Source of the DNA: Cliona cf. orientalis
Taxonomy: Eukaryota; Porifera; Demospongiae; Clionaida; Clionaidae
Assembly: GCA_963930775.1 (NCBI GenBank)
Contig: OZ005702.1
Coordinates: forward strand, 3,596,001-3,660,000
Direction: 5' to 3'
DNA: 64,000 bases
The translations under genes and the position numbers were made by a program. Below, piece by piece: positions 1-64,000 of this stretch. The notes beneath the pieces are model-generated. The model searched no databases, had not been told where the DNA came from, and worked only from the letters and a program-made list of their open reading frames with translations. How positions within the stretch are numbered: the stretch's first letter is position 1; each line of letters opens with the position of its first letter.

Positions 1-80
1 TCTGAGTGCTTGCTTGCTAGCCCAGTATTCCAGCCTATTCAAGTCATAATGGCTACTTTTGATCGTCAGATCTTCAAGCA

Positions 81-262
81 GTGAGCACTATGTCAAGCTG
101 GGAGGAATGTGGCAATGTGAATGATTATATGATTGATCAAGCAATTGGCCACATCCCCTCTTATTATGATATCGTAAATGTGTACTTGGATGTAGCTATT
201 TTAGGTTAAGCACATCTCACTATTAGGCACATTTCATTGATTTTCTTCCTGTTGAGGTATAT
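81..262 (+). repeat. Dispersed repeat, copy 1 of 2
   Basis: Shares an ordered series of segments with 2520-2702: an opening GAGC-ACTATG-like stretch, GGAATGTGGCAAT, ATTGATCAAGCAATTGGCCA, TTGGATGTAGCTA, CACATCTCACTATTAGG and TTTTCTTCCTGT. Same orientation, many point differences. No coding potential or clear terminal repeats seen. Confidence 0.55.
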
Positions 263-2519
263 ATAGTAGCGGTCAAAAAAAAAAGTGTTGCCGTTTTCAT
301 TTCCCGTCTACTCATTTGTGCCTGTTCCGTTGCTGTCCGTTCCATGGTATAGAACGGGCTAGCAAATTGATTGCTACATCTAGGAAGAAAAACGCTGCTT
401 AGAGAATCCATCTCTGAGCCTGAAATACCTTATGGGGACCACTTAGCCTAGTGTAATGTATCCTGTATTGCAGCTAGCAATTACTGAGAATCTTTGAGGC
501 ACAACATGTATATATAGCTATTCTTTCAGTGTACAATAAGCTAGCTAATTCCTGAATGGTTTTGCTTGCCACTATATCAATCCGCACATGATCAATTAAG
601 GAATTTGAGAACAGATTTTGCCTCTCCTAGTGTGCACGGTGTAAACTACCCTATTCTCTTAATTTAAATTCTTATCCATTTCTAAGAAAAACGTATTATT
701 GCCTTGACCCCAGGTATCCCCATTGTTTCAATAATATTCTGGCATGGAGCTTGTAGCTTGCTAATTACACAACATATATCACTAGTCTTCATGGTCTTCC
801 ATATGCATAATCGGAGGAAAAGGAGGTCAGTCCAGTCCAGTGATCCAGTCCACCAGTCCAGTCCAGTGATTACAGACAGCCCGCATAGGTCCTTACCCGC
901 CGGGATATAACTTCCATACATTTGTATAGAAGCTGCTACATAGACCCCTTGAAATGAGGTACATGACTTTGACCTATCTGGTGAGATGAAGATGGTCATA
1001 CAAACACTAATTAAAGGGGGCATCCCTTAAAGACGAGCTAATAACGAAGGGGTTGGAGGAAGTATCATCAAGCTACCTATATGACATCACTTCCTCTCTA
1101 GTTTATTAATCTTAATGACCTTTGAAAATTTTAATTTCCTGCGCTCTGCTCTTGTTTCGTTCTATCTCCGCCCTTCCATCTTCTTTGTCTGCATGTACGA
1201 GTCGTCTGTACCTTGAACTGTGAGGCGATGCTCTAGCGGACCAAGGCACCTCAGCTATACGAGGATAAAAAATATGAAATCATCATTATCTACATTGCCA
1301 ATGTGGTAACTATATACAGAGAGAGGGAGGGAGAGAGAGAGAGCAATTGGGGGGTATTGGCCTGGCATCATGGCCTATAGGTTTATTACTCAATGTCGGC
1401 ATAGGTAGAGCTTTCAAGTTGAGGCTTCACTTCCAAATCAAACCCACCTGGTATGCGTTATTCTTGGCCCTTGGGGAGGACACTTCCACTTGTCTAGCTA
1501 TATCAGGCACTGTTGCTAATCGACAGACAATAACGCATAATAATATTATATTATTATATTTTTGGAATCAGTGGGAAATGATACTTGCATGCAACATTGA
1601 AAACATGGGAGAGATCTGGAGATGAAGCTAGGGAAAAAGTATCTAGTATTGTACCACTTAGCTGTTGTGCAACACTTTAAAATAAGTAAGCCTTCTACTA
1701 ATCATTAAATCATTAACTATAATATATAGTACAGAATTCTCCATAATTAAGGTCGAAGGTCAGTCCAGTAGTCCAGTCCAGTGATTACATACAGCCACCT
1801 ATGCGGGCCAAAATCGTGAGTTTAAGCGCCTACCCAGGACACTGCGGTACATATATAAGTGTACCATATTTTCCCATTATTAGGCACATCTCCCTTATAA
1901 GTGCATATTTGTTATAATTTCTCAGGTTCTTTGAGCTATGCAGGGGTGTTGAAAATTTTTTAGGTTGAAAACACCATTTTGGTGCCAACATACAGCTTGG
2001 CACCGCACACAAAAGCTCACATTGACACAAATTTTTGTCGATTTTATTTGATGATAAACAAAATAGAACCGATTGTATGGCATAATGATATTCTGTATAT
2101 TACGTAACTGTATGTATCCCACTGTACATTTCAAAATTTGGGGAGGATCGTCCAGGGGTTGGACATATTTTTGGGTATCAAAACATTGTGCCATTCTCTT
2201 TTGGTGATGCTTGCAAGGTAATAGCCGCCTCTGCCCAAAGTGTTTGAGGACAGCAGGGTGGTGACATGAGAGGGTGAGCACATACTATGAAACCACAAAA
2301 GTTTAAATTTTGAATGCTCTAGCAAATATAAAATTTTGGCCAATGAATATACTGCCTCAGAAAAATTCATGTTAAAAGAAGAAAGTTATACCTACAACTA
2401 GACAATTAACTTATTGATTGGGAAACAAGCTTTGGCACCGGAAATTTCATCCTTGACGCCACTGTAGGTGATTCTGGCACCAACTGCGGCCCCATAGCGC
2501 CAAATCAACACCCCGGACT

Positions 2520-2702
2520 ATGAGCGCCATTTCATGCTGGGTGGAATGCAGCAATACGAACAATTGTGCGATTGATTGATTGGCCATGCACCTAAATGAT
2601 ACCACAAATGCGCATGCATTTTTGGATGTAGCTAAGGCGCATCTCGCTATTAGGAACACTGCTATTAAGTGCAGCTAGGTTTTCTTCCTGTGGAGATATA
2701 AG
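2520..2702 (+). repeat. Dispersed repeat, copy 2 of 2
   Basis: Diverged direct copy of 81-262. The matching blocks include GGAATGCAGCAAT, TTGGATGTAGCTA, GCATCTCGCTATTAGG and TTTTCTTCCTGT. It may be a fragment of an old non-coding transposon; its ends are not resolved. Confidence 0.55.
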
Positions 2703-3201
2703 CCTTAGCGCATGCACTTAATAGCGGGAAAATATGGTATAATATATCACTTAAGGGTACGGGCGACAGTTTGCATCAAGAAAATTTCACAAGTAACAAG
2801 CTATTTGTATCTCCATAAGAGAAGCAGCTATGAAGCTGAAACAAAAATGAAAATATAGTGATATAATTTCTTGGGTTTGCTGATGTGACGTTTCTGAATT
2901 CTGTTGTGCCAATTGGAGTTGCACCATGTGGTTTATATGTGATTATCATGTGATACTGCGCTATAGCCAGCTACTACTGCTCATGAAAGCGGTTGATGCA
3001 TTGCTATGCCAGTATGTTGTCATGACAGTCACATGACAAGCTGCATCCTGTGCACCCAAAAAGTGCTTGATGTGTACCAGACCCTTTCCTCCTTTGAGGG
3101 TGGGATCTGGGATGAGACTAGGTCTGGTACACATCGAGCACATGATGGGAGGGGTATGTACAGTCAAGGATAATACATTTGCCATGTGCTTGCACTAATA
3201 G

Positions 3202-3762
3202 CTATTATGATTGAGAATTTGGAGTCAGAAAATGAAAATGCGGAGATCCAAGTTGCTACACTGGATATGTCAAGAGAGGACAGTCCTGTCCCAGGAAAAA
3301 CATCCAGACCATCCATTATTGACTTGGCTGAAGCGGTGTACAAACCTGGTAAAAAACGCCCACCTTCTGATAAGTTCAAACTCAGACAGGATCTTCTTTC
3401 TTATACTTTTAGTGAGTGCATATATTAGTACTGGTAATTTTGATACAACCACAATATCGTATTTCCATTCTTTAGCTCCTAACACTGGTATGCAACTCTG
3501 GCTTCAGCAGTTTTGGGCAATGTTTACCAAGAGGTTCTACAATTCTTTGAGGTTCTATGCAGCAGTAATATCTCAGATTTTTTTTCCAATCCTGTTTATT
3601 CTCTTTGGGATGATACTGGCAGTCACAGGCCCTGGCCGCGACCAAGATAATCCCAAGAGAGTCTTAACTCTTAAAAATTCTGCTCTCTTTGGTGGTAACA
3701 TAAGCCTCTTCTATGCTCAGTTGGGTGAAATTAATGTTGGAAATACCTCCTTCGTCTTGTCC
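3202..3762 (+). CDS. ABCA exons: inter-domain linker and first helix of TMD2
   Basis: Two exons (3202-3411 and 3476-3762) joined by a 64-bp phase-1 intron. The first encodes a charged linker (rich in E, D, K) expected between NBD1 and TMD2. The second begins [20 protein letters not shown], a basic pre-membrane segment typical of ABCA, then one strong hydrophobic helix ([20 protein letters not shown]) and the start of the extracellular loop with an N-glycosylation sequon (NTS). The 5' border of the first exon is uncertain: the acceptor AG at 3200-3201 has a weak pyrimidine tract. Confidence 0.8.
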
Positions 3763-6700
3763 GTGAGTTTATGAATAGTCTCTTGAAAGATATTCCACTA
3801 TCTTATTAACAATTACTGGTATGCTGCTTGGGATGGTAGTTTCAAAGGCATATTGTTCTGACGTTTACGATGTATAGCTTAAATATGTCTGTGACATAGA
3901 CCATGATTGTATTGGACTGGATGTCACCCACTTAGTCTAGGTATTGATACCTCTTGCAACAGTACGATGCCTCATCGCCATCAAAGTTATGTACTTAATC
4001 ATATGTGATGAGCAAAGGCTCACTCTATTTGAGGATTTGCATCAAGGTATACCAGTATGTGGACATACTCACAGGGGCCCTCTTTTAGGATATACAATTA
4101 TTAAATTAATAGATGGTACACATCTTAAATGGCATTTTATTTGTTATAGGGATTGGAGTTGTCAGACCTTGGTTCCACTAATATATTTGATTATACGGAT
4201 GAAATATTGCATATCAAAGACAGAGCCAGTCAGAATTTCACACTAAATGACTGCTGTAGCTACAAGTACCAGCTGCTTGACCAGTATTGTGTTTCAAGAC
4301 CTTATGTAAGAAATTATTCGATAATCACCACAACTAATTAACAATCATGCCCGTTCATCCTGTAGCAACTCCTCAATAAAACTTGTGCTTCACAGACTGA
4401 TTTCAGTTATGCTGCTTGTTCACACTGCCTTAGGTAAGTAAGTAATAGTTACATCACGGGCACGAGGGATGTATGGTATTTATTGCACTGAAGCCCAAAG
4501 GCAATAAATGCCATGCATCCCGAGTGTGCATGATATAACTAGTTTATATCCTGTGGCATAGCTACCATAAACACACGAACACTAAATAATAGTTAGACAC
4601 TGTTTAGTCGGTTTCTACGTGATTTAGAAGACAGAAGGGCTCTGTGTAGAATCCCGAGCAAAGCAAGGATTCTACTGAGCCCTGAGGTCTTCTAAATCAC
4701 GTAGAAACCGACTAAACAGTGTCTAACTACTTTAGATCCTAGCAACAATGCCCAAAAGCTTTGTGTATAAACTAGAGCTCTGTAGAGCACATACCCCGCG
4801 CACTCTGTAGCCACAGTAGTGCTAGCGTAGTATTGCAACACTCTGCGGTATAACTGCTTTATGATTTGACAACCCTTTCCAACACTGAGCTTGAGCATGT
4901 GCAGTCGCATCAGCATACTATTTATTATGCTAAAAGAGTGGGTGTGGTCGATAAACCACCGGCATGCTGAACAGAAAATGCATGATTTGTAGTAGTAGTA
5001 AGCCTTTTTGAGCAATTCTAAGCACATTCAAACTAGTTATTCACCAACATCTACGTACCAATTCGTTGTGCTTACAGCACGCACAGATGCCTAGAACACG
5101 AGATCTGGCGATTTTCGTGCCGACAATGGTAATGACGACGACGATAGACAGACAAACCGATTGCTTTACCCCTTGCACACGCGCGCGGGGTAACAATTGC
5201 CTAGCAACAAACTAATAAAATTTACCAGGAGCTTACAAGGTACATTTTGTATTTTATGAAGGATGCTACAGTTTAACCAATCAGATCACTGTATTTGTTA
5301 CAAATAGGATCTAAAAAAACAAGCTTATCTTACTCAAAACGGACACACAAAGCCGCTGTCTGAGTCAAGTTCAATCAAACTTCTGAACGTCTCGTGACCG
5401 AGGGGTGTGGTCAAGTCCTAGTCTAGCGCTAGCGAGCTAAACCCTCTCTCGCTCGCCACTTAGTGGGTGTGGTTTTTGCTTTCAGACCACACCCACTAAG
5501 TGGCGAGTGAGAGAGTGTTTAGCTCGCTAGACTAGGTCAAGTCCACACCATAACAAATACTGCAATTTGATTAGCTACTGACAGGTATCTATATCTCATA
5601 GTCACCTACAAGCTTCTCATAGTCACCTACAAGTTTTGCCCTCTGGCTCTTAGCAATACAAAACAATATGATCTAAACTTGTTAGATCTAGACACTGTTT
5701 AGTCGGTTTCTATGTGATTTAGAAGACCTCAGGGGTCTCATAGAACCCTCGCTTCGCTCGGGATTCTATATAGAGTCCTTCGGTTTTCTAAATCACATAA
5801 AAACCTCCTTATTAAACAGTGTCTTATGTAGACTTGCGATCAATCGATGACTCCGCCCATCGCTTCGAACTGGCCGGTACCTTTTCCGCTATATGCTCCA
5901 TTTAGATCATAGCTGCAACAATACTGCAATTTGATTGGCTACTGACAGGTATCTCTATATCTCATAGTCACCTACAAGCTTCTCATAGTCACCTACAAGT
6001 TTTGCCCTCTGGCTCTAGCAATACAAAGCATATAAACTTGTTAGACACTGTTTAGTCGATTTCTATGTGATTTAGAAGACCTCAGGGCTCTCATAGAACC
6101 CTCGCTTCGCTCGGGATTCTATATAGAGTCCTTCAGTCTTCTAAATCACATAGAAACCTTCTAAACAGTGTCTAACTAATATTTAGTCTCGTGAGACGCT
6201 CCATTGATAGTTTTACTTTTGTTGCTACCAACATGTGTATTGTTCAAGGCCTGCAGTATTGAGTATTGCACTTGACTTCCCTTGAGCCACTAATATTGCA
6301 CTGTGGGGTTCCTGGAGCTATTCATATTGCACTGTGGCTTACTTGAGGGTGTTCATATTGCACTGCTTGTCTCTAGGAAGTGCATTATGGTGTATATTTT
6401 ACTTAGCAACAACAGTAACAGGATATAATATAAGTTACGTCAGGAGCACATGAAGAGAAGGAGTGTATAAGTCACTTATATACAGTGGTAATATCGAAAA
6501 ATAAAGTAACACTGGCAGATTCTCATTCCTGCTAATGCATAGCAGGTAGAAACATTTTGACTAAAATTCTGTAATCCAAATGATGTGACTACTAATGGGA
6601 GAAGCAAAAATTACCTCAATAAGTTATGGTTGGCAAGTTAGAAAATTGCCATATATGGAAGTTTTTGAATATTTTCACCGATAACTTGTGGTTACAGTGT

Positions 6701-9700
6701 TTGTGGCACATTACGCTATTCTTGGTATAGTATAGCACCCGCTACGATTATCTATAGGTGTAGTTAGATTTATTTGTTGAGGCCATCACAAGACATTGAT
6801 ACAATTTACTTTATTTTAGATAATTTCTAGATGTACACTCCTTCTCCATGTGCTCCTGGTTACGTTAGTAAGGCTCATTTTTACAATTTAACAATTACAT
6901 GCAGGTGCTGTCAATCAACAACTCAAAATCGGAACATTCTAATGTCTTGCAGTAACCCGTTATCTCTTATATTCCCTTTTGAAGGTTTTACTAGTGGACG
7001 CTTCTGTCCAGCTCCTCCCAAATTGAGTTATTCCTCTTTCCAAAAGTCAATTCCGCAAGGTCCTCTGGAGAATGATAATATTTACATTGCTGAATACCTT
7101 CTGCGAACGGCTGATTCTATCAAACCAGATGTCTTTTTCCGACGATTTCAAGGTGGCTTCTCCCTCAGTTACAATGAGCCTTCATACAGTATATGTGGTT
7201 GTAATTCAACTCAAGATGTTTGTAATTTCTTTACTCCGTTGAGAGCCTCCAGTGATGGGCAGTGTCCTCGATATTCCATTGATCAACAATGTGCTTTGAG
7301 CTGGGCTGCATGCTACGCTTTTCCTCAGTCTTGCAGAGATATACTGGAGGAGTGTAGAGGTATATTACTCTCCAGAATCAAGCAAAATGAAACACATTCA
7401 ATCTGCTCAACAGTTGATAATTCATCAAATTCAGCCATAGTTTTGCAGTCCTTTACAACCATAATGGAACAATGTATAACATTGAGAAATGTGTCCAATT
7501 TTAAGACAGCTTACAATGACACCAATATTAATGGTTCCATTGCTGATGAACTATTAGCAGATATCCTGCAGGTAACTGCACCCACTCTACTTATATATCA
7601 GCTTATACCCATCATTCTCTTTCTCCTACTTAGTCATGTGGAGTCATTAGTAATGGTGAAAATGTGCCAATTAACATTCTGCAAGTAAGCATGTTTGGCC
7701 TTATACTGTCAGGAGCATAGTATTATGAGTGCCACAAGGCGCTCATATCAGCAGATACTGACTTAACTATTTCTTTCCTCGAAAGTCCTGCAGATCTGTT
7801 GCTAATAATTGTATCCTGCTTAGTGGTATTTTGGACTCAAACTTTGACTGCAATGATAATGCTATAAACTGTTCCATCCTGGGTGGATCATCAACACATA
7901 TTTTACAAGTAGCTTGCGTTAATTTTGGCAACTATCTCTGCTTACCAAAATTTAATATTCCTTTCTATAGTTGTGCACTTCTATAATGGAAGAATGTGAA
8001 CTACTACAGAACACAACAGATCCTCGTACTGAATGCAACAATGTCATTGCTGGTGGAACTTTGGCTGTCACTAAGATTGCATGCAATGAAACTGTATCAA
8101 GCTGTTCCACTGTTGATGGGCTGTCAGCTGACATCCTACAGGTAAAGATGGCCAGTCTACTGTAGTGTCCTGGGCAAGCACCCATGTGGTGTGAAATAGC
8201 TATAGTCGTGTTTACCTGGGACACTACAGTGGTTGGCATTGCATACCAAAATGTTCAAATGAGTAGCTTCTGATTATGCTAATTAGTATGGTGCATGTGG
8301 AAGGCTGCCAACACTAAACTCCACATGTCCTACACAAGAACAGACAGTAGGAGCAGTCTATCCTGATAGAGATGGCCAAATTCAAGCTACTGTGTGGTAC
8401 AATAACCAGGTACTGTTGTGTCATCTTAATTTATAAATTCTAAATACTGTGTTCTTGTAGCCATTTCATATGCCTGCTGCTACGCTTAACACATTCCATA
8501 CCATTCTGTTGAGAAGTGTGACAGGAAAAGATGATATCACTATTGTCGTCAACAATCATCCGCTACCTCGCAGCAATGCCTCTGTGCAGGTATTTATATG
8601 TATCACGTACAGTATTAATTTTGCTTATAAATACTATATACAACGAAAAATATTTTTCAGAGCGACAATTTTCTTATAATAATATAGCTAGTCCATGTCC
8701 TAACCTGGAGGGCACAAAAGATGTGCTCTGCTACGTAGTTCAGAAGGCCCCGGATTGGTCAGAATTGCAGTGCTGTGTGCACAAACAAGGGTGGCTATAG
8801 AGATGCCTTGAACGAACGGCGCAAAGCCTGCTCAGTATGCAGCTAGGCCATGTGTCTGACAGTACTGCCTATAATATCTATGCTATACTGGACTAGGGTG
8901 CCAAGACAGTCAATATGGCTGTCTAGTACTTCTATGAAGGCTTGCAGGAATTCTTACATAATATGTTTAGCGCACCAAATGTTCTTTACCCAGTGAATCG
9001 AAGCAAGGTATAACTTACTTTGGCATTTGAATAATGTTCATGTCTGTTTTAGTTTGTGAGATTACCTAGCACAAAGAGTGTCTATCTCTGTCAAGTACAT
9101 AAATTTCCGCGTACACTTCCGGGCGTAATGAGGATGGTAGAATTTTCGCAAGCATAATAATGTGTCGATCTCAAATTAAAGATAATGTATAGTCCCTGGT
9201 GCCACCGAGCCTCAAGCGAAGTAAGAGACGAGGTTTGTTCTTTGTCATAGTGTGGTGGTAGATTCAACGTTCGAGCAGAGCAAGAATGTCGCCATATCCA
9301 CCTGCGTCAAGGGATGTGGTCTTCGAAATAATAGGTTCAAAGTTCATGCTGCTGCATGTGCACTGTACTACCGGTATAACAGTTGACAGCTAGGGAGATG
9401 ATACTGTTTAGATTTTCTCTGAGTATGTGAGCTTAATATTATACTGTGAGTAACTCGTGCATAATATTAGCCACATTATCCCATGAATGTGACATCAAAC
9501 ATTCTTGTTATACAATGTAGGTTAATGATGCACTCTCAGACCCTACTGGTTTTGGTATCAGTGTACTTGTTGTGTTTGGCTATAGCTTTTTGCTTGCCAG
9601 TTTTGTACTATTCTTGGTAAAAGAAAAAGAGTCTAAGGTCAGATAGCTAGCTTCAAGTTTGGTTAATCTTGAGTCTTGATCATTGGTTTTTAATACAGGC

Positions 9701-12700
9701 TAAGCACTTACAGTTTGTTAGTGGTGTGCACTCTTCAAGTTACTGGCTGGCTACCTTTGCCTGGGATCTCCTCAATGCTCTTGTTCCCATCATCATATCT
9801 ATCATCATCTTTGCTGCATTTAGGGTTGGTGCATTCAGCAGTCCTGAAGCTTTGGCAGCTATTTTTGTGCTCTTGGTGAGTACCTACTACACATCACTGC
9901 CATAGTGCATGTGGCAGTGATTTTTTCTGGCCATCCATGATTGCATGTGATCTCCATAGGTGCTCACAACTTGGGCAAGTATTCCACTGACATATACAGC
10001 ATCCTTTATCTTCTCTAACTCACTTGCTGCTTTTTCCTTGTTAATGATTTTCTTCTTCTTTTCATCAATGGTAAGCTCTTCTGAGTAAGTGGCATCTGTT
10101 CTTTTTACATAACTACCGGTATTGCCTTTCAATTTTAGCTGCTGTTAACAGTGATATTTGTCCTCCAGTCTTCAGATGATAACGAGGGAACCACGGACAC
10201 ACTAAATTACGTGTTTCTCATCTTTCCAACGTTTGGGTTTGTAGATGTGCTTATGATAGTATATACATACCTAGCCTCGTACCCAGGCCCTCAAAGGGTC
10301 TGAGTACGATGCTAGTACGTACCATACTGTGGCCTTCCTAATTCTTCGGTACCCTTTACCGAACGATTGGAAATAGTCTAATTTTCAGCAAAGGTCAATG
10401 GGAATATACCGTACCCTTGCAAAAGAGGGCCCATGGGCGGTACACCTTACATTGGGCCAAGATCGGGGGGGGGGGGGGGGGGGGTGGGCCGATATTTGAG
10501 GTATCAGTATCGCGTTTATACGTGAAAGAGCGCCCATGCAGGTAAATTATACCCATGCTAGCTTATTTCATAATTTGAATATTAGCAGCGGCTAGGCTAC
10601 TATTGATTTCAGCCTTATTCAAGCACAGTTATCAATCCAGAGCAAGGGCGGCCGTGATACTTCACCGTGTGTCTTTGAGTGCAGCCCTATTAAGTGGGTG
10701 TGGCTGTGATCGCTAGCCGTGTATGATCGTTTATTTCTGCTGAAACGTGGCATAAAGCTAGCTAGGCTTAGTTTTACAGCTGTTTAGCACGTTACTTGAT
10801 CTTACATAGACTATTCGAAGTTTGGTCCTCATAAACCAGCCATTTGAGCTGCGTTTTCAAGGGCAGCTACATATGGCCGCATGTTCGAGTAAACACTAGA
10901 CCTTAGCAGGAAATTGAGCCCAAAGTGGGGGGTGGGCCGACATTCCATTGTGGGCCCTCTTTCGCGAGGGTACGGTATATAAAAGCGCATGATGTTAGAA
11001 TGTTGAATATCATAGATGATATAGTGTGGACTTAATTACTATATCGTCTACGACTATATATTAACCTCAAAATTCAGCAAAGCTCAAGTAATACTATTGT
11101 TATCTTACCAGATGTTTAAAAGACACATAACCATTTTTAGACTTTCTTCCTCATTCAACGATCTATACATTAACCAGAATCTGAAAGAAGTGTGTCAACA
11201 GCCTGAAATCCAAGTGTATGCATAGTGTCTACAAATGTATTGTTCATAGTACTAGTGCTATTGCATTTTATGTACAGGTTTTGTGCTAATAATACTGCCT
11301 TCAATTATGTTGATAACCCATTTGAATTTAACAAACCAGGAATTGGTTTAACCCTCATCTACATGTTTGTTGAAGGTATTATATTCTTCATTCTTACCCT
11401 CTTTATAGAGGTATGTTGAACTTAAACCTACGATTTCTTAATAATTTAATATGATTATCACACTTTCCCTTCATAGAACAAGTTTTTTATACCTGATTTA
11501 AAGGCCTTCCTCAAGAAAGAGGGACCTGGCATGGCAACATCTATCTCTCTTGTGAAAGAACAAGTATGAATATACAATCATGCATACAATGTTATCATAA
11601 ATACCTGTTAGTCCAAAATGTTTATGGTTTCAGGATAGTGATGTGCACACAGAGGAACAAAATGTACTCAGTGGAAATGCAAATAATGACAATGCCATCA
11701 TCATTAAGAACCTTGTCAAGGTAGGTAATATTCTGTATACATGAACATTTTTGATGGATAAAAATTTAGCTACCTTTATATTGCAGAAATATTTGGTGGA
11801 ATAAATTTTCACCATTGCGGTAAAGGTAGCCATATACCGTAACCTCGCAAAAGAGGGCCCATGGGTGGTGCACCTTACATTGGGCCAAGATTGGGGGTGG
11901 GCCGATATTCGAAGTATCAGTATAGACTAGGCCGATACTTCACTGTATGTCATTGACAGCAGCCATATTAAGTGGGCGTGGATGGTTACGATCACTAGCC
12001 ATGCATGATCATTTGTTTGTGCTGAAACGTGGCATAAAGCTGGCTAGGCTTAGTTTTACGGCTGTTTAGCAGGTTACTTATCAATCTTACATAGACTATT
12101 CGAAGTTCAGTCCTCATAAGCCAGCCATTTGAGCTGCGTTATTTTCAAGGGCAGCTACACATGGGCACACATTTGAGTAAACATAGACCTTAGAAGGAAT
12201 TGAGCCCAGAGTGGGAAGTGGGCCGATATTCCGTAGTGGGTCCTCTTTTGCAAGGGTACAGTATTATCCTCTATGTAATCATTAACAGGATGGAAATTTA
12301 GCCTGATAAATTTTCGCCAATGAGATCGATCAGGTGGCGATAAATTTCTCATAGCAAAATTACGTACACGGTACATTAGAATCTGATTGTAACAAAATAT
12401 AGCAATCTGATTGGTCAGTTGGAGGTTCATTATTTCACTTAGAGACCTCTCACTTGACTTATAGACCTCTTGGGGCTAATACTGGACTGCCAAGGGAAAA
12501 AAATGATGCACAGTGCAACAGTAGCCCAGCTAATCCCCAGGCTAGTTATAGCTGCCATGTCCAATGGTCTCTACGCATTTTAAGAGACCCTTAGGCCCTT
12601 AGTAGTACCTTCACTTCGCTTGGGATGCTACAGCTCAGGGCCTTTGGGTCTCTTAAAATGCGTAGAGACCTTGAACTCAGTCAAAACACTGGCCATATGG

Positions 12701-15700
12701 CAGGGAGGGCCTGGGGACCAGCAAGACTAGCTAGGTCAATCAAAGACTAAGGCATAATATTATATAATAATTGTAATTGGTTCCTGTAGGTCTACTCCCC
12801 TCACTTGAGTGGTTGTAGGATCAAGCCAGCTAAGAAGGCTGTTGATGGTATCAGTTTGGCCATACCTAATGGAGAGTGCTTTGGGCTGCTTGGAGTCAAT
12901 GGTCAGTACAGGATGACTGTAACAAAATTAGAATATTATAATACTAGGAGACATCTGAAGCTACATCATCATGCAGTTAAGTCATCACTGTTTCAGTTCA
13001 TAAATATGATGTAGGGATATATCTCCTAATATTAGTTTTCCATCACTACCACTTTTGTTACATCGATGCCGAGTCCCAAGCAACATATTAAATAAAAATT
13101 TGGCCAGCCTATGAGGTAATGAAAGTTATGATGAAATTGCTGTGAAGATTGTTTCAAAATGTCTAGCTTGCATGATAGGGTGTTGAGACCATGAATTCGA
13201 ACATAGCGTATGGACTATTGATGAGATATAGGCAATTCTCTCAGTTAGCTTTCTTTGGCGAGCTCGTACTCTAGTAATCCGAGTCTGGGGTACCAGCCCC
13301 TTCGCAAGAGAGAGGAAGGGTCTGGTAACATCGCTATACCCGCATTGTGCTCATGGCTGGAATGTGGCCATGGCCAATCAGATCACAGTGTTGTCTACTG
13401 CACGACTGCCATGTGCAGTCCTTGCTCGCGTGCATGATCGGCTTTGAATCGCACCAGAACATAGTACTATGATCATTGGCGCATGCACAATGATTTTGGT
13501 TAGCAGCCACATGAGGTGCAGTCCACAACATACACTGTAGTACAACTTACATTCACAACATTCCACGTGCACAAGAGTAGTATAGCGATGTTATCATATC
13601 CTTCCTTCTCTCTTGCAAAGGGGCTGGTACCCCTGACTTGGTGACGTCACAGTCAACCGGCTCACGCCATGCCCCAATAATATTGAGCATGTGCAGTTGT
13701 CAATGTTTCCGAGGTCAATAATGGGTGGCGTACGCTAGCAGTGTGATACTTTTCTGAGGGACGAGGGATATAGTAAGTTTTTCATTATATCCCCAAGTAA
13801 CAATTTACTTTTCTGTGGTTATAAGGTAATTAGGGTGTAACCTATGGTGAAATTATATATGATCGATGTAATCTATGAAGTAATTATGAGAAAACTCAGG
13901 GCCTCAATAGGGCCTTCCCTACTCAAAATGGAACGCCTGAAATATGCATGTTTCAGCACATTTCATGTTCCCAAATCCAGAAATTTCTGGGACTTGAATG
14001 TCAGTACATATATAGAGTGTCTTATGTGTGTATCTAGCAATACTTTAATACAAGCAATGTGTTGCCTTCTCTGACAAGTACTGCTAGCTAAATTTCACGC
14101 ATTTTCTTGGTATGTGTAGTACATACATGTACCATGTATATGCCATCAGGAGATCTATAATAAATGTAGTGCACGCAAATGCAAGAATGTCAGCCAGTGA
14201 TGAGTCAGACGAGTTACAAGAACCATCGCTATAATGTACATGTACCTACACATGCACTAATCGTCTTGAAAAGAAGCGATCACTATCTCTCTTATCCGCT
14301 CATCAAGAAGTGAAGAAGGCAGAGATGGTCAGCAAATGTTACCAAAACTTTTGCACCAAGCATTTCTATGATATCCATATAACACGTTTCTTGAAAATGC
14401 CGTAAAGCCTAAAATTTAATGGTGCCTTATTAAACTAGGTAACAGACACATGCATGCCCATGCTCACTAACACTCATACACAGAAAAACTGCCATACCCT
14501 TCGCATATGCACTGAGGGTTAATATTATGCGGGTGTTTACAATGTAGGTGCCGGAAAAACAACTACATTCAGTATATTGACCGGAGATTTAGCTCTGACC
14601 TCAGGAACTGCTGTTGTAGCGGGTTATGACATTAGGACGAATCTCAGAGATGTAAGTGTATAATGTTACTTATATACTTCTACATGTACATGTATATTTT
14701 TGTGCAAATGATAACGAAGCATCATCATGCAAAATCCTCAGTGCAGTTGCCTGAGCACCACACTAAAATATTGAATAGGAATATATACATGTAGTTGGAC
14801 TGTTGCAGTGAAATTATAATAGTATAGCGCAAGATAGTAACCAAAAAATGTGACTTTATGACACGTGCACCACGTTTTTCAGGCTGGCTAGGCAAATTGT
14901 AGTACCATGTTTATGCTAATAAAACGCATGATCTAATTAGCACAAGAAAATTCGCGTTCTAGGATTTTTCATAGTGTATCTTAATGGAGCGCGTGACGAC
15001 CTTTACCAGAAAATCGCGCAAAATTTAAAATCGTAATTATTTTTTTAGCTTGCGTTCTATTAGCATAAACACGGTAATTATATGCTAATCATAATAATAC
15101 AAGTATAAAAAACAATAAAATTGAAGGATGAAATAGGGATGGCAGGGTCAAAAAGTACACAAGCAAGATTTGAAAGGGATAAGCATCTGCTATACATCCC
15201 TTCGCTTGCTTTTCTTTGATTATTATGCACCTATTAATGTTGACGTGTTTGTCGAGTGCGGCATGTGGGAGACATTCAGATTGTTCCCTGGTTGTCACGA
15301 TGGTTCAGGATAGTCAGTTTTGATTCAGTTACATTATTTTGCACCCCTCAAAAAGCAAGCGAAGGGATGTACATGTACATGTATAGCAGATGCCTATCCC
15401 TTTCAAATCTTGGTTGTGTACTTTTTGACCCTGCCATCCCTACTTCAAATTTCATTGTTTTATACTTATTCAAGAACCGGACACACTAAGCAGAGAAAAA
15501 CAGTCCAGAAACCACCACATAGTTGAGCTGGATGCATATAGCAGACCCATGCAATGCAAGCAGGCAGCCTAAACTTCAAATTTGACAAAAGTGGGTAAAG
15601 ATCGTCATGTTACTGTGCGCGCATAGCCACGCCCCTCACGTAGCATGTGGGCGGAAAATATTACAAATGCATGGCTTTCCTATACTAACATAATATTATT

Positions 15701-18700
15701 ATTCAAAGGGTCATAACTTTAATTGTAAGGCGTGAATCAAAATTCTTTCAGGTCAAATCTCTAGTTTCAATCCATTCTGCATGCATGCCCATGTAAAAAT
15801 TATCCCCCCAAGTGTTCCCAAACCTCCCCATGAATTAGATTATTTATTGGGGTGAGTCTGAGCGAGCCCCACATAAATGGTACAGATGTGCATGAATTTT
15901 ATATTATATATTATGGTACGTCTATCACACGAAATTATATACCAGCGATGCTCTATATATGGGCATAAACGCGAAACATTCTATTGCGCATTCTCATGCC
16001 TGGGACACGGGCCATATATACACCGTTCTAAGTTAGCGAATTGCAAATTTACACTCGTGCTTTTGGTACTCGTACTCAGCAATGATTCGTTCCCAGACCC
16101 CGCCATGCATTGCAATCATGGCGCCATGCATCAACGCTGAACCGAGTGTAAACCAGAGAAAGATAAGGCTGCAAAAGAGGACAGAACTCGTCATCAATCA
16201 CAGTCAGCTCAACAGCGTGAGGAGCGCCCAAGAAGGCGATCGAGACTATGATAGACTTGCTGCTCACTGAGACTCAGTGTCACATACATGGCATATAGAA
16301 TAGACACTGTGTGGAGGGGGCTGTCGGTTACGAGGCTAGTACACGGCAACTATGACTGTCATGGTATGCTTGGATCTGCGTGTGTGCATGGTTTTCACAA
16401 TCTATGCCGTGGCTTTTCGGGTCTCAGCTAGTAACAAGCCTTTCTCAGCTCAGGCTCGCCCCAAATAGGCCATGCATGTCCCTAGTTTATTATTTAATAG
16501 TTTGTTTTTTTTTCAAGAAGCGGACACACTAAGCAGAAAAAACAGTCCAGAATCCACCACATAGATGCACAATAGACCCATGCCATGCATGCAGGCAGCT
16601 AAACTTCAATATTGACTGAAGTGGGTAAAGGTCGTCAGGTTTATGTGCGCGCATAGCCCCGCCCCTCACATAGTGCATGGGCGAAAAATATTGCAAATGC
16701 ATGGCTTCCTATACAAATCTATGGGATAACTTCAAAGGCCCGTACCTTTTTAATTCTAAGGTGTGAATCAAAAATTCCACAAGGTCAAATCTCTAATTTC
16801 GACCGATTCTGCGTACCCGTGTAAAAATTATCTCCCCAAGTGCTCCCAAACCCCCCGTGAAGTTTTATTTTCTTCTACCAAGAAGCGGACACACTAAGCA
16901 GGAAAAAGTCCAGAAACCACCATATACATGTACATGTAGTTGAGCTGGATGCATAATAGACCCATACAATGCAAGCAGGCAGTCTAAACTTCAATTTTGA
17001 CCTAAGTGGGTAAAGGTCGTCACGTTACTGTGCGCACGTAGCCATGCCCCTCACATAGAGTGTGGGCAGAAAGCATTGCAAATGCATGGCTTCCCTATAC
17101 AAACAGGAAACTTTAAAGTGCCGTAACTTTAATTCTAAGGTGGATGTGTGAATCAAAATTCTGTTTGAGGTGTGATCCATTCTGCGTGCTCATGTGAACA
17201 GTTCGTCATGAATAGCTTCCCAGAGTCTCAAACATTAATTAAACTAGTGGTGATGAAAATCATCTGTGCGGGGTGAGCCTTCGCAAAGTCACAAGATTTC
17301 ATTGAAAGCACACAGGCACGCATGCACACATGGGGTTGGTACCTCAATAGCTAGGCCTGAGAAGCTACCACGACAGTGAAAGTATCACAGATTGCTAGTA
17401 TATTAAATAGCTATAGTCCAATAGTGGTCTATATGCCATGATCATGAGTCCAAGTACCTGTAGCCAGGCCCTGAGAGGATAAGCCTCCATGCAGTCATCT
17501 TCATGCTTAGGAAAATGGAGTCTACCAGTGATGTTAATCGTGGACCTGAGCCTTGCCAGAGTGGTACAGCACTCACCTTTCCAGTTTTATGCCTCGCCTA
17601 CACTCGAGTTATCTCTCAGATCGATGGGCGTATGTGCATGCGCATGACGACCCTTACCTTACGCTTTCAAAATTTAACTCTCTCCTCAATGAAATGATCA
17701 CCCCACAAACATATATATATACATATAAAACCACTTCCTGTACCTCGTGTATTCGGGGCTCGCTCAGGCTCGCCCCGAATAATTATTTAAATTTTTCTAC
17801 TTAGAGTGTAAATTGCTCTTAGTATAATTACCCCGCGCGCATGCGCAAGGGGTAAAGCAATCGGTTTGTATGTCTGTTGTTGTTGTTGTTGTTGTTGTTG
17901 TAGTTGTCGTCGGCACGAAAATCGCCAGATCTCGAGTTCTAGGCGTCTGTGCGTGTTGTAAGCACAACCAATCAATAGATATCGGTGAAAAACTGGTTTG
18001 TACGCGCTTCGAATTGCTCAAAAAGGCTTACTAGTGCTACAAATCGTGCATTTTCTGTTCTGCATGCCTGTGGTTTGTCAACCACACCCACTCTTTTAGT
18101 ATGCTGATGCAACTGCGCATGCTCAAGCTCAGTGTTGAAAAGGGTCGTCAAGTCATAAAACAGCTTTGCCCAAGTTGCGGTATTGCAGAGCGCGCGGGGT
18201 ATGTGCTCTACAGAGCTCTAGTTTATCAATGCCATCTTACATGGTTTGCTCATTCAACTCTCAACTTCTGTACGTCCAGTGTATATAATTAAGTAGCTAG
18301 TAGATGGGAGGTGCGGAAGTTCGCACGTGCGTGCCAAGTCTTAGCCACACCCTTCAAGGTGGCTGACAAAGAAGGCTGCCCAGGTAGCGGTGTATTCCAT
18401 TAGGGAAAAATCAAGTTGTGAACTGGCTGTTATACTGACTGCTGAGGAGCCTGAGAAAGGTGCAATATTGGCTATTTAGACATATTATACTTTATACCTA
18501 TTATATATAAGTGTATAGTATGGTATTATTTAGTATTAAGTGTAGACTATAAAGTATAATTGTCTAAAGTGTAAAGTATCAAAAGTACCACTACATTTTA
18601 TCAAGCAATACACAATATTATTATGGCCTTAACATTAGTTATTACCAGAGAATGTCTAAAGTGTCTAATGTGTCAATATTGCATTAATTAGACTCACTAT

Positions 18701-21700
18701 ATACACACATTAGACTGCAGTTCACAATAGACTTTCATTTGCGGGGTACTATGCTTTTGGGAGGGGTGCATGTCCATTTCATATGGGGGTAGTCTTTTAT
18801 TGGAGGGGTGGGCCATTTCTTGGGGGTAGTTTTTTTTTATTGGCATGGGGTATGCCCACACAGAGAACGAAGGTCACGTGATCAGTTGCCGCCGTATACA
18901 GGGTCAAAGGTCAATGATACAGTGCTTTAAATCTTTTTTAAGGCTATCCGTCCAATATCGACAGTTGTGAAGGTCTATGAACTTCGGCCGATAATTGGTA
19001 AATATTCTGATCATTGAAGATTTAAGAGCCATCTGATGGTCCATGAGATCATTAAGAAGCTAGTGATTTAATAGCACCACCAAAGGTCCATAATAAGAGG
19101 CCTAAATGTATACCATTGCATAGGTGCTTTTGAATGCCACAAGGACAATTGCTGAAGGTACATGTAATACATCAGATCATTGGTGGCCTGATTTTTTAAT
19201 CAAAGCTGAGTCATCTTGTTGTCCAAAACTACAACATATTCAGCTAGTCCAGAATCCCTTAAAATCACCATGCATGTTAAGCCAATACTAACAGTACTAG
19301 CGTTCCTAACCATCTGATTTTCTCAGCAAATCTGCATGATAGCAACTGGCGCCATGGCATTTATCAGATGGCTCTCACAATCCAAGATGTGAACATTTAT
19401 AAGCTTTCTTCTATCTTCATAACCATCAAATACAATAGCGTTGGATGCACAGCGATAAAAGAAAGGTTTTGATCCATTTAAAGCATAGTATCGTTGACCT
19501 TTGACCTTGTTACAGGACAGTAACTGATCACGTGACCTTTGCTATCTAGCTAGCTCTGTGCATGTAGGGGCGTGGCTGGTACTTACACCCAGTACCCCAA
19601 GAAATGGCCCACCCCTCCAGCAATAAAAGACATCCCCCCCAAAATGAAATGAACATCCCTCCCAAAACAATAGTACTAGCTATTATTATTATACATCTTT
19701 CACTAATAACTATACGATCCCAATATGAAAAGTAGCCATACCCCTACTGAAGATTGCTACCCCACCAAAATTTACAGTGTACTACCCCCCATATAGAATA
19801 CCGTATACCCCCAAGGAAATATACACCACAGCAAGAAGAAATTTCTACCTCTAAATGACCATGCACCCCCAAATAAGATGGATACCCCTCTCACAAAATG
19901 ACTACACCCTCCATAATTATGACACTAACATAGCCCCTTACAATATTGCATTGATTAGACTCACTATATACACACATTAGACTGCAGTTCACAATAGACT
20001 GTATAAAGTTAGTGTGTATAAACTAGATCTACGGTGACTTTAATTAATAGATCTATAATAAGGCCATGTCTAAAGTGTCAATATTGCATTGATTAGACTC
20101 ACTATATATAGCTACACACATTAGACTGCAGTTCACAATAGACTGTAGTTGGTGTGTATAGACTACGTACAATTACTTTATAATAGAATAGAATGCCAAA
20201 AGTGTCAATGGTTGAGTGCTTTCGTTTTAATGACACATAAAATTATTAGAGGGGAACTGACTGGTCTCATTATCATTAACGTTTGGCAGAGTCATCGAGT
20301 GCTTAAACAGTAAAAATATATTTGGCAGGGTATTTAAACCAAGGGGTAGTATATTCAAACATTACATTTGGCAGGGGGTCGAGGTATTTAAACATTACAT
20401 AATAATTTTAATATACTCGGCGGGGGTCATGGCATTTAAACATTGAAATATGTTTGGCAGGGGGGTCATGGCGTTTAAACATTGAAATACGTTTGGCAGG
20501 GGGATCGTGGCGTTTAAACATTAAATAGTTTGGCAGGGGGGTTGTGGCATTTAAACATTAAAATATGTTTAATTTGGCAGGGGGGTCGTGGCGTTTAAAC
20601 ATCAAATAGTTTGGCAGGGGAGTCATGGCATTAAATATGTTTGGCAGGGGGGTCGTGGCATTTAAACATTAAATAGTTTGACAGGGGGTCATGGCGTTAA
20701 ATATGTTTGGCAGGGGGGTCGTGGCGTTTAAACATTAAATGGTTTGGCAGGGGGGTCGTGATATTTAAACATTAAATAGTTTGGCAAGGGGATTGAGGCA
20801 CTTTATATACATTATACACATACAGTATAATGTTGCACATAATAATATATTATCTGTATAGAGTGTGTATATAGCGCATATAATGTGGCAACTGTAGATA
20901 CTTTAGACACTGTAGATACTTCAGACAAGATTCGGTTAAAAGATTGAATTTATACAATATTATGTGACATCATCTAATGTATGTATACAAGGTGTCTAAT
21001 ATTGGAGAAGCATCTACAATTCACTTTAGACAGTCTACAGTCTATAGTTATCGTATAATGTGTCTAATCTGCCAATATTGCACCCTTATGAGGAGCCTCT
21101 TGATACCTAGTTCACTGTATAACGCTCAGCTCGCACTGGCCTACTTAACTAAGCTATAGTTAGTTTGTGCGGGAGAGCCTAGCTGGCACCTGGCGTCGAG
21201 CTAGGCGAGGCTAGAACTGAGCACGAGTAGCTGAGCGCTGAGCCAGCTACATTGTAGTTAGTTGCGGTCCGGTTCATGCTGCATCGCGTGCGCTGCGCCC
21301 CTGACCATAGTCACATGATTTCACCATGGCAACACATTCCAAGCATGTGCATTATTATGTCAATCAGACACACCCATTAGTTAATGCACCGTACACACCC
21401 ACCATTACATATAACTGTTGAGATATAGATAATGCCAAACTAACGTGCCATGGACCTGACATGTATTCTGGAGCATTCTATTGCATGAGCATGCACAGTT
21501 ATGACACCATTAGAACTGCGTAAGGGTGCCTAGCCAGACGCCAGAGTTCTGGGTTAATTGCGACCGGATTTGGGTGAAACTGCCCTTTACCCACTCAGAA
21601 ACAGTATGCACATTTATGGCATCCTGCTTAAGCACATGGCTAAATCAATCAACTGTCCAAAAAAGCCGTTAACTTGCTCGTAGCTCCCCTTGCAAGACTT

Positions 21701-24700
21701 GAGTAAGAGAGAAGCCGAAGTCAGAATCTACTGCCTCCATGATGATCACTAGGACGACTTCTCACGAATCAAGCTGCTTGCCTAACTGCAGGCGAATGAA
21801 TGTAAGTCCCCATTTGTTACTTGGTTTTGTACAGTCCGTCCAAGAAGCTAGTGTTTGTTCCTGTAGCTAGTGTCCAGGCTGGCACTCACAGAGATCACCT
21901 TGTTGTAGCTTCCAATGCGCAAGATCAAATCACTTCCGCCAACCTTCCGTAATGGACAGATGGACAGATGGACGGACAGACAACATACTATAAATTGGAT
22001 CATACGTTAATTACTGTACCCTCGCGAAAGAGGGCCCGCTACGGAATGTCCGCCCACCCCCCACTTTGGGATCAATTTCCTGTTAAGGTCTAGTGTTTCC
22101 TCGAATATGCGCCCATGTGTAGCTGCCCTTGAAAACGCAGCTCAAATGGCTGGTTTATGAGGACTGATCTTCGTAAGATCGGTAATTAACGTGCTAAACA
22201 GCTGTAAAACTAAGCATATAGCTAGCTTTATTCCACGTTTCAACACAAGTAAACTAACGCACACGGCTAGCCACGCCCACTTAATAGAGCTGCACTCAAT
22301 GACACACAGTGAAGAATCGCGGCTGCCCTTGATCTGAATTGGTAACCGTGCTTGAATAAGGCTGAAATCAATAGTAGCCGCTGCTACTATCCATATTATG
22401 AAGCTAGCGTGGGTAACTTACCTGGGCGCTCTTTCGTGTATAAATGCGATACTGATACCTCAAATATCAGCCCACCCCCAATCTTGGCCCAATGTAAGGT
22501 GCACCGCCCATGGGCCCTCTTTCGCGAGGGTACAGTATATTCGATTAACTACGGTATTCTATCTATGGTTCCCCAGACGGTTGCCAAAATTGCCATTTGT
22601 GATTATATAATGGCTTCTGGCGACTGTCTAGTCAGGGACGGATCTTGGGGGGGGGGGGGGGGGGGTGTTGGGGTTGCAACTCCCCCAAACGATTTTGAGC
22701 AGCCCCTCCCACTTATATACAAGGCTTACTATATAGCTTGGCACAGTAGCTGCCACTGTATGGTTAGCAGCAGACAATCTGTGTAGTACATAATTGGCCT
22801 CAAACCAACAGGTGGTGCATGGTGGTTAGTGGTACACCCTGAACATGGCTTCAGCTATATATGAACAATCTACTGTAGACCACAAGAGTCAGCTGTGGTG
22901 CTAGGCATGGTAAAAGCTCTATACCTACAGTGTTATAGTACCTTACTAGGTCACAGTCACTCTCTGGGGCACGAGAATATGATTAAAAGTGTGCGTGGCT
23001 CATTAAAGGTAAAAACCCCACCATTCCAAAAATCCTGTATCTGCCCCTGCTAGTTGGCGAAAGTGGGAGGAGTGTAGCTAGTAGGTATGGTTGGCAGCAG
23101 CTAAGCTATGTAGTACATAATATAATTAGCAATATGTGGTGCACGGTGGTTAGTGGTACACCCTGAACATGGCTTCAGGTATTAATAATCTACTGCAAAC
23201 CATAAAGGAGTCAGCTGACAACAGTTATTAAAAGTGAACGTGGTCACAATAAATTTCACGCACTTCATACAATTATATCTGCAACCCAACCGTACTAAAA
23301 TTCCTAGTGATACTATGCCTACACATCCTGGTGGGCAATCAATACCAAAATCAGATCATGCAGGTACACACTGTGTACATACGTACGTGAAAATTTTCAC
23401 TGGATCAAAAATAATTCATGGAAAAAATTTTCGCCAACACAGTGAAGGTCACCATATCCTCTAACACAGGACAAAATAATTAGCATGATAAATTTTCTGC
23501 CAATGAGAACAGGCACCGGTGATGAGATTGGTGAAATTTTCTCCTTGCGAAAAAAAACTTTATAGCCTAATCCAAAATCATTGTACTTGCAGCCAAGCTT
23601 AATTTTATATGCATATATACAATTCATGCATGCAGGTACAGCAAAGAATTGGTTACTGCCCTCAGGTAATCATTCTTTAGAAGTATTACTGTGCTGATAA
23701 TAAACAGTAATAATTATTGTAGTTTGATGCTTTGATTGAACGTCTGACTGGAAGAGAATTGTTAACAATGTTTGCAAGACTACGAGGAGTTCCAGAGAAA
23801 CAAATTAACGAAGTGGTGGAGACAGAGCTCACTAGATTGGATTTGAAGAAGTATGCAGACAAGAAATGTGCAAACTATAGGTTGGTACACAATGCAAAGC
23901 TGTTTCTTTTATGCTCATATGTACTTTGTGGCATTGCAGTGGTGGAAACAAGCGCAAGCTGAGCACTGCTATTGCTCTTGTTGGCAATCCTCCAATTGTC
24001 CTGCTGGATGAGCCCACAACAGGAATGGACCCTGCCACACGACGCTACCTCTGGGATATATTGACAGGCATCACAAAGGAAGGAAGGAGCATTATATTAA
24101 CATCACACAGGTACATAAATATTTACCATACCTTCACGAAAAAGGGTCGATGGGTGGTGCATGTTATATTGGACCTAGAGTGGGGGTGGGCCAATAATCC
24201 ACTGAGGCAGATAGATGCGAAAGAGAGTCCAGATTAATTACGTACTCAAACTTCGTATTACTTGAACAGTAGGCGCAGCTACGGTACTATTGATTTTAGT
24301 TGTGCTCAAGCACAGTTACCATTTGTGAGCGAAGGCAGCCAGTGATTGGGCAATACTTCACTGTACTTGTTGACAGCAGCCATAACTAAAATGGCTGATT
24401 TATGAGGTCAAATAATTGATGCGAAGATCGAAAAATGCCAGCCAAACAGCTGCAGAACTAATCCTAGCTAGTCTTATGCTGCATTTCAGCACCAAAGAAA
24501 GTGATCGTGCATGGGTTGCAGTCATAACCGCACCTGTTGATAGTGATTGTGCATGCATGTTCCAGGGCAGCTACATATGTATGCATATTCGAGTAAACTT
24601 AATAGCTTAGCAGGAAATTGAACCCAAAGTGGGGGGTGGGCCAATATTCCATAGTTTGCCCTCTTTTGTGAGCGTACAATACTTGTATACATAAAAATAT

Positions 24701-27700
24701 TGTACTCGTAGTATGGAAGAGTGTGAAGCACTGTGCACAAGGCTGGCTATCATGGTCAATGGATCCTTCAAGTGTCTAGGAAGCGTTCAACATCTAAAAA
24801 ATAAGTAAGTCTGCCTTAATTTACTCACTCCAGGAATAATCACTGCAATTATTATATTATTATCAAAACCTTCTGAGAACTATGGGGCGACATACGTGTA
24901 CATAACAACAGCCATACATGCATGCACGTACTAGCTGTCACCTAAGATAGAACATCTTATTATTGATTTGTTATAAGGCTTGCACCTGATAAAGCCTAAG
25001 CTAGCATATCCATTGAAATCTGAGCAGAAAGGAAACTATTATTTTGTATCGGAATTACATGCTGGAAAATTAAGGAATGGCTTACTCTGATTGCTTGAAT
25101 CCCATGATAAGAAGATTAGACCATTTGAAGGGGAATCTATGGATCAATATCTGGATGTTCAAAATTAAACTGTGCTTCATTAGCATGCACTGCAACTCGT
25201 ATGGAATTACATGTAAGATTTAGTTAGTACAAGAGTTAGGAAAATATAGGGCCTGAATGTATGCACGAGATTCACCCAATGCGAGAGATTTATTATATCC
25301 ACTAGTTCTATGAACATTGCCAAAAAAATTAAACCTCGGCACATGCACTGCAGAGTTGGTACTTGCTTTGTAATATGTGTTCCACAGTTGCTGCCGCATC
25401 ATTCATTTTTGACCAGAAAACATGGTACCTACTGCAGGTCATGAGCTTTCTACTCATGCACACAACTGGCCTTGTATTGCATAAGTAAAGGTTGTCGAAT
25501 ACACGTCTGCTGCTGCAATTCTTATCTCCATGCAGATTGCTGATGCTGCATGCATGGGGTGCATATATGTATTCTAATTGTTATGTAGTCTTATGCCGGA
25601 CTGTGTAATCTAATTCTCACCCTTAAGGTTTGGATCTGGTTTAACAATGCAAGCAAAAGTGAAACTCAGACCTCCACCAGAAGAACATGACCTACATAGA
25701 ACACCATCCAAGCAATTTTCATTTCAACATAGTCACAAGACTAGATCCTCTGCACAAGCATCTACGGTACAAGCTGATGGAGAAATACATACAAAGTATG
25801 TTGAAAGGATGCTGTTCACTTTGCTGGAATGGATATATAAAAGATAATAGTTATGTATACCGTATTTGTTTGAATAGAATCTGCACCCCGATTAGTAGCC
25901 GCACATGGAGCTCTGCAAAAGAAATAGTAGCCGCCCTCGAATAGTAGCCACACGCATGTGCGAACACGATTAAGTGGGCATGGCCACGATCGCAAGTCAT
26001 GAACGATCGTTAGTTTGAGGCAAAGCATGGCAGAAAGTATCCTTGGCTTGGTTCTGCTGCTTATTTATCGATCATCTAGCTATCTCAAACATTTGAAATT
26101 CATTCCTGAAAATCGAGACTGTTTTGTTAGTATCACCAAGAGGTTTCGCTGCCCTCGAATAAGAATAAGAACAAGAGCCGCCCTCCAGCAAGGCTGAATT
26201 TAATAGTAGCCGCGGCTAGTATATGAATAAATATGGTACATACCGACTCTGTAAGTAAGAATGGCAAGGACAAACACCTAAATATCTCAAAATAGGTAAC
26301 TTTGTGAATTTTTTAAGTGTCAAAATCAGAATCTCCAGCAAATTATCTATTGAGGCCAAGATCATTCATCAAAACGATTGCACATGCCAGAACCAGATAT
26401 TCAAAATATAGCCATTTGTCAATCTTTCTTTCAAGGAGACAGTGTCCAAAAAGCACCACATAAATGAGTTGGATGCCAGAGTTGGTAAAGGTCGTCATGT
26501 TGTGTGCGCGCATAGCCCCGCCTCTCACGGAGCACGTGGGCGGAAAAGGTATGCTTCCCTGTACAGACATATGGGAAAGCTTTAAGGTACCATTAAATTG
26601 CGTGGGCGTGAGGTGGGGGATATGACACCTAAACCACATCAAAGTCATTAGTGAGGTGCATGTTGTGTAACCACGCCCTTTTAATTGCACAGGTCTCAGG
26701 GGTGTGGCTGCTAGAGCCGGAAGTGTTCATTTAATATCCTCCATGGACCGGAAGCCGAGCCGGAAGGGAGGGGCCAGGCCACGCCCAAAACAGCCCCACC
26801 CTGTTCCCCAAGGACCACCATTCTCAATCAAGTGCCTACTAACCACCGGATGTCCACCGGAAGCCCACAATCAATCCCAATTAAAAAACACAGCTTCCTC
26901 AAGGCCAAAACACACACAAACACTTGGAGGCCGTTCTGCCACACCGCCCACGCAAGAGCTCACCTCATTTCCTGTGTGGGCGGAGTAACAACACGTCATC
27001 GCAACCACATCCGCTTCAAACCATCGTCAGCTTCCGTCCAGCCGTACAGGCCCCTCGATCGCACCGCCGTACAGTGCCTCATTAACAGACATGGCCTCAC
27101 CTTTGACCTCCTGCCACGCCCCCAAAGCCTCCTCGCGGGGTTCAAAGGTCACCACCGCTTCCGGGACACGCCCACCTATCTCCGAGGCCAAGTCCCAGGC
27201 GCCGATGTCCAAGCACTGGCCCGTGAAGCCACGCCCAATCGGAAGCAATAAAACCTGCATTAACGCACACGCACACACTCCACACAGTGCCAGGAACACG
27301 CCCACATGCTTAATTAGGCCTAATAAGCTTTTTTTTTTTTTTTTTTTTTTTTTTCAAGGCGACCTGAACACTAAGCAGAAAAAAAATTGTCCAAAAACCA
27401 CCATTATAATTGAGCTGGGTGCATAGTGGAGCCATACAATGCAAGCAGGCAGCCTAAATTTCAATTTTGTCAAAAAGTTGGTAAAGGTCGTCACGTTTAT
27501 GTGCGCGCGTGGCCCCGCCCCTCACGTAGCGCGTGGGCGGAAACATTGCAAACGCATGGCTTCCCTGTACAAACATATGGGGAAACTTCAAAGGGCCGTA
27601 ACTTTGATTCTAAGGCGTGAATCAAAATTCCTGAAGGTCAAATTTCTGCATTCGATCCATTCTGCGCGCCGGTGCAAAAATTATGTCCCCAAGTGCTCCC

Positions 27701-30700
27701 AGTTCCCCCCTGAATTAATTAATTAAAAATCTTTTTTTTTTTTCTACAAGCTAACCACACACTAAGATAAAAAAATTGTAACAAGCTGTACTTAAATAAA
27801 TTACATGTTCAAATGTCAGATACTTACACTACCCTAATGGTAACACAGCCATATAGATGTATCAGCTTTAATTGTACATTGTTTACGAGCCATGTTTCCT
27901 TTTGCTGACATGTGAAGGGAAAGCCCATTGTTGGGGTACCAAGGCACATATTATTCTCTGAGAGTACACGTACATCTGGGTACCTACAATGTGTGTGCAT
28001 TTGTTTGTGATACACTGATTGAGCGAGAAGATCTCAGTCAGACCCCTTGTGTAGTCCTCGCACTTGTGAAAGAATTCCACAATAAAAGCTACATGCACGA
28101 TCTTTAAGTGGACAGGTACATTGTGTGTGTATTATACTAGTCCCATACTTACCAGCTTCAGAAAGTAGTAGGAATGACAGTTAGTTACAGACATAAATCA
28201 AAAGGGAGTTCCTACAGCAGTGAAGAGGCAGCCAGTTGGGAGTGTCCACGCCTATTGGTCTGATGAAAGCGGTGTGACATCCTCATGGTCACCTGGATAA
28301 GCAAAAGATTGTGAAGCTGAAGAATATATACATGGACATGTACGTATACCATGTGTAGGGGAAGTACATACATGTACACAAGTGATGCCTTTCATAAAAT
28401 TAGTTTACATGTTACATGCACATGCACAATAATATTATTCTACCATATACATGCCACATACATGTACATACACCACTCACATGTCCACTTACAATAGATC
28501 CAGCCAGATGAAGTTGTAGCCAATAGAATCAATGGAACACCCCTGGGTGATGATGCTGTTTGTCAATAAACTGGATCAGTTTGGCAGCTATAGATTGTTA
28601 TACACGAGTGCATGTGAAGTGATGCTCCAGGTTGCATCAACTTTTTATATCAGTTATAAGACGTCGGCATTGCAAGGGCAGCGATCAATGAAAAATCCCA
28701 TCAGGCTCTGATATCAATAGCTTACCGAGGTCCACCACCGTCTTGGAATTGCTATAGAAGGGTTGCTATGGAGGAGGGGCGGAAATGGACTGACTGTTGT
28801 GTATGCAGTGATAGAACACCAGGAGATAAAGTGATGGCACGCCACTGCTGTAGTACCATTGTGATACCTGCAGCACCAAGCCTAGCCTCGTTCCCAGACC
28901 CTTCAAGAGAAGGAGGAGAAAGTGCCTGGTACATACTGCACGCGCATGCGCTGGGGTCTCTATAGTGACCGGTCGCATTACCATAGTGATCATTCGCGGG
29001 TTCTGCATGACGTACAGTATACAATAGTATCCGATTAACCCACATTTTTCTAGTGTCCCTTGGCGCATGCACATGCAATGTGTACCAGGCCCTTTCTCCT
29101 CCTCCTTTTGAAGGGCCTGGGTATGAGGCTACACCAAGCCCTCCCTCTACCAGGGTTTGAGGCCTATCACACTCATAGGAACTGTCATAGCTACTTAGCC
29201 ACGTTATTACTAGTCTAGCTAGCTACATCACAAGAATTCATACCATGCATTCTCGATTTATGATCAAACTAGCTTACCTTCCATTGGCTTTTCTCATTAC
29301 AAACTAGAGACTCGCTTCAGTTGACGACCATTGGTACCGTTCTTCTTGCCCAATGTTGCTTCCAAGCCTTTCCACAGGCTTCGTTCTCTCCTCCTTTCAC
29401 CGCTATGAGCAACGGAACACGTCTACCACGCCAACGAACTTGACCTCATTCTCCTAGGTGCCACCACAGAGCTCGTTCATTGCATTTTTCAATTTAGGTG
29501 GGCGTTACCGTACGCGGAACGTCACAGCATGCGATCGATAATGTACTGGCGCTATGCACGTACGTATAAACAGGGACTTTCCCCATGGCTCTGACACAAC
29601 AAACACGGCGTTTTCTGAGATATGAAAGTGAAATTTAAAGTTTTGATACATATCATTTTCTTTATTTCTTCCATTCTTCACCTGCATATAAAAATTATTG
29701 CATAATATCGTTCCATAGGCCCCAAGAATTATTTATTTATATTACATTACATTACATTACATTACTCATACGGAAATTCTTTTATCTTAGTGTGTAACTT
29801 AGTGTTTAACAAGGCGACCTGAACACTAAGCAGAAAAAAAATTGTCGAGCTGGGTGCATAGTGGAACCATACAATGCAAGCAGGCAGCCTAAATTTCAAT
29901 TTTGTCAAAAGTTGGTAAGGGTCGTCACGTTTATGTGCGCGCGTGGCCCCGCCCCTCACGTAGCGCGTGGGCGGAAACAAAACTTCAAAGGGCCGTAACT
30001 TTGATTCTAAGGTGTGAATCAAAATTCCTGAAGGTCAAATCTCTGCATTCGATCCATTCTGCGCGCCGGTGCAAAAATTATGTCCCCAAGTGCTCCCAGT
30101 TCCCCCCTGAATTAATTAATTAAAAATCTTTTTTTTTTTTCAAGCTAACCACACACTAAGATAAAAGAATTGTAACGAGCTATACTTAAATAAGTAATAT
30201 GTTCAAATGTCAGGTACTTACACTACCCTAAGCCGTACAGATGAATCAGCTTGAATTGTACATTGTTTAAGAGCCATGACTCCTTTGCCGACATGAGAAG
30301 GTAAAGCCCATTGTTGGCGTACCAAGGCACACATTATTCTCTGAGAGTACATGTACATCTGGGTCCCTACACGTATGTGCATATGTGTGTAATACACTGA
30401 TTGACTGAGAATTAAGACCTTGGTTAAATTAACCCCTCCTCGCATTTGTGAAAGAATTCCACAATAAAAGCTGCATGCACTACCTTTAAGTGGACAGGTA
30501 CATTGTGTGTGTATTCTAGTCCCATACCTACCAGCTTCAGAAAGTAGTAGGAATGACAGTCACAGGCACAAATCAAAAGGCAGTTCCTACAGCAGTGAAG
30601 AGATGGCCAGTTGTGAGTGTCTATGCCTATCGGTCTGATGACAGCGGTGTGATATCCTCATGCTCACCTGGATAAGCAAAAGATTGTGAAGCTGAAGAAT

Positions 30701-33700
30701 ATACATGTACATGTATGTATACTAAGTGTAGGAAAGTACATACATTGTATACATGTACATACATGTACGCAAGTGATGCCTTTTCATAAAAATTATGTTT
30801 ACATGTTACATGCACAATAATAATAATTATTATTCTACGTATGTACATATACCGTAGAATCCCGCGATTACGCCGCCCCCCCCCCCTTTGTGCATGCTAG
30901 GATTGGGCAAAAGTGGGGAGGGAGCTTATACGCGGGATCCTAACATTTCCGTATGACGACCATTACCGACCGCCGAATGCCACGTGGGCGCGCGATCTCT
31001 GCACTTTCTCTGGGTATTTGGTGGGCAAAACTCGAGAAAAACGACAAAGTAAGGCATATTGTGATACAAATAGCTAGTTTGCTAGCTGTAGCTACTGTTT
31101 TTATTGACTTATGGACTCCATTTTACAGTTAGGGAGGGGGGGCTTATACGCGAGACAAAACTACCTATGCAGGAACTTGAGCTAAAAATGCAGGGGGAGG
31201 GGGCTTATGCGCGAGGGGGGGCGTAATCGCGGGATTCTACAGTACATGCCACATACATAATATATACACCACTCACATGTCCACTTACAATAGATCCAGC
31301 CAGATAAAGTTGTAGCCAATAGAATCAATGGAACACCCCTGGGTGATGATCAATAAACTGGATCAGTTTGGTAGCTTTAGATTGTTATACACGAGTGCAT
31401 GTGAAGTGGTGGAGGAAGATGCTCCAGCTAGGTTGCCATCAACTTTTATAAGACATCAGCATTGCAAGGGCAGCAATCAATGAAACATCCCATCAGGCTC
31501 TGATATCAATAGCTTACCGAGGTACACCACCGTCTTGGAGTTGCTATAGAGAGGTTGCTATGGAGAAGCGGCGGAAATGGACTGACTGTTGTGTATGCAG
31601 TGATAGAACACCAGAAGATAAAGTGATGGCACACCACTGCTGTAGTACCACTGTGCTACCTGCAGCACCAAGCCTAGCGTCGTTCCCAGGTGGGGTCCCC
31701 CGGCGCATGCGCATGCAATGTGTGCCAGGCCCTTTCTCCTCCTCCTTTAAGGGCCTGGGTACGTGGCTGCATCAAGCCCTCCCTCTACCAGGGTTTGAGG
31801 CCTATCACACTCAAAGGAACTATCATAGCTACTTAGCCACGTTATTGCTAGTCTAGCTAGCTACATCACAATAATAATTCATACCATGCATACTTACACT
31901 GTACTGAACGAGCTGATACTTTTCTAGATATTAAATTCCTCACTGTGTGACACTGCTGTCACCCCTGGCACTCGATTAGATGCTCTAGTCATCATCGGGG
32001 AGCACCAATCATTAACAAATACTACTGCTTATGATACTTAGTTTCTACTTCACACATCCTATTCGCGATACTGATATGATCACACTAGCAGTTAGCCTAC
32101 CTTCCTTTGGCTTTTCTCGTTACAAACTAGAGGATCACTTCAGTTGACGACCATCGGTACAGTTCTTCTTGCCCAATGTTGCTTCCAAGCCTTTCCATAG
32201 GCTTCGTTCTCTCCTTCCACCGCTATGAGCAACGGAACACGTCTACCACGCCAACAAACTTGACCTCATTCTCCTACGTGACCTCAGAGCTCGCATTTTT
32301 CAATTTAGGTGGGCGTTACCGTACGCGGAACGTCATAGCATGCGATCGAAATTGTACTGGCGCTATGCACGTACGTACAAATAGGGGCTTTCCCCACGGC
32401 TCTAAAACAACAAATATGGCGTTTTCTCAGATGTGAAAGTGAAATTTAAAGTTTTGATACATTTCATTTTCTTTATTTCTTCCATTCTTCACCTGCATAT
32501 AAAAATTATTGCATAATATCGTTCCATAGGCCCCAAGAATTATTTATTTACATTACATTACATTACTCATATGGAAATTCTTTTATCTTAGTGTGTAACT
32601 ACTTAGTGTTTAACTTAGTGTTTTATAAGTCGTTGCGGTTAATAGTTAAGAAAGAATGCTTTGATCTTGCTTTGATGTGGGCAATTACCGGCCTTTTCTT
32701 CAGGGGCCACTTCCGGTCGCTAATTACACGCGCATAATCATCCCTGGCCGATTCTGGACACGCCCACCTTCGACCAAAAGCACTCGTATGGCCTCTTCGG
32801 CCACGCCCCTTCACGATTCGCTAATTGAATTAGCCATTCCTGACGCTCACGCCCACGCAATTAAATGGTACCTTAAATGGCCGCGACTTTTATTCTATGG
32901 TGTAATTCCCAAGATCAAATCTCTAGTTTCAACCCATTCTGCGTCCCCATATAAACATTATCTCCCCAAGTGCCCCCAACCCCCCCCTCCCCCCCCCCCC
33001 CCCCCCCCCCCCCCCAGTGAAGTTTTATTCCATTCTTTTTTCTACTTAGTGTATAACAAGGAGACCACACACTAAGAAAAAAATTGTCCGGAAACCATCC
33101 AGGAGCGCATCCAGGATTTATCAGAGGGTGGTTCTTAGTTTAATAGTATGCGCGCGAATTTTTAAGCCACGCCCACTTTGCTCGTTGACCACGCCCATTT
33201 CTCACTAGATTGCGTGTTCGAGGTCTTGTGATGCATTCCAAGACTTCAAATCGACCAAATATTCACTAAGAAACGTCGAAGTGAGTGAGCTAGACAGAGG
33301 CTTTAGTACTGTAGCTAGCTAAAGGCATGGGGGGTTCTGTGAAGCCTAGATTTTCTAGATTTTACACTACTATACAGGCTAAGTACTAGATAGCTAGTCA
33401 GAAAGGGGGGTTCGTCCGAGCCCATCAAATCCCCTCTGGATCCGCCCCTGCCACCACATACTTGAGCTGGATGCTTAGTAGAGCCATACATGCTTTTCTC
33501 GATTATTACAGACCTATTGATGTTGACTTGTTCAAGGCATGCTATCCTTGGAGTGTTCTTGACTTGCATGTGCATGGGAGAAATTTATATTGTCCCTGTC
33601 ATCAATTTTTATTATTATTGATTATTTATGATGAAACAAAGTGAGCTACTTTCACGAAGAAAGGTGGCAGTATGGTCATCCCAAACTCCATGACCCACCA

Positions 33701-36700
33701 AGTATCGAACTTAAATCGTTGCTTTCTTGGTAATCATTAATATTAGATTCTTTTTGGTGGTAACAGGCATCAAACATAGTTTTGTATCTTTTGGAACCTT
33801 CACCAACACGCACACATGCCATGCACGCAGGAGGTACATACTTATCGTTTTCTACACGTTTGTGATTGATGAAAGGACCCCGACACGATTGCGATGCCAG
33901 GGCACCCGGTCCTAGGGGTTTTTTAAGTGCATATGCAATGCATAACGGCAAAACGGCACTGCGCCACAACCACTTCCAGGTGCTTAATTATTCTTTGTAT
34001 CCTATGGACACTAGCACTAGTGCCACCCCAGCTGCCAGGCTTGGCACATGTGCAAAGCTTGCGCAATGAAGCACAACCAGCCTGCACCGTGATAGCGGCA
34101 GTTGGTACGGATGTCAAGGCATTGGCACAATGTCCGGCTTTCACGCTAGTGCTTACCACACACAAGCATGCACATTGATATTATAATTCACCAACTTGTA
34201 AATCAAGTGCAAGCTATGGACTAATGCAGCCTGCCACAGTCCTAACGGCAAAGGCAATTTACAGTGATGCTCATGCACGATTTACAAAAATTTTTGAAGC
34301 TGGGGCCAACCCTAACGAATACATCATGCTTCCTGCAGGTGCTCAGCCTCGGTTTCATATGAGTATGATGCCTCCATCCGCACTGCTCTTGCCCACCCAC
34401 CTCAACAAGCATTACAAGTCGTGCCGCCTGCACCAACACCACACCCAATGCCACTGCCAGCTATACGCACATGAGCTCTCATTGCCAACTGCACCAACAC
34501 CAGTTTTGCCTCCCCCGGCTCCCGCTCAACCACTGCCGTCTACCACAGCACAGCAGGTGATGATCTCTGTGGGATTGTATTTAGATCAACCATCATTAAA
34601 ATTAATGTTATAGGGACTATGATGCTGGGCTCAGTATGACAGGCCCTTTCAGGGATGAGTAGTGGTAACAAAGTCCTTCAAATGGTCCCAAATGAATGGG
34701 ATGTTGTATAGCCTATGCTTTGTAGGCAAGGTTGAGACGAAATGCCACTTGCATACACTGTCTAGTTGCCCAGATGCCCTACCCTCTGTCAGCAAGACTC
34801 AGATAGTGAGATATGCTGTCTCTTCAATGCAGCCGGAAGCTCTCGATGTAGATACAAGGCATACAAGTACTTGCAGGATCACCCTTGATCAACATGCCCG
34901 AGAGCAGCACAGAGCGAGCAAAGGGGTACAAAACATGCTCACTCAGCAGAGTAGGAAAATCTTTACTCCAAGAAAACAGTGTGGTGCAAGACCTACCTAA
35001 CTATACCCATCCGTTTCATTATTATACATCACAGTACAAACTCTAAAACCAGTAGGAACAGTATACTTGCTCTTTTATTGCTATATATCATGTTAGGCGA
35101 GGCAAACTAAATTTTATTATCACAGACTTTTCGATTTTGCATGATGGTGGGCAATCATTATTCATTCAGATTTCAAACTAGTAAAAGAGTGCAAGAAATG
35201 CTAGGCTCCAACTCACAATTGCCAAGGCCACGCCCTTCAATTGCAGCGCGTGAGGGGGCACGACCAAAGTGCCATATAGTTGCTGTGTACAATCTGAAAT
35301 TATTTGAAAAAATCTGTAGGCAGTGACGATAAACTGCGAATTCACCTTATTTATGCTTGACATGCCACAGCGCCATCCGCATGCAAAGTGCATGCTTAGC
35401 CCCGGCAATAGTTGTGGCAACGCCCACCATAGCTCAATGTCATTAATATTATGCTTCCTACACACAACAGCTATCTAAGCTAAATAGTCACACCACCACA
35501 TCTTAAATCCTATGACCAAACAATTAGGCCTCCCGGGTCCGGGACCCAGTACTCTGTCCACCACTTAGCTGGCGTGACCGTAAGGGTTCCCTCCGTTAAA
35601 CGGAACCAGCCACTTTGATTGTTGCCAGGAGCGCACCTACACCTATGTTGGTGACTTACTGAAACTGGAAGTATGCCACCCGATGCAGCCAGTCACAGAC
35701 CAGCACCTGACCAGTGTTCACCTTCCACTCAAAGCAGAGGAATGGAGCATGCTTTTCCAAGATCACCCAGACCAGGACTACCTCATCCACAGGAGGACAT
35801 TCAGCTTAGGACTGGCTTCAATATAGTGAGTAAACTCCAACCATCGCATCGCAATATGAGATTGTCATGCTACCATAGTCTCTTGAGTAACTGCAGCAGG
35901 AACGAGAGCAAGGCTCTGTGCTAGGTCCATTAGACCTGTGGGACTTAACCAACATCGCTGTACAACAAGCAAAATCGATATGATCACAAAGTTCTCAAGG
36001 AAAGTGGCAACTCATAGTTGCCAAACACACGAGCATGAACAGTGACATTAATCCCACCCTGTGCTCCCTCTCGTACACTCAAGTGGAGCAGGTGGCAGAG
36101 GAAGTATTGCAGCTAGGTCCAGGCACAAAAATGATAAAAATTGACCTCAAAAGCGTGCTTATGGAATCAGTCCAATCCACCTGGACAACTGCCCACTCCT
36201 TGGTATGTAGATAAGCTATCTATGCTTCGCTGCTGTTCAGCCTTCGCTCTGCTCTGCTCCCAATACCATCACAGACACACTCACTGTGGATCGTAAGTCA
36301 ATTGGGAGTGGAATTCCTGTCTGGATGGCTTCATCATGATAGGCCATCCAGGAACACAAATTCCATTTTCACGTGCTTAGTAATGAAAATCAAAACCTAG
36401 GCATACTCCTCGCCAGCAAGAAGGTACATGCTTGCCCTTCCTAGGAATTGTGACAGTACTCAATCACACAAGAATTACAGCTTTCAGATGACAAGCTCTT
36501 GAGAATCTGTTTGCTCCTCAGAATGGGGTATCAAGAGGATATTCATGAAACAGGAACTCCAATTGCTTGCTGGGCAACTGTTGCATCAACTGTACACCTC
36601 TAGCAACTTTCAGTTCTTCACCCATATTGAACATATTCCGGATGACCTCTCACTGAACAATCGTACTTCATTCTTGCAGCATTGTCAAGTCAAGCCAGAG

Positions 36701-39700
36701 GGCACCCCAATGGACATCCCACCTCTGCTGAAGGACATGCTTCTCTCAAAGACTCTAGACTGGATCTCTCCCACCTGGAGGCAGTGGTTCAGGGATACCT
36801 TGAAGCTGGTTTAGCTCCATTGACTCACAAAACCTGTCAATCAGGTATAAATCGCTACTTCTCCTTTTGCACACGCCACTCCCTGCATTACAATCTATCC
36901 TATGTTATCCAGAGCAGGCTTGGCTTACTCTACCATTAAAACATACTTAGCATCTGTACGTTATCATCATAATATTGTATTTAACAGAGCACAAAATAAC
37001 AGCTGGCCATCGGCCATTTTCCATGTATTTCAACCAGAGCTACTACTTGGTCGATCATAGTGTCCAGACAAAAGTTTCCAAAGCTATAAAACTACCAGTA
37101 TGGTTTGGTTAGAAATATCTACTCTCATTTATGCAGTCTACTAGAAGTTTATCTTACTTTTTATATCAAAACCGAGCAAACGAGCTCCTTTGCAGTCATT
37201 CTTGCTGTTCGTTCAATTTCTCAGTAGCCAAACATGATAAGTCAAAATGCAATTCTTGTGCAAGATGTGCACGTGTATGGGGTGCCGAATGCGACAAAAT
37301 GCCAATGACACATGTTGTTCTCTCTGTTCTACGTGTACCTAGTACCTATGGTTGAACTAATTGACCTTGTTTGTGGCTTCCTAGTACAGCCCACTAGCAC
37401 TTGTACTCCCAGTTGTACAAGCATAGACTAGAAGGGATCTCGACTCAGTGGCATGTCCTAGCAAATGGAGCAATGACCAACCAACTTGGGGATTGGTTGG
37501 CCATCATGGCCACCCATTTTGAAAACCTTATTTTATTCTCTGATTTAATATGCCAGAACCCACCTCAATCCCATGCCAAAGTTGTCCCTGGATTCACAAA
37601 GACAGCAGCACCGACAGAACTCGCCTCTCAATCACGTACGGCAGGCAAATAAGGGCCCTATGGTTATCGCAAGGTGACCAGAGAGATGTTATCATGATGT
37701 GGGTGGTAGCAGTAGTGTGCTTCTTTGGAGAACTCACAACAATATCCGATTCAGCCACGGATACAACCCTCCTCTTTAGCAACGTGTCTGTACGTATCGC
37801 CAAACACAATAACAATCTGAGTGAGAAGGTCCTAAGACAGACCATTTCGGAAAGGGTGTAAACATACATCTCGGAAGCACACCTGCCTGATAGCAACTCT
37901 CCTCGCATACTTAGCAGTCAGAGGGGGCTCGCCCGGCCTACTTTTCTGCCATACTGTAGCTACTCATCAAGCATTATCCACCTTGGCTTAGGCAGCCAGC
38001 TGAATACAGGCCACAGCTTTAGAACAGAAGTGGCCACGACAGCAGCAAAATGTGGTCTGGAGGATTCGTTGATCAAGGCACTCTGCAGGTAGGAAAGCAA
38101 GGCCTATCATCTCTACAGTAAGATCCCAGAGATAAGCTAGCCCAAATTCCAAGAATCCGCTCTGCCCATGGGACCCGCAGCAACAGCATCAGTAGACTAG
38201 GGACTCAGTGCGAAGTGCATTATAGCATTATTTAATAGCTCTCAACTCACTCTGCACTATTTCTCGCCTAAAATTAATGTACGACAAAAAATAATTCAGT
38301 CACCGGGCAGCAACAGGTGCAAGGCTTTCTTGCCTGTTGTATTCCAGGAATCCTAGAGTACATCCTGGAGTATTACTTTGAGGGAAAGGCTCTATCCTCC
38401 TTTGGACCTTAATGGGATCATTAAAATAATTCCCCATTGTTGATTCATCAACAATAGGAGTGACTATCAGCATATACAGTATGGGCCATCATAAGCACGG
38501 CATGCAATAATCCACAGAACAGCCCCTCATCATACTCTGAAAAAGCACGGCAAGCCTTGGATGGGTAAGTTTAACCTGAATTTAACTCATGGAGGGCGTG
38601 ACCAGCTAGGCGTGCGCTTACACGCGTCATAACCAGGGCGCTGCACTTATCGAAGGGTGCCAAAAACAGCTGCCACAGCGATACTGCTCAGTCTTAGTCA
38701 AACAACGGGGCCTGACAATAGCAAAATTGCCAGTATACATTTAATTCCCACATAAACGAGCAGGAGTAGACTAGATAGGAGTGTTGAACTACATGTAAAT
38801 GCATTCCAGGAGGATGACGTAGATAATACGCGAGTAAATGAATCTAAGGTCATGTAGGTGAGTAGAGTGGGTGTGTCCCACCCAGGCCACCACTGCATTT
38901 ACATAATACCCACTTAGAGTACAAGATGTGATAGTGCATTAAATTTTGTCTACGTCATCCTACCAGAACGCTGTTACTACGTTTGTACTGTAGTTTGACA
39001 TTCCTATCTAATCTACTCCTGAAATGAGGTAGGCAGTAGATATCATGGAACAGGTACACAGACAACTATATCATAACCCTACGGCACATGCACCGAGGGT
39101 TAATATACAAATAATCGTCCGTCTAAGTACCTACATTCGCACTTTTGTGATGCCGTGATCACTCAATGAGATGGAGGGCGTAAACCTCCAATCCACAGCA
39201 CCTGTAAGGCCTCCACTGGCCATTATTGCCTAACAAGCCACACCTCAGGTCGGGTACTCTCGGTTTTCTATGCATGCATGCTATAAAACTATAAACTGCT
39301 GACACAGCACTCTCTAGCACAGTACATATGCCGTACCCTCGTAAAAGAAGGCCCACTATGGAATATTGGCCCACCCCCCACTTTGGGCTCAATTTCCTGC
39401 TAAGGTCTAATGTTTACTCGAATATGCACCCATGTGTAGCTGCCCTTGAAAACGCAGCTCTAATAGCTGGTTTATGAGGACTAAACTTCGAATAAATCTA
39501 TGTAAGATCGATAAGTAACCTGCTACACATCCGTAAAACTAAGCCTAGCTGGCATTATGCCACATTTCAGCACAAACGAATGATCATGCACGGCTAGTGA
39601 TCATGATCATGCCCACTTCGTACGGCTGCCCTCAACAACATACGCAGTCCAATAGCCGGCCACCCTCGCTCTTATTAATTGGTAATCGTGCTTGGATAAG

Positions 39701-41387
39701 GCTGAAATCAATGGTAATCGCTGCTACTATTTGAATTATGAAGATAGCATGGGTAACTTACCTGGGCACTCTTTTGCATCTAAATGCGCTACGGATACCT
39801 TGAATATCGGCCCATCCCCCGATCTTGGCCCAGTGTAAGGTGCACCGCCCATGGGCCCTCTTTCGCGAGGGTACGGTACATGCAGGCTGTATAGCACTGC
39901 TGCATTAGGCCATACAAATTGCATGTTCTATTTCTCATTCTATAGAGGTTTGTAAAGTACACACAGGGGCGGCTGATTTTGATATTAATTTTGATATTGC
40001 TATCAGAGCCAGAAAACTGAGCATAGAAAGCTCAAAGCAACTTCTTATTTAAGTGATGACCCTATGCCTATTTTGGTATTTCAAAAGTAGACACGGATTT
40101 ACAAAAGTATACCCATGGGCAGGGACGAGAAACAGATAATTTACTTTGCATGGCCTTACACAATCGCACTCACGTGCGATGTCTTCTTTTACTAGCTAAG
40201 CTTGTATGTATGTGAAGTAATAGTATTATTGACATGCAGTATACGCTGCCTTTGGCGGCTCATGTACATGGCACACCAGTTTCAGGTGTTACACTGTAAA
40301 TCATTAATGGTTGCATTAATTGTGCCTGTATAGAATCCAATGTATCAATTACAAACTACAGTCCTTCAGTGGTTGGCCATGGTGGGGCACCGATCCCACT
40401 TTCTGGTGGTGGATTCAACAGTCCATCAAAGTCAGCCTTTAACCCTTGTGATACCACTTCTCTTCACATTTTCCTTCATGAAACCTTTCCTGGTGCAATT
40501 CTTCTTGAGGAACACAAGGTTGGTATATTGAATGAATATTCGAACTATATAATTTTAAGAAAAGAATTGTGCAACTAATCTTTAGACAGCTTCTTATGTG
40601 TAACTTTATGATAATTCTTGTACAGATATACCATACATGTATAGCTCTAGGCATTGTTGCTAAAATGTAGTAGTAGTCATAATAGGTAGCTGCTTAATAT
40701 TTAAGCACTAATTTGTTGCTAAAAGATACTATTTTGAATTAAGAAGACCTTGGGGGCTCTGTGCATCCTGCACTACAAACAATTGTGCCCATTTAGTACA
40801 TTACTGCATATACATGTAATATAACATGCAGGGTGCTCTGATGTATCAACTTCCAAGAAGTAATCTCTCTTGGTCACAGATTTTCCAACAGATAGAAAAT
40901 AATAAGGAACGTCTGGGAATTATCGACTATTCTGTCAGCCAAACAACATTAGAGCAGGTTAACTACTACCCAAGCGTAGCCTTTTACTCAGGCCCTTCAA
41001 GAGGTAGGAGCTAGGAGAAAGGGCCTGGTGCACACTGCATGCACATGCGCTGTGGGGTCTCCATAGCGACCGGTCACATTACCATAGTGATCATTCGCAG
41101 GTTTTGCATGACGTGCAGTTCATGGAGAGTATACTATAGTACTCAATTACCCCACTTTTTTCTGGGGTCCCCAACGCATGTGCGTGCAGTGTGTACCAGG
41201 CCCTTTTTCCTCCTCTTGAAGGGCCTGGGTATGAGGCTATACCCAAGCCATACTAGCTGTTAAATAAATGCAGTGATGATACATTGATGGGCCCATTGTA
41301 CCAGTTTATAGCATCTTTGATTCTCAAGCACATTATCATCATCTGTAGGTGTTTGTTACATTTGCAAAGGAACAGGATGAAGAATAA
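3202..41387 (+). CDS. ABCA-family ABC transporter, C-terminal half (partial, spliced)
   Basis: ABCA proteins are full-length membrane lipid/sterol exporters or importers with two TMD-NBD halves; this is the second half. Exons read with consistent phase: 3202-3411, 3476-3762, 4150-4305, 4366-4433, 6905-7571, 7634-7684, 7786-7908, 7971-8141, 8287-8409, 8461-8589, 9521-9637, 9699-9875, 9960-10070, 10139-10236, 11141-11215, 11278-11410, 11477-11563, 11634-11720, 12790-12901, 14548-14651, 23636-23665, 23723-23880, 23940-24110, 24712-24804, 25628-25795, 40362-40518, 40832-40957, 41349-41387 (stop TAA). Diagnostic pieces: WYNNQ and NNHPLP before the membrane bundle, [11 protein letters not shown] (Walker A), YCPQ (Q-loop), [10 protein letters not shown] (signature), [12 protein letters not shown] (Walker B), [11 protein letters not shown] at the tail. 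All catalytic motifs are intact, so the gene looks functional. The first half lies upstream of the window. The ABCA subfamily member cannot be named. Confidence 0.93.
4150..8589 (+). CDS. ABCA exons: large extracellular loop with exon-repeat array
   Basis: Eight exons encode the loop between the first and second helices of TMD2. The stretch is Cys- and Asn-rich with many N-x-S/T sequons (NKT, NETH, NSS, NVS, NDT, NGS, NTT, NET, NST, NAS), as expected of an extracellular, disulfide-bonded, glycosylated domain. Exons 6905-7571, 7634-7684, 7786-7908 and 7971-8141 end in DILQ, NILQ, HILQ and DILQ; the last three are symmetric phase-0 exons of 17, 41 and 57 codons. The loop closes with the family-typical VWYNNQ (8287-8409) and NNHPLP (8461-8589). 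Exon 6905 uses an acceptor inside a longer open frame; the preceding exon ends in phase 2 and only this acceptor restores the frame (HCL-R-CCQS). The 4434-6904 intron is full of MITEs. Confidence 0.82.
4593..4726. repeat. MITE family 'TTAGACACTG', copy 1
   Basis: Long inverted repeat. The left arm TTAGACACTGTTTAGTCGG continues into TTTCTACGTGATTTAGAAGAC and is mirrored at the right end. Only a short loop separates the arms, so the element can fold over nearly its full length. Two more copies lie at 5689-5826 and 6041-6176. No coding capacity. Confidence 0.85.
4792..5192 (-). repeat. MITE with TACCCCGCGCGC ends, copy 1
   Basis: About 400 bp with ends TACCCCGCGC and GCGCGCGGGGTA. The interior matches 17829-18201 in the opposite orientation, including AGAGCTCTGTAGAGCACATA just outside the end, CTTTTAGCATAA/TTAGTATGCTGATGC-type blocks and CCAGATCTCG-type blocks. 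Non-coding. In copy 1 the simple-repeat part is GACGACGACG; in copy 2 it has expanded to a TTG run. Confidence 0.75.
5418..5536. repeat. Foldback (hairpin) element
   Basis: Inverted repeat: CCTAGTCTAGCG and AGCGAGCTAAAC with CTCGCCACTTAGTGGGTGTGG on the left, mirrored on the right down to GCTAGACTAGG, with only about 10 bp of loop. The whole segment can form one hairpin. No internal gene. Confidence 0.8.
5568..6176 (+). repeat. Tandem duplication containing two MITE copies
   Basis: A segment of about 255 bp occurs twice in direct orientation: 5568-5826 and about 5924-6176. Each begins ACTGCAATTTGATT, includes the doubled phrase CTCATAGTCACCTACAAG, and ends in a TTAGACACTG-family MITE (5689-5826 and 6041-6176). 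The two MITE copies share an interior distinct from the copy at 4593, so the MITE was copied with its flank by segmental duplication. Confidence 0.8.
8590..9520. other. ABCA intron, no feature recognised
   Basis: Intron between the loop exon ending 8589 and the membrane exon beginning 9521. I see no exon, no clear terminal inverted repeat and no similarity to the other repeats in the window. Confidence 0.4.
9521..11410 (+). CDS. ABCA exons: remaining helices of TMD2
   Basis: Six exons (9521-9637, 9699-9875, 9960-10070, 10139-10236, 11141-11215, 11278-11410). Visible hydrophobic segments are [82 protein letters not shown] and [20 protein letters not shown]. Between them lie the family-typical charged turn [15 protein letters not shown] and the [16 protein letters not shown] segment that matches the conserved FP-x-F pre-terminal loop of ABCA proteins. 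The 10237-11140 and 11721-12789 introns each carry a copy of the same MITE. Confidence 0.88.
10407..10977. repeat. MITE 'TACCGTACCCTCGC', copy A
   Basis: About 570 bp. Ends TACCGTACCCTTGCAAAAG and CTTTCGCGAGGGTACGGTA are inverted repeats and continue as GAGGGCCC. The subterminal parts carry GGTGGGCCGATATT-type words on both sides. A run of about 20 G lies near 10467. Related copies are at 11835-12263, 22012-22537, 24124-24681 and 39329-39878. Non-coding; sits in an ABCA intron. Confidence 0.85.
11477..12901 (+). CDS. ABCA exons: linker to and start of NBD2
   Basis: Exons 11477-11563, 11634-11720 and 12790-12901. [14 protein letters not shown] is close to the D-V-x-x-E-x-x-x-V-x-S/G linker found before ABCA nucleotide-binding domains. 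It is followed by the A-loop/first strand region ([17 protein letters not shown]) and [22 protein letters not shown]. The exon stops in phase 1 inside the Walker A motif. The 11721-12789 intron contains the MITE at 11835-12263 and a foldback at 12566-12670. Confidence 0.9.
11835..12263. repeat. MITE 'TACCGTACCCTCGC', copy B
   Basis: Shares ends (TACCGTAACCTCGCAAAAG; TTGCAAGGGTACAGTA) and interior blocks with copy A, such as GGCATAAAGCTGGCTAGGC and AAGCCAGCCATTTGAGCTGC. Shorter than copy A by internal deletion. Lies in the ABCA intron before the Walker A exon. Confidence 0.85.
12566..12670. repeat. Foldback element
   Basis: Perfect or near-perfect inverted arms: GGTCTCTACGCATTTTAAG... on the left and CTTAAAATGCGTAGAGACC on the right, separated by about 50 bp containing AGTACC...GGGATGCTAC, itself partly palindromic. 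Confidence 0.8.
13283..13640. repeat. TIR element with CTGGGGTACCAGCCCC ends
   Basis: Left end TGGGGTACCAGCCCCTTCGC, then AGAGAGAGGAAGG and AACATCGCTATA; right end mirrors it (TATAGCGATGTTATC, CCTTCCTTCTCTCTTGC, GGGGCTGGTACCCC). About 360 bp, no coding potential. Related ends, with diverged interior, bound the composite at 49320-50510. Confidence 0.75.
13641..14547. other. ABCA intron tail, no feature recognised
   Basis: No exon or repeat family could be assigned. Short words such as ACATGTAC recur, as in many parts of the window. Confidence 0.35.
14548..24110 (+). CDS. ABCA exons: NBD2 catalytic core
   Basis: Exons 14548-14651, 23636-23665, 23723-23880 and 23940-24110. Reads [14 protein letters not shown] (rest of Walker A), then a 30-nt microexon [10 protein letters not shown] carrying the Q-loop glutamine, then a helical subdomain ([17 protein letters not shown]), the signature [10 protein letters not shown] split across an intron, Walker B with catalytic Glu ([12 protein letters not shown]) and the start of the H-loop (ILTSH). 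All ATPase residues are present. The intron 14652-23635 is about 9 kb and consists largely of nested repeats, whereas the neighbouring introns here are about 57-59 bp. Confidence 0.93.
15099..15470. repeat. Foldback family 'ACAAGTATAAAAA', copy 1
   Basis: Arms of about 110 bp: left has ACAAGTATAAAAAACAATAA, AGGGATGGCAGGGTCAAAAAG and ATACATCCCTTCGCTTGC; the right arm is its reverse complement. Similar elements are at 50986-51368 and 60080-60460. Arms are conserved between copies while the centre differs. Confidence 0.85.
15473..15845 (+). repeat. ACACTAAG-family repeat, plus copy
   Basis: Begins CGGACACACTAAGCAGAGAA and carries the family blocks in order: CCAGAAACCACCACATAG, GATGCATA, AATGCAAGCAGGCAGCCT, GGTAAAGATCGTCA, GCCACGCCCCTCACGTAGC, CATAACTTTAATTGTAAGGCGTGAA, CCATTCTGC and CCCCAAGTGTTCCCAAACC. 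Non-coding, about 370 bp. It is followed by a GGGGTGAG...CGAGCCCC segment with a mirrored partner near 16440-16470. Confidence 0.85.
16515..17215 (+). repeat. Two ACACTAAG-family repeats in direct tandem
   Basis: Copies at about 16515-16868 and 16880-17215. Both open AAGAAGCGGACACACTAAGC and follow the same block order as the copy at 15473. They abut with about 10 bp between them, so the array 15473-17215 holds three same-orientation copies. Confidence 0.85.
17240..17465 (+). repeat. Dispersed repeat 'GTGGTGATGAAAATC', copy 1
   Basis: Matches 49068-49265 in the same orientation: CTAGTGGTGATGAAAATC, GTGAGCCTTCGC, GAAAGCACACAGGCA, CACATGGGGTTGGTA and CATGAGTCCAAGTACCTGTA. Both copies follow or precede other repeats, so it may be part of a larger element. 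Confidence 0.7.
17829..18201 (+). repeat. MITE with TACCCCGCGCGC ends, copy 2
   Basis: Ends TACCCCGCGCGC and GCGCGCGGGGTA. Opposite-orientation relative of 4792-5192. Contains a TTG/GTT trinucleotide run at about 17876-17901 next to TAGTTGTCGTCGGCACG. Confidence 0.75.
18745..19677. repeat. Nested long-TIR element carrying DR1 motifs
   Basis: Inverted arms of roughly 200 bp. Outer: GGTACTATGCTTTTGGGAGG against CCTCCCAAAACAATAGTACT; middle: GGAGGGGTGGGCCATTTCTT mirrored; inner: GGTCACGTGATCAGTTGC and GGTCAAAGGTCA mirrored at 19495-19545. The centre has no coding frame. It lies inside the larger insertion, so it inserted later or was carried by it. Confidence 0.8.
20282..20795 (+). repeat. G-rich minisatellite, unit about 37 bp
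   Basis: About 13 imperfect units of TTTGGCAGGGGGGTCGTGGC followed by GTTTAAACATTAAATA. The G run, GTCGTGG and the palindrome GTTTAAAC recur. Some units are shortened by loss of the GTTTAAACATT part. The G-rich core lies on the plus strand. Confidence 0.9.
22012..22537. repeat. MITE 'TACCGTACCCTCGC', copy C
   Basis: Ends TACTGTACCCTCGCGAAAG and CTTTCGCGAGGGTACAGTA. Interior is in the opposite orientation to copy A (GCAGCTCAAATGGCTGGTTTA; GCTGAAATCAATAGTAGCCG). Best-preserved copy of the family. A stop-free frame crosses it but is not a gene. Confidence 0.88.
22640..23200 (+). repeat. Poly-G tract and short direct duplication in ABCA intron
   Basis: A G run of about 20 starts at about 22648. 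The phrase GTGGTTAGTGGTACACCCTG followed by AACATGGCTTCAG occurs at about 22818 and again at about 23146, flanked by related AGTACATAAT and CAAACCA words. So a segment of about 330 bp is partly duplicated. No gene. Confidence 0.6.
24124..24681. repeat. MITE 'TACCGTACCCTCGC', copy D (degenerate)
   Basis: Ends TACCATACCTTCACGAAAA and GAGCGTACAATA are recognisable but mutated. Interior keeps GTGGGGGGTGGGCCAATATT and the TGGCTGATTTATGAGG block. Lies in the ABCA intron 24111-24711. Confidence 0.7.
24712..25795 (+). CDS. ABCA exons: H-loop to regulatory region
   Basis: Exon 24712-24804 encodes [20 protein letters not shown] and [11 protein letters not shown], the standard end of an ABCA nucleotide-binding domain. 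Exon 25628-25795 starts [16 protein letters not shown], the family's F-G-x-G-Y/L-T-x-x-x-K segment, then diverges into a polar Ser/His/Gln-rich stretch that looks like a lineage-specific insertion. The donor at 25796 (GTATGT) is in phase 2 and agrees with the acceptor before 40362. The intervening intron is about 14.6 kb. Confidence 0.88.
25858..26238. repeat. MITE with TACCGTATTTG ends
   Basis: Left end TACCGTATTTGTTTGAATAG, right end AATAAATATGGTA (reverse complement TACCATATTTATT). Interior has repeated words AGTAGCCGC on both sides (ATTAGTAGCCGCACATGG; AATAGTAGCCGCGG) and the block AAGTGGGCATGGCCACGATCG. Begins 62 bp after the end of the ABCA exon 25628-25795. Confidence 0.7.
26240..26450 (+). 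repeat. Dispersed repeat 'CTAAATATCTCAAAATAGG', copy 1
   Basis: Matches 59125-59310 in the same orientation: CCTAAATATCTCAAAATAGG, AAAATCAGAATCTCCAGCAA, CCAAGATCATTCATCAAAAC and AGAACCAGAT. Both copies lie beside ACACTAAG-family repeats. Confidence 0.75.
26454..26700 (+). repeat. ACACTAAG-family repeat, shortened copy
   Basis: Keeps GTCCAAAAAGCACCACATAA, GGTAAAGGTCGTCATG, GCCCCGCCTCTCACGG, GTGGGCGGAAAA and TGGGAAAGCTTTAAGG, then switches to ACCATTAAATTGCGTGGGCG, whose reverse complement appears at about 32850-32872 in another member. Suggests recombination between members. Confidence 0.6.
26704..27251 (+). other. GC-rich segment with overlapping open frames, unrecognised
   Basis: Much richer in GC than its surroundings. 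Frame 26832-27251 stays open for about 140 codons and ends ...TPNRKQ with a TAA that lies inside an AATAAA word; the overlapping frame 26704-26988 is also open. I recognise no domain. Overlapping openness can follow from low stop density in GC-rich DNA, so coding is unproven. The segment contains several CCGGAAG words (ETS-type) and GGTTCAAAGGTCA at 27139-27151. It sits inside the ABCA intron 25796-40361 and is followed by poly-T at about 27331. Alternatives: a nested intronless gene, a processed pseudogene or a GC-rich transposon piece. Confidence 0.3.
27355..29810 (+). repeat. Segmental tandem duplication, unit 1
   Basis: Starts AAGGCGACCTGAACACTAAG with an ACACTAAG-family repeat (to about 27735), then about 2 kb of unique-looking DNA, and ends at TTAGTGTGTAAC. 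Unit 2 (29811-32625) repeats the same order: CCAGCTTCAGAAAGTAGTAGG, GGAACACCCCTGGGTGATG, GACCATTGGTACCGTTCTTC / GACCATCGGTACAGTTCTTC, AAGCCTTTCCACAGGCTTCG and the CATTA pentanucleotide run near 29738-29764. No gene recognised; open frames in it are not conserved between the two units. Confidence 0.88.
28885..29140. repeat. Repeat with CCTCGTTCCCAGACCC ends, copy 1
   Basis: Inverted ends around GGCCCTTTCTCCTCC and GAAGGAGGAGAAAGTGCC. Interior TGACCGGTCGCATTACCATA and AGTGATCATTCGCGGGTT recurs at 40985-41255. In unit 2 of the duplication only the right part survives (31690-31770), so it suffered an internal deletion there. Confidence 0.75.
29811..32625 (+). repeat. Segmental tandem duplication, unit 2
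   Basis: Direct copy of 27355-29810. Differences: a MITE inserted at 30852-31242, loss of the centre of the CCTCGTTCCCAG repeat, and about 180 bp near 31890-32085 that unit 1 lacks. The ACACTAAG repeat at its start (29815-30130) lacks the CCACCATTATAATT part and a block around the CATGGCTTCC words present in unit 1. Both units end in TTAGTGT words. Confidence 0.88.
30852..31242. repeat. MITE with CCGTAGAATCCCGCG ends and TA duplication
   Basis: Ends CCGTAGAATCCCGCGATTAC and GTAATCGCGGGATTCTACAG, each flanked by TA (30850-30851, 31243-31244). The unoccupied site is visible in duplication unit 1 near 28455 (CCATATACATGCC). The interior has GGGGGCTTATACGCG-type words inverted on both sides. A poly-C run sits just inside the left end. 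No coding frame. Confidence 0.88.
32626..33050 (+). repeat. ACACTAAG-family repeat, diverged, with poly-C tract
   Basis: The right part keeps CGCGACTTTTATTCTATGG, AAATCTCTAGTTTCAACCC, ATTCTGCG and TATCTCCCCAAGTGCCCCC, then a C run of about 30 at 32985-33015 and TTCTACTTAGTGT. The left part (32680-32870) is unlike other members and has CACGCCC words and CCACTTCCGG. Confidence 0.6.
33051..34200. other. ABCA intron segment, no clear feature
   Basis: Starts with further ACACTAAG pieces (33058-33100) and a partial GAGCTGGATGCTTAGTAGAG block near 33465. Otherwise I see no gene and no bounded repeat. Confidence 0.35.
34224..38200 (+). mobile_element. Degenerate DIRS-like (tyrosine-recombinase) retrotransposon
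   Basis: The order matches DIRS/Ngaro-type elements: possible gag (proline-rich frame 34224-34613), reverse transcriptase, RNase H area, then tyrosine recombinase. RT start: [20 protein letters not shown] (about 35710-35770) and PSHRNM; then [10 protein letters not shown]-type text, [24 protein letters not shown] (about 36100-36155), CPLLGM, and LGILLASKK with [12 protein letters not shown]. Recombinase: [20 protein letters not shown] (36796 on), [19 protein letters not shown] (36916 on), and [20 protein letters not shown] followed by [10 protein letters not shown] (38010-38135). Frames shift repeatedly and stops interrupt, so it is dead. Termini were not found. Confidence 0.8.
37990..38140 (+). 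pseudogene. DIRS tyrosine recombinase C-terminus, broken
   Basis: Keeps the catalytic His and Arg of the H-x-x-R box (HSFR; His codon at 38012, Arg codon at 38021) and the downstream tyrosines (codons at 38105 and 38114; the second fits the usual nucleophile place). A conserved tryptophan position after ALCR is a TAG stop, so the frame is closed. This is the clearest evidence that the region is a tyrosine-recombinase element rather than a LINE or gypsy copy. Confidence 0.75.
38761..39024. repeat. TIR element with CAGGAGTAGA ends
   Basis: Left CAGGAGTAGACTAGATAGGA and right TCCTATCTAATCTACTCCTG are inverted with one mismatch. The arms continue as AACTACA and GGATGACGTAGA on both sides. About 265 bp, non-coding. 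Confidence 0.8.
39329..39878. repeat. MITE 'TACCGTACCCTCGC', copy E
   Basis: Ends CCGTACCCTCGTAAAAG and CTTTCGCGAGGGTACGG. Interior in the orientation of copy C (GCAGCTCTAATAGCTGGTTTA; CTTGGATAAGGCTGAAATCA). Lies in the last large ABCA intron. Confidence 0.85.
40362..41387 (+). CDS. ABCA exons: C-terminal regulatory tail and stop
   Basis: Exons 40362-40518, 40832-40957 and 41349-41387. The first ends [18 protein letters not shown], the second reads [20 protein letters not shown] then [14 protein letters not shown], and the last [12 protein letters not shown]-stop. This order matches the conserved ABCA tail (F-P-G-x-x-L-x-E-E-H, [16 protein letters not shown]). Acceptor choice before 40362 is fixed by phase: the nearer AG at 40333 would break the frame. 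A MITE-like repeat sits in the last intron (about 40985-41255). Confidence 0.9.
40985..41255. repeat. Repeat with CCTCGTTCCCAGACCC ends, copy 2
   Basis: Same interior as 28885-29140 (GCGACCGGTCACATTACCAT; GTGATCATTCGCAGGTT) and inverted ends (CTCAGGCCCTTCAAGAGG; CTCTTGAAGGGCCTGGG). Occupies most of the last ABCA intron (40958-41348). Confidence 0.8.
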
Positions 41388-41562
41388 GCATCCATTCACT
41401 TTCAGATTGTATGATTGAACTAATAATTGACATAATATGTTAGTAAAAATGTTTGCATTCTTGTAATAATGTAATTTATTTATCCAACAATGGGAAATAG
41501 TTGTACAGAGGATAAATGTAATGGTACTTCCCTACACACAGAGACAAACTAATAATACAGAC

Positions 41563-41568
41563 AATAAA
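41563..41568 (+). promoter_or_regulatory. Possible polyadenylation signal of the ABCA gene
   Basis: AATAAA 176 bp after the ABCA stop and about 40 bp before the first LINE-like codons. It is the best candidate in the 3' flank, but the word is common in AT-rich DNA. Confidence 0.35.
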
Positions 41569-41605
41569 CTTAATGAAGGAGCAACAGTTAAACGATGCTT
41601 CTTGA

Positions 41606-42100
41606 AGTTCTATCATAAAGCCCATAAGTCACGCGCACCATGTAATCTTATTTGGCCTCCCTGAATCATCACTGCTTGACACTAAATCTGCTATAGATGA
41701 TTTGTCAACTTTTCTTATCGGTAAAACTATTAATGTTGTTGATGCATTTCGCTTGGGACATAAGTCCGAGTTGAATAACACTCGCCCTCGTCCTTTATTG
41801 ATTAAAGTTGACAACTTTTGGGATAGGAGGCTACTTTTATCCTCCTGTCGTAAACTGAAAGGGTATTCAGTGAGTAAGCTCTTCCTTCGGGAAGATCTGC
41901 CTCCAGAAGCACGCGCTTCCAAGCGTAAGGAACAAAGCAAAAAAGCTTCAGTGGAGGGTGCTTTGGTTCCTACTGACACTGAGCGTGTAGATCCCTCAAA
42001 GCAACCTCCCTCTGACCATACTACAGATGAACAGTCTTCTAGATCTATCACTTTATCTGCTGAGATTAATTCTGGGGACTCAGTACATCATGACCAGTGA
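41606..42100 (+). pseudogene. LINE ORF1, C-terminal part
   Basis: Open for about 164 codons to a TGA. Residues such as HVILFGLPES, VVDAFRLGHK and RPRPLLIKVDNFWDRRLLLS resemble the RRM-type and C-terminal segment of LINE ORF1 proteins (F/L-G-L-P-E, R-P-R-P-L-L-I/V-K). The end is a charged Ser/Glu-rich tail. The N-terminal coiled coil is missing by truncation. No zinc knuckle seen. Confidence 0.7.
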
Positions 42101-42181
42101 TTGTCTCCGTTTATGTACGTATAACTGTCGGGTTGGAGGTCTGGTTCAAATTATGTTTCATCAATATTAGATTCTTATGAT

Positions 42182-44470
42182 TTGATCTTCATTCAAGAAC
42201 ATTGGTTATTGCCTGATCACTTAGGTGCACTAAATATCTCTGATGATTTCATATCTGTAGGGGTTAGTGGCATAGATACCTCTGAAGTCCTTGTTGGTCG
42301 CCCTTATGGTGGTTGTGGCATTCTGCTTCGCAAGTCACTTTCATCCTGTGTGCATAGACTCAACAGTCACTCTAAGCGTTTCTGTGCTCTTGCACTGACT
42401 TTCACTAACTCTGTTAGTAACTCACCTTTTAATACCTTACTTATAAATGTCTATCTTCCAACTGATTACAGTACTCCCGAATCGAATAATTCCTTCCTAG
42501 AGACGCTTGCCGAGCTTGAAGGATTCATTTCTTCCTATTTCTATGATAATCTGATATTGTGCGGGGATTTTAATGTTGATTTTGACCGTGGCGGGCATAA
42601 TGCCAACCATCTTCTTTCTTTTATGCGTGACTTAAACCTTGCTCGTGCTGATCTATGCTCAGATGTGAAATACACCTACAGAAGAGATGATCAGATGTCT
42701 TATTCCTGGCCGGATCATATTATCACCCTGTCACACTACGTACACCTCATCAATGATGTGGCCTGTAATGAGTGTGTCGATAATTTTTCGGATCATCTTC
42801 TTTTGTCATGTACAATGCGTATTACTCATCCACTGAGATTAGCCTCTTCTCAAAGTCAATACCCTATGAATTCTCAGGTTTCAGACCGGCGTAGAGTTGA
42901 CTGGTCTAGGGTTAGTGATCATGACTGTGATAACTACTGTGATTATATACGTGAGCACATCCCTGTATTCTCTGATACTGTTGTGACGTGTTGTGACCCA
43001 AAGTGCAAGAAGCATTTCTCTGATCTTGATACTGCTTGTAGGCAGCTGCTTGACTGCTTGGATACAGGTGCCCAGAAGTGCTTTCCTAAATTTCGCTCCG
43101 ATCACTCAACTGTTCCTGGGTGGAATCTGCAAGCTCGTTCCTTCAGGTGCTCAGCTAATTTTTGGCATAAACTTTGGTGTGATTGTGGTTGCCCCACCTT
43201 AGGTGTCCTATTCCAAATTAAAAAGAAAACAAAGAGGCGGTATAAATATGAAGTTCGTAGGCTTAAAAGACAGAAAGAGCACTTAAAATGTGAAAGGATT
43301 GGTGAAGCCTTGTCCCAATCTAGGAATAGAGACTTCTGGAAGGAGGTATGTAAACTAACCAAGTCGATCCAAGGACATAGGGCTGATGCTCCTGTTATTG
43401 ATGGATTTTCGGAAGATGATGAAGTGTCTAACCTTTTTTCGACGAAGTTGAATAACATTCTCAGTTCTGGGTGCAATCTGTCTGCTCGTTCTGATCTTTT
43501 TTCCTCCCTTGATAGTTCTCTCTGCATCTCTGACCTTAAAGATACGTTCATCTCTCCTTCGATCACTGCCGAGTCTCTGTCTCATCTGAAGTTAGGAAAG
43601 TCTGAAGGCACAAATCTTTTATCCAATCATTTTGTCTATGCTTCTCCTGTACTTTCCAATTTTCTCAGTGATCTTTTCACTGCGATGCTGAGGCATGGTT
43701 ATGTGCCTATCTCTCTCAGGGACTGTATTCTTCAACCAATACCTAAACCTGGTAAGGACCCTTCCAGTTCTGATAACTACAGGCCAATTGCTCTTGCTCC
43801 GACTCTTAGTAAAGTGTTTGAGCTATGTTTACTAAATGAATACAGAGCATCTTTTACAACTTCCACACTTCAGTTTGGCTTCAAGAGGGGTTTTTCTGCA
43901 GATTTGTGCACTGGTCTGATTAAAAATGTTATCGCTCGATATTGTAATAATGGCTCAACAGTGCATGGATGTTTTTTAGACGCCAGTAAAGCTTTTGACC
44001 GTGTAGATCACTCACTTCTTTTTAGGAAACTGTTACAAAGGCACCTTTCACCAGTAGTAGTGAGAATCCTCTTATCTTGGTATATGAATCAACGGGCTAC
44101 TGTGCTCTGGAACGGTTCCCTTTCGCATAGGTTTTCCATCTCTAATGGGGTTCGTCAGGGTGGTGTTCTCTCTCCTATTTTGTTCACGATGTATATTGAT
44201 GACCTGCTCATAGAGCTTGAAAAGCAAGGCGTTGGTTGTTTTTGGAGAAATTTCTTTGTTGGTGCAGTCTGCTACGCAGATGATATTGCTCTTATAGCCC
44301 CTTCGCAATCTGCTCTTCGGCTCATGCTTCGAACATGCTCTGAGTTTGCCAGCTCTCACTCTCTTATCTTTAATACATCTAAGACACAGCTCATCGAGTT
44401 CTCTTGCTGTCACACAAAAAGCAAACTCATGCAGAGTTTCTGTCTCTCTCTATATGGTTCAGCACTGTGA
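42182..44470 (+). CDS. LINE ORF2: APE-type endonuclease plus reverse transcriptase
   Basis: 762 codons open. Endonuclease: IFIQEHWLLPDH (catalytic Glu) near residue 2-13, LILCGDFNVDFDR near 121 and NFSDHLLLSC near 202 are EEP-fold motifs. Reverse transcriptase: PIPKPGKDPSSSDNYRPIAL, FLDASKAFDRVDH (motif A), SNGVRQGGVLSPILF (motif B) and VCYADDIALIAP (motif C, catalytic YADD). The N-terminus is in another frame just upstream (LRLCTYNCR at about 42104), so one frameshift separates the first endonuclease strand. The stop at 44468 (CTG TGA) falls where related elements have a Leu-Trp, and similar residues (IWSLPRRCH, GLQGIHNIV) continue to about 44670. Otherwise intact catalytic residues suggest a fairly recent copy. 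Confidence 0.88.
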   Translation: MIFIQEHWLLPDHLGALNISDDFISVGVSGIDTSEVLVGRPYGGCGILLRKSLSSCVHRLNSHSKRFCALALTFTNSVSNSPFNTLLINVYLPTDYSTPESNNSFLETLAELEGFISSYFYDNLILCGDFNVDFDRGGHNANHLLSFMRDLNLARADLCSDVKYTYRRDDQMSYSWPDHIITLSHYVHLINDVACNECVDNFSDHLLLSCTMRITHPLRLASSQSQYPMNSQVSDRRRVDWSRVSDHDCDNYCDYIREHIPVFSDTVVTCCDPKCKKHFSDLDTACRQLLDCLDTGAQKCFPKFRSDHSTVPGWNLQARSFRCSANFWHKLWCDCGCPTLGVLFQIKKKTKRRYKYEVRRLKRQKEHLKCERIGEALSQSRNRDFWKEVCKLTKSIQGHRADAPVIDGFSEDDEVSNLFSTKLNNILSSGCNLSARSDLFSSLDSSLCISDLKDTFISPSITAESLSHLKLGKSEGTNLLSNHFVYASPVLSNFLSDLFTAMLRHGYVPISLRDCILQPIPKPGKDPSSSDNYRPIALAPTLSKVFELCLLNEYRASFTTSTLQFGFKRGFSADLCTGLIKNVIARYCNNGSTVHGCFLDASKAFDRVDHSLLFRKLLQRHLSPVVVRILLSWYMNQRATVLWNGSLSHRFSISNGVRQGGVLSPILFTMYIDDLLIELEKQGVGCFWRNFFVGAVCYADDIALIAPSQSALRLMLRTCSEFASSHSLIFNTSKTQLIEFSCCHTKSKLMQSFCLSLYGSAL

Positions 44471-45085
44471 GCGGCTTCTTCATCAGAACTACACTCCCTG
44501 GCAGTTTCTTTTAACAACATATTAAGGAAAATCTGGAGCCTTCCCCGTCGCTGTCACACTACCATTCTTCATTGTGTTGGTGGTCTTCAAGGAATACACA
44601 ATATTGTTATCACCAGATCTAGCAAGCTTATTCTTCTGCTCAAAAAGCTGGGTCTTGTCTTCTGGCTGAGGTCTTCACGGAAGCCTCAACACTAATGTAC
44701 ACTAGTTTTGGATACAACCACCGTAACGCTGCCCGCTAACGAAGGCTCTCGAGCCGAAACGTCCTAATAAGTTTCTATTTCATGCTATGTTCCATGCTCT
44801 ACTAACTTATTGAGTCAAGTATACACGCATAGCAATGAGCCTGTATAGCATCATATTGAAATGCATGCATGCAAAATACTGAAAAATGGAAATATTTATA
44901 CTGAAAGACAGGAGAGCAGTTTGGAGGCACTGATACGGTAATGCTTGTCAAGTTGAATATATTAAAATAAATAATAATTATTAGTGCAGTATATTACGCA
45001 TACCACTTCACACATGACATTTATTAAGTTTTGAAAAGGTGTCCCACTTTGACATGCTGAGTAGGTTGGACAGTCTGCGGTTGCC

Positions 45086-45174
45086 AGGGATTTATGGCGA
45101 CGTAAACCGCCCCTTGTCCTCGGGCTACGCCCTCGGACTCGGATCGGTTTACTGCCATAAATCCCTGGCCCCCG
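45086..45174. repeat. Palindromic foldback
   Basis: Arms CCAGGGATTTATGGC and GCCATAAATCCCTGG with AAACCG/CGGTTT further in, around a centre with TCGGGCTACGCCCTCGGA. Separates the LINE from the P-element-like exon. Confidence 0.75.
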
Positions 45175-45390
45175 GGCCCGTGCTATAACTATAACATTAA
45201 ATTTTATTATCACTTTGCATTATACGCGCGCATGATTGCGTCATAAAAACAACCTAATCGAAATCGTTATGTACGGTATCATAATTATACAGAGATCCCT
45301 TTCTATTTTGATTAGGTACTATTATTATTATTTTTTTTATACCCTCCATACATGCAAGTCTTCCTACTATATATAATCGTTCTGTTATAG

Positions 45391-46002
45391 GTACTCAGTG
45401 AGACAGTTGCTTCAGCTCTTCAGATCTTAACCAAGGATGATACAGTCGAGACAAGATTATTCATCCGAATGATGGATCGTTTTTTTGACTGCTTGAATGT
45501 CAAGTCCCCTCGACAAGGCATTCTAGAAAGAAAGGAATACCGTCGTCCATACTCCAACCCTAACGATCACAGATTCAAGGTTTTCTCCAAATCTCCAGCA
45601 TACATATTTATGCATATTTATACATACACACCCACAGTCGTACATACACACACACAGCATCAGTCACACACCCCTACACAAATATACTTGTACTCACACA
45701 CACACACTGCACTCAGTGGCTAGAAAATGAATTTATGGGATATCTAAGGGAATGGCAAGAAGAGTTAAGAATGAAGTTTCTCCCAGGATCCCCTTGAGCG
45801 CTACTTTTCTAGGCAACGTAACAGAGGAGGAGGCAATGATAACCCCACAGTTCACCAATTTCAAAAAAATGCAGCAATTCTTTTGCAGAAGCAACAACTT
45901 CACTGGGACAACAAGAGTGCTAATATAGAGCCTACTAAACAAAATCCAACAAATAGAGCATGCATGGAACCTCTTCCTAAACGGCCTAGGTATGCAAAGT
46001 AA
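45391..46002 (+). pseudogene. P-element/THAP9-like transposase, C-terminal fragment
   Basis: Exon-like piece 45391-45579 after TTATAG reads VLSETVASALQIL then LFIRMMDRFFDCLNVKSPRQ, matching the V-L-S-x-x-V-A-x-A-L and F-D-x-F-F-D-x-L-N motif of THAP9/P-element transposases. A second piece from 45717 (WLENEFMGYLREWQEEL) follows a CA-repeat interval. A third, 45787-46002, reads DPLERYFSRQRNRGGGNDNP and HQFQKNAA and ends at TAA; D-P-L-E-x-x-F is the conserved C-terminal box. Between pieces two and three the frame changes and about 40 residues found in relatives are missing. The THAP finger and catalytic core are absent (truncated on the 5' side, where the LINE sits). A non-functional remnant is most likely. 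Confidence 0.75.
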
Positions 46003-46036
46003 CTAACATTAACACACACATGTACTTATCATATTA

Positions 46037-47866
46037 TTATTGTGCTTCCTTTTCCGTATTTTTTGCTTTTAAAGTCCTCCTTGTCCCGTGCTTAACAAAT
46101 TCTTGTTGTTGTTGCTGCATGGTGTAGCACTTAGCAAATGAGTTGCACCTTATTGTCGTCCAAAGTTTAACAACTTCTTTCAGTAATTCAAGGCTATATG
46201 ATTCATATCTTGATGGAATCTTATGGCAAAGTTGGTCCCAACTGTCTAGGAGTGATGTATCCTGTAAAACATCTTCAATGATGGCATGTTGATGGTCCTC
46301 ATTGGGTTGAAGTGACGTAGTGCTGAGGTGTTGGCGAGCTTTGTACTCAACTGATTTCATGAAGTCCAATACCTGTACATGTATGGCAGCAAGCATAATA
46401 CCCATTGCTATGTAGTTGCTAATTATACTGCATGGGTATATGTGATACAGTCCATCCATTATCAGGAGCATATGAGCCGCCAAGAAGCGTCCGACTATAC
46501 GGTAGGGTTGGCTGTAGCACATGCACTTAGTCTGTTCTTCCTTATTTGGAATGTACAGCTGTTGCAGTGAATAGCTTTTGCACAAGCCACACTAATACCC
46601 TGCAGCTGCCCACTCCATATAAGGTAAAGCAGTACGAATGAACTTCATCTAGATCTGATACATGTACACATGTACTCAGCTCAGTTGGACACTCCTTGAT
46701 CCTTCAGGCAGCTCATGTGCTCCTGCTATTATATAGTTACTTAGGTCCTAGGGCAAAGTCTATAGCTATAATGTACATGCACCATAGAATTAACCTACCT
46801 CATTATTGACATGGGTCAACCCACCACGGTCAATCAGTTCTGTCCACTCCACTGCATCGTAATCTCCAATATCTACATCTATTCTACTGATCACCATCTC
46901 TTTCAAAACAGACACAAACATACGATTCTTTTTCTGGGTTGCTTTATTAGCTGATTTCTTCTGGTAGCGCTTGATGAGCTTTGTAGTCACGTAGCCTGCC
47001 ATATAATGGACTGCATTTTCTTCTCGTAATGTTATCTGGTTGGTACTTGGTGCTGGTGCAGTTGCTGGATTTAAACTTCCCTTCCTCTTACTGATCAACA
47101 ATTTCACGAGCCTGTCCAGTAAAATCTGAAGAGCATGAATGCTATACTTTATTAAATCAGCGTCACTGCATATTGTTGATAAGTGATGCTTCCACTGTCG
47201 TTGGATATCAGCATTAAGTCTTAGCTGATGTAGTGCCGGCCAAACTCGTGCTCCAATTGATGATGCTAGCTTGCATCCACTTGCTTTATTCACACATGAT
47301 TGTGCACGAATGCATAGGCTCGATATAAGTTGCCGGGTTGAAGGATCATCACAGTTTTCTTTGATGCATTTTAGCAACTCCAATACAGCTGGCCCAACAT
47401 CTGAGTCTATTACAGGATCTTCTTTCAACTGTCCAAAAACCTCCAAGAATGTGAATTTGTGTACTCCATCACTATCCTGGCTATCAGACAAATTCAAAGC
47501 TCCTAGAGCTGGTTCCTCAGTATCATACTCCGGCTCAGATTCTTCACTGGAATAATCACTCTCAGTAGACTCATTCTCAACTGCGGGTACTGCTTCTTCC
47601 ATACTGAGCAAACTGCACATTACGATAATAATATTAATATTATTTATACTTCAATTCTGTTCTGACCTTGAAGTACTATGCAGCTGCTTGATGCATTGCA
47701 TGTGTTCATAATTGTGGGGCATATTCTCGCTTCCAGTGCAGGTAAAGTATTTATCTACTGTCAAATACAATCGCTATTTTCGCTTACCTTCGAGAGTAGT
47801 GGCTTTATAGCTCTTTTGTGGTTAGTATAGCTCAAGTTGGTGGTAAGAAGCGCCATGCAAGTCCGG
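46037..47866 (-). CDS. Transposon-derived multi-exon protein, possibly a host gene
   Basis: Minus-strand exons: about 47745-47668, 47602-46799 and 46372-46037 (stop). The junctions are phase-consistent (TCA-AG|T-TTG; NNE|VLD). A further possible 5' exon reads MALLTTNLSYTN (47866-47798, donor AAG|GTAAGC), but its junction to the next exon does not keep the frame, so it may be 5' UTR. The product is about 400 aa. It has an acidic Ser/Glu-rich N-terminus, a Cys-containing helical middle, YMAGYVTTKLIKRYQKK, WTELIDRGGLTHVNNE, and a C-terminus with LWTTIRCNSFAKCYT. The Y-x-A-G-Y-V, W-x-x-L-x-x-R-G-G-L and L-W-x-T-I-R words recur in C-terminal regions of several transposase-like proteins of invertebrates; I cannot name the family. 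No DDE triad is evident. The stop is 34 bp from that of the P-like remnant. Confidence 0.7.
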
Positions 47867-47869
47867 ATA

Positions 47870-48140
47870 TTACTGTGCACGCGGTCCGCTATACGGATTA
47901 CGAGGATGGAAACGCGAATTAGTATAGTATACGGAAACGTTTCCTATCCACGTAAGCGTATTATATTATCCATGGTACTACGTAGTACTGGACGCGGTAC
48001 GCGGTACGGTCGACGTCGCGTCCCTCTTCGGGACGTTTTCGCGCTTGCGCAGCACAGCTTGCCTGTACTGTGGGCGCGGCGCGGGCAGCAGTAGTCCCAC
48101 CCACATGATTTGAAAAATATTATATATTAGTCGCGAAGAC
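47870..48140. promoter_or_regulatory. CpG-rich divergent promoter region
   Basis: Between the minus gene's possible first ATG and the CCDC77-like ATG. It is strongly CpG-rich against the AT-rich background (for instance GGACGCGGTACGCGGTACGG, CGACGTCGCGTCCC, TTTTCGCGCTTGCGCAGC, GGGCGCGGCGCGGGCAGC). A GC-rich NRF1-like word (TTGCGCAG) is present. No TATA box at a convincing distance. Head-to-head spacing of about 270 bp suggests a shared bidirectional promoter; this is inference. Confidence 0.5.
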
Positions 48141-50838
48141 ATGATGGACGATTGTAAGCACTCCGGCTCGGATAGTGACGCAGAGACTCGAGATCATCTT
48201 CCGTCGGTTAGAAGACGATTGGGTAAGTTATAAGTTCCCACGGATATTATATAGTATCAAAATTTCCTGCATTTCAACATGTGTGTGATCATAGATCTAT
48301 GATGTGATATACCGTATCCGATCTAATTAACGCGCCTCTCTAATAGATGCGCCACCTCAGCCTGAAGTGCAATTTTCACGCTCTATTTAAATGCGCCCAC
48401 CCACGCGTCCCTATACTTTTGTGTACAGATTTTGCACGCCACCTGGTCGCGAAGGATAATTTTCACGCTCCAATGGCGCGCCACCCAGCACTCGTAATTA
48501 TTTTTTCATGGCGCATTAATTAGATCGGATACGGTATTTAATATTTATAGGTCATCTTCGACCGTCTCGAGATCTTCTCGAGTACTATCGGCGAAAGATA
48601 GCTGAATATGACGAAGAATACGAGAAACTTGTTGGCAAGCTCGAGAAGTACAGATGTACCTATGAAGATATGGTAGGTACAAAGATATTATAGTAATCTA
48701 CATACATATTATAGTATGACTATGGCCTTAATTATACGAAAAAAAATGGTTTTCAGATGATCATTTTCTTATTAGTCTGTGTCATTACATGAGGGCATGG
48801 ATACACATCCCAGTTGCTATGAACATGCGGGCAGAGAGAAAGTCCGTACTGCAAGGCTTACAACTGCATAGGTTCCAAATTCTCAGCTCCAGGGACATAG
48901 ACCACACCCACTAGATCCGCCTATCAGTTAAAAAACTCCACCCACACTATACCCAATAATAATGATTCATAAATTTGCAAACCTAGTAGAGTGTTGTTAC
49001 TGCCAAAAGCAAAGTTTGTAAGGCACTGCTACAAGCAGCTTGTTCATTTTACCACCAATAGGTGACTACTAGTGGTGATGAAAATCGTCTGTGCAGAGTG
49101 AGCCTTCGCGAAAAGAATAAGATTTCTTTGAAAGCACACAGGCATGCACATGGGGTTGGTATACCCCAAAGTATCATAGACGGCTAGTATATAGTCCAAC
49201 AACGTTGATGACCTTATTTTAATAGTAGTCTACACTGCCATGACCATCATGAGTCCAAGTACCTGTAGTTTGTATGAGCAGTGATACTATTGGGTGTCCG
49301 CTTTAATAAAGGAATAGCGAGGTAGTCTGGCTGCCAGCCCCTTCACAAGAGGAAGGAAGGGTCTGGTATACTTCGCATTGCCGATCGACTTGTTCTTCAT
49401 ACCCCACAGGTACTGGGGGGGCGACAATTGAGTGTGAAAGCGTCATCCATATGTATTGTAATGTATATGTATACATGTACTTGCATAAGCGTGTGTATTC
49501 CGTAGTCATACCCATACCAGTACAGTTAGCTAGATCTACCAGATAGGAAAATCGGATCACCTCATGCTTAGTCATGGATTCAGCCATCAGCACCCTTTGC
49601 CAAGAACCCGCTGACTAAGTAGCTGACAAGCTATCGTATGGCCGGAAATTTTCAAGGGATCCAATTTTCGCGGAAGGCCCATCTTCAAAGATTTCGCGAT
49701 CTAATTTTCGCGGATGGACGTTCCAGGGTTGCTCCACCCACAATATCCGTCCGGCTCCACCTCTTACTGCACGCACGCCGCGGCTCAAATCTCATTGGAA
49801 TCAGCCGAAAAAACCAGCAAGCGATCGATTGGTTGTACTTGTACTTAGCAGAGATCGAGAAATGGCACGAAAGTATAGCATATGATCGAAGCTAGAGACA
49901 TTTGTGCAGAAGAAGCTCAACAATAATGAACTAGTGTGAAGTAAACCAGCTGTTAGTTCAATCCAGCTGAGCAACGGTATGCACCACGATGGCCACGCCC
50001 CCTGTTATCGCACGTGTGTTTAGGCTTTTTATTTCGCAGATTTAATTTTCGTGGATCCGCCAGTCAACCGCGAAAACCACGAAAATTGGCTCCCTCGAAA
50101 ATTTCCGGCCATACGGTATACTTCTCTTGGGTACGTTTTGAGGGCCAAGCACTACATTTAGAAGTTTCATCTCTTGTATTGAAATAGTTATGTAGACTGC
50201 ACTGGTACCCAGGCCACAGAAAGTACATGTAGCTGTACCGTCAGCATGGGCCTTAATACTTGCGGGTGAGTGTTTGTTGACTGAGCCTGTAATTATCATT
50301 TGATCACATTCATAAAAGAACGATAGTAGCCATTTCAAACTCGACCCCACATCAAGCCGTATCTATTTAATTAGCACTTCTGAATTTATGTTCACACCCA
50401 CTTTGTTAGAGCTACTTTTGCTGACTCAGCAGAACAAGTTGTCGATGCTAAGTTTACCAGACTCTTCCTTTCTTGTGAAGGGGCTGGCACCCAGACTAAT
50501 AATGAGGTAGTCGCAATTCCCGGGGTTCTGATTGTATGTAAGTCTATGGAGATGGCGCTCCGGACCTACATGTAGGCAAAGAGTCCGCATTATCAATTAG
50601 TGTCCGCTTTTCAGGGGTGTCCACAAGGGGAGGGGTTCCACTGTATTTCTGGCTATACACGGTGTGAAGTATATCATTTACATGTAACTCTCATTAGAAT
50701 ATTTCGCAGTTCTGAATAATATGTTTGTGTACATGTAATTTTTATGTGTGTATTATTATGCAGCACAAGAATCATTGGGAAATTAGGCAAAGGGAAGAGG
50801 AGATTGCTGAACTACAAAAGGCACTCAGTGATATGCAG
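48141..50838 (+). CDS. CCDC77: CCDC77-like coiled-coil protein, first three exons
   Basis: Exons 48141-48222, 48551-48672 and 50764-50838 join in phases 1 and 0. Product so far: MMDDCKHSGSDSDAE, then LRPSRDLLEYYRRKIAEYDE, KLVGKLEKY, and REEEIAELQKALSDMQ. The L-x-P-S-x-x-L-L-E-Y-Y motif and the R-E-E-E-I-A-E-L-Q-K-A-L-S-D-M-Q stretch match CCDC77 as I recall it, a coiled-coil protein associated with centrosomes/cilia. Heptad-like charged helices fit a coiled coil. Start chosen at the first of two adjacent ATGs. The donor at 50839 (GTTTCA) is weak. The expected next exon was not found before the window end, so the next intron is at least 13 kb and holds the gypsy element. Confidence 0.85.
48310..48536. 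repeat. MITE with TACCGTATCCGATC ends
   Basis: Ends TACCGTATCCGATCTAATTA and TAATTAGATCGGATACGGTA are exact inverted repeats; arms continue as GCGCC words. 227 bp, filling most of CCDC77 intron 1 (48223-48550). Interior has CAATTTTCACGCTC and TAATTTTCACGCTCC inward. Confidence 0.9.
49068..49265 (+). repeat. Dispersed repeat 'GTGGTGATGAAAATC', copy 2
   Basis: Direct relative of 17240-17465 with the same block order, ending ATCATGAGTCCAAGTACCTG. Lies in CCDC77 intron 2. Confidence 0.7.
49320..50510. repeat. Composite TIR element with a nested MITE
   Basis: Outer inverted ends: GTCTGGCTGCCAGCCCCTTC with ACAAGAGGAAGGAAGGGTCT on the left, and AGACTCTTCCTTTCTTGTGA with AGGGGCTGGCACCCAGACTA on the right. 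Similar ends bound 13283-13640. A second, independent TIR element (49633-50118) lies inside. Non-coding, in CCDC77 intron 2. Confidence 0.75.
49633..50118. repeat. MITE with TACCGTATGGCCGG ends
   Basis: Left TATCGTATGGCCGGAAATTT and right AAATTTCCGGCCATACGGTA are inverted; arms go on through CAATTTTCGCGG against CCACGAAAATTGG. 486 bp. Interior carries repeated TTTCGCGG/ TTTCGTGG words. No coding frame. Confidence 0.88.
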
Positions 50839-50985
50839 GTTTCAATAATAATATAATATGCATATACCATACTGGGCATGGTAGCACCACAACTTACTTG
50901 TGGTAATGGTTAGAATTATAAGTCACTGTCATGCTTTAGTGGTTCTGCCGCACTATTCAGGGTGAACTTAAGCAAGCCCCAAATA

Positions 50986-51368
50986 TACAAGTATAAAAAT
51001 AAAACTGAAGGATGAAGTAGGGATGGCAATGCCAAAAAGTATACGAACAAATTTGTAGGGATAAGAGATAAGCACAACCACTATACATCCCTACGCTTGC
51101 TTTTTGAGTAGCATGGGGATCATAACTAATCAATTGAAACACTGACTGGCAGGAAGAATATGAATTTCTTCCACATGCATGCAACTCAAGAACACTCCAA
51201 GAATAGCATGCCTCGAAGAAGTCAACATCAATAGCCTAGGTCTGTAATAATCGAGAAAAGCAAGTGTAGGGATGTATAGTGGTTGTGATTATCTCTTAAT
51301 CTTGTTTGTATACTTTTTGGCATTACTTTATCCTTCAATTTTATTCAATTGTTTTTTATACTTGTTTT
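50986..51368. repeat. Foldback family 'ACAAGTATAAAAA', copy 2
   Basis: Arms ACAAGTATAAAAATAAAAC, AGTAGGGATGGCAATGCC and CATCCCTACGCTTGC on the left, mirrored on the right. Starts about 150 bp after CCDC77 exon 3. Confidence 0.85.
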
Positions 51369-51379
51369 TACTGTAACTA

Positions 51380-52330
51380 CCATAATAGAAGATGGGAGGG
51401 GAGTTTACGTGTGTGCACAAACGTAATAACCACGCCCCTCATTAACTCAATAAAGCATACATGCCAAAGGAGGCTGTTTCAGGTGGCCAAGCAGTAGTAC
51501 ATGTACATGTAGCTATCACTTATTTTATCGACTATCTTTGTCACTGCTGAGCTGGCTGTTATGCCAACTGCTGAGGGCCGTACCGTGCCCATACGTTGAG
51601 GCCTCCAGTCTCGATCTCAATATCCCAGCACAGCACTAGCGCTAGCCTCTAGCTAGGTTCGCTATATCGCACATGCCGCTGACTACAGTCACTTGACTTC
51701 ACCATGGCAACACATTATGAGCAAATGACATAATGGTTTATCGTGTGGATTATAACTTTTTGTTGATCTGACAAATGTCAGACCATATTCCAGTTTGATC
51801 GGACATCACTACCTGTTGATCGGACATTATATGCATTGTACATGTCTATGCATAGTACAGCCAGATAATATTATAAGACTTAGTATCCTTGCAAGGGAAG
51901 GTAGCAGCAATGCACAAGCACAGCTATACAGCTAGGTGCAGTTACATATACCACAAACCACAGCACGCGACAGTGAAAGTTGTAAGCTAAGTGGGTGCTA
52001 AATACACTACTACTACTAACATCCCCCAGCTGCTGACCACTGTCTGCCAGACTATTAGAACGTATGCGCATTGCAAACAATACTGGCAAGTGATGATAAG
52101 GCGTGTCTGACCAGGAGCGGTTCAGGTGGCCATGGAGCCATATTGGTCGGATTTTTGCCGATGACCGACCGTTATAATCCACTCTGCGTGACACCCTTTC
52201 ATTAAAGCGCAGTACACACCCACCATTACATACATGTAACTGTAGAGATAATGCAAAACTATCGTGTCATGGACCTGTGCACTACAAAATGGAGTGGATT
52301 TATACTCAAACTAAGATGAGTGATCAAGGC
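51380..52330 (+). repeat. Dispersed repeat 'AGAAGATGGGAGG', copy 2 with insertion
   Basis: Blocks AATAGAAGATGGGAGG, CACGCCCCTCATTAAC, GAGCTGGCTGTTATGCCAAC, TTCACCATGGCAACACATTA, ACACACCCACCATTACAT and GTCATGGACCTGTGCACTAC follow the order in 18288-21480 (minus its insertion). About 460 bp around 51735-52200 are extra here. This copy shows the unoccupied site of the 18453-21088 element (CTGCTGAGGGCC). Confidence 0.7.
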
Positions 52331-52420
52331 AGTCTTGAGTTAGCCCTGATAATGTTACACCAACATTAATTACACACTACTAAGTTATACACTAAACAAC
52401 ACTACATGTAATTATACACT

Positions 52421-52567
52421 TGTAAACGTGCCCTTGTCTCTCGCTGGGTTAAATCAACTGTTATTTATGCATGCGCAGTTACAATCATACATACACAGCA
52501 GCAATAATTATTATTAGAGTTTAGTTCAGAGTACAAGAATGTTAATCACGGTTACATCACTGTTAAA
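52421..52567 (-). repeat. Gypsy 3' LTR
   Basis: Plus-strand text begins TGTAAACGTGCCCTTGTCTC and ends CATCACTGTTAAA. Aligns along its length with 58020-58176. The polypurine tract lies directly on its inner side. Confidence 0.9.
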
Positions 52568-52580
52568 TCACTCCCCTCTT

Positions 52581-53189
52581 TTAAACCAGCTCGTCCCGAG
52601 CGGATGTATCAACTAGCATCAGTCTCTTAGGGCGTCTTCTGAGGCCATAATGTTCTGCTCCAGTCCTAACGGGTATCAACTCGGCTTCAACTCCTTGTTG
52701 CACTGGTTCTGAGTCTGAATCACACATTTCTGCCTCTTCTGCTACTTCTGACTGAGATTCAATATCAGTCTCTGGTAAGTCTGGGGGCATCTTTCTGTCC
52801 TCACCAGTAGTCAGCAGATCATTCACCCACTTAGGAGGGCGTCCTGGTCCTTTACGTTTGTTGCCATACCAGTAGTAACTGGCGGGAAACTTCAACGGAC
52901 ATCTAGTGACTCTGGACTGATGTATCTGGATAGAGCCGTCATTGGGGAAATACACCTTCTGTACTGTTAAATCAGGATAGTCTCGGGAAATAATCCGGTA
53001 AGGTCCAAGCCAGGGTCTACTGAGTTTTCGCTGACGACCAGACTCTTCCTGGGGGAATCTCACAAGTACCCATTGTCCAACTTTGAACTTGGGAGGAGTA
53101 GCTTTGGCATTGAAGTGTTTCTTATACTGCTTCTGAGACTTCTGTATGCTCTGCGTAGCAATCTCACGGGCATTCGACAAGGACAACAT
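52581..53189 (-). pseudogene. Gypsy integrase C-terminal domain
   Basis: About 200 codons ending near the 3' LTR. FKVGQWVLVRFPQEESG and RKLSRPWLGPYRIISRDYP form the GPY/F-type module that ends many Ty3/gypsy integrases; the tail is acidic and Pro-rich. It is separated from the integrase core by a stop near 53198. No chromodomain is evident. Confidence 0.85.
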
Positions 53190-53198
53190 AAGCTCCTC

Positions 53199-53890
53199 TC
53201 AATAGTCATCCACATCAGTAGGGGTTGCTGAGGAAGGAGGTAAAAAAGCAGCATCAGTAGGTGCTCTGAGATCGGTTCCGAAAAGTAGAAGTGAGGGCTT
53301 TTCTCCGGTCGTGTCGTGAGGGGTATTACGATATGCCCATAGTATACCAGCGAGGTATCTGTCCCATTGACAACCAAATCGATCTGCATGTTTACGCAGG
53401 GCAGTCTTCAAAGTACGATTGAAACGCTCAACCACTCCGTTGCAAGCAGGATGATAAGCAGTTGTATTCAGCTTCTGGATACCAAGTATGGCACACACAT
53501 CATGCATCAAATGAGAAAGAAGATTGGTGCCTCGATCGGATAATAAGGCTTCTGGCACACTAAATAGCGGAATAACTTTCTTAGTTAACAGCTGCACAAG
53601 AGTGGCTGTCTTCTGGTCGGATATGGTAAACACAAGCGGCCACTAGTCTTGGAAAACGACCACATGCTTGTTTCCTTGCTGGGTGGTTGGAAGATCCATT
53701 ATATCCACACCTATTATCTGGAAAGGACGTTGCACTGGTATTGGGTGTAATGGAGGTCGATTCCGTCGGCCACATCCGGACACTATGACACATTGTGGGC
53801 AACTCCTGCAGTGACTCTCTCTCTACCTACATCAGCATACATCTTCTCCCAGTACCATTGAGTGGCTAGGGTGTTATAGAGCTTGTTGAC
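53199..53890 (-). pseudogene. Gypsy integrase zinc finger and catalytic core
   Basis: The HHCC-type start GHFAVNKLYNTLATQWYW (about 53890-53835) is followed by a frameshift. The core in several frames has IIGVDIMDLP (first Asp), EALLSDRGTNLLS (second Asp) and HPACNGVVERFNRTLK (Glu), a complete D-D-E set. A stop interrupts after the QD of the first strand region (about 53643) and another separates the C-terminal module. Confidence 0.85.
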
Positions 53891-54660
53891 TGCAAAATGT
53901 CCACTGGGCCTCTGCAATCACAGTCTTCTGGAAATGCTGTGGCAGGACAGTTCGCTTGCAGTTCCTCTTCCTCGGATCAATGTAGTAGAGGATACCAGAC
54001 ACTAGGGAGTAGTGAGGTGCTTGGGCTGCTATCTTGCGAGCTCGAGTTTCATTGTCTGGCAACTTCCCATCTTTCAAGAATGATGTCATCTCACGGATCC
54101 ACTGATCCTTCTGCTGTTCTTCGGCAAAATCTGCTTCACTCAGTGTATCAACTGGTTTAGGATCTTTCTGTAGCAGGGACTTCACATTGTCAGTATCGAC
54201 TACAGCAACTTGAATAGTGCAATCATCTGGATTACTAGTAGGAGGGGGAGCTTGTGGGCTTCTGGAGAGCGCATCTGCATTCACATTCTCTTTTCCAGCT
54301 CGGTGAGTGATCTGAACATCCTTCACTCCTCTACCATATACATGCGTCCACCACCTGGCATGCTTCCCTGTGGGGTTAGGAGAGTCTAACACAGCCTTAA
54401 CAGCGGAATGATCGGTGTACACTTTCACACTATGTCCCTAGAGGTAATAGTGATAGTGAGACATGGCCCATACTACAGCTAGCGTTTCAAGTTCGGTCAC
54501 GCTGTAGTTTCTCTCCTGTGGATTGAGGGACCGACTAGCGTATGCCACTGGATGCAATCTCCCGTCCCCTTGTACTTGGGATAACACAGCACCAAGACCC
54601 GTGATAGAGGCATCTGTCTCTAGGACAAAGTCACGGTCGAAGGTTGGGTAGGCTAGAACT
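53874..54660 (-). pseudogene. Gypsy RNase H and linker to integrase
   Basis: RNase H starts VLETDASITGLGAVL (about 54630), then RSLNPQERNYSVTELETLAV and VYTDHSAVKAVL, ending ENVNADALSRSP. One stop after HYHYYL splits it at about 54438. The remainder is the linker with QQKDQWIREM and ILYYIDPRKRNCKRTVLPQH, typical before the integrase zinc finger. Confidence 0.85.
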
Positions 54661-55283
54661 GGCGAGGTATTGAGCTTTTCCTTGAGTTCTTCAAAGGCTC
54701 GTGTGGCGGCTTCTGCACACTGAAAAGTAGCTCCTTACACGTCAGCTGATGCAACGGTTGTGCAATACTGGCAAACTTCGGGATAAATCTCCGATAATAA
54801 GAGGCTAACCTGAGAAATCTCCTTAGCTCTGTTACTGATGTAGGCACTGGAAACTCTCTAATAGCTTGCACGAGGGTAGGATTAGGCTTAAGACCATCAG
54901 GCGTCAAGATATGCCCCAGGTACTCAACTTGTTTCCTCACAAAATGGCATTTCGAGGGTTTCAATTTCAAACCAACTTCACACAGGCGTTGCAACACGAG
55001 GCGTATGTGCTCGAGGTGCTCTTTTAGAGTGGTCGAAAAGATGAGGATGTCGTCTACGTAGGCAGAGACGAAACTAGGACCCCAGTCCAGGATTCAATCC
55101 CATCAAAACTAGCTGCATCAATCTTTGAAAGACACCAAGTGCGTTGGTTAAGCCAAATGGCATTACCCTGAATTTGTACAGGCCTTGAGGAGTAGAGAAG
55201 GCAGTCTTCTCTCCTCTCTCGAATCTGGATGGATCTTGATTTGCCAAAATCCTGAGGATAGATCTAACGTGGAGAAGTAGCAT
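54653..55283 (-). pseudogene. Gypsy reverse transcriptase, internally deleted
   Basis: Keeps [20 protein letters not shown] and [13 protein letters not shown] (motif B region), AYVDDILIFSTTLKEH (motif C, YVDD) and VEYLGHILTPDGLKPNP plus RRFLRLASYYRRFIPKFA (thumb). The fingers and motif A, about 110 residues in relatives, are absent: the frame jumps from the protease-side linker (...LTDLLTS) straight to this part. A frameshift lies between motifs B and C. The enzyme is therefore dead. Confidence 0.88.
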
Positions 55284-55290
55284 GACTTCC

Positions 55291-55890
55291 CTAGCTAGTC
55301 AGGAGGTCAGTGAGACGAGTTTTGTCCGCAGGTGGCAGATGAGGCTCTCCAAGCTTCTCTAAGAGCTCCTGTTTCCTTTTGTCATTTGAGTCGGAAGAAA
55401 CTTGTCTGATCTCAGGAATCTCGGGTTGTTCAGGGGAGTCCTTTGGAGGAGGATCACACGGAGTTATCTCAGTAGCTTCCACCGCTTCTCCGAGTACAGT
55501 GTCTTTTCCGATCACACCGGTAAAACCTGAAGAGTTACAGACTCTGATATAAGCAATACCATCAGCAGTAGGTTGCAACAGCGCATCCTCAAATTGGAGG
55601 CCAGTAGATTCCTCAAGAGAAGGATCTCGCTCAAGTAGCATTGATCTTCCCGATAAGTCACTTCCTCTAAACTGCACAGGGACTAAAGTGCTTTGTCCAG
55701 CAGGGACTCGAACTGCATGCAAGAGACACACTCGGATAGTGGGTACAGCGGCAGCTCCTTCACTTTCTTTTTCATTCTGGGGACCACATTGCTTTGGCTT
55801 GACGTCCGGGTGGTAGGTGATGATTCCAAGCTGCCTACAGACACCTTCAGATAAGAGCAACTGGTCGTGAGCATCCATCTTCACGTACAC
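55291..55890 (-). pseudogene. Gypsy protease C-terminus and linker
   Basis: About 200 codons. Begins YVKMDAHDQLLLSEGVCRQ and ends [15 protein letters not shown], a pattern usual between aspartic protease and reverse transcriptase in gypsy polyproteins. Overlaps the preceding gag-protease frame by about 10 bp, consistent with a frameshift, possibly mutational. Confidence 0.8.
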
Positions 55891-57158
55891 TGTATCTGCA
55901 TTGTCTTCTCTCCGAATGAGATGTCCAGCTGGAGGTAGCCGTCAAGAGTGAATGTCCTCTGATCATATGTGTGAGGAATTTTGTCGGGCTTGTGGAAGGC
56001 TTTCTTCTTGATCTTATTTGCAGCTGCTACTCTCTGGAATAGTTCGGCACCCATTATGGTTATGTCGGCACCACTATCGACAATACCTTGTGCAGGGACT
56101 CCTTGGAGTTGAACCTCTGCATAGTGTGGCTGACTACCACCATCATGGACTCGTACAACTCGAATATGATCACTCTCACTTTCATCTGAGGAGGACGAGT
56201 ACAGCAGTGATAAAGGATCAACAGCTGCTTGCTGAGCGGCGGGAGACGGAGAACTCTGTACAGTCTTTGTGTTCGCTTTAGCGGATGGGGGAGTAGACTG
56301 TCCTTGTGTGCGAGAACTCCGGCCACCACTCTCAGATCGGATCCTATGGCAACACTCCCGTCTGAGGTGACCAGTTTTGTGACAAAAGTCGCAATATTTC
56401 TTAGGCGTTTCCGCGCTAGATTGTTTAGGCTGGTTAGCCTGGTTGCTCGACTGGGTTTGTGGCTTCTTTGTCATGGCAGAGGGGGACGCTGGAGGCTTCT
56501 GCGAGGCACTTTGATACTGCTTGCGCTTTTTCAGTTCACTCTGCCTCCTTTCTTCATTTTTAGCTGCCATCACTAACTCTTTGTACGTCAGTGCTCCAGA
56601 TACGTTTGGGCTATGCATCAAGCTCTGCCTTAGGCCCTCTTGTAGTTGACCGTAAAGGAATGCTCCTCTGGTTTCAGGGCTCAGCTTGTCACTGCCATAA
56701 GCAATCCTAAAGGTGCGCTCCAGTCTGCGTACAAAAACTGAAACCGACTCACTCTCTTCCTGAATCGTGTGTCTGAAATCTTGGGCCGCTAGAATCTTAC
56801 TACCAGGACCCAGCACTTCTTTCATCGCTTTAACAGCGTCACTAAACGTCTCTTTTTCCTCATCATCAAGCAGGTTCCACTCCTGCCATGCGCGTCTGCG
56901 CAGATGATCTGCTAACTGTATTAGTTGCTCTTCAGGCCCCCAATCATTCCAGCGGGCAGCCCTTTGCAGCGCAGGTAACCAGTCTTCAAATCTACATGTA
57001 AGCTCAGGGTCTTCTCCCGTGAATGTATCTACAGGAGAGGCTTTTCCACGACGCTTTGCGGGTGGAAGGCGTTCACGTGTTGGTAATAACTCGTGAGTAT
57101 CTGACTCTGACCCAGACTCGCTGTGATGCACAATAGAACCATCACCCTTCATATGCAT
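55881..57158 (-). CDS. Gypsy gag with zinc knuckle, fused to protease
   Basis: 425 codons open. The capsid-like region FEDWLPALQRAARWNDWGPE is followed by FVRRLERTFRIAYGSDKLSP. A CCHC zinc knuckle, CDFCHKTGHLRREC (C-x2-C-x4-H-x4-C), lies about residue 270. The aspartic protease active site GIVDSGADITIMG is near residue 370. Gag and protease share one frame without an intervening stop. The upstream N-terminal portion is shifted out of frame. Confidence 0.9.
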   Translation of the reverse strand: MHMKGDGSIVHHSESGSESDTHELLPTRERLPPAKRRGKASPVDTFTGEDPELTCRFEDWLPALQRAARWNDWGPEEQLIQLADHLRRRAWQEWNLLDDEEKETFSDAVKAMKEVLGPGSKILAAQDFRHTIQEESESVSVFVRRLERTFRIAYGSDKLSPETRGAFLYGQLQEGLRQSLMHSPNVSGALTYKELVMAAKNEERRQSELKKRKQYQSASQKPPASPSAMTKKPQTQSSNQANQPKQSSAETPKKYCDFCHKTGHLRRECCHRIRSESGGRSSRTQGQSTPPSAKANTKTVQSSPSPAAQQAAVDPLSLLYSSSSDESESDHIRVVRVHDGGSQPHYAEVQLQGVPAQGIVDSGADITIMGAELFQRVAAANKIKKKAFHKPDKIPHTYDQRTFTLDGYLQLDISFGEKTMQIQCT

Positions 57159-57159
57159 T

Positions 57160-57690
57160 CTGCAAGCTTCTGCTTTAGCTCCTTAATTTCATCCTCTCTC
57201 TCTCCTAATAACTTTTCTTGCTCAGCCACCTGGGCACAGTTCATACACCACATGCGCTTTCCTTTATCTCTCTCTTTCTTTAATTCATCTTGTAACTTAC
57301 TGACTTCACTTGATGCAGAAAGTAGGCGTAACTCTCCTTGGAGTCGAGTAGTCTCTGCTCGCTCCTCAAATCTGCGGTCAACTGCTCATTCTTCTGCTCT
57401 GCATCTGCCAATCTCTGTAGTACGTCATCATCAGGCGGTGGCTCCTTGGCAGGCTTGTCAAAGGTGCAGCTTCATGAAATATGCCTTCGTCATCCATCAA
57501 GGATAACTTCACAGTGATCGAGGCTGTTTCATCAACAACAACCTGGACGTTAGCAGAGTCTCGAGTCTCCTGGAACTTCCCATCTATGAGTTGTCGTGTC
57601 TCATCTTCCGAACCAGCAGTGGGTAGCTCCAAGCTCTGGGCGATGTGCTTTAAATAGGCGGCGGTTAATCTCCGAGAATTGAGTGGGATG
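57160..57690 (-). pseudogene. Gypsy gag N-terminus, frameshifted
   Basis: Contains LTAAYLKHIAQSLELPTAG (SAP-like helix pair) then DETRQLIDGKFQET and VQVVVDE, followed by coiled-coil text in shifted frames (QRLADAEQKNEQLTADL; EDEIKELKQKLAECI) including C-x2-C (MWCMNCAQ). At least two frameshifts separate it from 57158-55881. Confidence 0.75.
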
Positions 57691-58019
57691 AGTTTACCGA
57701 GTGGAGGGGTTACGTCATCTCCACGCGACCCTTCTTCGCTCTCAGATATCTCGAGGTTCTCACAGGCTCACAAATGTAGCAATTCACTATTACAACAGAC
57801 CCTTCTCCAAGGCTGGACCGTTTCCCCGTCGATACGGACAGGTATTAATTCACAGGTCCTCTAGCCAAGGTAAGTCTGCTGGTAGACCTGCGTTTACCTT
57901 CCTTTTGTCATCGTAGAGGCGAAATGGGACTCCTTTTTCGTCGATTCACTCGCCCTTCTGTCTTTTTCGAGCTTCTTTTGACTCGATTCGACAGGATCGT
58001 CTCGGCGTGGGACCTTCAC

Positions 58020-58176
58020 TGTAAACGTGCCCTTGTCTCTCGCTGGGTTAAATCAACTGTTATTTACGCATGCGCAGTTACAATCATACATACACAGCAG
58101 CAATAATTATAATAATATAATATTAGAGTTTAGTTCAGAGTACAAGAATGTTAATCACGATTACATTACTGTTACA
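58020..58176 (-). repeat. Gypsy 5' LTR
   Basis: Starts TGTAAACGTGCCCTTGTCTC and ends ATTACTGTTACA on plus. Partner of 52421-52567, about 10 bp longer because of a TAATA-type expansion. A clear tRNA primer-binding site (starting TGG) was not seen immediately inside the LTR. Confidence 0.9.
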
Positions 58177-58199
58177 CACTAAGTAGATATACACTAAGG

Positions 58200-58990
58200 C
58201 CAGACCAATTAAATAAGTTGTTGCACGGATTCGATCGCTCCAATTTTTGGGCAAATAGGAAAAAAAAAATTAAGTTGGGTGGAGCTTATGTACAGTAGAG
58301 TGGTTTTTGTATACTATCTTGTTTCCCTGGTCCTAGATAGTCACATTAGTCTATCTTAATTAGATTGTGGTCTATAGAATGGGTCCAAGTAATAGGTTTG
58401 ACTGGATGGAATTTTGATTCACACCTTAGAATTAAAGTTATGACTCTTTAAAGGTTCCCATATGTTTGTATAGGAAGCCATGCATTTGCAATGTTTGCCC
58501 ATAAAATATTACGGGTGCGTGGGTACGTTGACGACCCTTTACCGAACATTGTTTATATTGCTCCTATGGCTCTCTACTCAGAATTTTCTTGCATTATAAG
58601 ATTCTACTAAGAGTTTACTTGCATTTTATGGCTCTCCTATGCATTCCATCAGTACTTTATGGTGTTTTCTGGACACTTTTTTTGTGCTTAGTGTATCGGC
58701 TCGCTTGTTATACACTAAGTAGAAATTACACACTAATTACACACTAAGTAGTTACACACTAAGTAGAAAAAAATAGAATGAAAATTCACAGGGGGTTTGG
58801 GAGCACTTGGGGAGATAATTTTTATATGAGCACGCAGAATGGGCCGAAACTAGAAATTTGACCTTGGGGAATTTTTAATTAACACCACAGAATTAAAGTT
58901 ACGGCACTTTAAAGTTTCCCCATATGTTTATATAGAGAAGCCATGCATTTGCAATATTTTGAGTCCCGGTGTGCGTTATTTAGAAAATCG
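58200..58990 (-). repeat. ACACTAAG-family repeats, minus copies
   Basis: Copies at about 58380-58700 and 58740-58960. Blocks in reverse order: GGGAGCACTTGGGGAGATAA, CACGCAGAATGGGCC, ATTAAAGTTATGACTCTTTA, AGGAAGCCATGCATTTGC, GACGACCCTTTACC. Bounded by TTACACACTAAGTAG words. The 58740 copy breaks off after CATGCATTTGCAATAT and passes into other sequence. Confidence 0.85.
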
Positions 58991-59124
58991 CTATGTAAAG
59001 TACATGTATAGGCTACCATGCGGCTAGTATTGTATCCAGAGGCTTGCTGAATGGATGAACAACAGTAGCTCTCCCTTTTTGATTCTATCATAGAGTCGGT
59101 AGACTCTATAAGTAGGGATGGCCC

Positions 59125-59310
59125 GGATATGCCATATATATAATACATTACAAATACCTAAATATCTCAAAATAGGTAATTTTGTGAAATTTCTAAGTGT
59201 GAAAATCAGAATCTCCAGCAAATTGTGCATCTAGCAAGACCAAGATCATTCATCAAAACAATTGTATATGCTAGAACCAGATGTTTGAAAAATAGCCCAT
59301 TTCTCATTCT
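59125..59310 (+). repeat. Dispersed repeat 'CTAAATATCTCAAAATAGG', copy 2
   Basis: Direct relative of 26240-26450 with the same block order. Ends in a TTTCTTTCTTTC tract near 59318. Confidence 0.75.
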
Positions 59311-59339
59311 TTCTTCTTTCTTTCTTTTTCATTATCAGG

Positions 59340-60005
59340 GCTAACTCAGGACTGTCTGGACTGCTGGCCTTAGTTCTCGTATAAATCCACTCTATTTTGT
59401 AGCACGCAGTGCAGTGGCAAGTTAGTTTGGCGTTATCTCAAGTTATGTAATAGTGGGTGTGTACGGTGCATTAACGATACGATTGGGTGTGTCTGATACG
59501 CCATTTTGTGATATAATGCACATGCTTGTTGCCATGGTGAAGTCATGTGACAGCGCATGGCCCTAGGCGGCGAGGCCAAACCATGGTACCAAGGTTGCTA
59601 CTCGCTAGCGCTAGCGTGTGCAACGGCGCGCTGGATCGATCATGGATATGAATATGAAGGTGCAAGGATCGAGGAACGGTAAGGCGCTAGGCATAGGCGA
59701 GCTAAGTGCTTCGCTGGATCGATCATAGATATCATACCATCATACAAAGGAGCAAGACTTGAGGAGCGGTCACTGAACATACAGATTATAAAATTATGCC
59801 GGGTAGATAGCTGCTGCCAACAATAAAACTTAGAACTTGGTTTTCTCCCTAAGCGGAAGAGTCTCATCACGACTTGGGCCACCTAAAGTAGTCTTCTTTG
59901 TCAGCCTGCTTCATCATAATACAAGGCATATGAACGCAAGTTAATGAGGGGCGTGGCTACGAATTTTGCTAACTTTGGCACCTCCCATCTTCCACTTAAT
60001 TACAC
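59340..60005 (-). repeat. Dispersed repeat 'AGAAGATGGGAGG', copy 3
   Basis: Reverse-orientation relative of 51380-52330: CCACTCTATTTTGTAG, GTGGGTGTGTACGGTGCATT, GTTGCCATGGTGAAGTCATG, TAATGAGGGGCGTGG and CCTCCCATCTTCCACTT. It lacks the extra piece of copy 2. Confidence 0.75.
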
Positions 60006-60079
60006 TGGACAGAAATTGTGAGCAAACCATGCAAGATGGCATTGATAAATTACACTAAGTGTATTAAAAAAGAACAGAA

Positions 60080-60460
60080 ACAAGTATAAAAACAATCGAA
60101 CAAAATTGAGGAATGAAGTAGGGATGGCAGGATCAAAAAGTACACAAACAAGAGATAATCGCATCTACTATACATCCCTACGCTTGCTTTTTGAGGGGTG
60201 CAAAAATAACCAATAATAATGCGATTGAATCAAAATTGATAAACCCAAACCCAAACCATCGTGACAACTAACAACCTGAGTTGAATGTCTCCCATAATAT
60301 AACACACTCAACAAACACGTCGACATTAATAGGTGCAAAATAGTCGAGAAAAGCAAACATAGGGATGTATAGTAGATGCGATTATCTCTTGTTTGTGTAC
60401 TTTTTGATCCTGCCATCCCTACTTCATTCTTCAATTTTATTCAATTGTTTTTATACTTGT
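60080..60460. repeat. Foldback family 'ACAAGTATAAAAA', copy 3
   Basis: Arms CAAGTATAAAAACAATCGA, AGTAGGGATGGCAGGATC and CATCCCTACGCTTGC on the left, mirrored on the right to TTTTTATACTTG. Most symmetric member of the three. Confidence 0.88.
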
Positions 60461-60534
60461 ACATGTATATTGTGCTTGATAACTATGTTTTTGCACACAG
60501 TAATCCTGCTAACTATGTGGTGGTTTTTGGACAA

Positions 60535-61150
60535 TAATTTTTTTTTTTCTGCTTAGTGTGTAATTTCCTTGAAAAAAAAAGAATTTTAATGTAAAGTAAT
60601 GTTTGAGATTCTGGGAAAACATTCAAGACAAATTATTGATACGAGCATGCAGAATGGGTCATGTAGAAGTTTCTAGGAAGCGGAATTTTGATTCACACCT
60701 TGTAATTAAAGTTACGGCCCTTTGAAGTTTACCCATAATTATGTTGTATAGGGAAGCCGTGCATTTGCAATGTTTTCCGCCCACGCGCTACGTGAGGGGC
60801 GGGGCTTCGCGCTCATAAACGTGACGACCTTTACCAACATTTGACAAATTTAAGTTAGGCTGCCTTCTTGCATTGTATGGTTCTACTATACATCCAGCTC
60901 AATTATATGGTGGTTTCTGGACTATTTTTTTCTGATTAGGCTTGCTTAAAAAAAGAATAAATTAATTGTTGGAGGGTTTTGGAGCACTTGGGGACGTAAT
61001 TTTTACATGAGCACGCAGAATGGATTGAAATTTAAATGAGATTTGACGTGAGAAAATTTTGATTCACGCCTTAGAATTAAAGTTACGACCCTTTGAAGTT
61101 TACCCATATGTTTGTATAGGGAAGCCATGTATTTGCGTTGTGCGTTATTT
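60535..61150 (-). repeat. ACACTAAG-family repeats, two minus copies
   Basis: About 60535-60945 is nearly complete (AGCATGCAGAATGGGTC, TTAAAGTTACGGCCCTTTGA, CCACGCGCTACGTGAGGGGC, GTGACGACCTTTACCAAC, ATTATATGGTGGTTTCTGG). 60960-61150 holds only the first half and then joins GCGTTATTTAGAAAATCGCT, the same junction seen after the copy at 58740 (58974-58995). The shared breakpoint implies that a composite was duplicated. Confidence 0.85.
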
Positions 61151-61451
61151 AGAAAATCGCTAGGCCAGTACTACCATGCAGCTGGTATTGTATCCAGAGG
61201 TTTGCTGAATGGATGAAGAATCAGCCACAATAGTAGCTCTCCCGTTTTTGCTGAGCGGTAGGTGGCGTAATACAGCTATAGTTTCACATTGTGCATGCAT
61301 GGATGTGTGGGAAAGTACATCGAGTTGAGAAACATAACTAAAATTATTTTTTGCTTTTCCCCTAGCCTTGTGTGTGTTCTGTGGTGATCTTGAGTACTAG
61401 TAGGAAGTAACTTGTTGCAGGGGCCACTGGTACTGAACCTCAATACTGATC

Positions 61452-62089
61452 ATATGTGACCCTCCACGAGGAAACCAAGCATAATGCGTTGGATATCAAT
61501 CTGAGATACAGGCCAAAATAGTTGCCCAAGGTGATAATTATCGTTTCTCACTTATTGGCATAGATCAATAGAGGAATCATTCCTCTACACAAAAATCTGC
61601 TTCGTAGCTTCTAGAACGCTATACTTACTGAGTTATGGCTCAAAGAAGTCGGCCGTGTAGCTAATATTGATCGTCCATGATACAGAGCCGTTGCCATAGT
61701 TGCAGCTAGGCAAGCACGGCAGCTGCACAGAAAAAGCTTTCCAGTCACTTCTTTCTTCAATTTTGTATACTAACGATCTATAGACACGCTTATCTTTTTG
61801 TTCTTTTCCATCGAAACGCCGGCTGCTGCTCTCTTTCCAACGTTTTGGCAGCCATCTAGCTCATTGGTTTAGTGGGTGGGGCCACGTATTTACCATAAAC
61901 GGCGAATATATGGACTTCCGCGTGCAACGTACATAGCAATGTTCATTGCAATTTTTTGCAAGACTTTAGTACGGGCGATCCGGGTATATTTTTGCTCATA
62001 TCTCCATGACTACACGGGCTAGAGACTTCAAATTTAACTCAAATTTTTTCCACACATTATGCTTGGTTTCCTCGTGGAGGGTCACATAT
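61452..62089. repeat. TIR element with 35-bp perfect ends
   Basis: Ends begin ATATGTGACCCTCCACGAGG and continue AAACCAAGCATAATG; the right end (62055-62089) is its exact reverse complement over 35 bp. TA flanks TGTGACC on both sides, so a TA duplication is likely. About 640 bp, no transposase frame. Unlike the interior, the ends have no visible mutation, suggesting youth. Confidence 0.92.
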
Positions 62090-62094
62090 ACTCT

Positions 62095-64000
62095 GAGATT
62101 TCTAGGCTCTACTAGGAGTTTTCTTGCATTTTATGGCTCTCCTATGCATTTCACCAGTACTTTGTGGTGTTTTCTGGACAATCATTTTTAAATTGTCCAG
62201 GCTGCCTGCTTGCATTGTATGGCTCTACTATGCATCCAGCTTGACTATATTACATGTATATGTGGAGGTTTCCGGACATTTTTTTCCTGCTTAGTGTGTG
62301 GTCTCCTTGATTAATTATTATTACACACTAAGTAGAAAAAATTACACACTAACTAGTTACACACTAAAAGTAGAAGTAGAAAAAAAAACAAACTATTTGT
62401 ATAATTAATTATTGTTTGAGACTCTGGGAAGCTATTCATGACGAACTATTCACATGAGCATGCAGAATGGATCATACCTAGAAATTTGATGGAACCGAAT
62501 TTTGATTCACATCTTAGTGAAGTTACGGCACTTTAAAGTTACGGCACTTTAAAGTTTCCCCATGTGTTTGTATAGGGAAGACATGCATTTGCGCCCGCGC
62601 GCACAGTAACCTGACGACCTTTACCAGCTTTGGTCAAAGTTGAAGTTTAGGCTGCCTGCTTGCATTGCACGGGTCTATTATGCATCTATGTGGTGGTTTC
62701 CAGACAGTTTTTTCTGCTTAGTGTGTCTGCTTCTTGAAAAAAAAAATTTCCTGTGCGCAAAATGTTTGGGGGAATTGGGAATACTTAGAGAGATAATTTT
62801 TATACCGGTGCGCAGAATGGATCGAAACACGAGATTTGACATGAGAAAAATTTGATTCACGCCTTAGAATTTAAGTTACCGTAGGACGGGTTTTAATTAA
62901 TAATTGCATTGTAGTCAAGTCAGGCCAAATTGTGAATCCAATAATTGCGATAGACGACCCCGTACCGTACGATAGTATACGTGCACGTTTACATTTACGA
63001 ATCTATTAATTGCGAAATGTTTAAAAACTCGCAAATCACAATTATGGATACTTGCAATTAAAACCCGACCTACGGTATGGCCCTTTGAAGTTTCCCAGCA
63101 CGCAGAATGGTTCGAAACACGAGATTTGACATTAGAAAATTTTGATTCACGCCTTAGAATTAAAGTTACGGCCCTTTGAAATTTCCCCATATGTTTGTAT
63201 AGGAAGCCATGCATTTGCAATGTTTTCCGCCCACGCACGCACATATATGTGACGACCTTTATCCAATTTGTTCAAAATTGGATATAAGGTGTCTGCTTGC
63301 ATTGTATGGCTCTACTAAGTGTCAAGCTTGACTATGTGGCTGTTTCCGGACATTTTTTTTTTCTGCTTAGTGTGTGGTCTCTTTGATAAAGTTACACACT
63401 AAGTAGAAATTAAACACTAATTAAATTACACACTAAGTAGAAAAAAAAAGCAAATTTAAATAATTAAATAAATAAATAATCTAATTCATGGGGGGTTTGG
63501 GAGCACTTGGGGGGATAATTTTTACATGGGCACGCAGAATGGGTCAAAACTAGAATTTTGATGGCGGGAAATTTTGATTCACACCTTACAATTAAAGTTA
63601 TGGCCCTTTGAAGTTTCCCCATATGTTTGTATAGGAAGCCATGCACTTGCAATGTTTTCCGCCCACGCGCTACGTGAGGGGTGGGGCCACGCGCGCACAT
63701 CAACGTGACGACCATTACCCACTTTGGTCAAAATTGATGTATAGGCTGCCTGCTTGCATTGTATGGCTCTACTATGCATCCAGCTCGACTATGTGGTGGT
63801 TTTCGGACAATTTTTTTTTCTGCTTAGTGTTCTGGTCTCCTTGTAATTAAATAAATAAATAATTAAATAATCTAATTCATGGGGGGTTTGGGAGCACTTG
63901 GGGGGATAATTTTTACATGGGCACGCAGAATGGGTCGAAACTAGAGATTTGACCCGAAAGAATTTTGATTCACGCCTTAGAATTAAAGTTACGCCCCTTT
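62095..64000 (-). repeat. ACACTAAG-family array, minus copies
   Basis: Partial copy 62100-62290, copies at about 62335-62735, 62745-63390 (broken by a MITE and a partial internal duplication), 63430-63840 and 63845 to the window end. Each runs TTACACACTAAGTAG, GGGAGCACTTGGGGGGATAA, CACGCAGAATGG, GATTTGAC, AATTAAAGTTACGGCCC, CCCCATATGTTTGTATAGG, CCACGCGCTACGTGAGGGG, GTGACGACC, TGCCTGCTTGCATTG, GTGGTGGTTTCCGGAC, TTTCTGCTTAGTGT. No gene. Confidence 0.9.
62877..63077. repeat. MITE with TACCGTAGGTCGGG ends, TA duplication visible
   Basis: Left TACCGTAGGACGGGTTTTAA, right TTAAAACCCGACCTACGGTA; arms of about 40 bp mirror each other (ATAATTG words). It splits the ACACTAAG block AAGTTACGGCCCTTTGAAG, giving AAGTTA-element-TATGGCCCTTTGAAG, so the TA is duplicated. 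197 bp plus TAs, non-coding. Confidence 0.92.

Follow-up and report, generated by a model that had tools for sequence, protein, structure and literature searches.

The window, a stretch of 64,000 nucleotides of Cliona cf. orientalis DNA, lies within contig C14 of a genome searched over 217 Mb in 149 contigs. It carries on its + strand a gene, P1, which its sequence identifies as an ABCA transporter with two NBDs; lipid transport is probably its activity, a putative role assigned from ABCA membership. NBD1 (GHNGAGKTTT, LSGGMKRKL and VVILDEPTSGMD) is situated upstream of the window, as is the end of TMD1, recognised via the similarity of P1 to its sister gene P2; NBD2 is inside. The motifs of both NBDs we take to be Walker A, signature and Walker B. 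The exons of the large second ectodomain (ECD2) occupy about 3.7-8.6 kb of the window. All exon boundaries in P1 were called from sequence, and the features used below are the following:

3476..3762, + strand: exon e10, start of TMD2 (70% identity to P2; donor TCC|GTGAGT; acceptor boundary set by eye)
4153..4302 (approximate), + strand: exon e11, first part of ECD2, placed by similarity to P2
6905..7571, + strand: exon e12, Cys-rich conserved ECD2 core (6906-7328), then units u1 and u2; donor CAG|GTAACT; relatives P0005 and P0006-P0018
7329..7448, + strand: u1, 40 codons, SCRDILEEC...AIVLQ, grouping with u1 of P0006 and P0008 in the unit tree and with that of P0007 by alignment only
7449..7571, + strand: u2, 41 codons, SFTTIMEQC...ADILQ, placed by similarity and tree, with no intron between it and u1
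7634..7684, + strand: u3, a short copy, 17-codon phase-0 exon identified by splice layout alone
7786..7908, + strand: u4, 41-codon phase-0 exon with two CX6C pairs (Cys 2, 9, 22, 29) and the weak donor CAA|GTAGCT
7971..8141, + strand: u5, 57-codon phase-0 exon; its 14-residue tail is the conserved part, common to single-unit relatives
8287..8409, + strand: exon e13, 3' of the array (YGACGR...VWYNNQ), phase 0, ending in Q|GT
8461..8589, + strand: exon e14, conserved ABCA segment, whose P2 counterpart aligns to ABCA1 and ABCA3
9527..11416 (approximate), + strand: about six TMD2 transmembrane exons, placed by similarity to P2
12790..25748 (approximate), + strand: NBD2 and C-terminal exons, placed by similarity to P2

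Much of the family assignment was made through P2. A Pfam scan of an 825-residue P2 fragment returned ABC2_membrane_3 (PF12698, E 4e-35) and ABC_tran; the exons of P1 match P2 across the whole TMD2, and each of the 29 P2 exon queries from outside the array found a match in the P1 region. The best 13 of 158 solved-sequence matches to the spliced P2 fragment are ABCA3, ABCA1, ABCA4 and ABCA7, with ABCA3 and ABCA1 the best among the matches listed. Two NBDs and ABC2_membrane_3 are common to these genes and to ABCA1, ABCA3, ABCA4 and ABCA7 (chains 7tbw, 7w01, 7lkp, 8edw), as is the succession of a second ectodomain, a conserved F/YNNQ-H segment and TM helices. Unlike in the known ABCA proteins, an array of repeated units adds about 200 residues 5' of the conserved segment. 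In all 13 ABCA matches the best stretch begins at query residue 363 or later, past the array; the segment next to it (the array ends one exon before) aligns to ABCA3 from residue 1045 and to ABCA1 from residue 1585.

The array of P1 consists of five copies of a ~40-residue unit immediately 5' of the conserved segment, which reads "WYNNQ-FH" here. Two copies lie within exon 6905-7571 and three form phase-0 exons of their own. The unit begins with S-C-x6-C-x-L-L, continues into a sequon-rich middle and ends in [IV]xQ. An earlier, sequence-only reading had described four successive exons ending in -ILQ at phase-0 donors, the last three being symmetric phase-0 exons of 17, 41 and 57 codons, and had placed at least two units in the first. 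This layout was recovered throughout: codons of the first exon begin at 6906 after a split codon, its donor CAG|GTAACT begins at 7572 and it contains both u1 and u2; exons 7634-7684, 7786-7908 and 7971-8141 are open, bounded by AG and GT, and in phase 0 on both sides. Phase 0 and the Q|GT ending are also found in the next exons (NNQ|GT, SVQ|GT), so these traits reflect in part the donor consensus and the habit of the gene and are not specific to the array. A competing CAG acceptor lies 8 bases past the u4 acceptor AAG (7786-7793); splicing there would lead to a frameshift into a stop.

P1u4 and u2 of P0008 each have two CX6C pairs (Cys 2, 9, 22, 29), an arrangement nearly matched in P0017, and these could form disulfides; P1u2, P2u2 and P2u3 have one Cys each, so the pairing is not always kept. 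Each of the two arrays contains 8 sequons, against shuffle means of 4.1 in P1 and 3.6 in P2 (62 and 27 of 2000 shuffles as high, respectively). Pfam scans, run on the exons and on the P2 fragment of 825 residues, assigned no above-cut-off domain to the array; below the cut-off, Attractin (E 0.077) and DUF6811 (E 0.14) weakly matched the stretch formed by the core end and u1. The core-exon profile had no match among solved structures, and structure predictions of P0003 and P0002, each made without relatives, reached mean pLDDT values of 33 and 51.

Similarity of the units was compared with that of shuffled sequences in versions that left the unit ends free, cut them off or fixed them. Without their last three residues, P1 u1, u2, u4 and u5 gave a summed pairwise score of 272 (79 +/- 18 in shuffles, none of 1000 reaching it); when both ends were fixed, the score was 327 (127 +/- 17, again none of 1000). 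The z values ranged from 10.9 to 14.0 in four P1 tests and from 11.2 to 13.8 in three P2 tests, and in none of the seven did any of 1000 shuffles score as high. The 17-codon u3, with pairwise z of -0.6 to 1.6 versus the other units (a table from 300 shuffles), was not significantly similar to them. The proposal that the translated exons resemble each other above chance therefore stands for u1, u2, u4 and u5 and fails for u3. Neighbouring exons encode homologous sequence beyond chance, the 17-codon exon alone excepted, and on these alignments the P1 units other than u3 are taken to be homologous. With both strands scanned, the layout AG|xC...[IV]xQ|GTR with an open frame was matched three times within the window, always in the array, and twice among 120 kb from 14 further loci, each time in the P2 array; the pattern was devised after seeing the array and misses two of the four separate P2 unit exons.

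Querying the complete genome with the core exon yielded at least six matches, and a downstream exon likewise yielded at least six, at the same six loci. Open-frame reading assigned five units to P1 and the following numbers to the other five, where frames in P3-P6 were considered only from 26 residues upwards, so that a unit of the size of u3 could be missed:

C14:3.42 Mb: paralog P2, the sister of P1, 5 units
C12:293 kb: paralog P3, 1 unit
C12:280 kb: paralog P4, 1 unit
C14:2.977 Mb: paralog P5, 0 units
C14:2.941 Mb: paralog P6, 0 units

In P2 the core exon holds a truncated unit, and each of the other four units is a phase-0 exon of its own. Counts of 5, 5, 1, 1, 0 and 0 at six loci, together with the similarity of the units, support the earlier suggestion that a module of the ectodomain was multiplied, mostly exon by exon. 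Genome searches with single units found nothing outside the P1 and P2 arrays; they are insensitive, the P2u3 query matching only itself. The remaining loci form two further adjacent ABCA pairs, one at C14:2.94-2.98 Mb without a unit and one at C12:280-293 kb with a single unit.

Relatives were also sought beyond these six loci. Of 89 candidates from a protein search with the core exon, 14 reached E <= 1; in each of these only the core exon is visible, any units 3' of it being outside view. P0005 is near-identical to window exon e12. P0006-P0008, which are non-identical and come from other contigs, have the fused two-unit first exon of P1; P0009, P0010, P0012, P0013, P0015 and P0016 are of the P2 type with a short first unit; P0011, P0014, P0017 and P0018 have one full unit in the core exon. 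P0006-P0018 are likely from other species, since none of them, in contrast to P0005, closely matches any of the six own copies. Tree and alignment identify positional orthologs of u1 and u2 in these sequences from other contigs. In P0006, P0007 and P0008, identity to P1 is 90, 88 and 82% in the core, 65, 65 and 42% in u1, and 68, 69 and 49% in u2, and the four Cys of P1 u1 and u2 are retained; the units (42-69%) thus diverge faster than the core (82-90%), with frame and cysteines kept.

Long spliced queries gave one match each, P0004 from a metagenome (7980 scored candidates) and P0019 (3903), neither of which contains an array. P0019, an ABCA3-like database protein of the demosponge Geodia barretti and the sole named relative among those found, carries YEVDGLSADLLQ where the unit tail stands. 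Like P1, these array-less ABCA3-like proteins, P0019, P0004 and also P3-P6, possess the ECD2 core and the next segment. In P0019, P3 and P4 one unit or a unit tail is present, ending for example in VDGLSADLLQ or VDGLASNLLQ; unlike P1 with its five, all of these proteins have one unit or none.

In the paralog tree, built from conserved exons, P1 with P2 (100/100) and P5 with P6 (100/100) form pairs, which join each other at 83/87; P3, P4 and the unit-less P0004 stand in no supported order at the base. Two of its five inner branches are starred, and the outgroup fills 28% of the columns. The P4 unit is closest to u5 of P1 (z 6.9) and of P2 (z 4.8). The P3 unit is weakly like the array units (z at most 2.7) and reaches z 4.1 to the P4 unit. 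The presence of the same tail in the Geodia protein and the unit counts of the paralogs make a single unit likely for the ancestor; units would then have been gained in the P1/P2 line and lost in P5/P6. The unit was probably multiplied by tandem duplication before the split of P1 and P2. Separate expansion in the two genes is also possible. In a tree of 19 units (without P1u3, the P3 unit and the units of P0005, P0007, P0010, P0012, P0013, P0015 and P0016), positional groups are seen across sequences for u1 (92/96), u2 (92/91) and P2-type u1 (95/89). Resolution of this tree is low, with 2 of 16 inner branches starred, and the two u5 sequences, from P1 and P2, form no clade in it, so that it supports no one order of duplications.

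Comparison of P1 with P2 is complicated by uneven divergence, dS being 0.03-0.33 in some exons and 1.1-2.2 in others. Within exon e12, identity over 20-codon segments is 97-100% for those starting at codons 71 to 121, then 80% at codon 131 and 45% at codon 141, where the array starts. A patchwork of near-identical and anciently diverged parts is seen at window positions 6906-7331 versus the P2 locus (L010) and also in exons e04 and e16, the two copies being about 183 kb apart; gene conversion would be a simple reading of it. P1 versus P2 alone was rejected as a measure of fast array evolution, the genes being a patchwork of low- and high-dS exons, and comparison with P0006-P0008 is the better measure of divergence. 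The dN/dS ratio could be computed in 13 of 14 P1-P2 segments and is below 1 in all 13 (u1 of both genes and P1 u2 were cut one codon late, and e15 was started too early and includes a stop in P1). For u5 it is 0.22, within a range of 0.03-0.57 in other exons, at a dS of 1.6 that is rough and near saturation. The u5 tail is the same in P1 and P2 at 13 of 14 residues, and the u5 head differs widely.

The following origin could be proposed for the array. An ancestral single unit, occupying the 3'-terminal part of the ECD2-core exon and closed by a phase-0 donor, would have been duplicated in tandem, most likely in the gene from which P1 and P2 both derive. Copies that acquired acceptors would have become symmetric phase-0 exons, P1 u1 and u2 staying in one exon. 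The last copy would have retained the tail linking the array to the next ECD2 segment, and the inner copies would have diverged faster than the core. Conversion of a unit into a separate exon might have used the coding stretch before u1 as an acceptor: this stretch (CGCTTTTCCTCAG|TCTTGC) has an acceptor score of 2.6, the array acceptors scoring 2.1-6.9. The step is a conjecture, since the stretch resembles array introns no more than it does other introns; the array introns are also mutually dissimilar (best z 2.9 among 36 pairs). The most likely use of the array would be inclusion of all units, giving a ~200-residue, disulfide-pinned and glycosylated extension of ECD2, which would alter the reach of the ectodomain, its partner binding or its lipid handling. 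Taken together, we consider it probable that P1 is an ABCA gene in which a single unit was copied in tandem in the P1/P2 ancestor and the units are normally all included as an extension of ECD2.

The array might instead produce ectodomains of different length from one gene, u3, u4 and perhaps u5 being variably included as cassettes. The sequence-only reading had pointed out that such exons can be skipped without loss of frame, and indeed all eight combinations of u3, u4 and u5 are open and in frame; the u4 donor CAA|GTAGCT scores 0.7 versus 7.4 +/- 1.7 (minimum 3.5) for 23 other P2 donors, and all nine array acceptors (4 in P1, 5 in P2) are below the mean of 8.4 of the other P2 acceptors, although the scoring matrix was trained on the other 23 P2 sites and favours them. 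In-frame skipping, however, follows from phase 0 in any case, and phase 0 extends through the downstream exons, so the symmetry was probably required for duplication in the first place and less likely reflects control of splicing. The nearly invariant tail of u5, conserved in P1, P2 and the single-unit relatives, counts against free skipping of u5 and suggests that it is normally included in transcripts. Mutually exclusive exons are disfavoured by this tail and by the unequal lengths of 17, 41 and 57 codons. In a comparable receptor with an exon duplication, TGFBR2 (PMC13187141), skipping is reported as marginal in chicken and horse, with none seen in zebrafish. Variable inclusion is rated as rather unlikely. 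A still less likely, speculative extension is a tunable ectodomain, in which sponge-specific glycosylated CX6C modules on a lipid exporter, their number and identity varied by copy-number change between genes and cassette splicing within one gene, would bind different lipid acceptors, matrix proteins or microbial surfaces.

The array might also be a tolerated spacer, duplications having lengthened a permissive loop whose inner units drift without a specific role. The low identity of u1 and u2 to those of P0006-P0008 relative to the core, truncation of P1u3 and P2u1 among the ten units in the two genes and the loss of Cys from several units speak for drift; retention of open frames and of the cysteines of u1 and u2 in sequences from other contigs, the u5 dN/dS, despite its dS near saturation, and the similar lengths of the arrays (196 residues in P1, 202 in P2) speak against it, and we regard this explanation as doubtful. 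That the apparent exons arose by chance as open frames within an intron, or belong to a decayed gene, is very improbable: the short u3 is unlike the other units, but units match within and between genes, their exon layout was matched in the two arrays only (in the window and the 14 loci), the P2 exon queries from outside the array all had counterparts in the P1 region, and dN/dS is below 1 wherever it was computable. Normal inclusion of tandemly copied units as an ECD2 extension is retained as the preferred reading.

Multiplication of extracellular modules via exon duplication is already known, as described in reports on expansion of domain repeats (PMC1553488) and on duplication of the ligand-binding domain of TGFBR2 (PMC13187141). 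As in those cases, the P1 module forms neighbouring exons that are skippable in principle; unlike them, it is a short Cys-bearing insert in a transporter ectodomain, without a known domain, its copies are divergent and one exon carries two. For ABCA4 and ABCA1, a structural report describes ectodomain layers named lid, tunnel and base, a hydrophobic tunnel proposed as a lipid store or passage, and nine glycosylation sites built in the ABCA4 structure (PMC8219669). The lid is a possible site of the array, as the sequence-only reading had proposed. No described ABCA with such an array appeared among the papers listed by searches of open-access literature, in line with what the sequence-only reading had supposed, and what appears to be new here is the exon-repeat array in an ABCA ectodomain. 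To our knowledge, gain and loss of pieces in ABCA ectodomains has been little studied. Within one genome, members of one gene family carry none, one or five copies of a single module, and the first exons of relatives elsewhere hold two units, a single unit or a short one. Such a copy-number series could serve as a natural test of the effect of an ectodomain insert on a lipid exporter, and the array as a test case of whether frame-neutral repeats are alternatively spliced or simply all included.

Two introns of P1 should also be mentioned. The intron before exon 6905 contains three copies (about 4595-4725, 5690-5825 and 6045-6175) of an element with long inverted ends (GACACTGTTTAGTCGGTTTCT...AGAAACCGACTAAACAGTGTC-like), which, read by eye, resemble a small inverted-repeat transposon. 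NBD2 of P1 is interrupted by a 9-kb intron (about 14650-23630), the P2 intron at this place being about 0.1 kb.
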